Position numbers and translations under genes: made by a program
Notes under the pieces: model-generated
Told to the model about the DNA's origin: nothing
Databases searched by the model: none
Seen by the model: only the letters and a program-made list of their open reading frames with translations
DNA from: Actinobacteria bacterium HGW-Actinobacteria-4
Lineage (GTDB): Bacteria > Actinomycetota > Actinomycetes > Actinomycetales > Demequinaceae
DNA length: 64,000 nt
NCBI GenBank assembly: GCA_002841315.1
Contig: PHEW01000001.1
Coordinates: 186,001 to 250,000, forward strand
Reading direction: 5' to 3'
In this document: piece after piece, positions 1 to 64,000 of the stretch
How the letters are laid out: each line of letters opens with the position of its first letter
Numbering within the stretch: position 1 is the stretch's first letter

Positions 1-524
1 TCAAACCCTGGCCCGCCAAACAACCCGTTCTGGAAGCCAGCCGCGATCTTCGAGTACTCGGTGGGGAACGGAGACAGCGAGATGTTGTTGAGCGTCTGCA
101 GCGTGAGTCCTCGGAACAGCAACATGCCGGCCAGCGTGGTGATGAACGCCGGGATGCCAACGAAGGCCACCCAGAAGCCCTGCCAGACGCCTGCGATGAG
201 CCCCACGGCGATCGCAGCGAGCACGCCCATCCACCATGGGTTACCACCGCGAATCACAACCACCGCAGAGACGGCACCTGTCAGAGCGACGAGCGAACCG
301 ACTGAGAGGTCGATGTGACCACCGATGATCACGATCACCATGCCGATGGCAAGGATAAGGATGTACGAGTACTGCAACACGATGTTGGTGAGGTTGCCTG
401 GACTGAGCAGGGTGCCCTCCGTCAGGATCGCAAAGAACGCGACGATGAACACGAACGCAATATAGATACCGCTCTGGCGCGCGTTGCGCGTCACGAGTTC
501 CTTGAGGTTGAGGATCGCGGTCAT
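1..524 (-). CDS. gguB: Sugar ABC transporter permease, GguB/MmsB type (partial, N-terminal part)
   Basis: Inner-membrane channel subunit of a CUT2-family pentose/multiple-sugar importer. Only the first 174 residues are present; the gene runs off the left edge of the window. The visible part starts [19 protein letters not shown] and contains at least four hydrophobic segments, including the family-typical stretch [14 protein letters not shown], which marks BPD-transp-2 permeases of the ribose/xylose/GguB group. The ATG overlaps the stop of the upstream ATPase gene (ATGA), so the two are translationally coupled. With the ChvE-like binding protein and the GguA-like ATPase it makes a complete importer, and its position next to araBDA suggests L-arabinose (possibly also galactose or xylose) as substrate. 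Substrate is inferred from context. Confidence 0.9.
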
Positions 525-2095
525 GAGGACTTCTTCTCCTTTGTCTGTGCACTCGCGCCTTGCGATGCCTTCTCTTGAGTCATGAGTTCCATCAAGCCTT
601 CTGGGGTGGCGTCCTTGAGCAGGACTTCTCCCGTGACGCGTCCAAAGGCGATGGTGTAAATCCGGTCGCACGTGCCGAGCAGTTCAGGCAGTTCCGATGA
701 GATCAGAATGACTGCCTTGCCTTCGGCAACCAAGCGATTGATGATCGTGTAGATCTCGTACTTGGCACCCACGTCGATTCCGCGAGTGGGTTCGTCGAGA
801 ATCAGCACATCGGCATCCGAGTAGATCCACTTGCTGAGCACCACCTTCTGCTGGTTTCCACCAGAGAGGTTGCCTACCGTCTGCAAGACCGACGGTGTCT
901 TGATGTTCATGCTGGTGCGGTACTCCTCAGCGACCTTCAACTCCTGGTTGCCGTTGATCCAGCCGCGAACCGACAACTTGCCGAGCGAGGCAGCAGAAAT
1001 GTTGCGCCGCACGTCCTCGATGAGGTTGAGCCCGTACTTCTTGCGGTCCTCGGTGGCGTAGGCGATCCCGTGATCGATCGCCTCGGCGACGTTGCGAATA
1101 CCGATCGGTTCGCCGTGCTTGAACACCTGCCCCGTGATGTCACGCCCATAGCTCTTGCCGAACAAGCTCATGGCTAGCTCGGTGCGCCCCGCGCCCATCA
1201 GGCCAGCAATTCCGACCACCTCGCCGGCCTTAACCGAGAGGTGGGCCTTGTCAACGACCACGCGGCCGGGCTGGGTGGGATGGAAGACAGTCCAGTTCTC
1301 CACCCGCAAGACTTCCTCGCCGATCTTGGGCGTCCGGCTTGGGAACCGGTTCTCGAGCTCGCGGCCCACCATGCCGCGGATGATGCGGTCTTGGGTGGAG
1401 TCCTTGTCGCTCATGTCGAGAGTCTCGATGGTGCGTCCGTCACGAAGGATCGTAGTGCGGTCAGCGATGTTCGCGATCTCGTTGAGCTTGTGGGAGATCA
1501 TGATCGACGTGATCCCACTTGCCTTGAGTTGGCGCAGCAGACCCAGCAGGTGAGCGGAGTCTTCGTCGTTCAGTGCAGCAGTCGGCTCGTCGAGGATCAG
1601 CAGGCGCACCTCCTTCGACAACGCCTTGGCGATCTCGATGAGTTGCTGCTTGCCGACGCCCAGTTGCGAGACCGGCGTCGTGGGGTTCTCGTGGAGACCC
1701 ACCCGGTCCATGAGCTTCTCTGCTTCATGGTTGGTGGCGTTCCAGTCGATCAACCCGGTCTTGCCGCGCTGCTCGTTGCCCAAGAAGATGTTCTCGGCAA
1801 CGGAAAGATGGGGGATGAGGGCGAGCTCCTGGTGGATAATCACCACACCGTGGTGCTCGCTGTCCTTAATGCTGGAGAACTTCGCGACTTCGCCGTCGTA
1901 GAAGATCTCGCCGTCGTAGTTGCCATGCGGGTAGACCCCGGACAGCACCTTCATGAGTGTTGACTTGCCGGCGCCGTTCTCACCGCAGATGCCGTGAATC
2001 TCTCCGGCTTCAACGCTGAGTTCCACGTCCTCCAGCGCCTTCACACCGGGGAACGTCTTGGTGATTTTCCGCATCTCGAGGATGTTGGTAGCCAT
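521..2095 (-). CDS. gguA: Sugar ABC transporter ATP-binding protein, GguA/MmsA type (two fused ATPase domains)
   Basis: Cytoplasmic energising subunit of a CUT2 sugar importer, 524 residues, the normal length for the family. Two ABC domains are visible. The first has Walker [11 protein letters not shown] near residue 40 and Walker [12 protein letters not shown], with a degenerate signature ([16 protein letters not shown]). The second has a degenerate Walker A ([10 protein letters not shown]) but a canonical signature [14 protein letters not shown] and [13 protein letters not shown]. This asymmetry is normal in RbsA/XylG/GguA proteins. It lies 78 bp downstream of the chvE-like gene, separated by a strong hairpin, and overlaps the permease gene by 4 bp. 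L-arabinose is the likely substrate from the neighbouring ara genes. Confidence 0.93.
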
Positions 2096-2133
2096 CTTTG
2101 GCTCTCTTCCGCTGGTGGGGGGTCTTAAGTGGA

Positions 2134-2167
2134 AGTGGTGCCGGCCCGTTGCCGGACCGGCACCACT
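2134..2167 (-). promoter_or_regulatory. Hairpin between the binding-protein and ATPase genes
   Basis: A perfect 11-bp stem (AGTGGTGCCGG pairing with CCGGCACCACT) with a 12-nt loop lies 7 bp after the chvE-like stop codon. No T-run follows in the direction of transcription, so this is more likely an mRNA-stabilising or partial-attenuation structure that keeps binding protein in excess over the membrane subunits than a full terminator. A near-identical arm occurs after another binding-protein gene at 25692-25727. Confidence 0.6.
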
Positions 2168-2173
2168 ATCAAC

Positions 2174-3307
2174 TTACTCTGCGATGCCTGAAGCGACTTC
2201 GTCAGCAGTCCAGTAACCCGAGTCAACGAGCAGCGACTGGATGTTGTCTGCGTAGACGATGTCCGACTCGAGGAGGTACGAGGGAACGACCTTCACGCCG
2301 TTGTCGTACGTCGAGGTGTCGTTTGCCTCGGGCGTCTTGCCAGCCAGGAAGTCCTGAGCAGCAATCACGGCCTGGTCGGCAAGCTTGCGAGTGTCCTTGA
2401 AGATGCTCGCGAACTGGACGCCATCAGCGATGAGCTTGACGGAAGCGATCTCTGCGTCCTGACCGGTGACGACGGGCATGTTGTCCCCGTAGCCAGCGTT
2501 CTGGAGAGCAGTGATGATGCCTCGCGAAAGGCCGTCGTACGGAGAAAGCACACCGTCAACCTTGGAGCCGTCAGAGTACGTCGACGTCAGGAGGTCTTCC
2601 ATGCGACGCTGAGCGGTCTCCTGCTGCCAACGCAACGTGGCGACCTGGTCGATGGTGGTCTGACCCGACTTGATGACGAGGGTGCCGTCAGCAACGTAGG
2701 GAGCCAGGGTGTCCTCGGCGCCTTCAAAGAAGAAGAACGCGTTGTTGTCATCGAGCGAACCAGCGAACAGTTCGACGTTGAACGGACCAGTCGCGTCGCC
2801 TGCGGAACCATCGGCGTTGAGGATGCCGAGGCCTACGAGCAACGAGGTGGCCTGCTGCACGCCAACCTGGTAGTTGTCGAACGTCACGTAGAAGTCAACG
2901 TTCGCGCTGTCACGGATCAGGCGGTCGTACGCGATAACCGGGATGCCTGCATCGGCAGCGGTCTGGAGCTGGCCAGCGAGGGCCGTTCCGTCAATCGCGG
3001 CGATGATCAACAGGTCTGCACCGTTGGTGATCATCTGGTCAATCTGCTGTGCCTGAACCGGGATGTCGTCGCCAGCGAACTGCAGGTCAACGGTGTATCC
3101 GAGTGCCTCGAGGCCGGCTTCGACGGCTGCGCCGTCAGCAATCCAGCGCTCGGAGGTTTGCGTGGGCATGGCAACGCCGATGCGAGCATCAACTGCGTCA
3201 ACAGGTCCAGCGGTAGTGGGATCTGGGTCGCCCGCTCCTTCGCCGCCACATGCGGCAAGCGTGAGAGCGAGGGTTGCGGCGGTTGCCGCTGCGAAGAACT
3301 TTTTCAC
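2174..3307 (-). CDS. chvE: Multiple-sugar-binding lipoprotein, ChvE type
   Basis: Extracellular sugar-binding subunit of the GguAB importer. The N-terminus VKKFFAAATAATLALTLAACGG is a short lipoprotein signal with lipobox LAAC. The mature part has the periplasmic-binding-protein-4 fold signs of the ChvE/XylF group (DARIGVAMPTQTSERWIADG, VIAYDRLIRDSANVDFYVTFDN, VVTGQDAEIASVKLI). An in-frame ATG lies far upstream (3391), but the AAGGAGG at 3318-3324 points to one of two GTG codons at 3313 or 3307; 3307 is used here because it gives a standard signal peptide and about 10-nt spacing. It is the first gene of chvE-gguA-gguB and has a candidate repressor site about 60 bp upstream. Substrate (L-arabinose) is inferred from the neighbouring araBDA genes. 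Confidence 0.9.
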   Translation of the reverse strand: MKKFFAAATAATLALTLAACGGEGAGDPDPTTAGPVDAVDARIGVAMPTQTSERWIADGAAVEAGLEALGYTVDLQFAGDDIPVQAQQIDQMITNGADLLIIAAIDGTALAGQLQTAADAGIPVIAYDRLIRDSANVDFYVTFDNYQVGVQQATSLLVGLGILNADGSAGDATGPFNVELFAGSLDDNNAFFFFEGAEDTLAPYVADGTLVIKSGQTTIDQVATLRWQQETAQRRMEDLLTSTYSDGSKVDGVLSPYDGLSRGIITALQNAGYGDNMPVVTGQDAEIASVKLIADGVQFASIFKDTRKLADQAVIAAQDFLAGKTPEANDTSTYDNGVKVVPSYLLESDIVYADNIQSLLVDSGYWTADEVASGIAE

Positions 3308-3364
3308 GTTCACTTCTCCTCCTTGAGATCCAGTCCGCAGCTTTGCGGCCTGGTTGGACACAGT

Positions 3365-3380
3365 ATGTTCGCGTTCACAT
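3365..3380. promoter_or_regulatory. Candidate LacI-family operator upstream of chvE
   Basis: The 16-mer ATGTTCGCGTTCACAT is an imperfect palindrome about 55-70 bp upstream of the chvE start. It matches sites at 7778-7793 (before araB) and 9005-9020 (between lacI and galK) at 10 or more of 16 positions, including the outer ATGT/ACAT and the central CG. The most likely ligand is the LacI-type repressor encoded at 7879-8892. This is the weakest of the three sites. Confidence 0.5.
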
Positions 3381-3805
3381 TTGTTTGTCAACTGGGCCTG
3401 ATCACGATTGCGTTACGGTCGCGGATGGCACTATTTACCAGGCATGATGCGGCGAGAAACCGCTCTCATCCGGGCCCGCCGGAGGGCTGTTCGGGCGTGT
3501 CGCGAACCCAATCCTTCACTTCTTGAACACAACAAAAGCACGCCCCGCAATTCGGATCGTTCAATTCTTGAACCCAATAAAACGCCCCATGTTGGCCCTT
3601 TATCTTCACTTCTTGAACCCAATCATCGGCTGCGGCAAGGGCTGCCAGTGGGGCTCGACGAGTACTCCCCGAGGGTGCCTCCTGAGGCCCTCCAGCGCGC
3701 CCGTGGCCGATCTGAAGCCGTCAATCGAGGGTGTGGCGGTGGTGGCTTCAAACGTCCAGCGGGCCCCGCAGGGGCACCCTGCCTACGCCGGGCGTCAGGA
3801 AACAG
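3381..3805. other. Non-coding stretch between the chvE and ara operons
   Basis: No credible gene was found in this roughly 425-bp part of the 550-bp gap; open frames here are short, lack ribosome binding sites and extend as antisense into araA. Its left half holds the chvE promoter region and a three-copy repeat with 45-bp period (3515-3623). Its right half (about 3630-3805) shows nothing recognisable. Confidence 0.6.
3515..3623. repeat. Three direct repeats with exact 45-bp spacing
   Basis: Three copies of TTCAMTTCTTGAACMCAA start at 3515, 3560 and 3605, exactly 45 bp apart. The second copy contains a perfect dyad TTCAATTCTTGAA, and the others keep TTCA-N5-TGAA. Spacers between copies are only weakly alike (AAAAGCACGCCCC against AAAACGCCCC). 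A further GAACCCAAT occurs at 3504-3512 out of phase. The elements could be multiple operators for an unknown regulator or the remains of a larger tandem repeat. They lie 200-300 bp upstream of chvE. Confidence 0.75.
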
Positions 3806-3845
3806 TTCAGGCCCGCATCGGACGACGCACCGATGCGGGCCTGAA
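3806..3845 (-). terminator. Terminator hairpin of the araBDA operon
   Basis: A perfect 16-bp stem (TTCAGGCCCGCATCGG against its complement) with an 8-nt loop begins 16 bp after the araA stop codon. On the minus strand it is followed by CTGTTTCCTG, a weak T-tract. The position just past the last gene and the stem strength support intrinsic termination. Confidence 0.8.
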
Positions 3846-3860
3846 CTCGGGACAGAAGGT

Positions 3861-5390
3861 CTAGAAGTGTGCGCCGTTCAGTCGCATCTGGCGCTCGAAG
3901 TCAAGCTGGGTGGTCGACTCGTCGATCACCAGGAGCTCGATCCCCGTCATGGTCGCGAAGTCCCGCAACATGTCGACATCCACCTGAGACGTCATCGCCG
4001 TGTGGTGCGATGCTCCCGCAGTGAGCCACGCCGCCGCAGAGGTCTTGAAGTCCGGTGCTGGCTTCCACACCGCGTGCCCCACGGGCAACTTTGGCATCGG
4101 TGCCGGTAGCGCGACAGTCTCAACCACGTTGGCGACCATCCTGAACCTGTCCCGCATGTCACTGAGCGCGATCACCACAGCAGCACCGGCGTCGGCCGTG
4201 AAGACCAAGCGAACCGGGTCCTCCTTGCCACCAATCCCCAAGGGGTGGATCTCCAGGCGCGGCTTGGAGGTGGTCAGACTGGGGCTGACCTCGAGCATGT
4301 GGGCACCCAGAATCAACTCCTCGCCAGGAACCAGGTGATAGGTGTAGTCCTCCATGAGACTCGCGCCTCCGGGTAGACCCGCGCCCATGACGGCAGCAAT
4401 GCGCACCATCATCGCGGTCTTCCAGTCACCCTCAGCACCAAAACCGTAGCCGTCAGCCATGAGTCGTTGCACGGCGAGACCGGGCAACTGTCGCAGCTCG
4501 CCCAGATCCTCGAAGGTCGTGGTGAAGGCGCTGAAGCCACCCTGCTCAAGGAACGAGCGCAGTCCCAGCTCGATCGCGGCGCCGTAGCGCAGCGACTCGT
4601 GACGCTCGCCGCCGGGGAGCAACTCAGGCACCACGTCGTACAACTCGACGTACTCGGCTACAAGGGAGTCAATGTCGGCATCAGTCGCGGCGTGGACGGC
4701 GTCGGCCAGCTCGTTAACGCCCCACGTGTTGATCTGCGCGCCAAACTGAATCTCGGCCTCAGTCTTGTCGCCCTCGGTCACCGCGACAAACCGCATGTTG
4801 TCGCCAAAGCGAGCCACGCGCATCGACGTTGACGCCAACCGGCCGGCCGCTGCCCGCGTCCACTTGCCAATGCGCTCTGTCACCGTGGGGTCAGTGACGT
4901 GCCCCACCACGGTGGTGCGCGCCACGTCCATGCGAGCCTCGATGTAGCCAAACTCGCGGTCTCCGTGAGCCGCCTGGTTGAGGTTCATGAAGTCAAAGTC
5001 GATCGTGTCCCACGGCAGCTCAGCATTGGCCTGCGTGTGGAAGTGAAGCAATGGCTTGGCGAGCGCGTTGAGCCCCGTGATCCACATCTTGGCCGGGCTG
5101 AACGTATGCATCCACGTGATGACTCCCACCACGTTGGGGGCGGCATTGGCCTCCAGCATGGTCTCGTGGATGGCTTCGCGGGTGGTGAGCACGGGCTTCC
5201 ACACCACGGTGACGGGGATCTCGGACGCCGCCTGCAAGCCCTTGGCGACGTACTGCGACTGGGTGGCGACCTGCGCGAGCACTTCCTCGCCGTAGAGAGT
5301 CTGGCTCCCGGTCAAGAGCCACACTTCGTAGGTGGCGAGATCGGGGACGATGCTGCGGCTCGAGCCGCTGTGGTTGGCGTTGGCGGTCAT
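3861..5390 (-). CDS. araA: L-arabinose isomerase
   Basis: Converts L-arabinose to L-ribulose in the cytoplasm, the first step of arabinose catabolism. The 509-residue protein is full length for AraA and shows family stretches such as [16 protein letters not shown] near the N-terminus, [16 protein letters not shown], and [15 protein letters not shown] and [12 protein letters not shown], which carry the metal- and substrate-binding Glu and His residues. The ATG overlaps the araD stop (ATGA). It is the last gene of araB-araD-araA and is followed by a strong hairpin. Confidence 0.97.
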
Positions 5391-6082
5391 GCTGATTCTC
5401 CTTGGGCTGGTTGGCCGTAGACATTCTGATAGCGGTTAAACAAGGCATCGATGGCGTCTTGAGGAAGCCGCTCGAGCGGGCCTAGCTCGCGAGCCAGGTA
5501 GACGGTGCGGGCAACGTCCTCGCACATCACGGCGGCCTTGACCGCGTCCCGCGCATCCTTGCCGATGGTGAAGGGCCCGTGCCCTGCCATCAACACTGCG
5601 CGCGAGCGGTGGCCGGTGAGGGTCTCGACAATGCCACGTCCAATGGAGTCGTCGCCAATGATCGCGAACGGCCCCACGGGGATGTCCCCGCCAAACTCGT
5701 CGGCCATCGCGGTGATCACGCAGGGAATGGGCTGGCGGGCGGCGGCCCACGCCACGGCGTAGTCGGAGTGGGTATGAACCACTCCGCCCACCTCGGGCAT
5801 GTGGCGGTACACGTAGGCATGCGCGGCGGTGTCAGAGGACGGGCTGCGGTGCGAGCCCTCGGAGCCCTCAACGACCGTGCCGTCCAGGTGACACAGGATC
5901 ATTGACTCCGGCGTGAGGTCGTCATAGTCAACGCCCGAGGGCTTGATGACAAAGAGGTCCTCGCCCGGTATCCGGGCGCTCACGTTGCCGCCGGTCCACA
6001 CCACTAGGTTGTAGCGGGTCAGCTCAGCGTGGAGCGCGGAGACTTCCTTGCGGGCGGCGGCAACTGCTGCAGACTCTTTCAT
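5387..6082 (-). CDS. araD: L-ribulose-5-phosphate 4-epimerase
   Basis: Class II aldolase-family epimerase that converts L-ribulose 5-phosphate to D-xylulose 5-phosphate, feeding the pentose phosphate pathway. At 231 residues it has the normal size. Visible motifs include [29 protein letters not shown] near the start, split here as the GNVSAR and KPSGVDY substrate loops, and [13 protein letters not shown] with the zinc-binding Hx[14 protein letters not shown] carries the third metal histidine. It overlaps araB by 3 bp (its ATG begins inside the araB stop TGA) and overlaps araA by 4 bp, so the three enzymes are translationally coupled. Confidence 0.96.
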
Positions 6083-7746
6083 CAGGACAGCGCCTCCTTG
6101 CGGCGTTCCTTGAGCCGGCGCATCATCAGATCCGCACCGCGCCCAAAGTAGTCGTGCAACTGGGTGTACTCGGCGTACAAGTCGTCGTAAGCATCGGCCG
6201 CCTCTTTGCCCGGCGTGTACGCGTTGCGTTCCACCTTGCCCATGACTTCGCCAGCAGCGTGAACGTCTGGGTAGGCACCGGCAGCGACGGCCGCATGGAT
6301 CGCGGACCCGAGCGCGGGGCCTTGATCGCTCGCGATGGTCGAGATCGGCATCCGCAGAATGTCGCAGTAGGTCTGCATGAGCAATGGGTTCTTGAGGAGT
6401 CCGCCTGCCACCACGAACTCCGTGACAGGTACGCCAGCCGCATTGAAGGTCTCCACAATGGTGCGCGTTCCAAAGGCCGTGGCCTCCAGCAACGCGCGGT
6501 AGACCTGCTCGGGGCGGGTCGCGAGCGTCAGGCCCACCACGGTGCCACTGAGTTCAGTATTGACCAGCACCGACCGGTTGCCGTTGTGCCAGTCGAGCGC
6601 CACCAAGCCATGGGCACCCACGGGCTCCTCGAAGGCCAGATCCGTCAAGTACTGGTGGATGCTCTTGCCCGCAGCCTTGGCCTCGTCGAAGCACCGCGCG
6701 GGAACCTGGTTGTTGACGTACCAGTGAAAGATGTCTCCCACGCCGGACTGGCCGGCCTCGTAGCCGAACTTGCCCGCCACGATGCCGCCGTCAACCACAC
6801 CGCACATGCCGGGGACCTCGGCGAGCACGTCGCCATTCATGACGTGGCAGGTCGACGTGCCCATGATGGCGAGCATTTGGCCGGACTCGACGGCTTTGGC
6901 GGCGGGCGCGGTCACGTGAGCGTCGACGTTGCCCACGGCGACCGCGATTCCCTCAGGCAGGCCAGTCCACGCCGCGGCCTCCGCCGTGAGCCCGCCGGCG
7001 CGTGCGCCGAGTTGGCCAATCTCATGGGCAAGCTTGTCGACGGCGAAGTCGGCGAAGTCGGGGTTCAGCGCCGCGAAGTACTCCCGGGACGGGTACTCGC
7101 CGTCCTGCAGGATTCCCTTGTATCCGGCGGTGCAGGCATTGCGCAAGTAGGTGCCGGACAGCTGCCAAATGATCCAGTCGGCCGCCTCGATCCAGTGGTC
7201 CATGCGCGCGTAGATCTCGGGGTCCTCTTCAAGGAGTTGAAGTCCCTTCGCGACCTCCCACTCACTCGAGATGAAGCCGCCGTAACGCGGCAACCACGAC
7301 TCGCCGCGTTCGCGGGCAAGCTCGTTGATGCGGTTGGCCTGCGGCTGCGCGGCGTGGTGCTTCCACAACTTGACGTAAGCGTGCGGGCGGCCCTCGAATC
7401 CGGGCACTTCGTTGAGGGGGGTGCCGTCGGCGAGCACCGGCATCGGTGTGCTCGCGGTGAAGTCGGTGGCGATGCCAATCACTGTAGCGGGATCAATACC
7501 AGCGAGCTTCACAGCCTCGGGGACCGCGTTCTTCAACACAGCCACGTAGTCCGCGGGAACCTGAAGCGCCCACTCGGGCGGCAGTGCCTCGCCGGTGCTC
7601 GCCAGCGTGGTGTCCATCACGGCGTGCGGGTAGTCGAACACGGCGCTGGCCAGTTCCTTGCCATCGCTCACCCTCACCACGAGGGCACGGCCGGACAGAG
7701 TGCCGAAGTCCACTCCAATCACGAACTGGTCGGTTGTACCTGACAT
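6082..7746 (-). CDS. araB: Ribulokinase
   Basis: FGGY-family kinase that phosphorylates L-ribulose to L-ribulose 5-phosphate. Start chosen at 7746 because AAGGAGG sits 5 bp upstream of that ATG; a longer in-frame version starting at 7800 would run through the operator. The 554-residue protein begins MSGTTDQFVIGVDFGTLSGR, the phosphate-binding opening of ribulokinases, and has IGIATDFTASTPMPV, AVGNVDAHVTAPAA and EFVVAGGLLKNPLLMQ typical of AraB. It is the first gene of the araBDA operon. A palindromic site 32 bp upstream of the start suggests repression by the divergently organised neighbour LacI regulator at 7879. Confidence 0.96.
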   Translation of the reverse strand: MSGTTDQFVIGVDFGTLSGRALVVRVSDGKELASAVFDYPHAVMDTTLASTGEALPPEWALQVPADYVAVLKNAVPEAVKLAGIDPATVIGIATDFTASTPMPVLADGTPLNEVPGFEGRPHAYVKLWKHHAAQPQANRINELARERGESWLPRYGGFISSEWEVAKGLQLLEEDPEIYARMDHWIEAADWIIWQLSGTYLRNACTAGYKGILQDGEYPSREYFAALNPDFADFAVDKLAHEIGQLGARAGGLTAEAAAWTGLPEGIAVAVGNVDAHVTAPAAKAVESGQMLAIMGTSTCHVMNGDVLAEVPGMCGVVDGGIVAGKFGYEAGQSGVGDIFHWYVNNQVPARCFDEAKAAGKSIHQYLTDLAFEEPVGAHGLVALDWHNGNRSVLVNTELSGTVVGLTLATRPEQVYRALLEATAFGTRTIVETFNAAGVPVTEFVVAGGLLKNPLLMQTYCDILRMPISTIASDQGPALGSAIHAAVAAGAYPDVHAAGEVMGKVERNAYTPGKEAADAYDDLYAEYTQLHDYFGRGADLMMRRLKERRKEALS

Positions 7747-7777
7747 CGCGGCCTCCTTGCCGGGTCTGTGCTCCAGA

Positions 7778-7793
7778 ATATTAACGTTAACAT
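7778..7793. promoter_or_regulatory. Operator of the araBDA operon
   Basis: ATATTAACGTTAACAT holds a perfect 10-bp palindrome TTAACGTTAA between the araB start and the regulator gene. It is the best of three related 16-bp sites in the window (others 3365-3380 and 9005-9020). Form and spacing fit a LacI-family repressor site. Confidence 0.75.
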
Positions 7794-7878
7794 ACACCAT
7801 CCTAGGGGCCCAGCAGCTCTCGATATAGGCCCTATGTCCGGCCGACGCTGACGGAGTTCGGCATCCGTCTCGCCTTGA

Positions 7879-8892
7879 TCAGGTGGGGTGGTTAGTGCGG
7901 GGGGGCGCAGTTGACGCCCGCTCCACGAGCCACGGCACAAATGGGTCGATCGTTGGGCACCCTTGTTCGTTGAGTCGAGCCAAGAGCACCTCCATCGCGC
8001 GGTGGCCCACCCCTTCGAAGTCCTGATGGACGGTGGTGAGCGGCGGTAGCGAGTGCTTCGCCTCAGGGAGATCGTCGAAACCCACCACCGATACCTCTTC
8101 CGGCACACGCCTGCCCGAGTCCACCAGCGCGTGGATTGCGCCCACCGCCATCTGGTCGTTCGCACAGAAGACGGCCGTCGCTGTGGGGTCGAGCGCGAGA
8201 GCGGCAGCGTAACCGGAGTCCGCAGTCCAGTCGCCAATCAGCAACGGCAACGAGTCAAGCCCATGAGCCGCGACAATCCGGTCGAACGCCAGGCGCCGCA
8301 GCCTGGCCTCCGAGAAGTCGATAGGACCCGCGATGTGTTGGATACGCCGGTGGCCTAGATCAATCAAGTGCTGAACCGCGATGTCCACGCCGGCACCTTG
8401 ATCCACCGACACCGCCCAGTCGCTGCTCTCGCCACCCGTGAGCAGGTAGACAATGGGCAGGCCCACCGCGGTGCTCGTCACTGCATCCACCACACTGCGT
8501 TGTTGAGCCATCAACACCAACGCATCGATCGACTTCCCGAGCAGATAGTCCAGGGCTTCCGCGACCCGCGCTGGCTCAGGCGTGGTGCTGATCACCAGCG
8601 AATAGAATCCCGCCTCGCGCGCAGCTCGTTCCACCGCTGCCAAGCTCGCCATAGGCCCAAAGTTGGGAACCTCGGGCGCGAGTACCCCGATCGACTGCGA
8701 ACGCCCGGTGGCGAGGGTGCGAGCCGCGAGGTTACGCCGGTACCCCAGAGCATTGATGGCCTCGGTCACTCGCTCCCTTGTATCGGGCTTCACCCCCGCA
8801 AAGTCATTGAGGACCCGGGACACCGTTTGGTGGGACACGCCCGCAAGCGCGGCGACATCGTGCATGCTCGGTCCACGTTGCTGAGTAGCCAC
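7879..8892 (-). CDS. LacI-family transcriptional regulator of arabinose/galactose genes
   Basis: DNA-binding repressor of 337 residues. The N-terminal helix-turn-helix reads MHDVAALAGVSHQTVSRVLN, followed by the hinge helix NLAARTLATGRSQSIGV, and then a periplasmic-binding-protein-like effector domain to residue 330. The GTG start has AGGGGG 6 bp upstream. It is transcribed in the same direction as araBDA (132 bp upstream of araB) and divergently from galK. Palindromes on both sides, plus one before chvE, make it the natural candidate to control arabinose uptake, arabinose catabolism and galKE, with an arabinose or galactose derivative as inducer. The effector is inferred from context. Confidence 0.93.
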   Translation of the reverse strand: MATQQRGPSMHDVAALAGVSHQTVSRVLNDFAGVKPDTRERVTEAINALGYRRNLAARTLATGRSQSIGVLAPEVPNFGPMASLAAVERAAREAGFYSLVISTTPEPARVAEALDYLLGKSIDALVLMAQQRSVVDAVTSTAVGLPIVYLLTGGESSDWAVSVDQGAGVDIAVQHLIDLGHRRIQHIAGPIDFSEARLRRLAFDRIVAAHGLDSLPLLIGDWTADSGYAAALALDPTATAVFCANDQMAVGAIHALVDSGRRVPEEVSVVGFDDLPEAKHSLPPLTTVHQDFEGVGHRAMEVLLARLNEQGCPTIDPFVPWLVERASTAPPRTNHPT

Positions 8893-9004
8893 TCGTCACC
8901 CCCTGGAAAGAAACCATATCGCGTCATCAGCGAGCCGCGACAGGGGGCTTGCGTCTCCAGATCCGGGCACAGTTGCTCGGTTGAGCGCGTGTGCCCTCCT
9001 GGTA

Positions 9005-9020
9005 ATGTTCACGGTAACAT
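9005..9020. promoter_or_regulatory. Operator in the lacI-galK divergent region
   Basis: ATGTTCACGGTAACAT sits within an 18-bp frame AATGTT-N6-AACATT whose arms are perfect inverted repeats (9004-9021). It lies between the divergent repressor gene (start 8892) and galK (start 9124), so it may serve autoregulation, galKE control, or both. It matches the araB site at 12 of 16 positions. Confidence 0.7.
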
Positions 9021-9123
9021 TTGATGACAGATCGGAACAGTGTCACACGCCGGACCGCTATGGCCGGTGGGGACAATGTAGTTCTCCAGACTCGTTCCGG
9101 CGTCTACACGACGGAAGGCTTCC

Positions 9124-10314
9124 ATGTCTGGCACCGCCACTTCAGCTGCAGCAGAAACAAGCCCCTCGGCACTGGCACATGACCTCTACGCCGACACCTA
9201 CGGGACACCCGCCACCGGCCTATGGTCGGCACCTGGCCGCGTCAATCTGATTGGTGAACACACCGATTACAACAATGGCTTCGTCCTCCCCTTCGCCATC
9301 GACCGGCGAACCTGGTGCGCCGTGGGCGAACGCGCCGACCGCTCCATCGTGGTGACGAGCACGCTCACCGGAGACGACGCACAGATCAGCCTCGACGCGC
9401 TTGCTCCCGAACGGCTCCAAGGGTGGTCTGCCTATGTGTTCGGCGTGATCTGGGCATTGGGTGAACACGGCGTCGACCTGACCGGCCGGCAAGGGTTGAA
9501 CCTCGCGTTCGCGAGCAACGTGCCCCTGGGCGCAGGGCTATCGTCCTCAGCCGCCATCGAGTGCTCTGTCGCGGTCGCCGTGAATGAGCTGTGGGACTTG
9601 GGAATCTCATCCAAGCAGTTGGCGAAGGTCTGCCAACTCGCCGAGAACAAGGCGGTTGGCGCCCCCACCGGAATCATGGACCAAACGGCCTCACTGCTCG
9701 GCCAGCCAGGCCACGCGGTGCTCTTGGACTGCGACTCGTACCACAGCGAGTTGGTGCCGCTGGCTCTCTCCGACGCTGGCCTCGCAGTGCTTGTGATCGA
9801 CACCCGAGTGACCCATGCTCACGCCACCGGCGGCTATGCGGCACGGCGCGAGTCGTGCGAGCGTGCCGCCCGGGAGTTGGGCGTCGTCACACTCCGCGAG
9901 CTCACGGAAGTCTCCCTTCCACAGGCGCGAACCATGCTTGATCCGGAGACCTTCCGCCGCGTGCGCCACATCGCGACGGAGAACGCACGGGTGCTGGAGA
10001 CCGCACGTGTCCTTCACGACGCGGGCCCACGAGCCATTGGCGACCTGCTCGTGGCATCGCACGCGTCGATGCGTGATGACTTCGAGATCTCTGTGCCGCA
10101 GTTGGACCTCGCCGTCGAGACCGCCATGGCTCACGGGGCGGTCGGAGCGCGCATGACTGGCGGCGGCTTTGGTGGAGCTGCCATCGCGCTCGCGCCCATC
10201 GAGATGGTTGACGCGATCGGCGATCAGGTGACACGGGCCTACGCCGACGCCAAGTACGAACCACCCGTGATGTTTACCGTTGCCCCGGCCGGGGGTGCCG
10301 GAAGAGATGCGTGA
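9124..10314 (+). CDS. galK: Galactokinase
   Basis: GHMP-family kinase making galactose 1-phosphate from galactose and ATP. The 396-residue protein has the galactokinase signature GRVNLIGEHTDYNNGFVLPF near residue 38, the ATP loop PLGAGLSSSAAIECS near residue 136, and the C-terminal GHMP motif ARMTGGGFGGAAI. The first 20 residues are Ala/Ser/Thr-rich and probably disordered. The start is supported by GGAAGG ahead of the ATG. galE follows after 25 bp. The expected Leloir partner galT is absent from the window. Confidence 0.96.
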   Translation: MSGTATSAAAETSPSALAHDLYADTYGTPATGLWSAPGRVNLIGEHTDYNNGFVLPFAIDRRTWCAVGERADRSIVVTSTLTGDDAQISLDALAPERLQGWSAYVFGVIWALGEHGVDLTGRQGLNLAFASNVPLGAGLSSSAAIECSVAVAVNELWDLGISSKQLAKVCQLAENKAVGAPTGIMDQTASLLGQPGHAVLLDCDSYHSELVPLALSDAGLAVLVIDTRVTHAHATGGYAARRESCERAARELGVVTLRELTEVSLPQARTMLDPETFRRVRHIATENARVLETARVLHDAGPRAIGDLLVASHASMRDDFEISVPQLDLAVETAMAHGAVGARMTGGGFGGAAIALAPIEMVDAIGDQVTRAYADAKYEPPVMFTVAPAGGAGRDA

Positions 10315-10339
10315 CACACGCGATGAGTAAGGTGAAGAC

Positions 10340-11323
10340 ATGACATGGCTCGTGACCGGCGGGGCCGGATACATAGGTGCGCATGTGGTGCGCGCCTTTC
10401 AGTCAGCGGGCATCGATGCCGTGATTCTTGATGACTTCTCTTCAGGAGTCGGGTCCTTTGTGCCTGAAGACGTGCCCCTTGTCACCGCCTCCGTGCTCGA
10501 CACCGGCGCGGTCGCGGCAGCGCTGCGGGACCACAGCATTGTGGGCGTCGTGCACTGTGCCGCGTTCAAGTACGCAGGCGAATCGGTGAAGCGCCCCGTC
10601 CACACCTACCGGCAAAACGTTGAGGGCACCGGAACACTGCTGGACGCCATGCAGCAAGAAGGCGTCGTGAACCTCGTGTTCTCCTCGTCTGCCGGCGTAT
10701 TTGGCACTCCACCTGAGGCTCTCGTCACCGAGACGACGCCTACCGCCCCAGAATCGCCATACGGCGAAAGCAAGCTTGCCGCCGAATGGCTGATCCGTGG
10801 TCAGGTCCGGGCCACGGCCGCAGGCGATGCCCCCTTGCGCGCCACCAGTCTGCGCTACTTCAACGTGGTGGGCTCCGGCTTTGACGACATCTACGACGCC
10901 TCGCCTCACAACCTCTTCCCCAAGGTGTTCGCTTCCATCGCGCGCGGCGAAGCCCCTGTCATCGCGGGCACGGATTACCCCACGGCCGACGGCACGTGCG
11001 TGCGCGACTACATCCACGTGAGCGACCTCGCCCACTCGCACGTGGTTGCAGCGCAGCGACTCGTGGCTGGTGAGTCGATCGAGCCGGTCTACAACCTGGG
11101 TTCGGGTGCCGGCACCTCGGTGCGCGAGATCATGAACGCGATCGTGGACGTCACCGGTACCGACCTCACCCCGGTTGATGGCGACCGCCGCCCGGGAGAC
11201 CCTGCCAGCATTGTCGCCACCGGCGAGCTTGCGGCACGCGACCTCGACTGGCAGATGCGGTACACCGTGCGGGACATGGTCGCGAGCGCGTGGCGCGCGG
11301 ATCCAGGCCACGGACGAATCTGA
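10340..11323 (+). CDS. galE: UDP-glucose 4-epimerase
   Basis: Extended short-chain dehydrogenase interconverting UDP-galactose and UDP-glucose with bound NAD. The 327-residue protein starts MTWLVTGGAGYIGAHV (Rossmann TGxxGxxG), has the catalytic Ser in SSSAGVFG near residue 116 and YGESK with the catalytic Tyr/Lys near residue 140. RYFNVVGSGFD and DGTCVRDYIHVSDLA are GalE-specific. It follows galK after 25 bp with its own AAGGTGA ribosome binding site and is likely co-transcribed. It ends 11 bp from the convergent RidA-like gene, with no clear terminator between them. Confidence 0.95.
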   Translation: MTWLVTGGAGYIGAHVVRAFQSAGIDAVILDDFSSGVGSFVPEDVPLVTASVLDTGAVAAALRDHSIVGVVHCAAFKYAGESVKRPVHTYRQNVEGTGTLLDAMQQEGVVNLVFSSSAGVFGTPPEALVTETTPTAPESPYGESKLAAEWLIRGQVRATAAGDAPLRATSLRYFNVVGSGFDDIYDASPHNLFPKVFASIARGEAPVIAGTDYPTADGTCVRDYIHVSDLAHSHVVAAQRLVAGESIEPVYNLGSGAGTSVREIMNAIVDVTGTDLTPVDGDRRPGDPASIVATGELAARDLDWQMRYTVRDMVASAWRADPGHGRI

Positions 11324-11334
11324 TCGATGACGGC

Positions 11335-11709
11335 CTAGGTCACCACAGCATCGGCCTGGATCTCGACCCGCAACGCGGGGTCGATGAGTTGCTTCACCAC
11401 CACCATCGTGGATGCGGGCATGACCGCAGCGAACGCCTCGCGGTGGGCCTGTGAAACCAGGTCAGCATCCGCGGGGTCGACGATGTAGATCACGGTTCGC
11501 ACCACATCCGCGAGACTCGAGCCTGCCGCGGCAAGCGCGTCATTCATGACATCGAGCGCGGACATCGCTTGCTCGTACGCATCGCAACCGTCGATGTGAG
11601 GATCGCGCGCACACGTGCCGGACACAAAGAGCTGCTTGCCGTGACGGACCACGCGCGAGTAGCCGTGGACCTCTTCATAGGGGCCGCCTGAGGGAAAGTT
11701 CTGTCGCAC
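11335..11709 (-). CDS. RidA family protein (YjgF/YER057c/UK114)
   Basis: A 124-residue single-domain protein of the RidA superfamily, small trimeric enzymes or binding proteins of which RidA itself hydrolyses reactive enamines/imines. Family signs are VVRHGKQLFVSGTCA, the central MNDALAAAGSSLADVVRTVIYI and the C-terminal VEIQADAVVT. The usual arginine of true RidA in the IRVE... stretch appears here as LRVEIQA, consistent with a substrate pocket near Arg. Whether it is RidA itself or another subfamily is not clear. It is divergent from the purine/pyrimidine permease at 11810, as RidA-like proteins of nucleobase pathways can be, but that link is only suggestive. Confidence 0.85.
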   Translation of the reverse strand: MRQNFPSGGPYEEVHGYSRVVRHGKQLFVSGTCARDPHIDGCDAYEQAMSALDVMNDALAAAGSSLADVVRTVIYIVDPADADLVSQAHREAFAAVMPASTMVVVKQLIDPALRVEIQADAVVT

Positions 11710-11762
11710 GGGACGATCCTCCCATGCGCCATGGGTGTTGTTGCGCTAGATTGCGTCCAAGT

Positions 11763-11780
11763 CCCAGGCGCGGGCCTGGG
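11763..11780 (+). promoter_or_regulatory. Small leader hairpin before the nucleobase permease
   Basis: CCCAGGC pairs with GCCTGGG over a 4-nt loop, 30 bp upstream of the permease start and ahead of its AAGGAG. It could influence expression of the permease, but the stem is only 7 bp and no T-run or alternative pairing is obvious. Confidence 0.3.
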
Positions 11781-11809
11781 TGACTACGCGGCCGTGCGAA
11801 GGAGCACCC

Positions 11810-13222
11810 ATGACAAAGCCCTCTGAGCCCACCACCTCCACTCGGGATTCACTTCCCGCCAGGACGCTCCAGTTTTTGCGGCGAGCCGCGCCTTCGTGGA
11901 CGGTTCATGGCGACGGCAGGGCCGTCACACCGGCCTCCGTGGTGAATCCCGACGAACGGCTGTCGTGGCCGCGCACCATCGGTATCGGTGCCCAACACGT
12001 GCTCGCGATGTTCGGTGCCACCGTGCTGGTGCCCACCATCACTCAGTTCTCCCCCACTGCGACACTGTTCTTCTCTGCAATAGGCACCATCGGGTTCTTG
12101 GCTCTCACCGGGAACCGGCTCCCCAGCTACCTCGGTTCGAGCTTCGCGTTCCTCGCCCCCGTGATGGCGGCGAGCGCATCGCACGGTCCAGACGTCGCAC
12201 TCGGCGGCATCCTCGTCACTGGTCTACTCCTTGCCACCGTGGGCGCAGTGGTGCACTTCGCTGGTACCCGGTGGATCGAAGTTCTCATGCCGCCCGTGGT
12301 CACTGGCGCCATCGTCGCTCTGATTGGGCTCAACCTGGCCCCCGTCGCGTGGAGCATGTTCCAGGCCTCGATGCCCACCGCGAGCGTTGCTCTGCTGGCT
12401 GTCATTGTCATCATGGTGTTCTTCCGCGGAATCGTTGGCCGGCTCTCGATCTTGCTTGGTGCCGTTGCTGGCGCGGTCTTCGCGGTCTTCCGTGGCGAGT
12501 GGGACCTGACGGAAGTCGACAAGGCATCCTGGGTGGGCCTGCCTACCTTCAACACCCCCAGCTTCAACGTTTCCGTGATGCTACTGTTCGTCCCCGTAGT
12601 GCTGGTGCTGGTGGCGGAGAACGTGGGCCACGTGAAGTCCGTTGCCGCGATGACTGGCCAGGACTTGGACCCCGTGATGGGACGCGCTCTCTTTGCCGAC
12701 GGCGTGGCCACCACTCTCGCGGGCGCTGGCGGCGGGTCCGGTACCACCACCTACGCCGAGAACATCGGCGTCATGGCGGCAACGCGAGTGTACTCAACTG
12801 CCGCCTACTGGGTCGCAGCCGTGTTCGCCCTGATGCTCAGCATGTCACCCAAGGTAGGCGCACTGATCGCGGCAATTCCCACGGGCGTCCTGGGCGGCCT
12901 CGCCACCGTGCTGTTCGGAATGATCGCCATTCTCGGTGCTCGCATCTGGGTACAAGCCAAGGTGGACTTCTCCAACCCCGTCAACCTTGCGACTGCCGGA
13001 ATCGCGCTGGTCGTGGGTGCCGCGAACTACAAGCTCACCGCAGGCGAGATGTTGTTCGAGGGGATCGCGCTTGGTACCGCCGCGGCGCTGATCGTGTTCC
13101 ACCTCATGACCCAGATCGCTAGATGGCGTGGCACTCAGCCCGTGGCTTTGGTGCCGGTCGAGCCTGCCCTGCCCACGGTGGCCGCCAAGAAGAAGCCGGC
13201 GCCTCAGTCACTCAAACGTTAA
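11810..13222 (+). CDS. NCS2-family nucleobase permease, uracil type
   Basis: Membrane symporter for uracil or a related nucleobase, 470 residues. The ATG at 11810 has AAGGAG 5 bp upstream; a GTG 30 bp earlier is less likely. Around a dozen hydrophobic segments are visible. The key NCS2 stretch AGGGSGTTTYAENIGVMAATRVYS (shown here only in part: GSGTTTYAENIGVMA) and the preceding VLVLVAENVGHVKSV carry the conserved substrate-binding Glu residues of UraA/RutG-like permeases. The C-terminus ends in a basic tail (VAAKKKPAPQSLKR). It is a single gene; the neighbour on the left is divergent and the next gene is convergent. Confidence 0.9.
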   Translation: MTKPSEPTTSTRDSLPARTLQFLRRAAPSWTVHGDGRAVTPASVVNPDERLSWPRTIGIGAQHVLAMFGATVLVPTITQFSPTATLFFSAIGTIGFLALTGNRLPSYLGSSFAFLAPVMAASASHGPDVALGGILVTGLLLATVGAVVHFAGTRWIEVLMPPVVTGAIVALIGLNLAPVAWSMFQASMPTASVALLAVIVIMVFFRGIVGRLSILLGAVAGAVFAVFRGEWDLTEVDKASWVGLPTFNTPSFNVSVMLLFVPVVLVLVAENVGHVKSVAAMTGQDLDPVMGRALFADGVATTLAGAGGGSGTTTYAENIGVMAATRVYSTAAYWVAAVFALMLSMSPKVGALIAAIPTGVLGGLATVLFGMIAILGARIWVQAKVDFSNPVNLATAGIALVVGAANYKLTAGEMLFEGIALGTAAALIVFHLMTQIARWRGTQPVALVPVEPALPTVAAKKKPAPQSLKR

Positions 13223-13295
13223 GCACCCGTCGATGGTCGCGGCGGCTGGGTGGCGGGAGCCACTCCAGTTCGCCGCGGCCGCGTGCAGCGACTTG

Positions 13296-14534
13296 CTAGG
13301 ACCGACTAGCAGCCACCAACGCGGCGTACCACTGGCTGGACGGCTTTGGCGTGCGCTCAAAGGTCTCGAGGTCCACAGCGGTGAGGCCAAATACCGGACG
13401 GTAGCCTTCGGCCCACTCGAAGTTGTCGAGCAAGCTCCAAGCGTAGAATCCGCGCACGTCAACGCCGTCGTCCATGGCGGCCCGCAAAGCAGTGAGCGAA
13501 CGCGAGTAGTACTCGATGCGCTCGTCGTCGTTCTCCGTCGCGATGCCGTTCTCGGTGACGATCACCGGCACGCCGGCCACCTCATAGGCGAGCCTCACCG
13601 TCACTCCAAGCGCTTCGGGCGTAAACGTCCATCCCATCTGCGTGGTGCGCCACTCCTCCGGTACCGGGAGCGGCTGTCCGTTCGCGTCTAGGTGCATCGT
13701 GAAATAGGTCTGGACTCCGATGTAGTCATCGTCGCGCGCTGCCTCGAGGTATGCCCCGGACATCAGCCGCATGGCCTCCGAGTCGCGGTCATCACCGGGA
13801 AGATCGGCAGCGCGTACGCCCTCACCGTTGATGTCGCCGTCGAGGTGAAAGACAATGTCGGCGAGGCCCAACGTGAGGCCCACAGGGAAGCTGCCCGGGC
13901 CCGCCTTCAGGACTACGCGCGCCAACTTGTGGGCGGCGATGAAGTGATGAGTCACGCGCGCATGGGCGTCATTGTCGCCCTGGATGCCTGGCGGGAACTG
14001 CCCGATGAGCCAGCCCATCATCGCAACCACGTTGGGCTCGTTGAACGTCGCGCAGATGTCGATGTGCTCACCCAGGTACTCCACGACCTTGCCTGCGTAG
14101 CGTTCAAAGTAGTCCACCACCTCGGGGGTGTCCCAGCCGCCCTTGTCAGCCATCCACAGTGGGGTGGTGAAGTGGTGCAGCGTGACGTTGGTCTTGAGGC
14201 CCATCGCCTGAGCGGCGGCGAGCTGACGGCGGTACTGACCCAACGCCGCGAGCGAGAACTCGCCCTCGGCTGGCTCGATGCGGCTCCACTCGATCGACAT
14301 GCGGTAGGAGTCGAGGCCCATCCGCTTGACCAGTTCGAGGTCCTCTTCCCACCGGTGCCACGAGTCGCAAGCGTCGCCACTGGACTCGGTGGTGCCGGAG
14401 CCCTCGGTGTGCTCAAAGCGCCACCAGTCGTTGTTGACGTTGCCGCCCTCGATCTGGTGCGCCGCTGTGGCGGTGCCCCACACCCAGCCGTTGGGGACCT
14501 TGCCAAAGTCAGTCAAAGGTTCAAAGGCTGTCAT
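13296..14534 (-). CDS. GH1 beta-glucosidase (paralogue A)
   Basis: Family 1 retaining beta-glycosidase, 412 residues, cytoplasmic (no signal peptide). The N-terminal GH1 signature is seen in FGKVPNGWVWGTATAAHQIEGG. The acid/base glutamate is in TFNEPNVV (E166) and the nucleophile in VIVTENGIA (E328). It is 41 bp downstream of a closely similar GH1 gene in the same direction, so the pair is a duplicated two-gene operon. Its start has only a modest ribosome site (GGAGCACACC). Likely role: hydrolysis of imported beta-linked disaccharides or oligosaccharides such as cellobiose or de-xylosylated xyloglucan fragments. Confidence 0.94.
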   Translation of the reverse strand: MTAFEPLTDFGKVPNGWVWGTATAAHQIEGGNVNNDWWRFEHTEGSGTTESSGDACDSWHRWEEDLELVKRMGLDSYRMSIEWSRIEPAEGEFSLAALGQYRRQLAAAQAMGLKTNVTLHHFTTPLWMADKGGWDTPEVVDYFERYAGKVVEYLGEHIDICATFNEPNVVAMMGWLIGQFPPGIQGDNDAHARVTHHFIAAHKLARVVLKAGPGSFPVGLTLGLADIVFHLDGDINGEGVRAADLPGDDRDSEAMRLMSGAYLEAARDDDYIGVQTYFTMHLDANGQPLPVPEEWRTTQMGWTFTPEALGVTVRLAYEVAGVPVIVTENGIATENDDERIEYYSRSLTALRAAMDDGVDVRGFYAWSLLDNFEWAEGYRPVFGLTAVDLETFERTPKPSSQWYAALVAASRS

Positions 14535-14575
14535 GGTGTGCTCCTAGCAACTGGGTGATGCGGGAAGGGGTGATG

Positions 14576-15811
14576 CTATCGCGATGAAGCAACGAGGGAC
14601 GCGTAGTACGCGCTCGAGGGCTTAGGGCTCCGGGCAAAGGTCTTGAGGTCCACCTTCGTGAGGCCAAAGAACGGCGCAAAGCCGGATGCCCATTCGAAGT
14701 TGTCGAGCAGCGACCAGTAGAAGTAGCCGCGCACATCGACACCGTCATTCATCGCCTCGCGCAGCGCGGTCAAGGCCACCGAGATGTACTCGACGCGGTC
14801 GGCGTCATCGGTGGCAGCCACGCCGTTCTCCGTCACGATGACCGGTAGCCCGGACTTCGCGGCCGCGTAGCGCACCGTGTTGCCAATGGCGGCGGGCGAG
14901 AACGGCCACCCCATCTGGGTGACGCGCTGGCCCTCAGGGTGAGGGAGCTGCTGGCCGTCGGGTCCCACGTGGTGGGTCGAGTAGGTCTGCACGCCCACAA
15001 AGTCATCGCCTTCGGCAGCTTCGAGGTAGGCGTCCACCATGAGCCACTTGTGCTCGGCGCCTGGGAAGTCTTCGGGGAGGTCAAAGGGGGACGTCTCTGG
15101 ACCGTTGCGGTCACCGTCCAAGTGGAAGCGGGTGTCCGAGATCGCCACGGTGATGCCCACCGGGAAGTCGCCAGGACCGGCCTTGAGGACCGGGCGGGCG
15201 GCGCGGTGCGCGGCGGCGAAGTTCTTGGTCGCGGTCCGGAAGCTATCCATGTCGCCCTTGTGCCCAGGGGGGAATGCGCCGAGGTCATAGCCAATCCAAG
15301 CGACCATGTTGGGCTCGTTAATGGTGCATGCCACGTCGATGAACTCACCGAAGTGCTTGACTGCGACGTCGCAGTAGCGCGCGAACTTCTCGACGATCAC
15401 GGGGTTGGTCCAGCCGCCCATGTCAGCGAGCCACAGTGGCGTGGTGAAGTGATGGAAGGTGACGACGTTCTTGAGGCCCATACCGCGCGCCGTCTCCATG
15501 ATCTCCTTGTAATGATCGAGAGCCACGGTGGAGAACTCACCGTCCGCAGGCTCGATGCGCGCCCACTCAATGCTGAAGCGGTATGCGTCCAGCCCCATGT
15601 CCTTGACCAGCTGCAGGTCCTCGCGCCAGCGATTGAAGCTGTCGCAGGCGTCACCACTGGACTCCTTGGTCCCGGTGCCCTCGGTGTGCTCGAAGCGCCA
15701 CCAGTCAGTGTTGGTGTTGCCACCCTCGATCTGGTGCGCGGCGGTGGCGGTGCCCCAGATGAAGCCCTCAGGAACAGGGCCGAACGAGGTCAGTTTGGTG
15801 TAGTCGGACAC
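14576..15811 (-). CDS. GH1 beta-glucosidase (paralogue B)
   Basis: Second family 1 glycosidase, 411 residues from the GTG at 15811, which has AAGGAG 6 bp upstream; the in-frame ATG at 15871 would place the start inside an operator. It shares long blocks with paralogue A (GTATAAHQIEGGN, WWRFEHTEG, SSGDACDS). The acid/base is in CTINEPNMVAW and the nucleophile in VIVTENGVA. Inserts and loop residues differ (for example GSGTTESS against GTGTKESS), so substrate range may differ. It is the first gene of the pair. The palindrome TCGAAACGTTTCGA lies about 60 bp upstream and resembles sites of the alpha-xylosidase cluster at 44586 and 45720. Confidence 0.94.
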   Translation of the reverse strand: MSDYTKLTSFGPVPEGFIWGTATAAHQIEGGNTNTDWWRFEHTEGTGTKESSGDACDSFNRWREDLQLVKDMGLDAYRFSIEWARIEPADGEFSTVALDHYKEIMETARGMGLKNVVTFHHFTTPLWLADMGGWTNPVIVEKFARYCDVAVKHFGEFIDVACTINEPNMVAWIGYDLGAFPPGHKGDMDSFRTATKNFAAAHRAARPVLKAGPGDFPVGITVAISDTRFHLDGDRNGPETSPFDLPEDFPGAEHKWLMVDAYLEAAEGDDFVGVQTYSTHHVGPDGQQLPHPEGQRVTQMGWPFSPAAIGNTVRYAAAKSGLPVIVTENGVAATDDADRVEYISVALTALREAMNDGVDVRGYFYWSLLDNFEWASGFAPFFGLTKVDLKTFARSPKPSSAYYASLVASSR

Positions 15812-15872
15812 AGAGGACTCCTTGAGCGGGACGGGGACAATGACTACCATCGTAGCGCCATTGGAGGCCATA

Positions 15873-15886
15873 TCGAAACGTTTCGA
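15873..15886. promoter_or_regulatory. LacI-type operator before the GH1 operon
   Basis: TCGAAACGTTTCGA is a perfect 14-bp palindrome 62 bp upstream of the GH1 paralogue B start, and also upstream of the divergent SDR gene. It is the same class (TCGAARCGYTTCGA) as the sites at 44586-44599 and 45720-45739 flanking the second LacI gene, which suggests shared control in trans. Confidence 0.75.
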
Positions 15887-15947
15887 CTACGTCTCGGTCG
15901 CGGCCGATGCGGAATGGGCTTGGGCGCGCGCTGGTTACGGTGACACC

Positions 15948-16766
15948 ATGACCGATCCCATCCTCATCACCGGCTGCTCCACGGGCATGGGCCGAGCCGC
16001 CGTGCTTGCCCTGCTGAAGCGCGGACACACCGTCTACGCCACCGCTCGCAATCCCGCCACGTTGTCCGACCTCGCCGACGCGGGCGCACGCACGCTGGCT
16101 CTCGACGTCACCGACGATGCATCCATGCGCGCCGCGGTCAACGCGATCGAAGAGTCCCACGGCGCCGTCGGCACCCTCATCAACAACGCGGGCTACTCGC
16201 AGGCCGGTGCCGTGGAGATGGTGTCCATCGCCGACGCGCGCCGCCAGTTCGAGACCAACGTGTTTGGCGCGGCGCGCATGACCCAGTTGGTGCTCCCCGC
16301 GATGCGCGCGGCTGGCAAGGGCCGGATCATCAATGTCAGCTCCATGGGCGGCCGCATGGTGCTCCCCACCGGCGGCTGGTACCACGCGTCCAAGTACGCC
16401 GTCGAGGCGCTGTCTGACGCGGTGCGCGTCGAGGTGCGGCCGTTCGGCGTCTCCGTGGTGCTGATCGAGCCCGGCGCCATCAAGACGGAGTGGGACACTA
16501 CCGCGGTGGGCGACACGGCCACTGAGAACGGATCCCCCTACGCGGAACTCGACGCCACCAACGCACGCATCTTCGCCAGCGCCTACGGCTCCGCATCTGC
16601 GTCGGCCGAATACGCAGCACGCACCTACGTGAGGGCCGTGCGAGCCAAGCGACCGCGCCACCGATACCTGATCACACTGGGTGCTCGCGGGGCGGTGTAT
16701 CTGCGGCACTTCTTTGGCTCGCGGGTGTGGGATGCCGGCACCAGCCGGGTGTGGCGCTGGCGCTGA
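15948..16766 (+). CDS. Short-chain dehydrogenase/reductase
   Basis: NAD(P)-dependent oxidoreductase of the classical SDR type, 272 residues from the ATG at 15948; a longer reading from 15822 overlaps the operator region and lacks a ribosome site. The cofactor loop is TGCSTGMGR at residue 8, INNAGYS follows at 78, the catalytic Ser lies in NVSSMGG near 131, and YHASK gives Tyr145 and Lys149. The substrate is unknown. It is divergent from the GH1 operon and may share its intergenic control region, but no functional link is evident. Confidence 0.88.
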   Translation: MTDPILITGCSTGMGRAAVLALLKRGHTVYATARNPATLSDLADAGARTLALDVTDDASMRAAVNAIEESHGAVGTLINNAGYSQAGAVEMVSIADARRQFETNVFGAARMTQLVLPAMRAAGKGRIINVSSMGGRMVLPTGGWYHASKYAVEALSDAVRVEVRPFGVSVVLIEPGAIKTEWDTTAVGDTATENGSPYAELDATNARIFASAYGSASASAEYAARTYVRAVRAKRPRHRYLITLGARGAVYLRHFFGSRVWDAGTSRVWRWR

Positions 16767-16797
16767 GCCGGCGCATGCGAACGCCTAGGCTGACGTG

Positions 16798-17013
16798 ATG
16801 GAACCCTTCAGCATGACCAAAGGCACCGAGGTCAAGGTGTTCAGCCTCGAGGACAACGACGCCACGATCGTGGTCGCCACCACGGATACCGCACAGCCGG
16901 AGCGGCCAGCACTCATGCAGTATGAGCAGTGCGAGAGCGATGAGGAGTCTGCGGCCGTGGTGCAGAAGTTCGTGTTTGACCTCCAGCGTCAGGGCTGGAC
17001 CGTGCAGGACTAG
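16798..17013 (+). CDS. Small hypothetical protein
   Basis: A 71-residue acidic protein (MEPFSMTKGTEVKVFSLEDN onward) with no signal peptide or membrane segment and no family that I recognise. Its end (FDLQRQGWTVQD) overlaps the stop of the convergent zincin gene by 4 bp. Codon use matches its neighbours. A GTG codon directly before the ATG is an alternative start. Confidence 0.6.
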   Translation: MEPFSMTKGTEVKVFSLEDNDATIVVATTDTAQPERPALMQYEQCESDEESAAVVQKFVFDLQRQGWTVQD

Positions 17014-17363
17014 CCCCAGCCCAGTTCATGCAGGCGGTCATCGTCAATGCCAAAGTGGTGAGCGATCTCGTGTACCACCGTCACCGCTACTTCCTCGCGC
17101 ACGTGCGCCACATCCTCGCACGCGTTGAGGGTGGGGTTCATGTAGATGAAGATCCGGTCAGGCAGTTCGCCAAAGCCCCAGTCGCTGCCGCGGTCCGTGA
17201 GCGCCACGCCGTCGTAAAGGCCCAGCAGGTTCGGGTCGCCGTCGGGCGGGTCATCCTCGACGAGCACCACCACGTTGTCGATGAGCTCAGCGAGCGCTTC
17301 CGGGATGAGGTCCAGCGCCTCGGACACGGCGTCCTCGAACTCGGCGCGGGACATCTCGACCAT
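17010..17363 (-). CDS. Zincin-like metallopeptidase family protein
   Basis: Small protein of about 117 residues with the zinc-protease signature VVHEIAHHFGIDDDRLHELG at its C-terminus; HExxH plus the downstream Asp/His pattern identifies the actinobacterial zincin_1 (PF06262) group. No peptidase substrate is known for it. An alternative ATG nine bases upstream (17372) is possible; MVEMSRAEFEDAV is the more typical start in the family. It converges with the small gene at 16798 and is divergent from the tRNA cluster. Confidence 0.85.
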   Translation of the reverse strand: MVEMSRAEFEDAVSEALDLIPEALAELIDNVVVLVEDDPPDGDPNLLGLYDGVALTDRGSDWGFGELPDRIFIYMNPTLNACEDVAHVREEVAVTVVHEIAHHFGIDDDRLHELGWG

Positions 17364-17392
17364 GCACACCATTGTGGGGCCTAAGTCAAGAG

Positions 17393-17422
17393 TTGGAGAA
17401 TGCCCTTCAGACCCCGTATCCT
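17393..17422 (+). promoter_or_regulatory. Possible promoter of the tRNA cluster
   Basis: TTGGAG (17393-17398) and TATCCT (17417-17422) are separated by 18 bp and lie 40 bp upstream of tRNA-Glu. Match to the sigma-70-type consensus is moderate; this is a guess from sequence alone. Confidence 0.3.
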
Positions 17423-17461
17423 TTCTGAGGTCCTTGACGCGCAGAACGTTGCGCGCCAGAC

Positions 17462-17534
17462 GCCCCCATCGTCTAGCGGCCTAGGACGCCGCCCTTTCAC
17501 GGCGGTAGCACGGGTTCGAATCCCGTTGGGGGTA
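17462..17534 (+). tRNA. tRNA-Glu (TTC)
   Basis: A 73-nt cloverleaf begins GCCCCCATCGTCTAGCGGCC. The anticodon arm GCCGCC-CTTTCAC-GGCGG displays TTC, the T arm reads CGGGTTCGAATCCCG, and the acceptor closes with TGGGGGT. The CCA end is not encoded. First gene of a three-tRNA run. Confidence 0.97.
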
Positions 17535-17538
17535 CAAC

Positions 17539-17561
17539 GTTTAGAGCGTGATGGTCTAAAC
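17539..17561 (+). other. Hairpin between tRNA-Glu and tRNA-Asp
   Basis: GTTTAGA pairs perfectly with TCTAAAC over a 9-nt loop just after tRNA-Glu. No T-run follows. It could mark processing of a shared tRNA precursor or part of a promoter for tRNA-Asp. Confidence 0.4.
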
Positions 17562-17599
17562 TGCAAGACGTTCTCATGTCTAGCGATATGAGGCAGCAA

Positions 17600-17673
17600 G
17601 GCCCTGTAGCGCAGTTGGTTAGCGCGCCGCCCTGTCACGGCGGAGGTCGCGGGTTCAAGTCCCGTCAGGGTCG
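17600..17673 (+). tRNA. tRNA-Asp (GTC)
   Basis: A 74-nt cloverleaf starting GGCCCTGTAGCGCAGTTGGT. The anticodon loop CTGTCAC shows GTC, the T arm is CGGGTTCAAGTCCCG, and the acceptor closes CAGGGTC with discriminator G, the identity base for Asp. CCA not encoded. Confidence 0.97.
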
Positions 17674-17682
17674 CGGGTTGAG

Positions 17683-17704
17683 TGCCCCTTCGCAAGGAGG
17701 GGCA
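17683..17704 (+). terminator. Hairpin after tRNA-Asp
   Basis: TGCCCCT pairs with AGGGGCA over an 8-nt loop 10 bp after tRNA-Asp, followed by TTCGTCT. It may end a Glu-Asp transcript or be a processing stem before tRNA-Phe. The T-run is weak. Confidence 0.5.
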
Positions 17705-17749
17705 TTCGTCTCAGCGGGGTATGGCGCCGGTTCAGGTCAAGCCCCGCAC

Positions 17750-17825
17750 GGCTCTGTAGCTCAGTTGGTAGAGCGTTCGACTGAAAATCGAAAGGTCACC
17801 GGATCGATGCCGGTCGGAGCCACCA
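17750..17825 (+). tRNA. tRNA-Phe (GAA)
   Basis: A 76-nt cloverleaf starting GGCTCTGTAGCTCAGTTGGT. The anticodon loop CTGAAAA shows GAA, and the acceptor closes CGGAGCC. Unlike the two preceding tRNAs the 3' ACCA end is encoded. Confidence 0.97.
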
Positions 17826-17973
17826 CCGTATGACAAGCCCTGCAGGCGCATGGTCCGCGAGGCGACGCCGTCAACGCTCCGCTCGCGCCGTCACCCCCAG
17901 CACGTACCGCTCCCAACCGGGGTAGGCTGATAGCAAGCACGTTGCTACGTCCGCGCACTTTCAAGGAGACCTC

Positions 17974-18354
17974 ATGGCCAGCCCCAGCTTCGGCAAGCAC
18001 ATTGTTGACGCGATCCTCGCAGCCGTCGTGGGCCGCGCAATCGCGACCATCAAGACCGAGGTCGAGTACGCCAAGCAAGAGGTCACCGCCAAACTCAAGG
18101 CACTAGGTGTCGCTGCGGGCCTCCTGGTGGCCGCGTTCGGCCTCTTCATGGTCGCGTTCATGCTGCTTCTAGTCGCGGGATTCCACGCGCTGACGTACCT
18201 GTGGCCCATCTGGCTGGTGGCGTGCGTCCTAGGCGGCTCGGTGCTCCTGCTGGGCATCATCTTCGCGGCGGTCGGTTCCTCCAAGATCAAGAAGAACAAG
18301 GACCTCATGCCCGAGCGCGCCATCAACAACATCAGGGCTGTGTTCAACAAGTAG
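17974..18354 (+). CDS. Phage-holin-family membrane protein (actinobacterial, chromosomal)
   Basis: A 126-residue protein with an amphipathic N-terminal half (TIKTEVEYAKQEVTAKLKAL) and two membrane helices (about residues 47-70 and 78-105), ending in a basic, soluble tail. This matches the holin_3/PF07332-type protein that most actinobacteria carry as a single chromosomal gene. AAGGAG precedes the ATG by 7 bp. There are no other phage genes nearby, so a lytic role is unlikely; the true function is not established. Confidence 0.75.
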   Translation: MASPSFGKHIVDAILAAVVGRAIATIKTEVEYAKQEVTAKLKALGVAAGLLVAAFGLFMVAFMLLLVAGFHALTYLWPIWLVACVLGGSVLLLGIIFAAVGSSKIKKNKDLMPERAINNIRAVFNK

Positions 18355-18399
18355 TTCTTCAGCGTGCCAGGTAGTGACTGAACGCACGCAAGGCTCTCG

Positions 18400-19356
18400 C
18401 TACCTCGCGTCCGGCTGGTCCACCACCTGCATGGGCGTCGCCACAGACACCAACACCTTGCGCCGGCGCTGAGTGAGCGCCACGCCTGCGAACACAATGA
18501 TCGCGCCCACCGGCTCATACCAATGCAGTTGCTCTTTGAGCACCACGAGTCCAAGGAATAGTGCCACCACGGGCACCACGTACGTGACCGACGCGGCGGT
18601 AGTCGCGCCGGCGACCTTCACCACCTTCCAGAACAACAAGTAGGCGAAGGACGAGCCCAGGACGCCCAGCAACAGCAAGCCCCACAGCGCCGAGGAATCC
18701 AACGCCCACACCTCCGGGGCTGGTCGCGGTGCCGCGAGAGCAAATGGCGCGAGCATCAGCGCCGACAGCCCCATCTGCACGGCCGAGAGCGTTGTCGCGG
18801 ACTCCTGCACCTTGCTCAAGAGCACCCGCGACAGGGTAGACCCCACGCCATACAACAAGGTCGAGATCAGCATCAGCACAGTGCCAAGGAGCGAGAAGCT
18901 CTCCACGTCCCATGCGCCAACCAAGACCGCGATACCGAGCGCGCCGATGATCAGCCCCGCCAACTGCAACCGAGACACCCGCTCAGCCGGGATCAGCAAC
19001 GCTACGAACAGCGCCGTCCATAACGGCGTGGTCGCGTTCAACAAGCTGGCGAGGATAGACGTGATCTCCTGCTGCGCCATGGGGATCAGGATCATCGGTG
19101 CACCGGACAAGCACGCACCTACTGCGCCGATCGCGACCACGTCACGCCAGGTCAGCCGAGGGCGCTTCCTGAACCACAAGGCGAGACCGCCGAGCACCAC
19201 GGCGCCAATGAGGATCCGGCCAAACCCCACCTGGGACGGCCCAAAGCCGTCGAGTGCGAGCGAGATGAAGAAGAAGGACGATCCCCACCCCAGGGCCATC
19301 GCGATAAAGGCAGGCAACCACGCCCGCAGCGGAGCCTCCGCGATACCCGGGTTCAA
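18400..19356 (-). CDS. EamA-family drug/metabolite exporter
   Basis: Inner-membrane transporter of the DMT superfamily, 318 residues with about ten hydrophobic helices in two EamA repeats (GWGSSFFFISLALDGFGPSQ in the first, YGVGSTLSRVLL and SSFAYLLFWKVVKVAG in the second). The open frame extends far upstream, but that part is antisense-like and overlaps ogt. The proposed start is a TTG at 19356 that overlaps the ogt stop as TTGA, preserving the first helix; an ATG at about 19311 would cut into it. Substrate unknown. Confidence 0.8.
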   Translation of the reverse strand: MNPGIAEAPLRAWLPAFIAMALGWGSSFFFISLALDGFGPSQVGFGRILIGAVVLGGLALWFRKRPRLTWRDVVAIGAVGACLSGAPMILIPMAQQEITSILASLLNATTPLWTALFVALLIPAERVSRLQLAGLIIGALGIAVLVGAWDVESFSLLGTVLMLISTLLYGVGSTLSRVLLSKVQESATTLSAVQMGLSALMLAPFALAAPRPAPEVWALDSSALWGLLLLGVLGSSFAYLLFWKVVKVAGATTAASVTYVVPVVALFLGLVVLKEQLHWYEPVGAIIVFAGVALTQRRRKVLVSVATPMQVVDQPDAR

Positions 19357-19901
19357 CGCGAGCTGAGCGACGCCGCCGGCGAGGCCTCCATGGTCAGCAT
19401 CGCCGCCTTGACGTCGAGGCCATAGCCGTAATTGCCCAAGGCCCCGCCACTCTTCACCACACGGTGGCATGGCACAAAGGGAGCGAGGTTGTTGCGCGCG
19501 CACGCCGTTCCGGCTGCCCTGACAGCGCGCGGACGTCCTGCGGCCGCGGCGAGGTCCGCGTAGGACTCGGGCTGGCCTGAGGGAATCGCTCGCATCGCCT
19601 CCCACACCGCCTGGAAGAAGGGGCCGCCGTCTTGTTCGGCGCGGACGTCGGTGATCGCTGTGCCGTCGCCATGCAACCAAGCCTCAACGGCGTCGGCCAC
19701 ATGGTTGATCGGTGCCACCACCCAGCCGCGACCACGAAGACGAGGCGAGACACGACTCGCGACTTCCTCGACCGAGCGGAAGCCAGAGCCACGCACGACG
19801 CCGTCTTCCGGCGTGACAACAACCGCAAGAGAGCCAAACGGGGTGGCATAAGTCGCGGCGTGAAGCGGCTGCGCAGAGCTGGAAGAAGGCAGAGGACTCA
19901 T
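19353..19901 (-). CDS. ogt: Methylated-DNA--protein-cysteine methyltransferase
   Basis: Repairs O6-alkylguanine by transferring the alkyl group to its own cysteine. The 182-residue protein has the active-site motif FVPCHRVVKSGG (Cys145), the helix-turn-helix loop ESYADLAAAAGRPRAVRAAG, with the arginine finger, and an N-terminal ribonuclease-H-like domain. It is followed by, and probably coupled to, the EamA gene (TTGA overlap). Confidence 0.95.
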   Translation of the reverse strand: MSPLPSSSSAQPLHAATYATPFGSLAVVVTPEDGVVRGSGFRSVEEVASRVSPRLRGRGWVVAPINHVADAVEAWLHGDGTAITDVRAEQDGGPFFQAVWEAMRAIPSGQPESYADLAAAAGRPRAVRAAGTACARNNLAPFVPCHRVVKSGGALGNYGYGLDVKAAMLTMEASPAASLSSR

Positions 19902-19994
19902 GGATCCAGATTACGCGCCACGGCCGACAATGGGGAAGGCGACTGGCACCACCCGTGGCACCTCGGTCCGCACAGCCCTACAAGCGCAAGAAAA

Positions 19995-20024
19995 CGGCCC
20001 CCGTCCCCGCAGGGACGGAGGCCG
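19995..20024 (-). terminator. Intrinsic terminator of bldC
   Basis: A 13-bp stem with one mismatch (CGGCCTCCGTCCC on the minus strand) closes over a 4-nt loop and is followed by TTTTCTTG on the minus strand, 25 bp after the bldC stop. Classic rho-independent form. Confidence 0.88.
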
Positions 20025-20049
20025 CCGTAAGAATCTTGCGTAGTAGTGC

Positions 20050-20262
20050 TTAAGCGGTGTGGCGCTGCTCCTGTGCCTCAGCGAGTAGCGAGTGAACCTC
20101 TGCCTCGCGGAAGCGGCGGTGACCACCGAGCGTGCGGATCGAAGAGAGCTTCCCGACCTTGGCCCAGCGGGTCACGGTCTTCGGGTCAACCCGAAAGATC
20201 GCTGCGACTTCGCTGGGAGTCAGCAACTTCTCTGGCTCCTGAATCGTGTCTGCCATCATCAT
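20050..20262 (-). CDS. bldC: BldC-family DNA-binding developmental regulator
   Basis: Small MerR-like winged-helix protein of 70 residues. The core LLTPSEVAAIFRVDPKTVTRWAKVGKLSSIRTLGGHRRFREAEV is nearly the whole protein and is typical of BldC, which binds head-to-tail along DNA direct repeats in actinobacteria. Three ATG codons in a row give alternative starts; GAGGG lies 6-9 bp upstream. It is followed by a strong terminator, so it is monocistronic, and is divergent from the DUF3073 gene. Confidence 0.93.
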   Translation of the reverse strand: MMMADTIQEPEKLLTPSEVAAIFRVDPKTVTRWAKVGKLSSIRTLGGHRRFREAEVHSLLAEAQEQRHTA

Positions 20263-20474
20263 CTTCCCTCAATTCGTGTCGGATCCCCCTCGGGTGTCCT
20301 ACATGGTGAGAGAGGCGACAACACCAAGTATGACGCGGTTTTGCCAACTTTTCCTTATTTACCGTTTTGGGTGGGAGTCGCACGAGGGCTACCAGGCGTT
20401 GTAAAGTACGGGTTAGGACTCCTACGGAGGGCCCGCGATAGGCGCGCGCCCTTGAAGTCAGAAGGGACGGCGAC

Positions 20475-20684
20475 ATGGGGCGCGGCCGTCAGAAGGCAAA
20501 AGACGCGAAGATCGCACGGCAGCTGAAGTACACGCCGCACGGCACTGACTTGCGCGAACTTGAGCGCGAACTGCTCACTGGAGAATCTCCTGCCCCGGCG
20601 CCCGTGCCGGAACCCGCTGAAGATGACTCCGACCCGTACGCACGCTGGATTGAAGACGACGACGATGACGAGGACGACGACTAG
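20475..20684 (+). CDS. DUF3073 family protein
   Basis: A 69-residue protein starting MGRGRQKAKDAKIARQLKY, the conserved basic opening of DUF3073 proteins found across actinobacteria, and ending in a run of acidic residues (WIEDDDDDEDDD). Function unknown. It stops immediately before the convergent purM stop codon, with no gap and no visible terminator. Confidence 0.92.
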   Translation: MGRGRQKAKDAKIARQLKYTPHGTDLRELERELLTGESPAPAPVPEPAEDDSDPYARWIEDDDDDEDDD

Positions 20685-21791
20685 TCAGGACCGGTAGGAG
20701 CCCGTCAGGTAGACGGCGCCGCCATCCACGCCCTTCGCACCACGAATCACGTCCGGCGACTGTTGGCGCGCGTCGTCGACGCCTATCTCACCGAGGACCC
20801 ACGAGGGTACTCCCGTTGCGGCCGATGCTGCGATTAGGGCGTCTGCATCGCCGGGGGCGACCACAGCCACCATTCCTACGCCAAGGTTCAGCGTGGCCTC
20901 GATGTCGTGCCACGGCACATTGCCAGCGCCTTGGATGAGCGAGAAGATTGCTGGCACCTGCCACGAGTCTCGCGCCACGGTAGCGGCCAGCCCCACGGGA
21001 ATCACGCGCGCGAGGTTTGCTGCGAGGCCGCCGCCGGTGACGTGGCTGAAGGCATGAAGCCCGGGTGTCGTTGCCGCAAGGTCCACGCAGAGCTTGGCAT
21101 AGATGCGCGTGGGCTCGAGCAGCTCGTTGCCCAATGTCCGGCCCAGGTCCGGCATCTCTTGGTCCAGCGACCATCCCGCATGCTTCACTACCGAGCGCAC
21201 CAGCGAGTAACCGTTCGAGTGCAGCCCAGAGCTGGCCATAGCGACCACGACGTCGCCGGAACGGACCTTGTCTGGGCCAAGCACGGCATCGGCCTCAACC
21301 ACGCCCATCGCGGCGCCAGCGACGTCGTAGTCGTCCGGAGCCATCACACCGGGGTGTTCGGCCGTCTCGCCCCCTACGAGGGCCGTACCGGCCATCTGGC
21401 AGCCTTCTGCGATGCCGCGCACAATGTCAGCGATCCGTTCGGGGATCACCTTGCCGCAAGCGATGTAGTCAGTCATCACGAGCGGCTTGGCACCGCACAC
21501 CACGATGTCGTCAACCACCATCGCGACCAGGTCCTGGCCAATGGTGTCGTGGATGCCCATGGCCTGGGCGATCACGATCTTGGTGCCTACGCCGTCGGTG
21601 CTGCTCGCGAGCAGCGGGCGCCGATAGTCCTTCAGGGCGGAGGCATCGAAGAGTCCAGCGAAAGCTCCCACGCCGCCTAGTACCTCAGGGCCATGAGTCT
21701 TGGCGACGGCTGCCTTCATGAGTTCCACTGCCTTGTCGCCTGCGGCGGTGTCGACACCCGAGTCTGCGTAGGTCATGCCGTCGCGGGTCAT
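20685..21791 (-). CDS. purM: Phosphoribosylformylglycinamidine cyclo-ligase (AIR synthetase)
   Basis: Catalyses ATP-dependent ring closure of FGAM to AIR in purine synthesis. Start chosen at 21791, overlapping the purF stop (ATGA); a longer frame up to 22040 is antisense-like. The 368-residue protein has MTYADSGVDTAAGDKAVELMK, the ATP-binding loop SSTDGVGTKIVIAQ, and GGETAEHPGVM, then SGLHSNGYSLVR, all standard for PurM. It is the second gene of purF-purM. Confidence 0.96.
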   Translation of the reverse strand: MTRDGMTYADSGVDTAAGDKAVELMKAAVAKTHGPEVLGGVGAFAGLFDASALKDYRRPLLASSTDGVGTKIVIAQAMGIHDTIGQDLVAMVVDDIVVCGAKPLVMTDYIACGKVIPERIADIVRGIAEGCQMAGTALVGGETAEHPGVMAPDDYDVAGAAMGVVEADAVLGPDKVRSGDVVVAMASSGLHSNGYSLVRSVVKHAGWSLDQEMPDLGRTLGNELLEPTRIYAKLCVDLAATTPGLHAFSHVTGGGLAANLARVIPVGLAATVARDSWQVPAIFSLIQGAGNVPWHDIEATLNLGVGMVAVVAPGDADALIAASAATGVPSWVLGEIGVDDARQQSPDVIRGAKGVDGGAVYLTGSYRS

Positions 21792-23260
21792 GGCGCCACC
21801 TCGACCGGCTGGGTTGCCAACAGGTGGCGCGCGTTGATCGGTGGCGTGATCGGGTACTCGCCGGTGAAGCAGGCCGTGCACAGGCGGTTCGCAGCCTGGT
21901 TGGTCGCTGCGATCATGCCGTCGAGCGAGATGTGGCCCAACGAGTCCGCGTCGATCTGGATGCGGAGTTCCTCCAGCGTGTGGCCCACCGCGGCGAGCTC
22001 GCCGCGAGTCGGGAAGTCGATACCGTAGAAGCACGGCCACTCGACAGGCGGCGCCGAGATACGAACGTGGACCTCTGCGGCGCCTGCTTCGCGGAGCAAC
22101 GCGATGATGGCGCGCTGGGTGTTGCCTCGAACGATGGTGTCGTCGACCACAATCAAGCGCTGCCCCTCGATGACCTCACGTAGCGGGTTGAGTTTGAGCC
22201 TGATGCCCAACTGACGCAGGGTTTGGGACGGCTGAATGAAGGTGCGCCCCACGTACGCGTTCTTGGTGAGGCCGATGGCGAACGGGATTCCCGATTCTTG
22301 CGCGTAGCCCACGGCTGCGGGCGTTCCCGATTCAGGGACGGGGATCACGAGGTCCGCCTCGACCGGGTGCTCCCGGGCCAAGGTGCGGCCCATCTCGAGT
22401 CGCGCGGCCTGGACGGAGCGCCCAGCGATCGCGGTGTCGGGCCTGGCCAAGTAGACGTACTCGAAGATGCACCCCTTAGGATCCGACTTCGCGAAGCGCT
22501 GCGAGTGAACACCGTTGGCATCGATCATCACGAACTCGCCGGGCTCGATTTCTCGCTCCCACGTGGCGCCCACAATGTCCAAGGCGGCGGTCTCAGACGC
22601 CACCACCCAGCCGTTCTCGAGCTTGCCCAGCATGAGGGGGCGCACGCCCTGAGGGTCGCGGGCGGCATAGATCTTGTGCTCGTCCATGAACACCAGGGAG
22701 AAGGCACCGCGCACCCGTGGGAGCAGCTCGATGGCGGTCTCCTCGAGCGTGGGAAACAAGTCAGTGCCCAGGAGTGCGGTGAGGACCGTCGTGTCCGTGG
22801 CAAGGCCCGCGTCAAAGCGGGCGCGAGCGCCTTCGCCTGCACGCTCCTCAAGCAGGTCCAGCAGCTCCTCGATGTTGGTGAGATTGCCGTTGTGCCCCAG
22901 GGCGACCGTACCCGTGGCCGTGGGGCCCAGCGTGGGCTGCGCGTTCTCCCACACTGAAGCACCCGTGGTCGAGTAGCGTGTATGGCCGATGGCGAGGTCG
23001 CCGGTGAGCGCCTCAAGCGCCCCCTCATCAAAGACCTGCGAGACCAGACCCATGTCCTTGAACACCAGGATCTTCTTGCCATTGGAGGTCGCGATGCCGG
23101 CGGACTCCTGGCCGCGGTGCTGGAGTGCGTACAGACCAAAGTAGGTCAGCTTGGCGACCTCTTCGGTGGGCGCGTAGACACCAAACACACCGCACGCGTC
23201 TTTGGGGCCCTTCTCGCCGGGAAGGAGGTCATGGCTGAGAAGCCCGTCACCGCGGCGCAT
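21788..23260 (-). CDS. purF: Amidophosphoribosyltransferase
   Basis: First committed enzyme of purine synthesis: makes phosphoribosylamine from PRPP and glutamine. The 490-residue protein carries a 22-residue propeptide ahead of the catalytic Cys23 (KDACGVFGVY), as in Bacillus-type PurF, and the N-terminal glutaminase motif YALQHRGQESAGIA. The PRPP loop is RLIVVDDTIVRGNTQ. A cysteine set for an iron-sulfur cluster (IFEYVYLARPD region and C-terminal RLCTACFTGEYP) is partly visible. Its start overlaps the stop of the upstream small membrane-protein gene by 1 bp. Confidence 0.96.
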   Translation of the reverse strand: MRRGDGLLSHDLLPGEKGPKDACGVFGVYAPTEEVAKLTYFGLYALQHRGQESAGIATSNGKKILVFKDMGLVSQVFDEGALEALTGDLAIGHTRYSTTGASVWENAQPTLGPTATGTVALGHNGNLTNIEELLDLLEERAGEGARARFDAGLATDTTVLTALLGTDLFPTLEETAIELLPRVRGAFSLVFMDEHKIYAARDPQGVRPLMLGKLENGWVVASETAALDIVGATWEREIEPGEFVMIDANGVHSQRFAKSDPKGCIFEYVYLARPDTAIAGRSVQAARLEMGRTLAREHPVEADLVIPVPESGTPAAVGYAQESGIPFAIGLTKNAYVGRTFIQPSQTLRQLGIRLKLNPLREVIEGQRLIVVDDTIVRGNTQRAIIALLREAGAAEVHVRISAPPVEWPCFYGIDFPTRGELAAVGHTLEELRIQIDADSLGHISLDGMIAATNQAANRLCTACFTGEYPITPPINARHLLATQPVEVAP

Positions 23261-23658
23261 CAGGCGTCGTGCTCGTCGGTTGGGGAACTCGACGGGCGGC
23301 CGTCGCGATCATCGACAGACGCACGGTCCATGCGCGTGGCGATGGCACCTGCCGTGAGCCCACCGATCAGCGCGAAACCAAGGCCCAACAGGACCGCGAC
23401 GGTACCGCGGTAGACCCCTGTCGAGTTGGGAAGCAAGAACCCCAGCGCGAGGCCAAGTCCGGCCCCGAACGAGACTCCTGTTCCAATGACTCGCCCTAAT
23501 CGCGGCGCACGGCGAAAGGTCGCGAGAATGGCGTCGCGCTCAAGTTCGTCGATGTCGGGAACCGGACGCGGGGGCTTGGGTGCGCCGCGGACGTCGGCGG
23601 CCTTGCTGAAGGTCTCGTCGTTGGGGAGGGCGTCGTTGGGGACAGGTGCGTCGCTCAC
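23260..23658 (-). CDS. Hypothetical two-helix membrane protein upstream of purF
   Basis: A 132-residue protein. The first 50 residues are Pro/Asp-rich and polar, followed by two hydrophobic helices (about residues 60-80, GTGVSFGAGLGLALGFLL, and 85-108, GTVAVLLGLGFALIGGLTAG), then an acidic tail. No family recognised with confidence. Its stop overlaps the purF start (TGATG-type), so it belongs to the purF-purM operon. Confidence 0.7.
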   Translation of the reverse strand: MSDAPVPNDALPNDETFSKAADVRGAPKPPRPVPDIDELERDAILATFRRAPRLGRVIGTGVSFGAGLGLALGFLLPNSTGVYRGTVAVLLGLGFALIGGLTAGAIATRMDRASVDDRDGRPSSSPTDEHDA

Positions 23659-23715
23659 GGCTCAAGTCTAAGCGCTAGCGCGCCAGCCCGGAGCGAGCCA
23701 CCTGTCCCCGTTGAC

Positions 23716-24639
23716 TTAACCCTTGATCGAACCGGCAAGCAGTCCACGCACAAAGTAGCGCTGCAACAGGAAGAACACGATCAGTGGCACGATGATCGAC
23801 ACGAACGCCGCCGCCGTCATGACTTCCCAGTCACTGCCACGTGAGCCAGCTAGCTCCCCTAGGCGTTGGGTCAGCGGCGCAACGTCCTTGCCGCCACCGG
23901 AGAACACCAGCGCCACCAGCAGGTCGTTCCAGACCCACAGGAACTGGAAGATCGCGAGCGATGCCACGGCGGGCAACGACAACGGGAAGATCACCTTGAG
24001 GAACATCTGGGTGTGGTTGGCGCCGTCAACGCGCGCAGCCTCGACCACTTCATGCGGGATCTCCGAGATGAAGTTGTGGAGCAAGAAGATGCCCAGTGGT
24101 AGCGCAAAGATCGTGTGCGCCACCCACACCGCCGCGAAGCTGCTTGAGATGTCAAGCCACGGCTGGTTGAAGATGCGCAGCAGCGGAATCAAGGCCATCT
24201 GGAGTGGCACAATCTGCAATGCGAACACCAGCACGAACAGCCACGACGATCCCTTGAAGGGGATCCACGAGAACGCGTAGGCCGCCATCAGTGCGAGGGT
24301 CAACGGGAAGATCGTGCCGGGGATGGAGATCACCAACGAGTTGATGAAATAGGAGCCCAAGCTCGCTGAGGACGCCCCAGAATCGAACAACACGGCCTCG
24401 TAGTTGCGGAACGTGAAGCCCCAATTGGTCAGGATGGTCCACCAACCGGAATTAGACAGGTCAGCTGCGGGCCGGAAGGACGAGATGAACAGACCGAACG
24501 TGGGCAACGTCCACAGCATTGCGATGATGATCGCGCCGGTGGTCGCCCAGCGAGACGTGAGGCGCTTCTTAACGCGACCCGCCTTCGAGGAGCCGTTGAT
24601 CTCGCCTCGGATGGGCTTGGGGGCGATTGCGGCGCTCAT
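23716..24639 (-). CDS. Sugar ABC transporter permease, MalG/AglG type
   Basis: Second inner-membrane subunit of a CUT1 sugar importer, 307 residues from the ATG at 24639, which has GGAGG 8 bp upstream; the extended frame to 24921 overlaps the other permease gene and is not real. Six helices, with the EAA loop HEVVEAARVDGANHTQMFLKVIFPLSLP. It overlaps the preceding permease stop by 1 bp (TAATG). No ATPase gene is present in the operon, so it probably relies on a shared MsiK-type ATPase encoded elsewhere. Confidence 0.92.
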   Translation of the reverse strand: MSAAIAPKPIRGEINGSSKAGRVKKRLTSRWATTGAIIIAMLWTLPTFGLFISSFRPAADLSNSGWWTILTNWGFTFRNYEAVLFDSGASSASLGSYFINSLVISIPGTIFPLTLALMAAYAFSWIPFKGSSWLFVLVFALQIVPLQMALIPLLRIFNQPWLDISSSFAAVWVAHTIFALPLGIFLLHNFISEIPHEVVEAARVDGANHTQMFLKVIFPLSLPAVASLAIFQFLWVWNDLLVALVFSGGGKDVAPLTQRLGELAGSRGSDWEVMTAAAFVSIIVPLIVFFLLQRYFVRGLLAGSIKG

Positions 24640-25664
24640 TAGTGAGCCTCCTTGTGCTGGCGCAGAACTCGAACGTTGTAGATCACAATGGGCAACACCA
24701 TCAGGAACAACAGCACTGCGAGTGCAGCACCAATAGATGGCTGCCCAAGGGCAAATGCCCGGTTGTACATCTCGTTGGCGATGACTGATGTCTTGAACTG
24801 GCCACCAGTCATGGTGCGGACGATGTCGAAGACCTTGAGTGTCGCAATGGTGATAGTAGTGACGACCACCACCAGCGAGCCGCGGATCCACGGAACGGTG
24901 ACGCTCCAGAACCGTTGCCACGCGTTCGCGCCGTCAAGGGACGCGGCTTCAATGATCTCGTCAGGCACGCCCTTAATGGCGGCCGAGAGGATCACCATGG
25001 CGAATCCGGTCTGGATCCACACCATCACGAAGATCAAGAACAGCGTGTTGAATGGCGCACTCGCGATGAACTGATGCGGTTCAAGCCCCAACCAGATCAA
25101 CACCTGGTTGAGGAAACCGATCTGCGGGAACGCTTCCGCGCGGTACGTGTACATGAAGCGCCAGATGATTGAGGCTCCCACAAAGGAGATAGCCATGGGC
25201 ATGAACACCAGGGCCTTGTAGACCTTCTCACCGCGGGACTTGTCGATGAACACCGCGTAGGCGAGTCCCACCGACGTCGACAGTAGCGGCACAAGCACCA
25301 CCCAGATGAGGGTGTTTCGCACCACTGATTGTTGCGTGGGGTCCGTGAAGATCGTCACGAAGTTGGCGAGGCCCACAAACTCACCACCGTCGTTGGTGAG
25401 CGACGTGCCGATGGTCTGAATGGCGGGCCAGATGAGACCAGCTCCGAGCAGGAGCAGCGCTGGCGCCACGAAGAAAAGGAGCTGCAGAACGTCGCGCCCC
25501 TTCTTAGGGGCGTTGTCTGCCAAGAACATCAAGAGCCCGACGACGGCGACAAAGATCGCGATGGCGATGAGTCCCGTTCCGAGTTTGCTTCCTGACTCGG
25601 ACCAGAACTTGTCCGCTCGGACTATCTGTTGGCCTGCCAGGGCTAATGCATGCGCCGACTGCAT
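24639..25664 (-). CDS. Sugar ABC transporter permease, MalF/AglF type
   Basis: First membrane subunit of the CUT1 importer, 341 residues with about eight helices, two of them N-terminal extras as in AglF/MalF. The cytoplasmic EAA loop is PDEIIEAASLDGANAWQRFWSVTVPWI. It follows the binding-protein gene by 86 bp, with a hairpin in between, and is coupled to the second permease. The overall make-up resembles alpha-glucoside AglEFG systems; substrate not proven. Confidence 0.92.
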   Translation of the reverse strand: MQSAHALALAGQQIVRADKFWSESGSKLGTGLIAIAIFVAVVGLLMFLADNAPKKGRDVLQLLFFVAPALLLLGAGLIWPAIQTIGTSLTNDGGEFVGLANFVTIFTDPTQQSVVRNTLIWVVLVPLLSTSVGLAYAVFIDKSRGEKVYKALVFMPMAISFVGASIIWRFMYTYRAEAFPQIGFLNQVLIWLGLEPHQFIASAPFNTLFLIFVMVWIQTGFAMVILSAAIKGVPDEIIEAASLDGANAWQRFWSVTVPWIRGSLVVVVTTITIATLKVFDIVRTMTGGQFKTSVIANEMYNRAFALGQPSIGAALAVLLFLMVLPIVIYNVRVLRQHKEAH

Positions 25665-25691
25665 TGTCGATTCCTTCCACTGCCGTGAATG

Positions 25692-25727
25692 GGTGCCGAC
25701 CGGACCCGAACGGATCCGGCCGGCACC
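25692..25727 (-). promoter_or_regulatory. Hairpin between binding-protein and permease genes
   Basis: GGTGCCGACCGGA pairs with TCCGGCCGGCACC (13 bp, one mismatch) around a 10-nt loop. It lies 24 bp after the binding-protein stop. On the minus strand it begins AGTGGTGCCGG, identical to the stem after the chvE-like gene at 2134-2167. No T-run, so an mRNA-stabilising or attenuating role is more likely than full termination. Confidence 0.6.
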
Positions 25728-25750
25728 ACTTCAATGTCCGTAACTAGAGG

Positions 25751-27112
25751 CTACGGCCACGTGCTGTCGATAAATGCGACAGTTTCATCAGTTGTGCGAG
25801 TACCGGCTACCCAGTCGGTGATACCGGTCCAGAAGGACGCGGCGCCAACAGCAGCAGGCATCAGGTCAGAAGCATCGAACCGGAACACGGTGTTCTCACC
25901 CTGCAGGATCTCAATCGACGCCTGGCCGATGGGAGAACTTGCGTTCGTGGGGTCGAGGCCCTTGTTTGCGGAGATTACTCCACCGAGGCTAACACGAGCG
26001 TTGGCCCATTCGGCAGATGCCATGTACGCCTGCACTGCAGCAGTAGCAGCGTTGTCGTTGAACGCGGCCACGAACTCGCCACCACCGGTGACGGCGTCGG
26101 GGTCGCTAGCGTTCATCTTCGGGGTGATGAAGGCCCACACGTCGCCGTTCTCAGAAACGTCGGTTCCTTCAGGCCACTGAGCTTCGTAGAACGAAGCCTG
26201 GTGGTGCATGGAGCAGTCACCCGTGAGGATCGGCAAACCACCGTTGTTGAACGACGTCGAGACGATCGACTCGGGTCCACCGAAGCCACCGTTGACGTAG
26301 TCAGGGTTGAGCGCGATGTCGCCGAAGGTGTCGAACGCGGCCACGATCTGCGGGTCAGAGAACTTCACGTCTCCAGCAACCCACTGGTCGTAGACGTCCG
26401 CGCCAGCCTGACGCAGGACGATGTCCTCGAGCCAGTCGGTGCCTGGCCAGCCGGTGGCAACACCGGACTCGAAGCCGATGCACCACGGTGCGTAGGTGGC
26501 GGAGGTGTTTGCCGCAGCCATCGTCGCAGTGAGGTCCATCATTTCGTCCCAGGTGCCGGGAACTTCGTAGCCGTTCTCAGCGAATTCGGACGGTGAGTAC
26601 CAGATCCAGCCCTTGACGCTTGCCATGAGAGGCGCTGCGTAGAAGGTGCCGTCAATGGTGCCGTACTGCTTCCAGCTCTCGGACCAGTACTCGTCAACGT
26701 TGGCCTCTACTGCGGCGGGTGCCGCGACCACGTTGCCGGTAGCGACGATGCGCTCCAAGAGTCCCGGCTGAGGGAAGATGGCCAGGTCGGGCGGCGAACC
26801 GCCCTCAACGCGAACGTTGATCTGGGTCTCGAACTCCTGAGTACCGACGTAGTTCACGGTGATGCCAGTGCACTCCGTGAAGTCGTCGAACGTGGCTACG
26901 AGCTGGTCTGCCTCGACGCCCTGGATGGTTGCGTAGACCTCGACCGAGGCACCGTCGTGCGTGCCGTACGCCGCGTAGTCTTCACAACCCGCTGCGACAG
27001 TTCCGCCACCGGGGGTGGTGCCGGTCGGTTCTGGATCGCTGGTCGAACAACCAGCGAGAATGAGCCCCGACGCCGCGATGGCGGCGATAGGGGAAATGAT
27101 GCGTCGTTTCAT
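25751..27112 (-). CDS. Sugar ABC transporter substrate-binding lipoprotein, AglE-like
   Basis: Surface lipoprotein of 453 residues that binds the sugar for the CUT1 importer. The signal MKRRIISPIAAIAASGLILAGC gives lipobox LAGC at Cys22. The mature protein is of the SBP_bac_1 group (GGSPPDLAIFPQPGLLERI, KQYGTIDGTFYAAPL, GDCSMHHQASF). The general form resembles alpha-glucoside-binding AglE, which suggests a di- or trisaccharide, but the neighbouring GH6 genes would also fit a beta-glucan product. GGGAGG lies about 10 bp before the ATG. A palindrome GCAAGCGCTTGC lies 117 bp upstream. Confidence 0.92.
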   Translation of the reverse strand: MKRRIISPIAAIAASGLILAGCSTSDPEPTGTTPGGGTVAAGCEDYAAYGTHDGASVEVYATIQGVEADQLVATFDDFTECTGITVNYVGTQEFETQINVRVEGGSPPDLAIFPQPGLLERIVATGNVVAAPAAVEANVDEYWSESWKQYGTIDGTFYAAPLMASVKGWIWYSPSEFAENGYEVPGTWDEMMDLTATMAAANTSATYAPWCIGFESGVATGWPGTDWLEDIVLRQAGADVYDQWVAGDVKFSDPQIVAAFDTFGDIALNPDYVNGGFGGPESIVSTSFNNGGLPILTGDCSMHHQASFYEAQWPEGTDVSENGDVWAFITPKMNASDPDAVTGGGEFVAAFNDNAATAAVQAYMASAEWANARVSLGGVISANKGLDPTNASSPIGQASIEILQGENTVFRFDASDLMPAAVGAASFWTGITDWVAGTRTTDETVAFIDSTWP

Positions 27113-27404
27113 GGGAAACCTGCCTCCCTCTTTCTCTTCTTTGAGTAGTGCTCGTCGAGTTCGCAGGTCACGAACCCCTCGAGCGTTTCACACCCACGGC
27201 CGGAGATTCAGTTCGCACCACCGGCTACGCAAGCGCTTGCTTTTTACCCTAGGCGACCCGGGACGTAGGTGCGACCCCCGTAACTGAATCGTTACTCAAA
27301 GGAGGTGTATTCGTGCTCAAACTGGGCAAACCGCCTCATGCATGCGCTTGCGCAAGGTCGATGCAACTGGGTGTCAGAGCCGGGGTTGAGGCGGACCGCA
27401 AGCG
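27113..27404. other. Regulatory region upstream of the CUT1 binding protein
   Basis: No gene is visible in this 292-bp gap between the GH6 stop and the binding-protein start. It holds a perfect palindrome at 27229-27240, a second related half (GCGCTTGCGCAAG) at 27344-27356, and a third CAAGCGCT that runs into the GH6 stop codon at 27398-27407. No hairpin terminator for the GH6 operon was found, so read-through into the transporter operon is possible. Confidence 0.6.
27229..27240. promoter_or_regulatory. LacI-type operator GCAAGCGCTTGC
   Basis: Perfect 12-bp palindrome with the central CG step typical of LacI-family sites, upstream of the CUT1 binding-protein gene. It differs from the other two operator classes in the window, and no regulator gene lies beside it, so its repressor is presumably encoded elsewhere. 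Confidence 0.65.
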
Positions 27405-28418
27405 CTACGGCTGGGCGTTGCGGGCCATCTCGAGGGCGATCTCTTGCCACCATTGGCCGGCGGCAGGTCCACCGTTGCATGTGCCATCGGACTCGCCCGG
27501 TGCCTTGACCCACACAGTCGCGACCATGGGGCCTTCGGCAATCAAGCGCGGTGCCTCGCCTAGAGCGCGGCCGCGAGGGTTGCACCACTGGCCGTCAGAA
27601 CCGTTGCCATTGCGCGAGGTGTCCACCACGAAGGACAGCCCCGTCTGTGCAGCGATCTGCTCGCCCCACGCCTGCTCGTTTGCCGTCGTGTTGTAGTTCG
27701 AGGTGTTGGTCGCGAAGCCCGTCAGGTGGGCGGTGCCCACCTGGTTGAGTCTGCGCACCGTCTCATCCACGCCAATCCAGTTTGAGTTGCCTGCATCAAG
27801 GAACACGCTCGCACCCGCTTGGTCGAGGATGCGAGCAGCGGCCCCGAGCAAACCCGCCCGGTCACCCTGGCCCTCGCACTCGCCTAACTGCGCAAGCGCG
27901 TCCGGTTCCAGCACGATCCACACGTCAGAACTAGCGTCACTCACCGCAGTGGCAACCGCGTCTATGAAACCCAAGTACTGATCCTCAGGCAGGCCACCCG
28001 CGCTGTAGAGCCCGCAGTCACGGCCGGGGATCGCGTAGATCACGAACACCGGGATGCGGTTCGCGGCCGCCGCCCCACGGGAGACCAACTGGACCGTGTC
28101 GTGAGCCGACTGCGCAGACTGCCAGTCGCCTATCCAGACTGCAGACGGCTGATCAGCAATGAGCTTGATGAGGGCGGCGTCGGCCTCCCTGCCTTCGAGC
28201 AGCAGCCGCGCGTAGGCGGTGTCGGCGCTGCTTCCAGCATCGTAGAAGCCTTCGGGCGGGCCCTGCGCGGGCGGTGCATCAGGCGTGGCCGTCGACGTTG
28301 CGGGTATCGCGGGCGTGGGGATGCCGGTGAGACTGGGGTCCGGTCCCGAAGGCCCGCCGGTCGAACACGCCGCGAGCGTCGCCGCCAGCGCGACCATGGC
28401 CACTGCCCGCGCGTTCAC
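27405..28418 (-). CDS. GH6 family lipoprotein (endoglucanase/cellobiohydrolase-like), catalytic residues intact
   Basis: Predicted surface-anchored beta-1,4-glucanase of 337 residues. The GTG start at 28418 overlaps the preceding stop (GTGA); an upstream ATG at 28532 lies inside the neighbour. The signal peptide has lipobox LAAC (Cys18), followed by a Pro/Thr-rich linker (residues 20-55). The GH6 motifs are complete: YAIPGRDCGLYSAGG with the Asp at 134 in RDC, VWIVLEPDALAQL with the proposed catalytic acid Asp173, and VVDTSRNGNG with Asp266, followed by WCNPRGRALG. It lies in one operon with purL, a sterol-carrier gene and a degenerate GH6 paralogue of identical length. Enzyme activity is inferred from motifs. 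Confidence 0.88.
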   Translation of the reverse strand: MNARAVAMVALAATLAACSTGGPSGPDPSLTGIPTPAIPATSTATPDAPPAQGPPEGFYDAGSSADTAYARLLLEGREADAALIKLIADQPSAVWIGDWQSAQSAHDTVQLVSRGAAAANRIPVFVIYAIPGRDCGLYSAGGLPEDQYLGFIDAVATAVSDASSDVWIVLEPDALAQLGECEGQGDRAGLLGAAARILDQAGASVFLDAGNSNWIGVDETVRRLNQVGTAHLTGFATNTSNYNTTANEQAWGEQIAAQTGLSFVVDTSRNGNGSDGQWCNPRGRALGEAPRLIAEGPMVATVWVKAPGESDGTCNGGPAAGQWWQEIALEMARNAQP

Positions 28419-29428
28419 GCGTTGTCCGGGTTCGCGTTGCGGGCCAGTTCCATCGCGAGGTCGGGCGCGAACTCGCCCTCTCCTACCGTTGTGTTGCATG
28501 GGCCGTCGGATTCCCCTGGGCGCTTGACCCACACGTACGCCTCGAGGCGGCCATCACCCACGAGCCGGGGTGCCTTGCCGATGGCCTGACCTCGAGCGTT
28601 GCAAGTCTCGTCACCAGCGGTGCCGTTGCCGGTGCGCGCGGTGTCGATGATGTAGCTGAGGTGTGTGTGGCGTTGATCGGCAAGGATGTCGAGGATCGCG
28701 TCCCCGCGCTCACGCTCGACCTCCACGAGGTCGTAACCACCCACACCGAGGAGCAGTCCATCCACGCGGCTCAGGTCGAGCTGCGCGAGGCGCGCCGCTG
28801 CTTCCTCCGCTGGCCAACCGCGCGCACCGGTGGCGTCCACGTAAACCCCAACCCCGGCATCGTCCAATGCCTTGATGGCGGCGTTCATCACCTCGACGTG
28901 GTCCGCCCTTCCGTCGCACACCTCGAGATCGTTAATGGCGCCCGGCTCCAGGATGACCCACGCCTCGATGCTGAACTCCGCGAAGTGGCGCACCGACGCC
29001 GCCACCTTGGACACATAGGCGTCGCGTACGGCGTCCAGGTTGTCGATCTCGCAGGCAAGCGGCGGTTGTCCGGCAAAGGCGATGAGCGCGATGCGGTCCT
29101 GATCGCGAGCAGCGCGAAACACGCCCAGCGTGGTGTTGGCGACACGGTCGTCGTCCATCCACGCGCCCACCCAGCGGGCTTGCGCGGTGCCAGCGATGCG
29201 CATGAGGGTGTCGGCGCGCTCGTGGTCGCCGTCAATCCTGTACGCGGTGACCGATGCGATCGCCTTGTTGCCGTCCACCAAGAAGTCGCCGTAGTCGGGC
29301 CACATGATCACGCCGGACTCACCCACCGGAGGCTCGACGTAGCGCTCCGACGTGACGCACGCCGCGAGCGCTAGGGCGGTGAGAGTGACGAGGGCGCTGG
29401 CACGCACCCGTGTGCTGGGGGTGTTCAC
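28415..29428 (-). CDS. Degenerate GH6-like lipoprotein lacking catalytic residues
   Basis: Paralogue of the downstream GH6 lipoprotein, also 337 residues. Start is the GTG at 29428, overlapping the stop of the sterol-carrier gene (GTGA). Lipobox LAAC gives Cys24. The fold-defining C-terminal half is well kept (YIIDTARTGNGT with Asp262, ETCNARGQAIGKAP, AYVWVKRPGESDG). But the motif that should read YxxPxRDCG is FAGQPPLACE (residues 118-127), and EPD, carrying the catalytic acid, is EPG (Gly163). Both key aspartates are therefore absent. The frame is open and full length, so it is not a decaying pseudogene. Likely a carbohydrate-binding or regulatory derivative; role unknown. Confidence 0.85.
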   Translation of the reverse strand: MNTPSTRVRASALVTLTALALAACVTSERYVEPPVGESGVIMWPDYGDFLVDGNKAIASVTAYRIDGDHERADTLMRIAGTAQARWVGAWMDDDRVANTTLGVFRAARDQDRIALIAFAGQPPLACEIDNLDAVRDAYVSKVAASVRHFAEFSIEAWVILEPGAINDLEVCDGRADHVEVMNAAIKALDDAGVGVYVDATGARGWPAEEAAARLAQLDLSRVDGLLLGVGGYDLVEVERERGDAILDILADQRHTHLSYIIDTARTGNGTAGDETCNARGQAIGKAPRLVGDGRLEAYVWVKRPGESDGPCNTTVGEGEFAPDLAMELARNANPDNA

Positions 29429-29796
29429 GAGGGTTCCTCTGGGATCAAGGGCAGGAGTCCAGCCAGCGTAGCGCGCTCGCCCGATGCCCTGACCAGTCCC
29501 GCCTTCATCGCGTCTTCCCAGGTGGTCACGCCAGTAGCAAGCCTGAGCCAGGTGGTGGGTTCCGTTTCGACCACGCCGGGCGGGGTGCCGCGGGTGTGGC
29601 GCGGGCCGTCGATGCATTGGGTGGCACCGTACGGAGGGACCCGGACTTCTAGGCTGTGGCCGGGTGCGCACGCCGCGAGCTCTTCCAGAGTGAAGCGGAC
29701 GGCCGTGGCGGTGGTGGGACCGTCAGCGGCCGATGCTGCCCACGCCTTGAGCGCGGCCATGCCAGCTTCGCGATCTATTCGGCGGCGGGGAGGCAT
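29425..29796 (-). CDS. Sterol-carrier-family protein
   Basis: A 123-residue protein of the bacterial SCP-orthologue group (SCP_3 type) that actinobacteria often carry beside purine genes. Visible conserved stretches are TAVRFTLEELAACAPGHSLEVRVPP, IDGPRHTRGTPP and TWLRLATGVTTWEDAMKAGLV, shown in part. Function unproven. It follows purL by 20 bp and overlaps the GH6-like gene by 4 bp, linking the two parts of this operon. Confidence 0.82.
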   Translation of the reverse strand: MPPRRRIDREAGMAALKAWAASAADGPTTATAVRFTLEELAACAPGHSLEVRVPPYGATQCIDGPRHTRGTPPGVVETEPTTWLRLATGVTTWEDAMKAGLVRASGERATLAGLLPLIPEEPS

Positions 29797-29816
29797 GGTT
29801 GTGAGAGTGCGGCGCG

Positions 29817-32132
29817 CTAGAAGTAGGTGGGGAGCAGGGCCTCGTGCGGGGCGCGCAGGTCCGCCAAGGGCAGCGTGAACTGGCCCTGAACTTCCAGGGT
29901 GGGCTCGGCTTCCGTCACACCGATGCGCGCAAAGGTCACGCCCCGGGCGGTGAGCATCGAAGTGAAGCGTTCGTCTTCGGAGCGCGGCACGGCGAGCAGC
30001 GCGCGGCCCTGTGACTCGCTGAACAGTGCCTGCGCCGGCGTGAGCCCGTCGCGCTTGCAGATCTCGTCGAGCACAATCCTCGCGCCTATGCCGTAGCGGA
30101 GCGCACCCAAGGCGACGGCCGCCGCGAGGCCGCCTTCGCTCACGTCGCGGGCTGCGTCAACCAGGCCGTCGCGCGAACTCGCAACCATGACCTGCGCCAA
30201 GACACGCTCGGCCTCGAGGTCCACCACCGGCGGGATCCCGCCCATGTGACCGTGGAGCGCAGCAAACTGAGACCCGTCCAGCTCTGCGCGGGTGGCGCCC
30301 AGCAAGTACAGGTTCTGACCGGGTTCGCGCCAGCCGCTGGGGGTGGCGCGGGAGACGTCGTCGAACACGCCCAGCACGCCCACCACCGGAGTGGGGTTAA
30401 TAGAGGAGTCGATCTGACCTGGTTCGCCCGTGCCGTTGTAGAGGCTCACGTTGCCGCCGGTGACGGGCACGCCTAGCGTCTGGCACGCGTCCGCAAGGCC
30501 GCGCACGGCCTCAGCGAACTGCCACATCGAATCTGGGTCTTCAGGGCTACCAAAGTTAAGGCAGTCGGTCACGGCAAGCGGCGAGGCTCCCGCGATCGCG
30601 ACCCCGCGGTACGCAGCCGCGAGCGCCTGTACCGCGCCAGCGTAGGGGTCCAGCTTGGTGAAGCGGTCGTTGGCGCGGGTGGCCACCGCCACGCCCCGGC
30701 CGGTCTCTTCATCAACACGAACCACACCCACAGAGTCAGGACGGGCCATCGCGGTGTTGCCTTGGACATAGCGGTCGTACTGGCTGGTGATCCAGTCGCG
30801 TGCTGCCAGGCCGGGGGACGCGAGCAGGTTCACCGTGGTGGTGCGCAACTCTTCGCCGGTGGCCGGAAGCGGAAGTGAGCCAGCATCGGCCGCCTGCAAG
30901 CCGTCCATCCAGGCGGGGCGTGCAAAAGGGCGGTCATAGATGGGGCAGTCGTGGGCGACGGTGCGCGGGGGCACGTCTACTACCGTTTGGCCCTTGAAGT
31001 CGATGACGAGCCGGCCGGTGTCGGTGACCTCGCCCAGTACGGCGGTTTCGACGTCCCACTTGCGGGTGATCGCGAGGAAGGCATCGAGCTTCTCAGGAGT
31101 GACCACGGCCATCATGCGCTCTTGGGATTCGCTCATGAGGATTTCTTCGGCGAGCAGCGAGGGGTCGCGAAGCGGGACCAGGTCGAGGTCCACGTGCATG
31201 CCGCCGTCGCCCGCGCTCGCGAGCTCGGAGGTCGCGCAGGACAGCCCCGCGCCTCCCAGGTCCTGGATGCCTTCCACCACGCGCGCGGCGAACAGTTCGA
31301 GGCAGCACTCGATGAGCACCTTCTCCGCGAACGGGTCACCCACCTGGACAGAGGGGCGCTTGGTGGGGCCGCCGTCGTCGAAGGTCTCGGAGGCTAGGAC
31401 AGATACGCCGCCGATGCCGTCGCCGCCCGTGCGTGCGCCGAACAGCACCACCTTGTTGCCCACGCCAGACGCGTTGGCGAGGTGGATGTCCTCGTGCTTC
31501 ATGGCACCCACGCACAGCGCGTTGACCAGCGGGTTGCCCTGGTAGCTGGGGTCGAACACCGAGCCGCCGCCAATATTGGGCAGCCCCAGCGAGTTGCCGT
31601 AGCCGCCCACGCCGCTAACCACGCCGTGAACCACGCGGGCGGTATCGGGGTGGTCGATCGCGCCAAAGCGGAGTTCGTCCATGATCGCAATAGGCCGTGC
31701 GCCCATGGCGAGGATGTCGCGGACGATTCCACCCACGCCGGTCGCGGCGCCCTGGTAGGGCTCCACAAAGCTGGGGTGGTTGTGAGACTCGACCTTGAAG
31801 GTGACCGCCCAGTTGTCGCCAATATCCACCACGCCGGCGTTCTCGCCAATGCCCACCATGAGGTGCTCCTTCATGGCCTCGGTGACCTTCTCGCCAAACT
31901 GGCGCAGGTGGGTCTTAGAGGACTTATACGAGCAGTGCTCGGACCACATGACGGAGTACATCGCGAGCTCGGCGAGGGTGGGGCGGCGGCCCAGAATCTC
32001 GACCACCTGCTGGTACTCGAAGTCCTTCATTCCCAGCTCTGCCCATGGCATGGGCTGGTCGGGGTTGGCGGCGGCGTTGGCCACCGTGTCGAGGTGGGCT
32101 GCGGCGGTGGGCTGGGGGCGTGCCTCGGTCAT
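29817..32132 (-). CDS. purL: Phosphoribosylformylglycinamidine synthase II
   Basis: Large ATP-dependent subunit that converts FGAR to FGAM in purine synthesis, 771 residues, normal for the small-type PurL that works with PurQ and PurS. Visible motifs are [15 protein letters not shown], the glycine loop [32 protein letters not shown] and [16 protein letters not shown]. purQ and purS are not in the window. It begins an operon with a sterol-carrier protein and two GH6-like lipoproteins. Confidence 0.96.
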
Positions 32133-32215
32133 GAAATCCCTTGCGCGTTAGGGGCCTGCGGGTATGCCACAAGAGTACCGGGACGTGGGGTGGGTGGCTT
32201 CGCTAGTGTTCAGGC

Positions 32216-34255
32216 ATGACCTTAAGGAGGCTCCGCGAACGTGTGGGTGGAGCGGGCACCGTGCTGGAGCGAACCATCGTGGTGTTGGTCGCGATCCCCG
32301 TGGCGCTCGGGATGATCGGGGAGATCTACCACGCGCATCGGATTGCGCACGCCGAGAACGCCTTCGACGTCTTCGGGTTTCGCGAGTACCGGTCCGGGAT
32401 CATTTGGCACAGTTACGTGGATGATCACGAGCCAATCGAAGGTGACCTGGTCCTCTCCGTCGCCGAGATCGACGCGATGCTCGACAACAGCAGACACGCC
32501 GTCGACGGACTCGTCGCGAGGCGCGAGTGGCGCGCACTCTTCACGAATCCCCTGACAGGCGAGTCTGCGGGACAGTGGGGCTTCCGGGAACTGCCCACGT
32601 CACGCTACGGCGATCCACTTCCTTCGTCGATCCTGACCTCGGGACGTTTCCCCGAGGCAAGCGGCGAAGTGGCACTGGGCGTCGGCTACGCACGGGATAT
32701 CGGCGTCGACATCGGCTCGCCAGTCGAGATCACGAGCGAGGACGGTACTGGTAGCCACACAGTCACAGTCGTCGGAATTGTTGGCGAGTCCACAACATGG
32801 ATGCTGACTGGAGACTACAGCCTCTGGGAAGAACGCCCAGCGCCTCCGGCGGTATTCGCCTGGGAGGACTCTACGGTGCTCACAGAAGTGGCCCCCTTCC
32901 CGTCGTATGGAGCAACGACAGCCTTCTGGAACGGAGACGGCTCTACGCTTGGCCCACTCGCCACGTACAGCGAGCGGTTTCTGCGCCAGGATCGGTTCGG
33001 CGCATGGCCGCTCTTTGACTCAGGCGCCTGGTATTTCGTGCGCGGCGCCATCATTGCGGTGATGGGAGCGGGTGTCGTATTGCTGCTCAGGGGCCGCGGC
33101 CTGCATGACCAAACGAAGGCATCGCATCGAGCACCACGCATCGTCGCGGCTGGAGCAATCGGGACTGGAGTTGGGACGCTCGCGGCTATCGCCATCAGTG
33201 CGCTCACGCGCTTCAGCTTCGACATCTACATGGCGTCAGCCCCAGCCAGCGTGCTTGGCATCCCGGCTGTGGGACGCCTGACGGCATGGCTCATCGCGGG
33301 CGTCACTCTGGGGGTGCTGTACTGGGCGCTCGCCTCTGTTCGTGGCAGCCGCCTGACCACGAACGCCATCACTCAACACGCTCTACCGCGATTGCTGGCG
33401 CGGGCAATCCGTGCGCTCGTCTTCCCGTCTCGTTGGATGCTTTTCGTGCTCGTCGTGATCGCCGCCGTCGCTGTTGGCTTGCTCACGTTGGATCAACCGG
33501 CGAGCGAACGATACGGGCGTCACCTGGATTTCGGGCAAGAACCAGTGCCCTGGGAGACTTTCGCTTTGAACGCGGCACTACTGGCCTCGGTCCTCGCATT
33601 GTTGGCTGGCACTGCAGCTTGGCTCACGGGATCGGTGGGGAGGCTACGCGACGGCACTATCGATGTTGGCTACGCGCGCTCGCGGTGGGACTCGCGCGCC
33701 GCCTGGCTCGCTGTTGCTGTGGCTGGCGGGTGGACCCTGTGGCTCGCCATCCCACTGATCGCGTACGCCGCGCGCAGTGGATACCTGGGGTATCCCCTCG
33801 AATACAGCGGCTCCGCACTGGGCCTCTTGTCGGGCTGCGCGGGAGTCGCCTACGCGGCGCGCTGGGTCTCCCACCGTTCATCCGAACCTCCGCCCGACAC
33901 CGCACCGCGAGCGTCGAGAACGTCAGCGTTCATGGTCGGAGGGTGGCTCGCCGCGCGCGTCGCGATTCTGGGCGTCGCTTCGAGCATTGTCCTCGTCGCC
34001 ATCATGATCATCTTGTACGGCGGTGGCGAAGCCGCGTGGCCCGCACAATCGCCATCGCCAATCACCGTCGAGTGGATCATCGCCGTCATCGCGGCCGCAT
34101 CGGTACCCGCCTTCGCAACCGTTGCGGCCGCATCGGCGGGCACGCTAATCGGCGCCACGATCGCCGCTTGGCCAGAGCGCCAAAACCTCGACCACGATCC
34201 GCTCGTGTTGCCCGAGTCGACCACTGAACAAGAAACCGCGCGAACCCTGGCCTAA
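32216..34255 (+). CDS. Large orphan membrane protein with FtsX-like topology
   Basis: A 679-residue protein of unrecognised family. One helix (about residues 19-38) is followed by an extracytoplasmic domain of roughly 230 residues and then about nine further helices in three groups. The domain contains ILTSGRFPEASGEVALGVGYARDIGVDIGSPVEI, shown here only to locate the MacB/FtsX-like part; the GRFP...GE(V/I)ALG pattern is typical of periplasmic domains of FtsX-like permeases. No ATPase gene is next to it. The ATG has no ribosome site, but TAGTGT lies 10 bp upstream, which would suit a leaderless mRNA; a GTG at 32243 after AAGGAGG is an alternative start. Confidence 0.75.
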   Translation: MTLRRLRERVGGAGTVLERTIVVLVAIPVALGMIGEIYHAHRIAHAENAFDVFGFREYRSGIIWHSYVDDHEPIEGDLVLSVAEIDAMLDNSRHAVDGLVARREWRALFTNPLTGESAGQWGFRELPTSRYGDPLPSSILTSGRFPEASGEVALGVGYARDIGVDIGSPVEITSEDGTGSHTVTVVGIVGESTTWMLTGDYSLWEERPAPPAVFAWEDSTVLTEVAPFPSYGATTAFWNGDGSTLGPLATYSERFLRQDRFGAWPLFDSGAWYFVRGAIIAVMGAGVVLLLRGRGLHDQTKASHRAPRIVAAGAIGTGVGTLAAIAISALTRFSFDIYMASAPASVLGIPAVGRLTAWLIAGVTLGVLYWALASVRGSRLTTNAITQHALPRLLARAIRALVFPSRWMLFVLVVIAAVAVGLLTLDQPASERYGRHLDFGQEPVPWETFALNAALLASVLALLAGTAAWLTGSVGRLRDGTIDVGYARSRWDSRAAWLAVAVAGGWTLWLAIPLIAYAARSGYLGYPLEYSGSALGLLSGCAGVAYAARWVSHRSSEPPPDTAPRASRTSAFMVGGWLAARVAILGVASSIVLVAIMIILYGGGEAAWPAQSPSPITVEWIIAVIAAASVPAFATVAAASAGTLIGATIAAWPERQNLDHDPLVLPESTTEQETARTLA

Positions 34256-34273
34256 CTGCGGCCGATGCCGTGT

Positions 34274-34705
34274 CTAGCTGATCAACGCGTCTACGGCCTG
34301 GCGGGCATCGGCAAGGACGTCGTCCCAGTCCACACCGGGCGCGCAAAGGTGGAGGCGATCCAGCCCTTCCCACTCGTAGGCACTGACGTCCTTGAGTGCG
34401 CCTACTACCTCTCCAACCCTGGAGAACGCAAACGACCCCAGAATCGCCTCGGCGCTCAACGAGATCCACAGCACGTGCGTGTAGCCGACGCGGCGCGAGA
34501 TGCCACAGTCAAGGAGAACGGTCGAGGCCAGCGTCACCGGCGCTGGGCGTGATCCCAAGTGAGCACCGGGCTCACGGCCCGGCAGCTCGAGCGGGAGAGC
34601 GGATCGAATATCCCGGGCAGGCTCGAACACAAACGTCTCGAACTCGAGCCTCTCGACGAGGTCCTCGAGCAAACTGTGGCGCTGTGCGCCGGTGCTCGCG
34701 TTCAT
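34274..34705 (-). CDS. Hypothetical protein
   Basis: A 143-residue soluble protein beginning MNASTGAQRHSLLEDLVERL. No signal peptide, no membrane segment, no recognised domain. The middle (TLASTVLLDCGISRRVGYTHVLWISLS) looks like a compact alpha/beta core. It converges with the orphan membrane protein gene and is divergent from the histidine kinase. Codon use is similar to the neighbours. Confidence 0.55.
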   Translation of the reverse strand: MNASTGAQRHSLLEDLVERLEFETFVFEPARDIRSALPLELPGREPGAHLGSRPAPVTLASTVLLDCGISRRVGYTHVLWISLSAEAILGSFAFSRVGEVVGALKDVSAYEWEGLDRLHLCAPGVDWDDVLADARQAVDALIS

Positions 34706-34847
34706 GTCTATGCCCTACGTCCTCTGTGTTCCCTCAGGCTACGTGGGCTATCGGCACGAATGCGACGCTACGTGACAAACTCGACACCACACGCACGGCT
34801 TCTGCCTGGCCATACCGCCACAGCGCGCCCGCGCCTAGAGTGAGGCC

Positions 34848-35648
34848 ATGGAGTGGATCGGGTGGCTCATAGCGCTAGGCGCCATCGCGTTGGCCGCGAC
34901 CTACGCCCTCCGGGAGCACCGGGCGAGCGTGGGCATCGCTGAACTAGAGTCCCAATTGGCGAGGGACACTTCCGCCGAGCGCGCCCTCGCCGCCAGCGAC
35001 GAACGTGCCCGGATCGCCCGCGAGATGCATGACGTGGTGGCTCACACGCTGTCCGTTGTGGTCGCTCAAGCCGACGGCGGCCGCTTCGCCGCCAAGACAG
35101 ACCCCGCCGCGGCCGCTCGCACCCTCGACACCATTGCGGAGGTGGGCCGGTCAGCCCTGACCGAGATGCGCGCGCTGCTAGGCGTACTGCGCGCCTCGGA
35201 CGGCGAGGCCGCCATGGGTCCGCAGCCCAGCCTGGACGACATCCCCGCGCTCGTAGCCTCGACCCGCGAGGGCGGCCTCGACGTCAGCTACGTCACCACC
35301 GGCACACCTCGCCCGCTACCTATCGGCGTAGCGCTGGCGTTCTACCGGATCGCCCAAGAGGCGCTCACCAACGTGCTCAAGCACGCCGGCCCGCGCGTGG
35401 AGGCGTTCGTTCAACTCACCTGGGAAGCCGATGCCGTCTCGCTCACCGTCAGCGACGACGGCCGTGGTGCGGCGGCCCGCGGCGATGGCGACGGCCTAGG
35501 GATCGAGGGGATGCGCGAGCGGGCCACGATCTTTGGAGGCTCCCTCACCGCGGGACCCAAGGCGGGCGGCGGCTACCTCGTGCGTGCCAGACTGCCCCTG
35601 GGCCCCAGCATCGGCCGCAATGAAGACACCACCGAGGGAGCGGCATGA
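34848..35648 (+). CDS. NarL-type sensor histidine kinase with minimal sensor region
   Basis: Two-component kinase of 266 residues. One N-terminal membrane helix (WIGWLIALGAIALAATYAL) leads straight into a short coiled segment and the HisKA_3 motif DERARIAREMHDVVAHTLSV, with the phospho-accepting His61. The ATPase part has the N box ALTNVLKHAG and DDGRGAAA followed by GLGIEGMRERA. Most actinobacterial kinases of this group carry four or five helices before HisKA_3, so the input domain is much reduced. The stop overlaps the response-regulator start (ATGA). Confidence 0.93.
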   Translation: MEWIGWLIALGAIALAATYALREHRASVGIAELESQLARDTSAERALAASDERARIAREMHDVVAHTLSVVVAQADGGRFAAKTDPAAAARTLDTIAEVGRSALTEMRALLGVLRASDGEAAMGPQPSLDDIPALVASTREGGLDVSYVTTGTPRPLPIGVALAFYRIAQEALTNVLKHAGPRVEAFVQLTWEADAVSLTVSDDGRGAAARGDGDGLGIEGMRERATIFGGSLTAGPKAGGGYLVRARLPLGPSIGRNEDTTEGAA

Positions 35649-36304
35649 CCATCCGAGTAGCGCTCGTAGACGACCAACAGTTGATCCGCGCGGGGTTCCG
35701 CATGGTGGTCGAGGCGCAGGGCGACATGGAGGTGGTCGCAGAAGCGGGCAATGGGGACGATGCTGTTGCGGCTTTGGCGCAGACGCCGGCCGACGTGGTG
35801 CTTATGGACATCCGCATGCCCGGTCTCGACGGGATAGCCGCCACGGCGGCACTCACCGAGGTCAGCGACGCGCGGGTCATCATCCTCACTACCTTTGACC
35901 TCGACGAGTACGTGGTCGCGGCGATCAAGGCCGGGGCGAGCGGGTTCCTGTTGAAGGACGCGCCGCCCGAAGACCTGCTCGCGGCGATCCGCACCGTGCA
36001 TGCCGGGGACGCGGTGATCGCGCCGTCGTCCACGCGAAGGCTCCTCACGCGCTTGGCCGCGACCCTGCCGGACCCCACCGACGGCGCGGGGTTGGAAGAC
36101 CTCACCGACCGCGAGCGCGAGGTGCTCGTGCTGATGGCGCGCGGACTTTCCAACCTGGAGATCTGCGACGCGCTGTTCCTCGCGGAGCCCACTGTGAAGT
36201 CCCACGTGGGCAAGGTGCTCGCCAAGCTGGGCGCCCGCGACCGTGTGCAGGCCGTGGTGATCGCCTACGAGACAGGGCTGGTGAAGCCACACCCCAACGC
36301 TTGA
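35645..36304 (+). CDS. NarL/FixJ-family response regulator
   Basis: Transcription factor of 219 residues, partner of the upstream kinase. The receiver domain has acidic residues at 9-10, phosphorylation site Asp55 (VVLMDIRMPGLDG), Thr82/83 and Lys104. The C-terminal LuxR-type helix-turn-helix runs from LTDREREVLVLMARGLSNLE to VKSHVGKVLAKLGARDRVQA. Two serpin genes start 71 bp downstream in the same direction and are plausible targets or operon members. Confidence 0.95.
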   Translation: MTIRVALVDDQQLIRAGFRMVVEAQGDMEVVAEAGNGDDAVAALAQTPADVVLMDIRMPGLDGIAATAALTEVSDARVIILTTFDLDEYVVAAIKAGASGFLLKDAPPEDLLAAIRTVHAGDAVIAPSSTRRLLTRLAATLPDPTDGAGLEDLTDREREVLVLMARGLSNLEICDALFLAEPTVKSHVGKVLAKLGARDRVQAVVIAYETGLVKPHPNA

Positions 36305-36375
36305 GCCCCCCTGGAACGTTGAGGTAGTAACCGCGCAGCGTTGTCTTGACGACGCCGCCGTCACGAGGAGCCACC

Positions 36376-37629
36376 ATGAATCTCGCCCGAGCGATCCCCC
36401 TGACGCTAGCCGCGAGCATGCTCGTGACGGCATGCGCGGTTCCAGGCCAAGCTCCAGTGGAGCGGCCCAGCCCTGACTCCCCCGACACGGTCGCGCTGGC
36501 CACCGGGCTGAACGACGCTGGCTACCGAGTGTTTCACGCCGCCGTAGCGGGCTCCAACGAGGACGTGGTGCTGTCGCCGCTGTCGATCGGGCTCGCTTTC
36601 GGAATGCTCGACGTTGGTGCGACGGACAATCTCGCAGCCCAGCTCGAAGAGCTCTTTGGCTACCCGGTGGAGGGCGAGGCCAGGTGGTCGGCGTTCAACA
36701 CGCTCGAGCAGTTGCTCGTGCAAGAGGGCGAACCCGCGACGGAAGAGCAGTCCGCAACGCCCACCCTCCGCATCGCCAACCGCGCCTTCCAGGACACAGG
36801 CTTCGAGCCGGTTGAGGGCTACAACGAACTCATCGAGACGTGGTTTGGCGCCGGCATGGAGAACCTGGCCCTCAGAGCAGAGCCGGAGAAGTCGCGCGTC
36901 ACGATCAACGCGTGGGTCGAGGAGCGCACCTCGGGCCTGATTCCGAACCTCCTTCCTGAAGGCGCGCTCAATGAAGAGAGCGCCATGGTCTTGGTCAACA
37001 CGCTGTACATGAAGGCGACGTGGCTCACGCCGTTCGAGGATTACGCAACCGAGGACGCCGACTTCACCTTCCTGGACGGGACCACCGCGAGCGTGCCGCT
37101 GATGCACGAGGGCCAGTTCAATGGGCGGGCGTACGCGGGCGACGGGTACGCCGCGATCGACCTTCCGTACTCCGGCGACGACATCTCGATGCTCGTGATC
37201 GCCCCTGACGCTGGCGAGTACGCGGCCATCGAGGCACAGCTGAGCGCCGACTTCGTTGCGGAGATCGATGGGAAACTGAAGGACCAGCCCGTGGACTTCT
37301 ACCTGCCAAGGTTTGAGAGCACTGCGGACCTGGACCTGCGCAAGGTCATCGAGGACCAGCTGGGATTCACAGGCATCTTCAAGGTCACCGAGTTGGGCGG
37401 CATTCACCCCGACGCCTATGTTGATGCGGCGCTGCACTCCGCGAAGATCATTGTTGACGAGGAGGGCACGGAGGCCGCCGCCGCAACCGCCATCATGGTG
37501 GGCACCACGAGCGCACCGCCCGAGCCAGACCTCGTGATCCGCGTGGACCGACCCTTCCTGTACGTGATCCGCGACCACGAAACGGGTGCGGTGCTGTTTG
37601 TGGGCAGAGTTCTCGACCCTCGCGCCTAG
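36376..37629 (+). CDS. Serpin-family protease inhibitor lipoprotein (first of a tandem pair)
   Basis: Predicted surface-anchored serpin of 417 residues, start at 36376 after GAGGAG. The signal ends in lipobox VTAC. Serpin-fold motifs are present: VVLSPLSIGLAFGML, LVNTLYMKATWLTPF, DFYLPRFESTADLDL and RPFLYVIRDHETGAVLFVGRV. The hinge of the reactive loop is EEGTEAAAAT (G364 as P15), with small residues as in inhibitory serpins. Counting 15 residues gives P1-P1' near Thr378-Ser379 (VGTT-SAPPE). The loop is about four residues longer than in alpha-1-antitrypsin, so the exact scissile bond is uncertain. Targets are unknown, perhaps secreted serine or cysteine proteases. Confidence 0.92.
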   Translation: MNLARAIPLTLAASMLVTACAVPGQAPVERPSPDSPDTVALATGLNDAGYRVFHAAVAGSNEDVVLSPLSIGLAFGMLDVGATDNLAAQLEELFGYPVEGEARWSAFNTLEQLLVQEGEPATEEQSATPTLRIANRAFQDTGFEPVEGYNELIETWFGAGMENLALRAEPEKSRVTINAWVEERTSGLIPNLLPEGALNEESAMVLVNTLYMKATWLTPFEDYATEDADFTFLDGTTASVPLMHEGQFNGRAYAGDGYAAIDLPYSGDDISMLVIAPDAGEYAAIEAQLSADFVAEIDGKLKDQPVDFYLPRFESTADLDLRKVIEDQLGFTGIFKVTELGGIHPDAYVDAALHSAKIIVDEEGTEAAAATAIMVGTTSAPPEPDLVIRVDRPFLYVIRDHETGAVLFVGRVLDPRA

Positions 37630-37647
37630 GGCACCCAGGGATATCGC

Positions 37648-38901
37648 ATGCGAGCCTTCCGAACTATCTCGACTACCGTGGCTACCAGCGTGCTCGTGTC
37701 CGCGTGCGCGGTACTAGGAGAAGCTCCCGTGGACCGTCCCAGCCCTGATTCGACTGATACGGCCGCGCTGGCAGCCGGACTTAACGACGCTGGCTACCGA
37801 ATGTTTCACGCGGCCGCAGAGAGCTCCGACGAGGACGTGGTGCTGTCGCCGCTGTCGATCGGGTTGGCGTTCGGAGTGCTCGATGTGGGCGCCACGGAGG
37901 ACCTTGCGATGCGGCTCGAGGAGCTCTTCGGATACCCGGTTGAGGGCGAGGCCAGGTGGTCGGCGTTCAACACGCTGGAACAGTCGCTCACGCAAGAGGG
38001 CAACCCTCCCGGCGACGACCAACCCATGACGCCGACGCTCCGCATTGCCAACCGTGCTTTCCAAGACACCGACTTCGAGCCGCTCGAGGAATACAACGAG
38101 CTCCTCGAAACTTGGTTCGGATCGGGCACCGAGACCCTGCGTTTACAGGATGATCCCGAGGGCTCTCGCACCACCATCAACGAGTGGGTTTCAGCCCGCA
38201 CCTCGAATCTCATTCCGGAACTGTTGGCTCCCGATGCCATCACCGCTGACACAGTGATGATCCTGGTCAATACCTTGTATATGAAGGCCGCGTGGCAGAC
38301 GCCGTTTGAGGACTTCGCGACCAGCGACGCCGACTTCACCTTTGTGGACGGCACCACCGCATCTGTCCCGCTCATGCACAACGATGGGCTGTGGGCCAGT
38401 GCCTACGCGGGCGACGGCTACGCCGCGATCGACCTTCCCTACTACGGAGATGACATCTCCATGTTGGTCATTGCGCCGGACGCAGGAAACTACGCAGCTA
38501 TCGAGGCCCTCCTCAACACTGACTTCGTGGCACAGGTGGACCGTGAACTCGAGGGTCAATCAGTGGACTTCTACCTGCCTCGATTCGAGAGCACGGCGGA
38601 CCTCGACCTGCGCGAGGTCATCGAGGAGCAACTGGATATCCCTGGCGTCTTCGACGTGATGCAGTTGGGAGGGATCCACCCCGAGGCATACGTCAGCGCC
38701 GCTATCCACTCCGCGAAGATCATCGTGGATGAGGTGGGCACCGAGGCCGCGGCCGCGACCGCCATCGCGATAGACGCAGGCAGCGCAATGCCGGAGTCAC
38801 CGCTCCTGATTCGCGTGGACCGGCCGTTCCTGTATGTGATCCGCGACCACGACACGGGCGCCGTCTTGTTTGTGGGCAGGGTGCTCGACCCCCGCGCGTA
38901 G
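37648..38901 (+). CDS. Serpin-family protease inhibitor lipoprotein (second of a tandem pair)
   Basis: Second serpin of the same length (417 residues), 18 bp after the first and clearly a duplicate: long blocks such as DDISMLVIAPDAG and GEARWSAFNTLEQ are shared. Lipobox VSAC. The hinge DEVGTEAAAAT is kept, but the rest of the reactive loop differs: AIAIDAGSAMPESP against AIMVGTTSAPPEPD, with P1 by counting at Gly378. The framework is conserved while the loop diverged, which suggests different protease targets. The ribosome site is weak (CAGGGA), so translation may depend on the first serpin gene. Confidence 0.92.
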   Translation: MRAFRTISTTVATSVLVSACAVLGEAPVDRPSPDSTDTAALAAGLNDAGYRMFHAAAESSDEDVVLSPLSIGLAFGVLDVGATEDLAMRLEELFGYPVEGEARWSAFNTLEQSLTQEGNPPGDDQPMTPTLRIANRAFQDTDFEPLEEYNELLETWFGSGTETLRLQDDPEGSRTTINEWVSARTSNLIPELLAPDAITADTVMILVNTLYMKAAWQTPFEDFATSDADFTFVDGTTASVPLMHNDGLWASAYAGDGYAAIDLPYYGDDISMLVIAPDAGNYAAIEALLNTDFVAQVDRELEGQSVDFYLPRFESTADLDLREVIEEQLDIPGVFDVMQLGGIHPEAYVSAAIHSAKIIVDEVGTEAAAATAIAIDAGSAMPESPLLIRVDRPFLYVIRDHDTGAVLFVGRVLDPRA

Positions 38902-38974
38902 TACCCAGGTATCACCCAAAGTCCATGCCACAGGCCGATGCCCCGGGAGACCCCCTCCCGCTAGCGTCGGCTGT

Positions 38975-39732
<758 letters not shown>

Positions 39733-39736
<4 letters not shown>

Positions 39737-41781
39737 AGTGGATACCGGTTGCACTGATGGGAGTTGCGGCGTTCCTTGGATCGCTGCTCGGCACCCTGAT
39801 CGCGAACCCGCTCTACGCCCGAGATCCCTCAAGCGGCATGGCGCCGTTCTTGTTCAACCTCGTGGCGATGATCGTGTACCTGGTGGTGGTGATTGCAATC
39901 CTGGCTGCAATCCCATTCGCGTTTCTGCGCCTCGCGTGGGTGGGCAGGCGCACCGAGTTCGCGACCAGCATGGCCTTGGGTGCCACGCGCTCGGAGCTAA
40001 TCCGCCGTGCCCGCGTCGAGGGCCTGCGGATGGGTGTGTTTGCTAGCATCGCCGGGATCATCGCTGGCGCTCTGTACGTGCAGGTGGGTCCATTCGCCGA
40101 ACACGGCTGGGAACCGTTCACGTCGCAGGGGCTCTACCCGTTGGTTGCCGTGGCGTGGCTGCTCGTCATGGCCATCGTCATCGCGACCACGTCCGCGATC
40201 TACGGCATCGCGATGTCCTCGATGACCCGGGGCACTCCGGTTGAGGCCGCCACCGCAGTGGTCGCCGATAGCGCGAGTGAGCGTGGACTCGGTAGGCTCC
40301 GCGAGCCCGGACGCGGCATTCGCGTTGTGCTCGCTCTGTTCGCATTCGCTTGGGTAGTGATGCTTGTGGACCGGCTCACGAACATTGGCAGGGTGGACTT
40401 TGACAACGCCGCGGAAACGGTGTGGCTGAGCAATACCGTGGGGGTTCTCGCCTTCATCGCCGCGATCAGCGCGCCGGTGATCGGCTGGTTCGTGCTGAGA
40501 CTCACCGCCGAGGCTCTCACGGGACCGGTGGCGCGCGCACTGCGGTACGGCACGCGCGGGCTTGGCGCACGGTCCTTCGCGGCCGACGGCCTCATGCAAC
40601 GCACGGGGCTCCGCACGGGCGCGGTCATGACCATGGCGATCGTCGCAGCGCTCTCGACGGCGACGCTTGGCACCTACACTCTGGGCGACCACCTCAACTA
40701 CACCGCCGAACGCCTCAACGCGCCGGTTGCAGTGACCTCCTACGCTGACGGATTCTTTGCAGAGGGCCCCAACCCGCACCCGGACGGACTGGAACAGACG
40801 GCGCTCGACCCAAGCTTGTTGGCAGCGTTGTCTGCAGACAGCCGCATCCACGTGGTGCCTTTTGCACGCCTACGGGCCGGGGATCCGTATGAGTACACCG
40901 AACTGTGGCCGGACGGCCGGATCGAGGAAAGCACGCGGCAAGACACGTACCTGGCGGTTGACGTCGCGGCGTCCGACGCCGTGGTGCCCGATGGCTACCG
41001 CCTCCTGGGACTGTCTGACGGGACCTTCGTGGCCGCAGGGGAAGGCAACTACTCGAACGTCGCGGTCAACATGCGTGGCCACGAGATCGTGGTGGCAGGC
41101 GTGAGCGAGCCGGTCCACCCGTTCTGGTCCTCGTCTCGAGACTCGGTGGTGAGCTTGGACTGGGCGCGCGAGCGCTTTGGCCCGGCGCCCATCAGCGGTG
41201 CACTGATCTACGCCGTGGATGACACGGTCAGTGTCAGGGCAGTAGTCAGCGAGTATGTGACACCCGGGCAGGCGTATACCTACTCTCACAACGAGGACTA
41301 CGGCGTTGTGATGCTGAGCCGCGCGCCGCTGGGGGCATCAGGAACGGTGCTCCTAGCGGGCCTGATTATCGCGGTGGCGCTCATCGTCGCGATGTCAACT
41401 GCCTCTCAACGGCTGCGTAGGCGCGAGTACGCCACGATGGCGGCACTAGGGGCCACGCCAGCGTCGCTCAGGGTAGCGCCTGCGATCGAGGCGGCCGTGA
41501 CGGCTTCCATCGCGATCGTGACCGGAGTTGCGGTCGGGCTGACCTATTGGCTCGCTACCGCCAACCCGTACCTCATGTCGCCTGGCGCGCCAATCGATGC
41601 GGGGGAAGCGCTGTGGCACCTGGGCGCTCACCTCGGCCTGTTCCCGTGGACATCGCTAGCCATTGGCGCGTTGGTGACCGTAGCATCGGCCGCCCTGGCG
41701 TCCCTGGTGTTCGGGGCCAGCATGCAACAACGCACGCCTGTGGAAGAACTGCGCACCGCGATGAAGGAAGGTGTCTCATGA
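39733..41781 (+). CDS. FtsX-like ABC transporter permease (1)
   Basis: A 682-residue membrane protein with about ten helices and an extracytoplasmic domain between the two FtsX-like bundles. Typical stretches are RRTEFATSMALGATRSELIRRARVEGLRMG in the first bundle (in part: MALGATRSELIRRA) and RRREYATMAALGATPASLRVAP in the second. It overlaps both neighbours by 4 bp (ATGA). It pairs with the second permease as the membrane part of the ABC system. Confidence 0.9.
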
Positions 41782-43940
41782 TCTGGAGCCTGGCCCGCGA
41801 GCAGATGCGTTCCCAGCGCAAGTCCATTGCCTCGACCACCACGCTACTTGCGGTCATCATGGCTCTCGCGAGCTTTGCGGCCATGACCGCGACTACCGAG
41901 CGCGCCCACGATGAGACTCTGCAACGAGTCCTAGGCGGCGGACTCGAACACTACGCGATAGCGATCACGCACAGCAACGGGCCCATTGTGCGTACTCCCG
42001 CGCTCAACTGGGATCGGGAGTTCGCGGACCCTGCGCTTGTCGAGACCGTCATGGCTCAGATTGAGGCAACGAGCACCGGCTATGTCCGCTCAACATTCGT
42101 TCCTCTCCCCTTTCCCATCGGCGAGAAGACCGCGTGGGTGGTGGGCCAGGAGGGCGAACTCCACTGGGATCAGGTGGTTCGCGAGGGCCGCGCGCCAGCG
42201 GCGGGCGAGATAGTGCTGTCGCGCGAGGTGGCTATCGAGTTGGGCGTGCGCCTAGGCGACACTGTCAGGTTCGCGGGAGAAGTCATGGTGCCTCGCGAAG
42301 GCAACTCCAAACTCGATCCGGAGCAACGGGAAGCGGAGTTCATGCTGGTGGGCTACTCGCTCTCGGATCCGGATGAGGGCTACGGCATCGCGTTCATTCC
42401 CGATGGGTTTCTCACATGGGATGACGCCCTCAAACAGAGGGATGTCTTCCCTTGGACCTCCGGATACAACGCCGCGGGCCAACCAACCGTGGAGTACGAC
42501 TTCGAGCTGTGGTGGGACGGACCGGTGCCGTCGGTGGTTGCGGAGAACCCGAAGGCCATCTACTACGCCACGGGCGCAGAAGTGGCTCAGTGGGCCGGCA
42601 TGGAACCGGGCGGATGGACCGTCACCCCGGCCACGACCATCGCAGGGTTGCTCGCGGTTCTGGCGGCCTTCGGGACCGTCGCGGCCGGCCTCGCCATCGC
42701 ACGGAACCAGGCGCCCGCGCGGACCAAGTGGGTCGCGACTGCGCTCACGCTGGGCGTGCCGCGCCGACGAGTGGTCGCGGCGACTGGGCTCGAGACGGCC
42801 ATGGTCGCGTTGGCGGCGGCAGCGATGGGGTTCGCGCTTGCGTGGCTCACGGTGTTCGGCGTCCTCCAAGCAGGTGCCGCCCAGAACCCGGACGCGTTCA
42901 ACCTTGCAGTTCCAGCTGTCCCGGGCTGGCTGGTGGCCAGTGTGTTCGCGGTTGCCCTGCTCCTGGCGGTCATCGTCATCGGAGCTCCCGGTTGGTGGGC
43001 ATCGCGCACCGCACCCGTCGCGGCGCTCAAGCCCGTCTCCCCGCTGAGCGAGGCCGAGCCGTACCGTCCGGTTTCGGTGCGCTGGCTGTGGTGGGGGTTC
43101 GGGGCATCCGCGATCGTGGTCCTCGTCACCTCGAGGCTGTCGCTCCTCGTGGTGTGGAACCGATGGCCTCTCGAGGTGATAGTGGGCACGGTCGCCGTGG
43201 TGGTCTTCTTTGTCATGGGCACCATGCTGCTCATCGAAGCCTTCCGCAAGGCGATCCCCGCAACCGCCGCGCGCATCGGCCGCCTGGCCCGTCCGTGGGC
43301 GGTGGCCGCGAGCACGCAGTTGTATGCGGCGCGGCGGCAGGCGCTCTTCCCCGCGCTCGCGATGACCGCCACGATGGGCGCGCTCACGGCATGGCTCTAC
43401 GAGGTCACGCTCAACTTTCCCAGTGGTCGGGATCAGTGGGGCGACAAGGTCCACGACGGAACCTTCAGCGACTACATCGAGTACGTCCTCTACGACCCCG
43501 CGATTGCCATGGGCGCGATGGGAGCGCTGCTCTTCGCAGGCCTGCTCATCCTGGTGGTGGGGCTCACCACCGCGAGCGCCAACCGTTCGCAGTCGGCCAC
43601 TCAGTCCGCGCTGGGGTTCACCCGCCGAGCGCGCGTCAACGCAAGCCTGGCGCAGCACGGAATCCCCATGCTGATGGGAACTGCCGTCGGAGCGGCACTG
43701 GGTATCGTGCTTCCGTTCTTGAACTGGGCCACCTCAGAAGTGACGGGCAACGATCTGCCGTTTGACCGGAGCGTCGGCGCCAATCTCGAGGCGCTGCCCT
43801 TCGCACTCGTGGGTGCGGCCTGGATATCGTTCATCGCGGTGGTTGTCGCCGCACTCGCAGCGTGCCTCATCGCCTTCATGACGCCTCAGCAGACTCCGGT
43901 GCAGGCGCTGCGCGACAGCGAGAAGGCAGGGATCTCGTAG
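41778..43940 (+). CDS. FtsX-like ABC transporter permease (2)
   Basis: A 720-residue membrane protein, start at 41778 overlapping the previous stop (ATGA); the longer frame from 41547 is not real. A first helix is followed by an extracytoplasmic domain (residues about 45-270; EIVLSREVAIELGVRLGDTVRFAG is typical of MacB-type domains, in part) and then two groups of helices with the FtsX signature WVATALTLGVPRRRVVAAT. It is diverged from permease 1, so the system is likely a heterodimer. Confidence 0.9.
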   Translation: MIWSLAREQMRSQRKSIASTTTLLAVIMALASFAAMTATTERAHDETLQRVLGGGLEHYAIAITHSNGPIVRTPALNWDREFADPALVETVMAQIEATSTGYVRSTFVPLPFPIGEKTAWVVGQEGELHWDQVVREGRAPAAGEIVLSREVAIELGVRLGDTVRFAGEVMVPREGNSKLDPEQREAEFMLVGYSLSDPDEGYGIAFIPDGFLTWDDALKQRDVFPWTSGYNAAGQPTVEYDFELWWDGPVPSVVAENPKAIYYATGAEVAQWAGMEPGGWTVTPATTIAGLLAVLAAFGTVAAGLAIARNQAPARTKWVATALTLGVPRRRVVAATGLETAMVALAAAAMGFALAWLTVFGVLQAGAAQNPDAFNLAVPAVPGWLVASVFAVALLLAVIVIGAPGWWASRTAPVAALKPVSPLSEAEPYRPVSVRWLWWGFGASAIVVLVTSRLSLLVVWNRWPLEVIVGTVAVVVFFVMGTMLLIEAFRKAIPATAARIGRLARPWAVAASTQLYAARRQALFPALAMTATMGALTAWLYEVTLNFPSGRDQWGDKVHDGTFSDYIEYVLYDPAIAMGAMGALLFAGLLILVVGLTTASANRSQSATQSALGFTRRARVNASLAQHGIPMLMGTAVGAALGIVLPFLNWATSEVTGNDLPFDRSVGANLEALPFALVGAAWISFIAVVVAALAACLIAFMTPQQTPVQALRDSEKAGIS

Positions 43941-44021
43941 GGTGCCTGCCGGAGCAGACGCGGACTCGCGCGTTCGCCCTAGACTGGTGCGAGCATCGGC
44001 CGCCTGGAAGGAACTTGACCT

Positions 44022-44444
44022 GTGAGCAACTACGCCGGAGACATCACGCCCCAAGAGGCGTGGGACATTCTCACCACCAACCCTGACGCGCGCCTGGTGG
44101 ACGTACGCACTGACGCGGAGTGGCGTTTTGTGGGTGTCCCGGACACGTCATCGACGGGCAAGGAGACGCTGTTCATCGAGTGGGTCAACTACCCAGACGG
44201 CGAGCGCAATCACCAGTTCGCGGCCCAGTTGAAGGAGGCCGGGCTTGAGCCGGGCTCCGAGGCGCCCATCATCTTCCTGTGCCGATCAGGGCAGCGTTCC
44301 ATTGGCGCCGCCGTTGCAGCGACCGATGCTGGCTTGGGCCCTTCGTACAACGTCCTGGAGGGCTTCGAGGGAGCCACGAACGAGGACGGCCACCGCGGTT
44401 GGCAAGGCTGGCGCGCTGCTGGCCTGCCCTGGCGTCAGAGCTAG
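44022..44444 (+). CDS. Rhodanese-like domain protein
   Basis: Single-domain sulfurtransferase-type protein of 140 residues with a GTG start preceded by AAGGAA. It has the entry motif RLVDVRTDAEWRFVGVPD and the active-site loop FLCRSGQRSIGAAV with the catalytic Cys. Specific role unknown. It stands alone between the ABC system and the second sugar cluster. Confidence 0.9.
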   Translation: MSNYAGDITPQEAWDILTTNPDARLVDVRTDAEWRFVGVPDTSSTGKETLFIEWVNYPDGERNHQFAAQLKEAGLEPGSEAPIIFLCRSGQRSIGAAVAATDAGLGPSYNVLEGFEGATNEDGHRGWQGWRAAGLPWRQS

Positions 44445-44585
44445 GTCTGTAGCAGGCATTTTGCTGCCGGACGCGCAAATCGGGCGTTGGACGATGCCCG
44501 CGAACCCCTCCATGCAAAGTAACGATTCGGTAACGAGGGTTGTATTGTTGCCGCCAGCAACATAATCTCGGTGGCAAGAAGCGGT

Positions 44586-44599
44586 TCGAAGCGCTTCGA
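44586..44599. promoter_or_regulatory. Operator before the second LacI gene
   Basis: TCGAAGCGCTTCGA, perfect 14-bp palindrome 59 bp upstream of the lacI start, suitable for autoregulation. Same class as 45720-45739 and 15873-15886. Confidence 0.8.
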
Positions 44600-44658
44600 C
44601 AAGACCGAGGGCTCACGCCCACGATTCACGCAACTGAGATGACAACGAGGTCAGCCCC

Positions 44659-45687
44659 GTGGCAACGATTGATGACGTAGCGAGAGAAGCTGGTGTCTCC
44701 ATCAGCACGGTCTCCTATGCCTTGAGCGGCAAACGTTCTATCTCTCCTTCCACGCGCCTCCGGGTCGAAGCCGCCGCAACCAAGTTGGGCTACCTTCCCC
44801 ACGCGTCGGCTCGCATGCTCGCCGCCAACCGCTCTGACATCATCGCCGTCACCACCCCATTGCACCCTGACACCGACCAAAGCGCGCACATGACCTTCAC
44901 CATGGAGGTCACCAAAGCCGCACGCGACGTTGACTACGACACCGTGCTGCTGGTCCACAACGACGCCGTAGAGGGCATGAAGCGCAGCGCCGCCACGTCA
45001 CTCGCCGACGGCATCATCGTGCTCGACGTCGATGCTCACGACGAACGCGCCGTGCTCGCCCGCCAACTCAAGTGCCCCGTGGTGTTCATCGGGATCCCCG
45101 CCGACACCACTGGCCTGGTCTGTGTGGACCTCGACTTTGAGGCGGCCGCCGTCATGGCGATCGACCGCCTGGTCGCCGCCGGCCGAACCAACATCGCCCT
45201 CATCTCCCACCCCACCGAGACCATCGACCGCGAGTCCAACTTCCCGCTACGCTTCCTGCACGCGTTCGAGGGCCACGCCGCGAGCCTGGGGCTGGACGCC
45301 ATCACTGTCAATCCCACCGAGCACCGCGCCCACGAGGCCATTGACGCGATCATGACCCGCATGCCGAACCTCAACGGGCTTGTTCTCAACACGACATCGG
45401 ACATCGCGGGCTCGGTGTCAGCGGCCCTCGCGGAGTACGGCCGGAAGGTGCCCACCGATGTGGGCGTCATTGCCGCGGGCGTGACCTTTAGTACGCACCG
45501 CTTCCCCGTTCCCTTCGACACCATCCCGCTCGATGCCCACGCCTCCTGCACAACCGCCGTGGCCATGCTGGTGGACCTCATCGAGAATCATGCTTCCTTG
45601 CCCGAACGCACCCTCATTCCACCGTCCTATATAGAACACGGCTCGGTCACACCCGCGACCGTCGCCAAGACGAGCAAGGCCACCTGA
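44659..45687 (+). CDS. LacI-family regulator of the alpha-xylosidase cluster
   Basis: Repressor of 342 residues from a GTG start. The DNA-binding part is ATIDDVAREAGVSISTVSYALSGKR, with hinge helix HASARMLAANRSD. The effector domain follows. The recognition helix (SISTVSYALSG) differs from that of the arabinose regulator (SHQTVSRVLND), which agrees with the distinct operator class TCGAARCGYTTCGA found on both sides of this gene. The downstream ABC importer and alpha-xylosidase suggest a xyloglucan-type oligosaccharide or isoprimeverose as inducer; this is inference. Confidence 0.94.
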   Translation: MATIDDVAREAGVSISTVSYALSGKRSISPSTRLRVEAAATKLGYLPHASARMLAANRSDIIAVTTPLHPDTDQSAHMTFTMEVTKAARDVDYDTVLLVHNDAVEGMKRSAATSLADGIIVLDVDAHDERAVLARQLKCPVVFIGIPADTTGLVCVDLDFEAAAVMAIDRLVAAGRTNIALISHPTETIDRESNFPLRFLHAFEGHAASLGLDAITVNPTEHRAHEAIDAIMTRMPNLNGLVLNTTSDIAGSVSAALAEYGRKVPTDVGVIAAGVTFSTHRFPVPFDTIPLDAHASCTTAVAMLVDLIENHASLPERTLIPPSYIEHGSVTPATVAKTSKAT

Positions 45688-45719
45688 TGACAATCCATCA
45701 CCGGCCTTCAGCACGACTG

Positions 45720-45739
45720 TTGTCGAAGCGCTTCGACAA
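45720..45739. promoter_or_regulatory. Operator before the CUT1 / alpha-xylosidase operon
   Basis: TTGTCGAAGCGCTTCGACAA is a perfect 20-bp palindrome 45 bp upstream of the binding-protein start. It is the strongest member of the TCGAARCGYTTCGA class in the window. Confidence 0.85.
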
Positions 45740-45784
45740 TGTTGCTATTCACCGGCCCACCGGGCCACAACAAGGAGGAAAACC

Positions 45785-47107
45785 ATGAAAAGGAACATCA
45801 GAGCCAGCCTGGCTCTTGTGGCAGCGGGGGCACTGACGCTCTCCGCCTGCTCATCCGACGACGGCGTCACGGAGTCACCCACGGGAGCAACCGGGGGCGA
45901 CTTCGCCGGACAGACGCTCACCGTCATGCACTACGAGGGCAATGACTCGGCCATGGGCATCGCCTGGAACCGTGCCATCGAGATCTTCGAAGAAGAGACC
46001 GGTGCCACCGTCAACCTGCAGCTCACCTCGTTCGAAGACCTGCGGACCTCAGCCGAGCAGGTATTCGACTCCTCGGACTCGCCTGACGTCTCCGAGTTCA
46101 ACAAGGGCAACGCCACGGCTGGGCAGCTGGCTTCCATCGGCGTGATCCAGAACTTGGACGACGCCTACGCAGAGTACGGGTGGGGCGACCTGCTTTCTGA
46201 CTCTGTCGCCACCACTGCGCAGTACACCGAAGACGGCGTCATGGGATCGGGGAGCTACTACGGCGTCCCGAACTACGGGGAGTTTGTGTTCCTTTACTAC
46301 AACGCAGACCTCTTCGCTGAGCACGGCATCGAGGTTCCCACCACCATCGAGGACATCGAAGCTGCATCGCAGACGTTCCTTGACGCGGGGATCACGCCGT
46401 TCGCCACCTCAGCTCAGGAGTACCCCATGGGCCAGCAGTGGTACCAGCTGGTGCTCAGCCAGGCGGACCGCTCCTTCGTGAACGCCTACCAGCTCTACAC
46501 CGACCCGGTTGACTGGCACGGCGACGCGGTCACCTACGCCACCGAGAAGCTCGACGAGTGGGTCAAGGCTGGCTACATCTCCAGCACCGTCACCGGCATG
46601 ACTGCCGAGGACGCCGGGCTCGAGTTCATCAACGGGCGGGCGCCCATGTTCTATTCGGGCTCATGGTGGTACGGACGCTTGCTGTCCGACGTCACCACGT
46701 TCGAGATGGGTATCACCAACTGGCCCTCCACCACGCTCACCCCTGGATCGGGTGGCAACATGTGGGTCATTCCCGTCGAGTCGAAGCAGCCTGAACTGGC
46801 GCGCATCTTCATCGACATCACCATGCGCCCCGAGGTTCAGGCGCTGTTGGGTGAGTCCGGCGGTCTGCCGGTAGCGGCCGACACGAGCGACATTCAAGAC
46901 CCCGACGCTCAAGCACTGATCGCCCTGTTCAACGAGGTCAACGCTCGCGATGGGCTCGCGTTCTACCCCGACTGGCCAACCCCCAGCTTCTATGGCGACC
47001 TCAATGGCGTCTTGCAGGGCTTGGTGAACGGTGACTTCACGCCCGAGCAGGCGCAAGCCGAGCTCGAGCGCTACTACGAGGCTCACGTCGCAGGCGTTCG
47101 CGACTAA
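45785..47107 (+). CDS. Sugar ABC transporter substrate-binding lipoprotein
   Basis: Surface sugar-binding protein of 440 residues, with AAGGAGG 6 bp before the ATG. Signal MKRNIRASLALVAAGALTLSAC with lipobox LSAC. It is of the SBP_bac_1 group (TLTVMHYEGNDSAMGIAWNR, YGVPNYGEFVFLYYNADLF, GRAPMFYSGSWWYG). It heads the CUT1 operon that ends in a GH31 alpha-xylosidase, so the cargo is probably an alpha-xylosylated oligosaccharide. Confidence 0.93.
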   Translation: MKRNIRASLALVAAGALTLSACSSDDGVTESPTGATGGDFAGQTLTVMHYEGNDSAMGIAWNRAIEIFEEETGATVNLQLTSFEDLRTSAEQVFDSSDSPDVSEFNKGNATAGQLASIGVIQNLDDAYAEYGWGDLLSDSVATTAQYTEDGVMGSGSYYGVPNYGEFVFLYYNADLFAEHGIEVPTTIEDIEAASQTFLDAGITPFATSAQEYPMGQQWYQLVLSQADRSFVNAYQLYTDPVDWHGDAVTYATEKLDEWVKAGYISSTVTGMTAEDAGLEFINGRAPMFYSGSWWYGRLLSDVTTFEMGITNWPSTTLTPGSGGNMWVIPVESKQPELARIFIDITMRPEVQALLGESGGLPVAADTSDIQDPDAQALIALFNEVNARDGLAFYPDWPTPSFYGDLNGVLQGLVNGDFTPEQAQAELERYYEAHVAGVRD

Positions 47108-47121
47108 CCCTCCCACTCATA

Positions 47122-47156
47122 GGTGGGGCCCGGGCTCACGCGGCCCGGGCTCCACC
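47122..47156 (+). promoter_or_regulatory. Hairpin between binding-protein and permease genes
   Basis: A 14-bp stem (GGTGGGGCCCGGGC against GCCCGGGCTCCACC, one G-T pair) with a 7-nt loop, 14 bp after the binding-protein stop. No T-run follows. Same position as the hairpins at 2134-2167 and 25692-25727. Confidence 0.65.
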
Positions 47157-47172
47157 GGAGAAGGAACTCCCC

Positions 47173-48144
47173 ATGACCACCTCGACACCCACCCGGCCCA
47201 AGCGTCGCAAGCACGCTGGCGACCTGGCGCGTATTCCGCAACGCGGGGCCAGCTCGCTGGTCTACTGGCTGTACTTCATCCCGGGCGCCACGCTCGTGGC
47301 GATCATCATCTTCTACCCCATCATTCGCAACTTCCGCCTGAGCTTCTTCCATTGGCGCGGGGGCCGGGCCGAGGAAAGCTTCGCGGGTCTCGCGAACTGG
47401 GCCGCGCTCCTTGACGACAAGGAATACATTCAGTCCTTCCAGAACATCGTGTTGGTCATCATCGCCATGGTGGTGCTGCCCACCTTGCTGGGCCTCGTGA
47501 TCGCCGCGCTCCTGTTCGACGTGGTGGGACGCCGGTTTGGCGGGAAGCTGTCGAGCCTGTTGCGTGCCATGTTCTACCTTCCCCAGATCTTGCCTATCGC
47601 CGTTGCTGGAGTGCTGTTCGGGTGGCTGCTGCGGCCCAACAAGGACGGCGTCATCAATCAGTTCCTGTCCTTCGTTACTGGCAGCGATGTTGCCGTCAAC
47701 TGGCTGGGTGGGTCCTATCCCACCGCCATGGGATCGGTCATGGTCCTGATGGTCTGGATCCAGATTGGCTATCCCGTGGTGATCTTCATGGCCGCGTTGC
47801 AGCGGGTGGATCCCGAGCTCTACGAGGCTGCGGAACTCGACGGTGCCAACTGGTTCCAACGCTTTCGCGCCATCACGCTTGCGATGATCCGTCCCGAAGT
47901 CTTCGTGGTGGTGCTCACCACCACCATCGCCGCCATGAAAGTCTTCGCCCCCGTGTTCATCTTGACCATGGGTGGGCCCAACAAGTCCACCTACGTGCCG
48001 TCCTTCTACGCCTACAACGAGTTCATCACCGGCACAGACAAGGGCTACGCCGCCGCGATCGCATCCTCGATCACGATCATCGTGTTCGTGATCGCCATGG
48101 TCTTCATTCGTATTCAGAACCATGTCGAGCGAAAGGACGCGTGA
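47173..48144 (+). CDS. Sugar ABC transporter permease (MalF type)
   Basis: First CUT1 membrane subunit, 323 residues, six helices starting at VYWLYFIPGATLVAIIIFYP. The EAA loop is PELYEAAELDGANWFQRFRAITLAMI. The N-terminal 25 residues are basic and cytoplasmic. It lies 65 bp after the binding-protein gene and 4 bp before the second permease gene. Confidence 0.93.
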   Translation: MTTSTPTRPKRRKHAGDLARIPQRGASSLVYWLYFIPGATLVAIIIFYPIIRNFRLSFFHWRGGRAEESFAGLANWAALLDDKEYIQSFQNIVLVIIAMVVLPTLLGLVIAALLFDVVGRRFGGKLSSLLRAMFYLPQILPIAVAGVLFGWLLRPNKDGVINQFLSFVTGSDVAVNWLGGSYPTAMGSVMVLMVWIQIGYPVVIFMAALQRVDPELYEAAELDGANWFQRFRAITLAMIRPEVFVVVLTTTIAAMKVFAPVFILTMGGPNKSTYVPSFYAYNEFITGTDKGYAAAIASSITIIVFVIAMVFIRIQNHVERKDA

Positions 48145-48148
48145 GACC

Positions 48149-49036
48149 ATGACTACCCTCGCCTCAGCTCAGACGCCTGCCACGCCCGTTGCGACCAAGC
48201 GATCCAAGGGTCGCGGCCGCACTCCGGCAGAGTGGACTCTCATGGTTCTCGCCGTGCTCGGCGCGCTCGTGGTGCTGTTCCCGATTCTGCTGTTGCTCAT
48301 CAACGCCTTCAAGTCTCCAGTCGACTACGCCACGTCTTCACCGCTGACGCTGCCGGAGCGCTTTGACTTCACCGGCATCCAGACGTTTTGGGAGACGCAG
48401 AACTTCCCGCGCGCCCTGTGGAACTCGGTGTTCATTTCCTCCATGGTCGCGGTGCTCGCCGTGATCCTGTCGGTACTGAATGCGTTCGCGATCGGCATCG
48501 GCCGCGTCAGGGGCCGCACCTGGATCCTGCTCGCTTTCCTGATGGCCAACCTGATTCCGCAGGAAATGCTGTTCGACCCCCTCTTCAGGCTCTACGACAA
48601 GGTGGGCCTGTTGTCGAACTCGTGGTCGGTCATCATCACGTTTGTGGTGATCCAATCAGCATTTGGCACGTACCTGTTGTCGAGCCTGCTCAGCACCTTC
48701 CCCAAAGAGATCCTCGAGGCTGCTGCCGTGGACGGCGCTAGCCGTTGGCGAACGCTGCGCTCGATCATCGTGCCGGTGATCCGGCCCACCCTCAACGTCC
48801 TGATGGTGTTCTTCTTCATCTGGACGTGGAACGAGTTCCTGCTACCCCTGGCGTTCCTGAACCAACCCGATTCACTCACGGTGCCGCTCGTTCTCGAGCA
48901 ACTCAACGGAGAACGCCAAACGGACACCACTACGCTGATTGCAGGCACTTTGATCAGCATCATTCCCACCATCATCTTCTTCCTCATCTTCCAGCGCACG
49001 CTGACTCGAGGAATTACCGCAGGAGCAGTGAAGTAA
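48149..49036 (+). CDS. Sugar ABC transporter permease (MalG type)
   Basis: Second CUT1 membrane subunit, 295 residues from the ATG at 48149; an in-frame ATG at 48122 would overlap the other permease. Six helices with EAA loop KEILEAAAVDGASRWRTLRSIIVPVI. The alpha-xylosidase gene starts directly after its stop codon. As with the other CUT1 system, no ATPase gene is present in the operon. Confidence 0.93.
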   Translation: MTTLASAQTPATPVATKRSKGRGRTPAEWTLMVLAVLGALVVLFPILLLLINAFKSPVDYATSSPLTLPERFDFTGIQTFWETQNFPRALWNSVFISSMVAVLAVILSVLNAFAIGIGRVRGRTWILLAFLMANLIPQEMLFDPLFRLYDKVGLLSNSWSVIITFVVIQSAFGTYLLSSLLSTFPKEILEAAAVDGASRWRTLRSIIVPVIRPTLNVLMVFFFIWTWNEFLLPLAFLNQPDSLTVPLVLEQLNGERQTDTTTLIAGTLISIIPTIIFFLIFQRTLTRGITAGAVK

Positions 49037-51310
49037 ATGAAGTTCACCGACGGTTTCTGGCACATCCGCCCAGGCGTTAGCGCCACCTACGCCCAAGAGG
49101 CACACGACATCACGCCGGCCGGGGACTCGATCGTGGTCCACGCGCCGGGCCGCCAGATCCTTGATCGCGGCAACACCCTCAACCAGCCGCTGCTCACGGT
49201 GACACTGAGTTCGCCGCTCGAGGGTGTGGTGCGCGTGAGGATCGAGCATCACCAGGGGGCCCTGCGCTCGCCTGGGTTCGCGATTCATGAACAGCAGGGC
49301 GCGGCGCAGGTCAGTGTGGACGATGCTGCTGGCACCTTGACCACGGGCGGCCTGACCGCGCGCGTCACCAAGGGCGCGCCGTGGGATCTGAGCTTCTCGC
49401 GCGGGGGCGTGCGGCTTACCGGCAGCGGTCACAAGTCCGTGGGCTACATGACGCTGGGGGCGGACGCTCCCGTCAGCGCGGAGCCCGCCGGGATCGCCGG
49501 CTACTCCGCGACCGGGCTCGCGCCGCATCGGACCTATGTTCATGAGCAACTTGACCTTGGCGTCGGTGAACTGATCTACGGCCTGGGCGAGCGGTTCGGT
49601 CCGTTCGTGAAGAACGGGCAGAGCGTGGACATCTGGAACGCCGACGGCGGCACCAGCTCCGAGTTGGCGTACAAAAACATCCCGTTCTATCTGTCTTCGC
49701 GCGGGTACGGCGTGTTCGTGAACCAGCCCGAGCACGTGTCGTTTGAGGTGGGTAGCGAATCCGTGGAGCGGGTGCAGTTCTCAACCGCCGGGGAGGCGCT
49801 CGAATACTTCGTGATTGACGGGCCTACGCCTAAAGACGTCATGGACCGGTACACCCAGCTGACTGGCCGCCCGCCAGTGGTGCCCGCGTGGTCCTACGGC
49901 CTGTGGCTGTCCACGTCCTTCACCACGGAGTACGACGAGGCCACCGTGAACAGCTTTGTGGACGGCATGCGCGAGCGGGACATTCCGTTGAGCGTCTTCC
50001 ACTTTGACTGCTTCTGGATGCGCGAGTTCAACTGGACTGACCTGGAGTGGGACGCGCGCACGTTCCCGGACCCTGAGGGCATGCTTGCGCGGCTGCACGA
50101 CGAGAAGGACCTGCGGGTGTGCGTGTGGATCAACCCGTACATCGCGCAGCGCTCGGCCATGTTTGGCGAGGCGGCCGCGGCCGACTACCTGGTCAAGCGC
50201 GCCGACGGCTCGGTCTGGCAGTGGGACTGGTGGCAGGCAGGCATGGGCCTGGTCGACTTCACCAACCCCGAGGCGCGCTCGTGGTTCAAGGAGAAGCTCC
50301 GCGCCGTGGTGCGCCAGGGCGTGGACGCGCTCAAGACCGACTTTGGCGAGCGCATCCCCACGGACGTGGTGTGGCACGACGGCACCAGCCCGCAGACCAT
50401 GCACAACCTGTATACGCAGCTCTACAACCAAGCGGTGTGGGAGGTGCTGCTCGAGGAGCGTGGGCTCGGCGAGGCCATGCTGTTCTCGCGTTCGGCCACG
50501 GCCGGCGGCCAGACCATGCCTGTCCACTGGGGCGGGGACAACTCCTCGTCGTACACCTCGATGGCCGAAACGCTGCGGGGCGGACTGTCGCTGGCATCGT
50601 CCGGCTTTGGGTACTGGAGTCACGACATCGGCGGGTTTGAAGGCACCCCTGACCCCGGCGTGTTCAAGCGGTGGGTAGCGTTCGGGCTGCTGTCGAGCCA
50701 CTCGCGCCTGCATGGATCAACCAGCTACCGCGTCCCGTGGGCGTTTGACGACGAGGCTGTAGACATCACACGCAAGTTCGCGCAGCTCAAGAACACGCTG
50801 ATGCCATACCTCTTCACTGCAGGAGCCGATGTTGCGGCGAGTGGGGTTTCCATCGCGCGTCCCATGTTCTTCGAGTTCCCGGACGACCCCGCCGTGGGCT
50901 ACCTGGACCGGCAGTACATGCTGGGCCGGGACCTGTTGGTGGCGCCGGTGATGTCCGCGGATGGCGTGGTGGACTTCTACCTGCCCGCGGGTGTGTGGAC
51001 ATCGCTACTGACCGGGGAGCGCGTCGAGGGCGGGCGTTGGGTGCGCGAGACTCACGCGCTGGACTCGCTGCCCGTGTACGTGAGGCCCGGTGCCGTGATC
51101 CCGCGGGGTGCGCGGGGCGACCGCCCGGACTACGACTTCCTGGACGGGCTGGTGCTCGAGGTGTACTCGGACGGCGAGGCCTTGGATGCGAGCGTGGACG
51201 TGGTGACTGCCGAGGGTGAACGGGTGACGTTCACCGTGACCGGCAGTGGTGATTCTGTGACTGCAACTGGGTCTGGTGGCGAGGCCGTTGAGGTCGTCAA
51301 CCGACACTGA
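49037..51310 (+). CDS. yicI: GH31 alpha-xylosidase (YicI type)
   Basis: Retaining family 31 glycosidase of 757 residues, cytoplasmic. The YicI-like stretches FHFDCFWMREFNWTDLEWD and KTDFGERIPTDVVW are present, the latter with the nucleophile Asp435; HWGGDNSSSY carries the acid/base Asp501. The 66-residue distance equals that in E. coli YicI. It removes terminal alpha-1,6-xylose from xyloglucan-type oligosaccharides or isoprimeverose. It is the last gene of the CUT1 operon and starts immediately after the permease stop, with no gap. Its stop lies inside a repeat at 51297-51322. Confidence 0.93.
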   Translation: MKFTDGFWHIRPGVSATYAQEAHDITPAGDSIVVHAPGRQILDRGNTLNQPLLTVTLSSPLEGVVRVRIEHHQGALRSPGFAIHEQQGAAQVSVDDAAGTLTTGGLTARVTKGAPWDLSFSRGGVRLTGSGHKSVGYMTLGADAPVSAEPAGIAGYSATGLAPHRTYVHEQLDLGVGELIYGLGERFGPFVKNGQSVDIWNADGGTSSELAYKNIPFYLSSRGYGVFVNQPEHVSFEVGSESVERVQFSTAGEALEYFVIDGPTPKDVMDRYTQLTGRPPVVPAWSYGLWLSTSFTTEYDEATVNSFVDGMRERDIPLSVFHFDCFWMREFNWTDLEWDARTFPDPEGMLARLHDEKDLRVCVWINPYIAQRSAMFGEAAAADYLVKRADGSVWQWDWWQAGMGLVDFTNPEARSWFKEKLRAVVRQGVDALKTDFGERIPTDVVWHDGTSPQTMHNLYTQLYNQAVWEVLLEERGLGEAMLFSRSATAGGQTMPVHWGGDNSSSYTSMAETLRGGLSLASSGFGYWSHDIGGFEGTPDPGVFKRWVAFGLLSSHSRLHGSTSYRVPWAFDDEAVDITRKFAQLKNTLMPYLFTAGADVAASGVSIARPMFFEFPDDPAVGYLDRQYMLGRDLLVAPVMSADGVVDFYLPAGVWTSLLTGERVEGGRWVRETHALDSLPVYVRPGAVIPRGARGDRPDYDFLDGLVLEVYSDGEALDASVDVVTAEGERVTFTVTGSGDSVTATGSGGEAVEVVNRH

Positions 51311-51363
51311 GCGCCACATAGGACTCACGGACTCCTCTCAACCGACTATGAGCGCCACATAGG
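51297..51363. repeat. Two direct repeats overlapping the alpha-xylosidase stop codon
   Basis: TCAACCGACACTGAGCGCC... (51297-51322) recurs at 51338-51363 with 41-bp period; 24 of 26 bases agree (ACACTGAG against ACTATGAG). The first copy contains the last codons and stop of the alpha-xylosidase gene. Confidence 0.75.
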
Positions 51364-51372
51364 GCACTGCGG

Positions 51373-51455
51373 GTTCAGGTGGGTGGGGTGCGCGGGTCGC
51401 GGCGTTCAGGTGGTGGGGTGCGCGGGTCGCGGGGTTCAGGCGGTGGGATGCAGGT
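51373..51455. repeat. G-rich tandem repeat, period 30-31 bp, about 2.7 copies
   Basis: Units begin GTTCAGG at 51373, 51404 and 51434 and continue TGGTGGGGTGCGCGGGTCGCGG. The third copy is truncated and diverged. The stretch lies between the alpha-xylosidase and metZ genes, upstream of the metZ promoter. Many G-runs on the plus strand. Confidence 0.75.
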
Positions 51456-51491
51456 GGGGACGAGGGCGCGCGGCGCCGCTACCCTAGTTCC

Positions 51492-52712
51492 ATGACACAG
51501 GACACCCCCCGCGAACTCCGTCCCGACACCCTGGCCGTCACGGCCGGTGTGCACCGCACGGAGTTCGACGAGATGTCCGAGGGCCTCTTCCTGACCCAGG
51601 GCTACGTCTACCCAACCGCCGCCGAGGCCGAGGCCGCGTTCGCCGGGGAGATCGACCGGTACCAGTACTCCCGTTACGGCAACCCCACGGTCACCGCGTT
51701 CCAGGATCGCCTGGCCGCGATCGAGGGAGCCGAGGCCTGCTTCGCGACCGCCACCGGCATGGCCGCCGTGTTCGTGTCGCTCGCGGCAGTACTTGACCAG
51801 GGCGACCGCCTGGTCGCCGCACGCGCGCTGTTTGGCTCAAGCATTCAGGTGTTCAACGAGCACTTCCAGCGCTGGGGCATCACGGTGGACTACGTGGACG
51901 CCCACAACAACGCTGACTGGGATCGCGCCCTCGCCACTCCCGCCAAAGCCATTTACGTCGAGTCGCCCACCAATCCCATGCAAGACGTGATCGACATCCC
52001 CTACGTCGCCACGCTCGCCAAGAAGGCCGGCGCGGTCTTGGTGGTCGACAATGTGTTTGCGACTCCTCTTGGCCAGAAGGCCCTCGAGTTGGGCGCCGAT
52101 GCCGTGGTGTACTCGGCGACCAAGCACATCGACGGCCAGGGCCGGGTTCTGGGCGGCGCAATCCTGGGCTCCGAAGACTACGTCAACGGACCCGTACGCA
52201 CCATGGTCCGGCAGATGGGCGCGACCATCTCGCCGTTCAACGCCTGGGTGTTGCTTAAGGGGCTCGAGACGCTGGGCGTGCGCGTGCGCGCGCAGGCCGC
52301 CACCACACTGGACCTCGCGCACTGGCTCGAGGCGCACCCCGCAGTGGCCCGCGCCCGCCACCCATTCCTTTCCTCGCACCCGCAGCACGAACTAGCCAAG
52401 AAGCAAATGACCCTGGGCGGCACCATTGTCACCATCGACCTCGCGTTGCCGGAAGGAGTCGACCCGGCGTCGGACGTCGCCAAGAGGGCCGCCTTCACGT
52501 TCCTGGACGCACTCCAGCTGTTCGTGATCTCGAACAACCTGGGTGACGCGAAGTCGATTGCAACCCACCCGGCCACCACCACGCACCGCAAGTTGGGTGC
52601 GGAGGGACGGGCAGCGGTGGGTATGTCAGACGCCACCGTGCGCCTCAGCATTGGCCTCGAAGACGTCGAGGATCTGCGCGCGGATCTGGCACAAGCGCTC
52701 GACGCGATGTAG
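51492..52712 (+). CDS. metZ: O-succinylhomoserine sulfhydrylase
   Basis: PLP enzyme of the Cys/Met metabolism family, 406 residues, making homocysteine from an activated homoserine and sulfide. YSATKHIDGQGRVLGG holds the PLP lysine (K211). The opening RPDTLAVTAGVHRTEFDEMSEGLFLTQGYVY (in part) and IDRYQYSRYGNPT are typical of MetZ rather than of MetB or MetY. The acyl donor (succinyl or acetyl) cannot be told from sequence alone. It is a single gene after the repeat region; no SAM-binding riboswitch was seen upstream. Confidence 0.93.
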   Translation: MTQDTPRELRPDTLAVTAGVHRTEFDEMSEGLFLTQGYVYPTAAEAEAAFAGEIDRYQYSRYGNPTVTAFQDRLAAIEGAEACFATATGMAAVFVSLAAVLDQGDRLVAARALFGSSIQVFNEHFQRWGITVDYVDAHNNADWDRALATPAKAIYVESPTNPMQDVIDIPYVATLAKKAGAVLVVDNVFATPLGQKALELGADAVVYSATKHIDGQGRVLGGAILGSEDYVNGPVRTMVRQMGATISPFNAWVLLKGLETLGVRVRAQAATTLDLAHWLEAHPAVARARHPFLSSHPQHELAKKQMTLGGTIVTIDLALPEGVDPASDVAKRAAFTFLDALQLFVISNNLGDAKSIATHPATTTHRKLGAEGRAAVGMSDATVRLSIGLEDVEDLRADLAQALDAM

Positions 52713-52821
52713 TCCGAGCGCAACTCTCGCTCATCGCACTCTCCCTGCGCTTGTCGGTTCACACACAGGCGCTAGCACTAGCGAGCCAAAGGCGCTATGA
52801 ATGGAGGGGAAGGGAGTAATC

Positions 52822-53313
52822 ATGTTCGGACGCAGCAAGGTAGTCACTGAACTCAAAGGCAAGGCGGGCAAGGTACGGCGCGATGAGGCGCTCTCCGCTC
52901 CCGCGAGCACCTACGCTCCCCCAGGCGTCGACACCTCGCAGGTGTGGCTCGCCGCCGTGGAGATTCGCAAACCCGAATCCCATATCACCTATGTCTCGCT
53001 GGCCGACGGCACCACCTCGGTGTACTACGCCACGGGCAAGGGTTACGAGGGCGTCGGCTCTGCGGAATCGGTCGCCGAGGCCAGCCGCGCCTTTGTTGAG
53101 CGCGCCGGTCTGATGAAGAGCGAGTTCACCCAGGCAGAGGGTATCCCGTACCCGGCCCGCGGCAAGGTCAGCATCTACTACCGGATAGGCGACGGCCTGT
53201 TTGTGGTGACCGCCACCGAAGACATCCTGGCCGTTGGTGGCAACCCGCTCACGCCGCTATACAAACGCTCCATGGACGTGTTGCATCAGGCCAACGCCGT
53301 GATCTCGCGCTAG
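52822..53313 (+). CDS. Hypothetical protein
   Basis: A 163-residue protein from the ATG at 52822, which has GGGAG 5 bp upstream; an ATG at 52801 is less likely. It begins MFGRSKVVTELKGKAGKVRR. No signal peptide or membrane segment. The central part (VEIRKPESHITYVSLADGTTSVYYATGKG) looks like a beta-rich roadblock- or profilin-like core but no family is recognised. Neighbours give no hint of its function. Confidence 0.65.
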   Translation: MFGRSKVVTELKGKAGKVRRDEALSAPASTYAPPGVDTSQVWLAAVEIRKPESHITYVSLADGTTSVYYATGKGYEGVGSAESVAEASRAFVERAGLMKSEFTQAEGIPYPARGKVSIYYRIGDGLFVVTATEDILAVGGNPLTPLYKRSMDVLHQANAVISR

Positions 53314-53376
53314 TGACACTCACCGCTCGCACCGCACCCGTCTCCCAGGAGCTCGCCCGGGACCTTCCGCATTCCG

Positions 53377-53390
53377 TGAGAGCGCTTTCA
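53377..53390. promoter_or_regulatory. CelR/CebR-like operator before the phosphorylase operon
   Basis: TGAGAGCGCTTTCA, a palindrome with one mismatched pair, 68 bp upstream of the GH94 gene. It resembles the TGGGAGCGCTCCCA sites of cellobiose-responsive LacI repressors in actinobacteria. No regulator gene lies next to it. Confidence 0.65.
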
Positions 53391-53457
53391 TGCCGTAGGT
53401 TGGAGGGGTAGGCGCCCACTGCCCCGGGTGGCATTCACCAGCAATCAGGAGACACTG

Positions 53458-56181
53458 ATGACCTCGCACACCCCACAGCCGTGGACCTTCACTTCGACGG
53501 ACGGCACCTTCACGCTCGACAACCCGCACCGCACCAGTTACCTCTACTTCCCGCTGGTCAACGAGGCTGGCATGGTGTCCGCCGTGACTCCTACTCTCCA
53601 CGGCGACGCGAAGTCGGGCCAGCACTCCTACCTCCTGGAGCCCGTGTCCGTGGAGGACCTCCACTCGAGCCGGGCCGCCCGCAACTTCTGGGTCACGCTC
53701 GCAGACGGCACACTGTGGTCCGCAACCGGCAACTCGGCAGCCCAGCTCGCCGCGGACGACGATCAGGTCTCCCTCGAGGCCGGCTTCCTGTGGCAGAAGG
53801 TCACGCGCACCAACGCGGCGTTGGGCCTCAAGGCCGAGATCACCAGCGTGGTCCCGTCGGCCGCAGGTCACGTGGAACTCATGAAGGTCACTCTCATCAA
53901 TACGGCCGATGCTCCGGTTCAGCTGTCTCCAACGGCGGCGGTGCCGATCTACGGGCGGAGCGCGGATTCGCAGCGCGACCACCGGCACGTGACGTCGCTG
54001 CTGCACCGCATCCGGTGCGGCACCAACGGTGTGCTCGTCACCCCCACGCTGAGCTTTGACGAGCGCGGCCACCATCCCAACACGGTCACGTACTCGGTGC
54101 AGGGCGCGGACGCGGCCGGCGCGGCACCCGTGGGCTTCTTCCCGATTGTTGAGGACTTCATTGGCGAAGGCGGCACGCTGGACTGGCCGCGAGCGCTCAC
54201 TGACGGCACTGTGCCTGTGCCCGCTGGCGACACCGAGGACGGCTACGAGGCCATGGGCGGCCTGCGCTTCGCCGAGGCCATACTCGCCCCCGGCGCATCC
54301 GTCACCTATGTAGTGGTGATGGCCATGACGGACGGGGAGGACGCGGCTCGCGCGCTCATAGACGACTACGGCACCGAGGCCGGGTTCAACACCGCGCTCG
54401 CCCAGACCAGCGAGTACTGGCTCGCCAAGCTCGACGCACTGTCCTTTGACGTGGGCGACGCACAGTTCAACGGATGGGCCCGCTGGGTCACCATTCAGCC
54501 CATCTTGCGCCGCATGCTCGGCAACTCGTATCTGCCATATCACGACTACGGGCGCGGCGGCCGGGGCTGGCGGGACCTCTGGCAGGACATCCTGGCGCTG
54601 CTACTCATGGAGTCGGACGCGGTGGATGGGCTCCTGTACTCGAACTACGCGGGAGTCAGGGTGGACGGATCGAACGCCACGATCATCGGCTCCAAGCCTG
54701 GTGAGTTCAAGGCCGACCGCAACGACATCCCGCGCGTGTGGATGGACCACGGTGCGTGGCCGCTGACCACCACGCTGATGTACATCGACCAATCCGGGGA
54801 CCTCGAGTTTGTGCTGCGACCGCAGACGTACTTCAAAGACGTTCACACTCACCGCTGCGGTCAGCACGACGCTCAGTGGAACGAGTCCCAGGGCACCGTC
54901 CAACGCACCGCGGCGGGCGAGGAGTACCAGGGCACCATCTTGGAACACCTGCTGCTCCAGCACCTGACCGTGTTCTTCCACGTGGGCGAGCACCACAACA
55001 TCCTGCTCGAAGGCGCCGACTGGAACGACGGCATGGACATGGCACGCACGCGCGGCGAGTCTGTGGCGTTCACCGCCTACTACGCGGCGAACTTCCGTGA
55101 GCTCGCGCGCCTCGCACTGGACCTGAAGGCGCGCGGGATCGAGACTGTGGAGCTCGCCGAAGAGCTCACGGTGCTCCTCGACACCCTGGGGGACTCGCCT
55201 TCCGACTACGGTGACGTGGCCGCGAAGCACGCGCTCTTGCAGCGGTACTTCGACTCGGTCGCGCACTCGGTCACCGGCAAGAAGGTGGCCGTCAGCACGG
55301 AGGACCTCGCCATGGACATGACCGCGAAGTCGGTCTCCCTCACCGAGCACCTGCGCGCCAATGAATGGGTCACCAGCGCCGAAGGCTACGGCTGGTTCAA
55401 CGGCTACTACGACGACGACGGCCACCGCCTTGAGGGCGAACACCCGAGCGGCGTGCGCATGACCCTCACCGGCCAGGTTTTCGCGCTGATGGGCGGCATC
55501 GCCACCGAGACCCAAGCCACGCAGATCGTGGCCGCCGCCGACCGCTACCTCTTTGAGCCCGGGGTGCGCGGCTACCGCCTCAACAGCAACTTCCACGAGG
55601 TGATGCTCAACGTGGGCCGCTGCTTTGGGTTCGCCTTTGGTCACAAGGAAAACGGCGCGATGTTCTCGCACATGGCGTGCATGTACGCGTACGCGCTCTA
55701 TGAGCGCGGGTTCGTAGCCGAGGGCCACAAGGTGCTGGACGGCATCTTCCAACAGAGCATGGACTTTGGCACCAGTCGCATGTACCCGGGCGTGCCCGAG
55801 TACTTCAGCGAGCGCGGCCGCGGCATGTACACCTACCTCACCGGCTCCGCGAGCTGGTATCTGCTCACCTTGGTCACGCAGGCGTTCGGCGTGCGTGGGG
55901 TGCGTGGAGACCTGCAGTTGGCCCCCAAGCTCGTGGCCCCGCAGTTCGATGCCGACGGAAACGCGACCATCACCACCCTGTTCGCGGACCGCAAGCTGAC
56001 CGTGACCTATCGCAACCCCCAAGGGCTCGATGCCGGCGACTACAGCATCGGCTCGATGAGTCTCAACGGGGCCGATGCTCCCCTCACCTTGTCCGGGAAC
56101 GCCGCGGTGATCGCGCGTTCCGTCATCGAAGCCCTTGACGCCAACACGACCCATCGCCTCGACGTCCAGCTCGTCGGCTAG
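53458..56181 (+). CDS. GH94-family glycoside phosphorylase (cellobiose/cellodextrin type)
   Basis: Cytoplasmic inverting phosphorylase of 907 residues; AGGAGA lies 5 bp before the ATG at 53458. It splits beta-glucosides with phosphate to give glucose 1-phosphate. GADWNDGMD, with the general-acid Asp near 521-524, and DYGRGGRGWRDLWQD are GH94 hallmarks; PRVWMDHGAWPLTTTLMYI and YPGVPEYFSERGRGMY follow. It is about 100 residues longer than classic cellobiose phosphorylases, so the substrate (cellobiose, longer cellodextrin or another beta-glucan) is open. It is followed after 27 bp by a second, larger phosphorylase-like gene. Confidence 0.88.
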   Translation: MTSHTPQPWTFTSTDGTFTLDNPHRTSYLYFPLVNEAGMVSAVTPTLHGDAKSGQHSYLLEPVSVEDLHSSRAARNFWVTLADGTLWSATGNSAAQLAADDDQVSLEAGFLWQKVTRTNAALGLKAEITSVVPSAAGHVELMKVTLINTADAPVQLSPTAAVPIYGRSADSQRDHRHVTSLLHRIRCGTNGVLVTPTLSFDERGHHPNTVTYSVQGADAAGAAPVGFFPIVEDFIGEGGTLDWPRALTDGTVPVPAGDTEDGYEAMGGLRFAEAILAPGASVTYVVVMAMTDGEDAARALIDDYGTEAGFNTALAQTSEYWLAKLDALSFDVGDAQFNGWARWVTIQPILRRMLGNSYLPYHDYGRGGRGWRDLWQDILALLLMESDAVDGLLYSNYAGVRVDGSNATIIGSKPGEFKADRNDIPRVWMDHGAWPLTTTLMYIDQSGDLEFVLRPQTYFKDVHTHRCGQHDAQWNESQGTVQRTAAGEEYQGTILEHLLLQHLTVFFHVGEHHNILLEGADWNDGMDMARTRGESVAFTAYYAANFRELARLALDLKARGIETVELAEELTVLLDTLGDSPSDYGDVAAKHALLQRYFDSVAHSVTGKKVAVSTEDLAMDMTAKSVSLTEHLRANEWVTSAEGYGWFNGYYDDDGHRLEGEHPSGVRMTLTGQVFALMGGIATETQATQIVAAADRYLFEPGVRGYRLNSNFHEVMLNVGRCFGFAFGHKENGAMFSHMACMYAYALYERGFVAEGHKVLDGIFQQSMDFGTSRMYPGVPEYFSERGRGMYTYLTGSASWYLLTLVTQAFGVRGVRGDLQLAPKLVAPQFDADGNATITTLFADRKLTVTYRNPQGLDAGDYSIGSMSLNGADAPLTLSGNAAVIARSVIEALDANTTHRLDVQLVG

Positions 56182-56208
56182 CCCACCACTGCCCAAAGGA
56201 ACACACCC

Positions 56209-59200
56209 ATGGCTGAACACGCCCCCCAAGCCGCACAGCACTTCGATGAGGCCAACCGCTTTGTGATCGAGAACTACGCGGCGGCGCGGCCGTTCGCGAG
56301 CTTCCTGCCGGGCATCGCGGGCACTGATGGAATCCCGCTGTGGGTCTTCTACGTGAACCGCGGGCAGGCCATTGCGGCATTCGGGACCCGCGACAAGGAT
56401 CACGCGATCATGGAGTACCAGCCGGCGAACAAGGCGTATCAGCAGACGCCGTACGTGGGCTTCCGGACGTTCTTGACGGTCAACGGCACTCCCTATGAGC
56501 CCTTCTCCCCGCTCACCGCGCCTACGGCGGTGGGCGCGATGGCGATGGGCATGAACGAACTCGAACTATCCGAGTCGAGCGCCGAACACGGCCTCACCAC
56601 CACGGTCACATACTTCACGTTGCCCCACGAGAACTTCGCAGGGCTGGCGCGTCAGGTGACGCTGACCAACACGTCTGCGGAGCCGCTCGACATCGAGGCG
56701 CTGGACGGATTACCGGTCATCATCCCCGCGGGTGTCAACAACGAGGTCGCCAAACAGATGGCCCGCACCGTCGAAGCGTGGATGGAGGTATTCCGGCTCG
56801 AGACTCACGCACCCATCTTCCGGGTGCGCGCGAGCGTGGGGGACACTGCCGAGGTCGAGACCATGCAAGGCGGCAACTTCGCGCTCGCCTCACTCGAGCA
56901 GGGCGGGAAGCTCACGGCACTGCCCGCGTTCGTTGACCCGGTGGTGGTGTTCGGAGCCAACTCCTCGCTGTCCGCTCCTGCGGGTCTCGCGGAGGGCGGG
57001 ATTGCGGAACTGCTCGCCAAGCGCCAGATCACCGTGGGGCGCACCCCGTCGGCGCTGTTCGGCGGTGCCTTCACGCTCGCGCCGGGAGAGTCAGTGACCA
57101 TTCACAGCGTCTATGGCCACACGGAGAGGGACGCATTCGTGGACGGGGTCCGCGAGCGCCTGCACACGCCCAGGTACCTCGCGGACAAGCGAGCGCAGGG
57201 CACGGCGCTCGCGACGGACCTGACCGACGTCATCGCCACCACCACGAGCAACCCGCTGTTCGATGCCTACGCACGCCAGACCTTCCTGGATAACGTGATG
57301 CGTGGCGGCTGGCCGCTGACCTTTGGCCACGGCGAGCGCCCCAACGTCTATCACGTGTACTCCCGCAAGCACGGCGACCTGGAGCGCGACTACAACGCAT
57401 ACCTGCTGGCCGCCGAGCCCTACTCGCAGGGCAACGGCAACTTCCGCGACGTGAACCAGAACCGGCGCTCGGACGTGTGGTTCAACCCGGCGGTGGGCGA
57501 CTTCAACGCGCGCGCCTTTGTGAGTTTCATTCAGGCCGACGGCTACAACCCGCTGGTCATCGAGGGGTCCACATTCACGCTCAGCCGCGAACGCCGCAAC
57601 GCAGTGCGTGAGCTGGCCGCGAAGCCCGAGGCGCTCGACTCGCTCCTGGGCGGCTCGTTCACGCCCGGTGCCGTGATGCGTTACCTGGCGGAGAACGACG
57701 CGGAACTGACTGTCACCGCCGAGCAGTTCCTGGACGCGCTCATGTCCGTGGCAACACAACATCTTGAGGCGCGCTTTGGCGAGGGGCACTGGGCCGACCA
57801 CTGGACCTACAACCTGGACCTCATCGAGAGTTTCTTGGGGCTCTACCCAGACCGCGAGGACTCGCTACTCTTCGAGCCCGATTCGGTGCCATTCTTCGAG
57901 AGCCCGGTTACGCTCCAGCCAAGGTCGGCGCGCTACGTGCTGTTCCAAGGCAAGGCCCATCAGTTCAACGCTGTGGTCGAGGATCACGAGCGTGAAGAGG
58001 CGATGCGCGAGCGCCCTCGGGACCGCAATTGGCTACGGACCCAGCACGGCGTGGGCAAGGTGTACCGCACGTCAGTGTTCGCCAAGTTGGTCATTCTGGC
58101 TCTCAACAAGTTCACCACCCTGGACCCGTCGGGCATGGCCGTGGAGATGGAAGGCGGCCGTCCCGGTTGGTACGACGCGCTCAACGGCCTGCCCGGGGTG
58201 TTCGGCTCCACCATGCCCGAGACTTTCGAGCTTCAGCGGCTCATCCGCTTCCTGCGGAAAGCGATCGCTACCAAGGTGTCCGCGAGTGACGCCGATGCTG
58301 GGGAGGAGTTCCCCGTGGAGGTCGCCACGTTGCTCGAGGCGGTGCTGGGCCACCTGGCGGAGTGGGACAAGGCAGGAGACGACTTCCGGTATTGGGACGC
58401 CGTGGCGACGTCGCGGGAGTGGTATCAGGCTACGGTGCGGCTGGGCATTGACGGCGCCCACAAGGAACTCACCTTTGCCCAACTAGACAATGCCCTGGGC
58501 AAGTTCGAAGCGAAGGTCGACCGGGGCATTGGCCGCGCGCTCGAGATGAACGGCGGGATCCCGCCCACCTACTTCATGCACCAGGTGGATGCCTACAACG
58601 AGGTGATCGGTAGGGACGGCAAGCCGGTGGTGGACGCGAAGGGGCGGCCTACGATCCAGCCCACGGCGTTCACTCCGGTGGTGCTACCGCTGTTCCTGGA
58701 GGGGCCGGTTCGGGCGTTCAAGACGCTCGGAGGGGTCGAGGACGCCCGTGACCTGCACGAGCGCGTCAAGGGCAGCGCGCTGTTCGATGCGAAGCTGCAA
58801 ATGTACAAGGTCAATGCGTCCATCGCGGACCTGCCGCCGGACATCGGGCGCGCGCAGGCGTTTCCAGCCGGATGGCTCGAGAACGAGTCGATCTGGCTCC
58901 ACATGGAGTACAAGTACCTGCTCGAGCTACTGCGCTCGGGCTTGTATGCGGAGTTCTTCCAGGAGATTCAGACCACCATGGTGCCGTTCCTGGACCCGGC
59001 GATCTATGGCCGCAGCCCGCTGGAAAACTCGAGCTTCATTGTGTCGAGTGCGCACCCTGACCCGTCGTTGCACGGGGCCGGGTTTGTGGCACGCCTCAGC
59101 GGGTCAACGGCGGAGTTCCTGAGCATCTGGGTGCTCATGATGGCCGGGGAAAAGCCGTTCGCGGTGGTGGATGGAGAACTCGTGCTGGAACTCAAGCCCG

Positions 59201-59439
59201 CGCTGCCTGCCGACTTCTTCACGGAGGCCGGCGAGGTGACGTTCACGTTCCTGGGGCACACGCAGGTGACGTACGTGAACCCGGGGCGCGTGGACACGTT
59301 CGCTCCGGGGGTTGAGGTAACTCGCACCGAGCTGTTCACGGGTGAGACGTCCACGGTGATCGAGGGCGGCGTGATTGGCGCACCTCATGCGGCGGCTGTG
59401 CGTGCGGGCGCGGTAGACCGGATCAAGGTCACGTTCTAG
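56209..59439 (+). CDS. Large GH94-related phosphorylase (possibly GH161- or GH149-type beta-1,3-glucan phosphorylase)
   Basis: A 1076-residue cytoplasmic protein with no signal peptide. Its opening (ANRFVIENYAAARPFASFLPGIAG, in part; IPLWVFYVNRGQAIAAFG) and middle (FRDVNQNRRSDVWFNPAVGDFN, in part, with candidate acid Asp422) follow the plan of the large GH-Q clan phosphorylases. From memory of the families, length and N-terminus fit GH161 or GH149, which act on beta-1,3-glucans, better than GH94, but this needs a profile search. It has a normal ribosome site (AAAGGAA) 27 bp after the GH94 gene, so both form one operon. Confidence 0.75.
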   Translation: MAEHAPQAAQHFDEANRFVIENYAAARPFASFLPGIAGTDGIPLWVFYVNRGQAIAAFGTRDKDHAIMEYQPANKAYQQTPYVGFRTFLTVNGTPYEPFSPLTAPTAVGAMAMGMNELELSESSAEHGLTTTVTYFTLPHENFAGLARQVTLTNTSAEPLDIEALDGLPVIIPAGVNNEVAKQMARTVEAWMEVFRLETHAPIFRVRASVGDTAEVETMQGGNFALASLEQGGKLTALPAFVDPVVVFGANSSLSAPAGLAEGGIAELLAKRQITVGRTPSALFGGAFTLAPGESVTIHSVYGHTERDAFVDGVRERLHTPRYLADKRAQGTALATDLTDVIATTTSNPLFDAYARQTFLDNVMRGGWPLTFGHGERPNVYHVYSRKHGDLERDYNAYLLAAEPYSQGNGNFRDVNQNRRSDVWFNPAVGDFNARAFVSFIQADGYNPLVIEGSTFTLSRERRNAVRELAAKPEALDSLLGGSFTPGAVMRYLAENDAELTVTAEQFLDALMSVATQHLEARFGEGHWADHWTYNLDLIESFLGLYPDREDSLLFEPDSVPFFESPVTLQPRSARYVLFQGKAHQFNAVVEDHEREEAMRERPRDRNWLRTQHGVGKVYRTSVFAKLVILALNKFTTLDPSGMAVEMEGGRPGWYDALNGLPGVFGSTMPETFELQRLIRFLRKAIATKVSASDADAGEEFPVEVATLLEAVLGHLAEWDKAGDDFRYWDAVATSREWYQATVRLGIDGAHKELTFAQLDNALGKFEAKVDRGIGRALEMNGGIPPTYFMHQVDAYNEVIGRDGKPVVDAKGRPTIQPTAFTPVVLPLFLEGPVRAFKTLGGVEDARDLHERVKGSALFDAKLQMYKVNASIADLPPDIGRAQAFPAGWLENESIWLHMEYKYLLELLRSGLYAEFFQEIQTTMVPFLDPAIYGRSPLENSSFIVSSAHPDPSLHGAGFVARLSGSTAEFLSIWVLMMAGEKPFAVVDGELVLELKPALPADFFTEAGEVTFTFLGHTQVTYVNPGRVDTFAPGVEVTRTELFTGETSTVIEGGVIGAPHAAAVRAGAVDRIKVTF

Positions 59440-59507
59440 GGCCCTGGAGAGGGCGTACCCTGGGGGCAGTCCCCTTACCCAAGTGATCGACGAGCACCGG
59501 AGGCACC

Positions 59508-59624
59508 ATGAGCACCGCAACACCTACTGACCGCCCTAACCTCATGGACACGGGCAAGGAAACCGAAGAGTCCGGCTGCTGCGGCGAGTGCACGTGTGGC
59601 GGCGAAGGCAAGGCCGACAAGTAG
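59508..59624 (+). CDS. Small cysteine-rich peptide (38 residues)
   Basis: Short open frame with a strong ribosome site (GGAGG, 4 bp before the ATG). The product MSTATPTDRPNLMDTGKETE continues to SGCCGECTCGGEGKADK and has four cysteines in CCxxCxC order. It has no signal peptide. Its stop codon directly adjoins the stop codon of the convergent ArsR gene. It resembles a tiny metallothionein-like or metal-handling peptide. Function is inferred from the cysteine pattern and neighbour only. Confidence 0.65.
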   Translation: MSTATPTDRPNLMDTGKETEESGCCGECTCGGEGKADK

Positions 59625-59984
59625 CTAGCAGCACCCCACGTTGAGAGCGCGCGCAATCGCGTGGACGGCCTCGGGCTGCGCGCGGTAGTGAACGTTGGCG
59701 CCGCGACGCTCCTTGGTGACTATCCCGCTCGCCTCGAGTGTCTTGAGGTGGTGGCTCACCGTGGGCTCGCTTAGCCCCACATGCGGCGCGAGATCGCACG
59801 TGCACGACTCCTGGCCCGGCTGGTTGAGCAGGAACGTCAAGAGTTGCAGCCTGGTGGGGTCCGCGAGCGCCTTGAGGCGCACGGCCAGTGCGTTGGCGTC
59901 GTCGGCCGACATTCTCTGTGCGTCACCCAGCGGCGTGCAGCAAATAGGTGCTGTGTCCGTGAGCAGGGGCAGAGTCTTGGGCAT
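59625..59984 (-). CDS. arsR: ArsR/SmtB-family metal(loid)-responsive repressor
   Basis: Winged-helix repressor of 119 residues with LKALADPTRLQLLTFLL, the recognition helix GLSEPTVSHHLKTLEASG and the beta-wing KERRGANVHYRA. Six cysteines occur as three pairs: Cys15-Cys16 (PICCTP), Cys61/Cys63 (ESCTCDL) and Cys118-Cys119 at the very end (NVGCC). The adjacent Cys15-Cys16 pair with a distal Cys in the helix region recalls the arsenite sensor of Corynebacterium glutamicum ArsR. Arsenite, antimonite or a thiophilic metal ion is the likely ligand. No ars transporter or reductase gene is nearby. Confidence 0.9.
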   Translation of the reverse strand: MPKTLPLLTDTAPICCTPLGDAQRMSADDANALAVRLKALADPTRLQLLTFLLNQPGQESCTCDLAPHVGLSEPTVSHHLKTLEASGIVTKERRGANVHYRAQPEAVHAIARALNVGCC

Positions 59985-60234
59985 GCCTCAAGGATATCAC
60001 CGCTTCGATGAGTGTCTAAGGGGGTGACTCCTACCGTGTTCTCCTCACTATCGTGGACCCAGTCTCCGACGAGTGGTCTTGCCGAGCGGGATGGCGTCTT
60101 TGCTGCTCATCCGTCCAGGCATACTGGTGGTGGCGGAGCTCGGTATCGACCGGAGGCCGAGCCCACGGCAGTCCAAAGCCGTGTCCGGGGTGAGACGATC
60201 TATTAGGCGCGCTGGTTTGGTCACTCACGCCCAA

Positions 60235-60254
60235 TGCCGAATAGCCTATTGGCA
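60235..60254 (+). promoter_or_regulatory. Imperfect dyad overlapping the start of the HEPN-like gene
   Basis: TGCCGAATAGCCTATTGGCA, an inverted repeat with one offset base, ends on the first base of the ATG. No Shine-Dalgarno sequence is present. It could be an operator or a translation-limiting hairpin. Confidence 0.35.
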
Positions 60255-61006
60255 TGGCACTCGACGAGGCTGGCGCGGGGAGGCTGCGCCGAACCTGGAT
60301 ACAGGATGGTCTTGGCGAACTGCACTGTTGGATCGACCATGCAGAATCCAAGGCCAACTTCATCTTGGCCGAGAGCAGAAAGGGCCGGATTCGCTACATC
60401 GAGACCGCGGAACTTCTCTTCGCAATTACCGCGGTCATCAACCGCCTTGCGCAAATCGACTTGCGGACTGAGACTAATCTCTCGATCGACAAGACACTCA
60501 CACCTTGGATCTCCCAACAAACAGATTGGCCCCCGCTAGTGGCGAAAGCCTTCTGGCATTGCATCCGCAACCCTGTCATGCATATGGGGAGAACTTCGGG
60601 GTTTACTGGATACGACGTGAAGACAGACGACGGCCTCCCAATACTGGCTTCGGTCCAGGAGTATCTCAAGCGTGACTACCCAACCGATATGGGAGCTGAG
60701 TTCCCTCCCGGTCCCCAGGCGGTCTACTCCACAGGCCCCGGCTGGTACGCACTCTATTCGCCAGAGCTCGGACCAGCCCCTTACGACGATTGGTCTGGCG
60801 AGAGTATCGACCTGACATTCTACGTTTTTGAGCTCTTCGAGATTGTCCGGTCGGTCATATACGCGGTGGCGGTCAGATTACGCGATGCGAGCACGGAAGA
60901 CCTTGAGCGCCTCACTAAGCTCCAAAGACGCCTGCCCTTCATTACTTGCTCGACTCTCGACCCACGCCTCGACGTTTGGACGTCAAGTCCGGGTGAGTCC
61001 GCATAG
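60254..61006 (+). CDS. HEPN-like hypothetical protein
   Basis: A 250-residue, mostly helical protein of unrecognised family. It contains WHCIRNPVMHMG, in which Arg105 to His110 match the RNxxxH motif of HEPN RNase domains in a helical context. The base composition is visibly less GC-rich than its surroundings and codon use looks different, which suggests recent acquisition. No antitoxin-like partner (such as a nucleotidyltransferase) is next to it. The start lacks a ribosome binding site. Confidence 0.6.
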   Translation: MALDEAGAGRLRRTWIQDGLGELHCWIDHAESKANFILAESRKGRIRYIETAELLFAITAVINRLAQIDLRTETNLSIDKTLTPWISQQTDWPPLVAKAFWHCIRNPVMHMGRTSGFTGYDVKTDDGLPILASVQEYLKRDYPTDMGAEFPPGPQAVYSTGPGWYALYSPELGPAPYDDWSGESIDLTFYVFELFEIVRSVIYAVAVRLRDASTEDLERLTKLQRRLPFITCSTLDPRLDVWTSSPGESA

Positions 61007-61090
61007 ATTTCGCGCAGGCCCGGAGTCCGGTGGACGACCGGCAGAGTCGAGCGGACAATTGCCTCGCTTGACGCGAAGCGGCGTGTCCCT

Positions 61091-61684
61091 CTACTCGTCG
61101 GTGACCAGCACCAGGTGCAGCGTGCGCGGGCCGTGCACTCCCTGGACGCGCTGCAGCTCAATGTCGCTCGTTGCAGACGGACCACTGATCCACGTCTGCG
61201 GGCGCTCGGGGCTGAGCCTCGCGATGGCGTCGGGAACGTCGGCCACGATGCTGCTCGCCCAGACCACGCAAACATGCATGTCCGGCACCAGGCTCACCGC
61301 GCGGCGCCCCTGCCCCGGCGAGTGGTCGAGCACCACAGTTCCCGTGGCTGCCACGGCGAGCGCCGATGCCGTGACCACAACGTCGAACGAGTCCAGTTCG
61401 CGTGGGGTGAGGTGGTCATCGACCACGGCTTCCGGCACCGGCCACGGCAGGCTGGGCGGCACCACCACCGCGAGGCCCTTGGTGAGTTGCCCGAGGGTGC
61501 TGGCCACCGCCGCCGCGACGCACTCGGTCACCGTCACGCCGTAGTCCTGCGCGCGCGAGACAAACAACGCCTTCGCATCAACCGGCGGGCCAACCTCGCG
61601 GTACCCACGCGGAATCTCAGATGCGGCCGATGCTCTCGCCAGCGCGCGCCGAACGTCGCCCAGTATCTGGTCGCGATCGCTCAT
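61091..61684 (-). CDS. lutC: Lactate utilization protein C (LUD domain)
   Basis: Third subunit of the LutABC L-lactate oxidase system, 197 residues. LUD-domain features are DVVVTASALAVAATGTVVLDHSPGQGRRAVSLVPDMHVCVV (in part) and SGPSATSDIELQRVQGVHGPR. It overlaps lutB by 4 bp. It is the last gene of the lut operon in this window. Confidence 0.92.
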   Translation of the reverse strand: MSDRDQILGDVRRALARASAASEIPRGYREVGPPVDAKALFVSRAQDYGVTVTECVAAAVASTLGQLTKGLAVVVPPSLPWPVPEAVVDDHLTPRELDSFDVVVTASALAVAATGTVVLDHSPGQGRRAVSLVPDMHVCVVWASSIVADVPDAIARLSPERPQTWISGPSATSDIELQRVQGVHGPRTLHLVLVTDE

Positions 61685-63153
61685 CGCTCACCCCGACTGC
61701 GCCGCTTCCACCACGACCGCACGGACGACCCACGTGGCGACGGTAGATTCCGGCCACGCAACCACGCGCCAGCGAGTCCCGGCATCAACCCGAGCACGCG
61801 AGACAGGCGCAGGCTCGACACCACCCGGGCGCCTCCCGCGGCCAACGCACGCGCGAAGCCCCAGCGCCGCGGGCCGCCCATCGCCCAGGACACGGCGCGC
61901 ATCGACGTCGCCATCGCGGAGGGCCCCCGGTTCGCATCGACCACCTGCGAGCGCAGGTCAACGAGCACTGACGGGATATCGATGAGCACCGGGCACGCCT
62001 CGAAGCATGCGCCACACAGCGTTGACGCATACGGCAGCGAGTCCACCTGCTTGCTGGTTCCGGGTCCCGCGAGCAAGGGATTCAGGATCGCGCCGATGGG
62101 GCCCGGATACACCGAGCCATAGGCGTGGCCGCCCGTCCGCTCGTAGACGGGGCACACGTTCAAGCACGCGGAGCACCGGATGCACCTCAGCGCCTGGCGA
62201 CCCACCTCGTCGGCTAGCGCGCGGGAGCGCCCGTTGTCGAGCAGGATCACGTGCATCTCTTGCGGTCCGTCGCCCGGCGTGACGCCGGACCACGTCGAGG
62301 TGTAGGGGTTCATGCGCTCGCCCGTGGCGGAACGCGGCAGCGTCTGGAAGAAGACGTCGAGGTCGCGCCACGTGGGGACCACCTTCTCGATGCCCACCAC
62401 CGAGATCAGCACTTCGGGAAGCGTGAGGCACATCCGCCCGTTGCCCTCGGACTCCACAATGACGAGGGTGCCCGAATCCGCGACCGCGAAGTTGGCCCCG
62501 CTCACCGCGACCTTGGCGCTAAGGAACTTCTCCCGCAGGTGCAGGCGCGCGGCCTCGGCGAGCGCAGCAGGATCGTCTGTCAGACCCTCGGGGGCCGCGC
62601 GGCCCGCGGCTCCCATCGCGGCCACAAAAATGTCGCGAATCTCGGTCCGGTTGCGGTGAATCGCCGGCACCAGGATGTGGGAAGGCAGGTCTTCGCCTAG
62701 TTGCACGATCAGCTCTGCCAGGTCCGTCTCCCACGCAGCAATGCCGTGCTCCGCGAGGGCCTCATTGAGCCCAATCTCCTGGGTGGCCATGGACTTGACC
62801 TTGACCACGTCGATGGCTCCGTGCGCTTTGGCGACCCGGGCCACGATCTGGCAAGCAGCATCGGCGTCACGGGCCCAGTGGACCTTCACGCCGCGGCTGG
62901 TCAGCGAGTCTTCGAGTTGCTGAAGGTAGCGATCCAGATTGAGCAGCGCGTCGTCCTTGATTGCGGCACCTGCAGCGCGGAGTTGTGGCCATTGATCCAA
63001 CTCTCCAACGGCGCGGCTGCGTTTGGCGCGGATGGTCGCCGTGGCGTTGGCGAGGTTGGCGCGCAGCTGAGTGTTGCCGAGCGCCGTCCGAGCAGCCTTG
63101 GGAAAGGGCGGGGTTCCGAGAAACACCGGTGTCTGCTGAGAAACGTGGGTCAT
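61681..63153 (-). CDS. lutB: Lactate utilization protein B (iron-sulfur, LUD domain)
   Basis: Membrane-peripheral iron-sulfur subunit of LutABC, 490 residues from the ATG at 63153, which overlaps the lutA stop (ATGA). An N-terminal LUD domain (AKAHGAIDVVKVKSMATQEIGLNEAL, in part; NFAVADSGTLVIVESEGNGRM) is followed by two ferredoxin-type clusters: CIRCSACLNVCPVYERTGGH and CGACFEACPVLIDIP. The longer frame up to 63372 is antisense-like and discarded. Confidence 0.94.
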   Translation of the reverse strand: MTHVSQQTPVFLGTPPFPKAARTALGNTQLRANLANATATIRAKRSRAVGELDQWPQLRAAGAAIKDDALLNLDRYLQQLEDSLTSRGVKVHWARDADAACQIVARVAKAHGAIDVVKVKSMATQEIGLNEALAEHGIAAWETDLAELIVQLGEDLPSHILVPAIHRNRTEIRDIFVAAMGAAGRAAPEGLTDDPAALAEAARLHLREKFLSAKVAVSGANFAVADSGTLVIVESEGNGRMCLTLPEVLISVVGIEKVVPTWRDLDVFFQTLPRSATGERMNPYTSTWSGVTPGDGPQEMHVILLDNGRSRALADEVGRQALRCIRCSACLNVCPVYERTGGHAYGSVYPGPIGAILNPLLAGPGTSKQVDSLPYASTLCGACFEACPVLIDIPSVLVDLRSQVVDANRGPSAMATSMRAVSWAMGGPRRWGFARALAAGGARVVSSLRLSRVLGLMPGLAGAWLRGRNLPSPRGSSVRSWWKRRSRGER

Positions 63154-63893
63154 GTGACCGGCTCCCTCGCTGCCAGGATCTCGGCCAGATGCATGACACG
63201 CATGCCGTCGCGTTCGCGGGACAGCATGCCGCCGATATGCATGAGGCACGAGTTGTCCGCGGCCACCAGCACGTGGGCCTGGGTGGCCTGAACCGCGCGA
63301 ACCTTGTCCGTCCCCATCGCGATGGAAACGTCCGCGTTCCCCACCGCGAAGGTGCCGCCAAAGCCGCAGCACTGGTCGGCACCCTCGGGCTCAACCAACT
63401 CGATGCCCCGGACCGCCCGTAGCAGCCTGGCCGCGCGGTCATCGGAGTGGATCATGCGCGTGGCGTGGCACGTGCGGTGATACGCGACGCGGTGGGGAAA
63501 GGATGCGCCCACATCCTCGACGCCCAGCACGTCGGTGAGGAACTCGGAGAGTTCGTAGACGCGCGGCGAAAGGCCCTGGATAGCCGCCGCTAGTTTCGGA
63601 TCCTCACTGCGCCGCGCAACCAGCGAGTGCTGGTGACGCACGGACCCGGCGCACGACGCCGAGGGGGTGACGATGGCGTCGTACCCCTCAAAGGCCGACG
63701 CGAAGGCGCGCACCACCGGCACCGCCTGGTCCATGTAGCCCGAATTGATCATCGGCTGACCGCAGCACGTCTGCGCGGTGGGGACGTCGAGGTCGACGCC
63801 CAACTCGCTGAGCACCCTCACCACGGCTTTGCCGGTGCCTGGGTAGAGCGCATCGTTGATGCAGGTCACCATCACCGCGACCTTCATCGCCAT
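63150..63893 (-). CDS. lutA: Lactate utilization protein A (CCG domain)
   Basis: Heterodisulfide-reductase-like subunit of LutABC, 247 residues. It has two CCG domains: QTCCGQPMINSGYMD and DQCCGFGGTFAVGNADVS. The system oxidises L-lactate to pyruvate. An ATG two codons later (63887) is an alternative start. The upstream gene, cut by the right edge, ends only 2 bp before this start, so it is part of the same operon. Confidence 0.93.
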   Translation of the reverse strand: MAMKVAVMVTCINDALYPGTGKAVVRVLSELGVDLDVPTAQTCCGQPMINSGYMDQAVPVVRAFASAFEGYDAIVTPSASCAGSVRHQHSLVARRSEDPKLAAAIQGLSPRVYELSEFLTDVLGVEDVGASFPHRVAYHRTCHATRMIHSDDRAARLLRAVRGIELVEPEGADQCCGFGGTFAVGNADVSIAMGTDKVRAVQATQAHVLVAADNSCLMHIGGMLSRERDGMRVMHLAEILAAREPVT

Positions 63894-63895
63894 GG

Positions 63896-64000
63896 CTACC
63901 GCTGAACCCGAGCTCCCGCACCTTGAACGAGGGCGCGCACCTCGGCCACCGTCGCCATGGACGTGTCCCCAGGAGTGGTCATCGCGAGCGCTCCATGGGC
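63896..64000 (-). CDS. C-terminal fragment of a probable PfkB-family sugar kinase (partial)
   Basis: The last 34 residues of a gene that enters from the right edge: GALAMTTPGDTSMATVAEVR followed by ALVQGAGARVQR and the stop. The GALA...GD...EV pattern is typical of the C-terminus of ribokinase/KDG-kinase-type proteins. It ends 2 bp before lutA. A sugar kinase sharing an operon with lactate oxidation could point to a pathway that yields lactate or lactaldehyde. The identification rests on a short stretch. Confidence 0.45.
   Translation of the reverse strand, partial: AHGALAMTTPGDTSMATVAEVRALVQGAGARVQR

Follow-up and report, generated by a model that had tools for sequence, protein, structure and literature searches.

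A GH6 lipoprotein without catalytic aspartates, encoded beside an intact paralogue in Demequina, as a candidate glucan-holding pseudo-cellulase

Introduction

Surface glycan-binding lipoproteins of the SusD, SusE and SusF type capture glycans for uptake. Pseudoglycosidases are also known, and the literature on them gives both outcomes, binder and non-binder. The GH18 chitinase-like protein YKL-39 is portrayed, in excerpts of one article, as a glycosidase turned glycan binder (PMC7828330). The GH28 pseudoenzymes of beetles are described in an excerpted report as not binding pectin, yet having an effect on digestion (PMC8213348), a precedent that weighs against the sugar-holding role proposed below. 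In the GH6 endoglucanase Thermobifida fusca Cel6A, the role of catalytic acid falls to Asp117, and Asp79 is put forward as the base, as given in portions of two papers (PMC5968413, PMC6091422). A natural inactive member of GH6 was not found in a limited literature search conducted without most subscription journals; 'GH6' and 'pseudoenzyme' are both mentioned in passing in two articles (PMC12508864, PMC6925290).

Here, we describe a GH6 homologue, P1, whose cutting residues have been lost but which evolves like a working gene, and which is therefore probably a helper that holds sugars instead of cutting them. An annotation by family name would label this protein a cellulase despite its missing catalytic acid.

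The P1 locus and its conservation

All coordinates refer to the window, the 64,000-nt stretch of contig PHEW01000001.1 that was analysed (Actinobacteria bacterium HGW-Actinobacteria-4, Demequinaceae). The relevant features are as follows.

13296-15871: two GH1 beta-glucosidase-like genes in tandem, separated from the transporter genes by about 8 kb
21788..23260, minus strand: purF, one border of the conserved interval
23716..24600, minus strand: ABC transporter permease 2 (BPD_transp_1), with its start chosen by us inside a longer open reading frame
24639..25664, minus strand: ABC transporter permease 1 (BPD_transp_1)
25751..27112, minus strand: likely sugar ABC transporter substrate-binding lipoprotein, matching NCBIfam sugar-binding models below their cut-offs and without a Pfam match
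27229..27240, no strand assigned: perfect palindrome of 12 bp, GCAAGCGCTTGC, in the gap from P2 to the binding-protein gene, a possible operator on weak evidence
27405..28418, minus strand: P2, intact GH6 lipoprotein of 337 aa, with D134 and D173 as its two catalytic Asp
28415..29428, minus strand: P1, pseudo-GH6 lipoprotein of 337 aa, with A125 and G163 at both catalytic Asp positions
29425..29796, minus strand: SCP_3 (PF17844) gene, sharing 4 bp with the start of P1
29817..32132, minus strand: purL, the other border of the conserved interval

P1 and P2 are presumably both lipoproteins, a lipobox being read from the Cys-bearing N-terminus of each. As a sequence-only reading of this DNA had stated, both open reading frames encode 337 residues, and the P1 frame is intact and overlaps both of its neighbours; each overlap measures 4 bp, GTGA twice, at the SCP_3 end and P1 start and at the P1 end and P2 start. 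Because GH6 and GH1 genes are present, the substrate of the transporter is probably beta-glucan fragments. P1 and P2 of the window are coupled to the SCP_3 gene and are not located behind the transporter genes, which counts against a glucan-holding role.

The palindrome GCAAGCGCTTGC, which we take to resemble a LacI-type operator, has a one-mismatch copy at 27340-27351 and an exact copy upstream of the binding-protein gene of another genome (G040; L176 6909-6920). At least two occurrences arose in 6 of 100 window shuffles, and the window's own genome contains the motif in 2 places versus 4 for a backward control, so that the signal is weak; the motif was not found in the genomes G016 or G029. 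A promoter scan returned no promoter-like sites (1.1 expected) and seven terminator-like sites (4.3 expected), and was read as nothing.

The interval between purL-SCP_3 and purF contains a GH6 gene in 17 of 17 loci (the window and 16 further ones), although contig ends restrict the view of two of them (G007 and G029) to a single side. The binding-protein gene and two permease genes accompany the GH6 gene in 14 of these; the transporter genes were not found at the G038 and G044 loci, and the G029 contig ends before them. The GH6 gene precedes the transporter genes in 11 loci (the window and ten others) and follows them in three (G016, G031 and G033). At the latter loci (L181, L168 and L167, respectively), the position of the GH6 gene or pair after the permeases represents a rearrangement inside the conserved interval.

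Of 44 Demequina genomes, 3 yielded a P1 orthologue, namely the window's own (G000), G016 and G029; in 14 of the 17 genomes compared at this locus, no P1 was found. Each holder also carries an intact GH6 copy beside P1 (3/3). The sequence-only reading had proposed a fixed pair with an active copy; pairing with an active-looking copy stood in all three holders, but most relatives carry intact copies without P1, which means that the pair is not a fixed one. As 41 of the 44 genomes gave no P1, the locus is used without it, a point against the glucan-holding reading. The relatives without P1 offer ready comparison strains.

This distribution bears on a rival explanation, in which P1 acts not on sugar but on the intact enzyme P2, as its heterodimer partner, stabiliser or antagonist. 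P1 lies directly before P2 in both locus arrangements and in all three holders, with the two genes overlapping by 4 bp in the window and by 1 bp in the two relatives, and a precedent for antagonism comes from inactive heparanase 2, which appears to counteract heparanase 1 according to excerpts of one report (PMC12406646). However, most P2 orthologues occur in genomes where no P1 was found, and an action on P2 is considered unlikely.

Loss of the catalytic residues

P1 is a homologue of GH6 enzymes over nearly the whole domain. Both proteins match PF01341 above the Pfam cut-off of 27 bits (P1, 86.7 bits; P2, 184.7 bits), the P1 match covers positions 13-300 of the 305 in the profile, and, counting from P1 residue 49 onward, P1 and P2 are 32% identical (92 of 287 aligned positions). 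In a HMMER alignment with T. fusca Cel6A (2boe chain), in which the Cel6A residue numbers were counted by us from the printed alignment, D79 corresponds to P1 A125 and D117 to P1 G163. P1 therefore belongs to GH6 by profile while having neither the Asp of the catalytic acid nor that of the proposed base. The possibility that misalignment hides another Asp was rejected, as HMMER alignments to solved GH6 structures, MAFFT and profile alignment agree on both positions. The central claim of the sequence-only reading, that both catalytic Asp residues are lost from a full-length protein, was thus borne out.

P1 is without catalytic residues and, judged from its sequence, would be without hydrolytic activity. 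A reading in which P1 is still catalytic, slowly or on another substrate, would need E127 to take over as a remote base, with water or some other group supplying the acid. E127, which lies two residues beyond the lost base, is found in all three P1 proteins and in 0% of 129 intact copies, so that an altered base in P1 is conceivable, and T. reesei Cel6A without its proposed base Asp retains 2-3% activity, as stated in a portion of the report (PMC6091422). The acid position is another matter, being occupied by Gly in two of the three proteins and by Ala in the other, with no new acidic residue common to them nearby. The sequence-only reading had named other conserved Asp residues at the catalytic positions as grounds for refutation; on checking, a conserved acidic substitute is absent at the acid, but a new Glu is present near the base. 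Residual catalysis is considered improbable.

An AlphaFold2 model of P1, built from a six-row alignment, reached moderate confidence (mean pLDDT 67.0, pTM 0.69, with pLDDT below 50 at residues 267-285 and 309-316); a P2 model made as a control gave pLDDT 74.3 and pTM 0.74. All 45 Foldseek matches of the P1 model at E <=0.001 were GH6 proteins or scaffolds derived from one, and VIA-align placed the model on 6fao with Z 28.9 over 272 residues and on 2bod with Z 28.4. The fold of P1 is accordingly predicted to be a GH6 barrel. The model was also considered for the fold of an ABC substrate-binding protein; its best matches are all GH6, while the locus carries a separate binding-protein gene.

P1 relatives and the residue census

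The two relatives of P1 are 40% and 37% identical to it and have open frames of 380 codons, with starts chosen by us. Both have Thr at the base position, and in place of the acid G016 has Ala and G029 has Gly. When one genome per species was scanned with two peptide patterns, which reach close relatives only, the only matches were D. activiva NBRC 110675 (G016) and a Demequina MAG (G029). When a P1 alignment was searched against 396 genomes of the order, the GH6 protein of G044 (E = 1.2e-50), which has both Asp, ranked next behind the G016 and window P1 proteins; the P1 of G029 was absent among the matches of this search.

A census was taken of the GH6 frames in 166 loci, all of one order, from which 134 aligned stretches not contained in another were obtained. 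Both Asp are present in 129 of these and neither in three, the P1 set, and the remaining two are halves of one gapped frame. The census excludes short C-terminal matches, unlisted matches and nearly all of a search of 394 genomes of the class, 13 of which were looked at after being picked partly for weak scores; it therefore speaks for the stretches sampled, and both Asp may also have been lost elsewhere.

Among the 129 intact copies, 34 columns are at least 95% constant. The P1 proteins keep 21, 22 and 23 of them, versus at least 30 (median 34) in intact copies. In P2 numbering, all three P1 proteins have another residue or none at R133, D134, G142, D173, G228, F235, N238, N241, N270 and W278, and those kept in all three include W95, C135, E171, D208, D266, R269, C279, W303, K305 and D311. 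In P1 numbering, W86, K302 and D308, together with C126 and C276, are kept in all three P1 proteins, and E306, C171 and C311 are identical across the three P1 and three P2 proteins aligned. As counted from the printed HMMER alignment, Cel6A W41, K259, E263 and D265 correspond to P2 W95, K305, E309 and D311, and Cel6A W231 to P2 W278; the equivalents of these five residues presumably line the glucan cleft. Because such residues are partly kept and partly lost, P1 appears to retain one part of the cleft while losing another together with the catalytic groups. Loss of the Trp (P2 W278) and of two Asn (P2 N238 and N241) could make binding weaker, which argues against a glucan-holding role. Conversely, E127, L217, D218, G228 and G231 (P1 numbering) are common to the P1 proteins and occur in 0-1% of intact copies.

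Two further groups of GH6-like proteins were observed. A divergent group from the same class (L188-L195 and L200-L206; family f45, or f32 for L195 and L203) scores 50-93 bits on PF01341, is without RDC and GESDG motifs, and has Asp at the acid column, often as QPDGPF, in 15 of 15 loci, two of which overlap; L189 of this group has Asp also at the base column. Some Demequina carry additional GH6 copies (L043, L044, L053 and L054) with a long N-terminal extension that by our reading resembles CBM2 and is missing from P1 and P2.

Descent and selection

P1 has a single origin with high support, the three proteins forming one clade (SH-aLRT 99). This clade groups with the Demequina locus enzymes and the G044 enzyme (SH-aLRT 84), its exact place being unsure in a tree obtained by quick search with long P1 branches. 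Independent Asp losses in three genomes were considered unlikely, because residues common to all three (E127, D218, G228 and G231) are rare or absent in intact copies and the proteins form a single clade. When the purL-purF tree is rooted on G044, the other 15 Demequina group together to the exclusion of G000 (100/100). Among them, G016 and G029, the latter placed by purF alone, fall with G031 and G033, two genomes that gave no P1. P1 thus either predates the split between G000 and the other Demequina, with several subsequent losses, or has moved between lineages.

P1 is under purifying selection, and it evolves faster than P2. Rates were estimated by the NG86 method, since maximum-likelihood dS was unreliable (over 5). 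Between G016 and G029, P1 has a dN/dS of 0.29 over its full length and of 0.22 when the first 60 aligned codons are left out, versus 0.22 and 0.18 for P2. Between G000 and G016, with dS above 1, dN/dS is 0.49-0.50 for P1 versus 0.32-0.34 for P2, a difference that counts against the glucan-holding reading. The three P1 frames are still open at NG86 dS of 0.68-0.77 (G016-G029) and above 1.2 (G000-G016), and an N-terminal LALAAC is conserved among the proteins.

These results also bear on whether P1 is a functionless, decaying duplicate whose frame is open by chance or through translational coupling to P2. Its occurrence in only 3 of 44 genomes and its faster evolution than P2 between G000 and G016 would fit such a view. 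However, three frames remain open despite high dS, dN/dS is below 1, and LALAAC and the shared derived residues are conserved; furthermore, two relatives also are without both Asp, so that chance decay of one gene does not account for the loss. Random decay was rejected as the main reading and is given little credence. The earlier proposal that the frame is maintained agrees with the orthologues, which are open in three of three genomes and have dN/dS of 0.22-0.29 (G016-G029). P1 combines two features of a pseudoglycosidase: glycosidase homology with the catalytic residues lost, and an intact gene maintained by selection.

The idea that P2 evolved faster after loss of P1 was considered and set aside. 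Between P1 holders and sister genomes in which P1 is missing, P2 identity is low (G029-G033, 63.6%, with purF at 92.6%), but a pair without P1 (G001-G027) gives 69.4% and 94.4%; because the P2 divergence is much the same, nothing was concluded on the P2 rate. In a comparison of the P2 tree with the species tree, a grouping of G029, G031 and G033, named after the trees had been seen, was weakly rejected (p-AU 0.034).

Proposed role of P1 and comparison with known systems

The explanation that we favour, with a probability of roughly 0.55, is that P1 is a pseudo-cellulase specific to this lineage and serves, next to P2 and the transporter, to hold cello-oligosaccharides or glucan ends at the cell surface. 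In this model, duplication of the GH6 endoglucanase of the locus early in Demequina would have given rise to P1, hydrolysis would have been lost as the acid, the proposed base and several more residues of the cleft were replaced, and the protein would then have been kept by selection as a lipid-anchored surface protein. The retained part of the cleft (W86, K302, E306 and D308) most likely holds cello-oligosaccharides or glucan ends, such that P2 would make cello-oligosaccharides, P1 would hold them and the ABC transporter would take them up. A more specific designation, as a GH6-derived surface glucan receptor of Demequina, that is, the capture lipoprotein of cello-oligosaccharide uptake paired with an active sister, is tentative and falls somewhat short of even odds. 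For the signalling role that had also been suggested for P1, nothing was found in its favour. If binding is confirmed, the locus would provide a natural pair of active and inactive GH6 proteins, showing what the cleft needs for holding versus cutting glucan.

The proposed role of P1 is like that of the SusD, SusE and SusF lipoproteins as generally understood, whereas its fold is unrelated to theirs and the transport system is different. Like the GH28 polygalacturonase pseudoenzymes of beetles, P1 would be an inactive paralogue beside active ones in a polysaccharide pathway, but those are insect digestive proteins of another family and without substrate binding. With the GH6 endoglucanases T. 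fusca Cel6A and Mycobacterium tuberculosis Cel6/CelA1, P1 has in common the family, the predicted barrel, Cys positions and part of the cleft; it differs from them in being without the catalytic acid, the proposed base and further constant residues, and in having an N-terminal lipid anchor, as read from its sequence. A further parallel is YKL-39, in that P1 likewise appears to be an enzyme fold with its catalytic residues lost and is a probable binder. Unlike YKL-39, P1 belongs to GH6 and is a bacterial lipoprotein encoded beside an intact paralogue and a transporter, and its glucan binding is putative.
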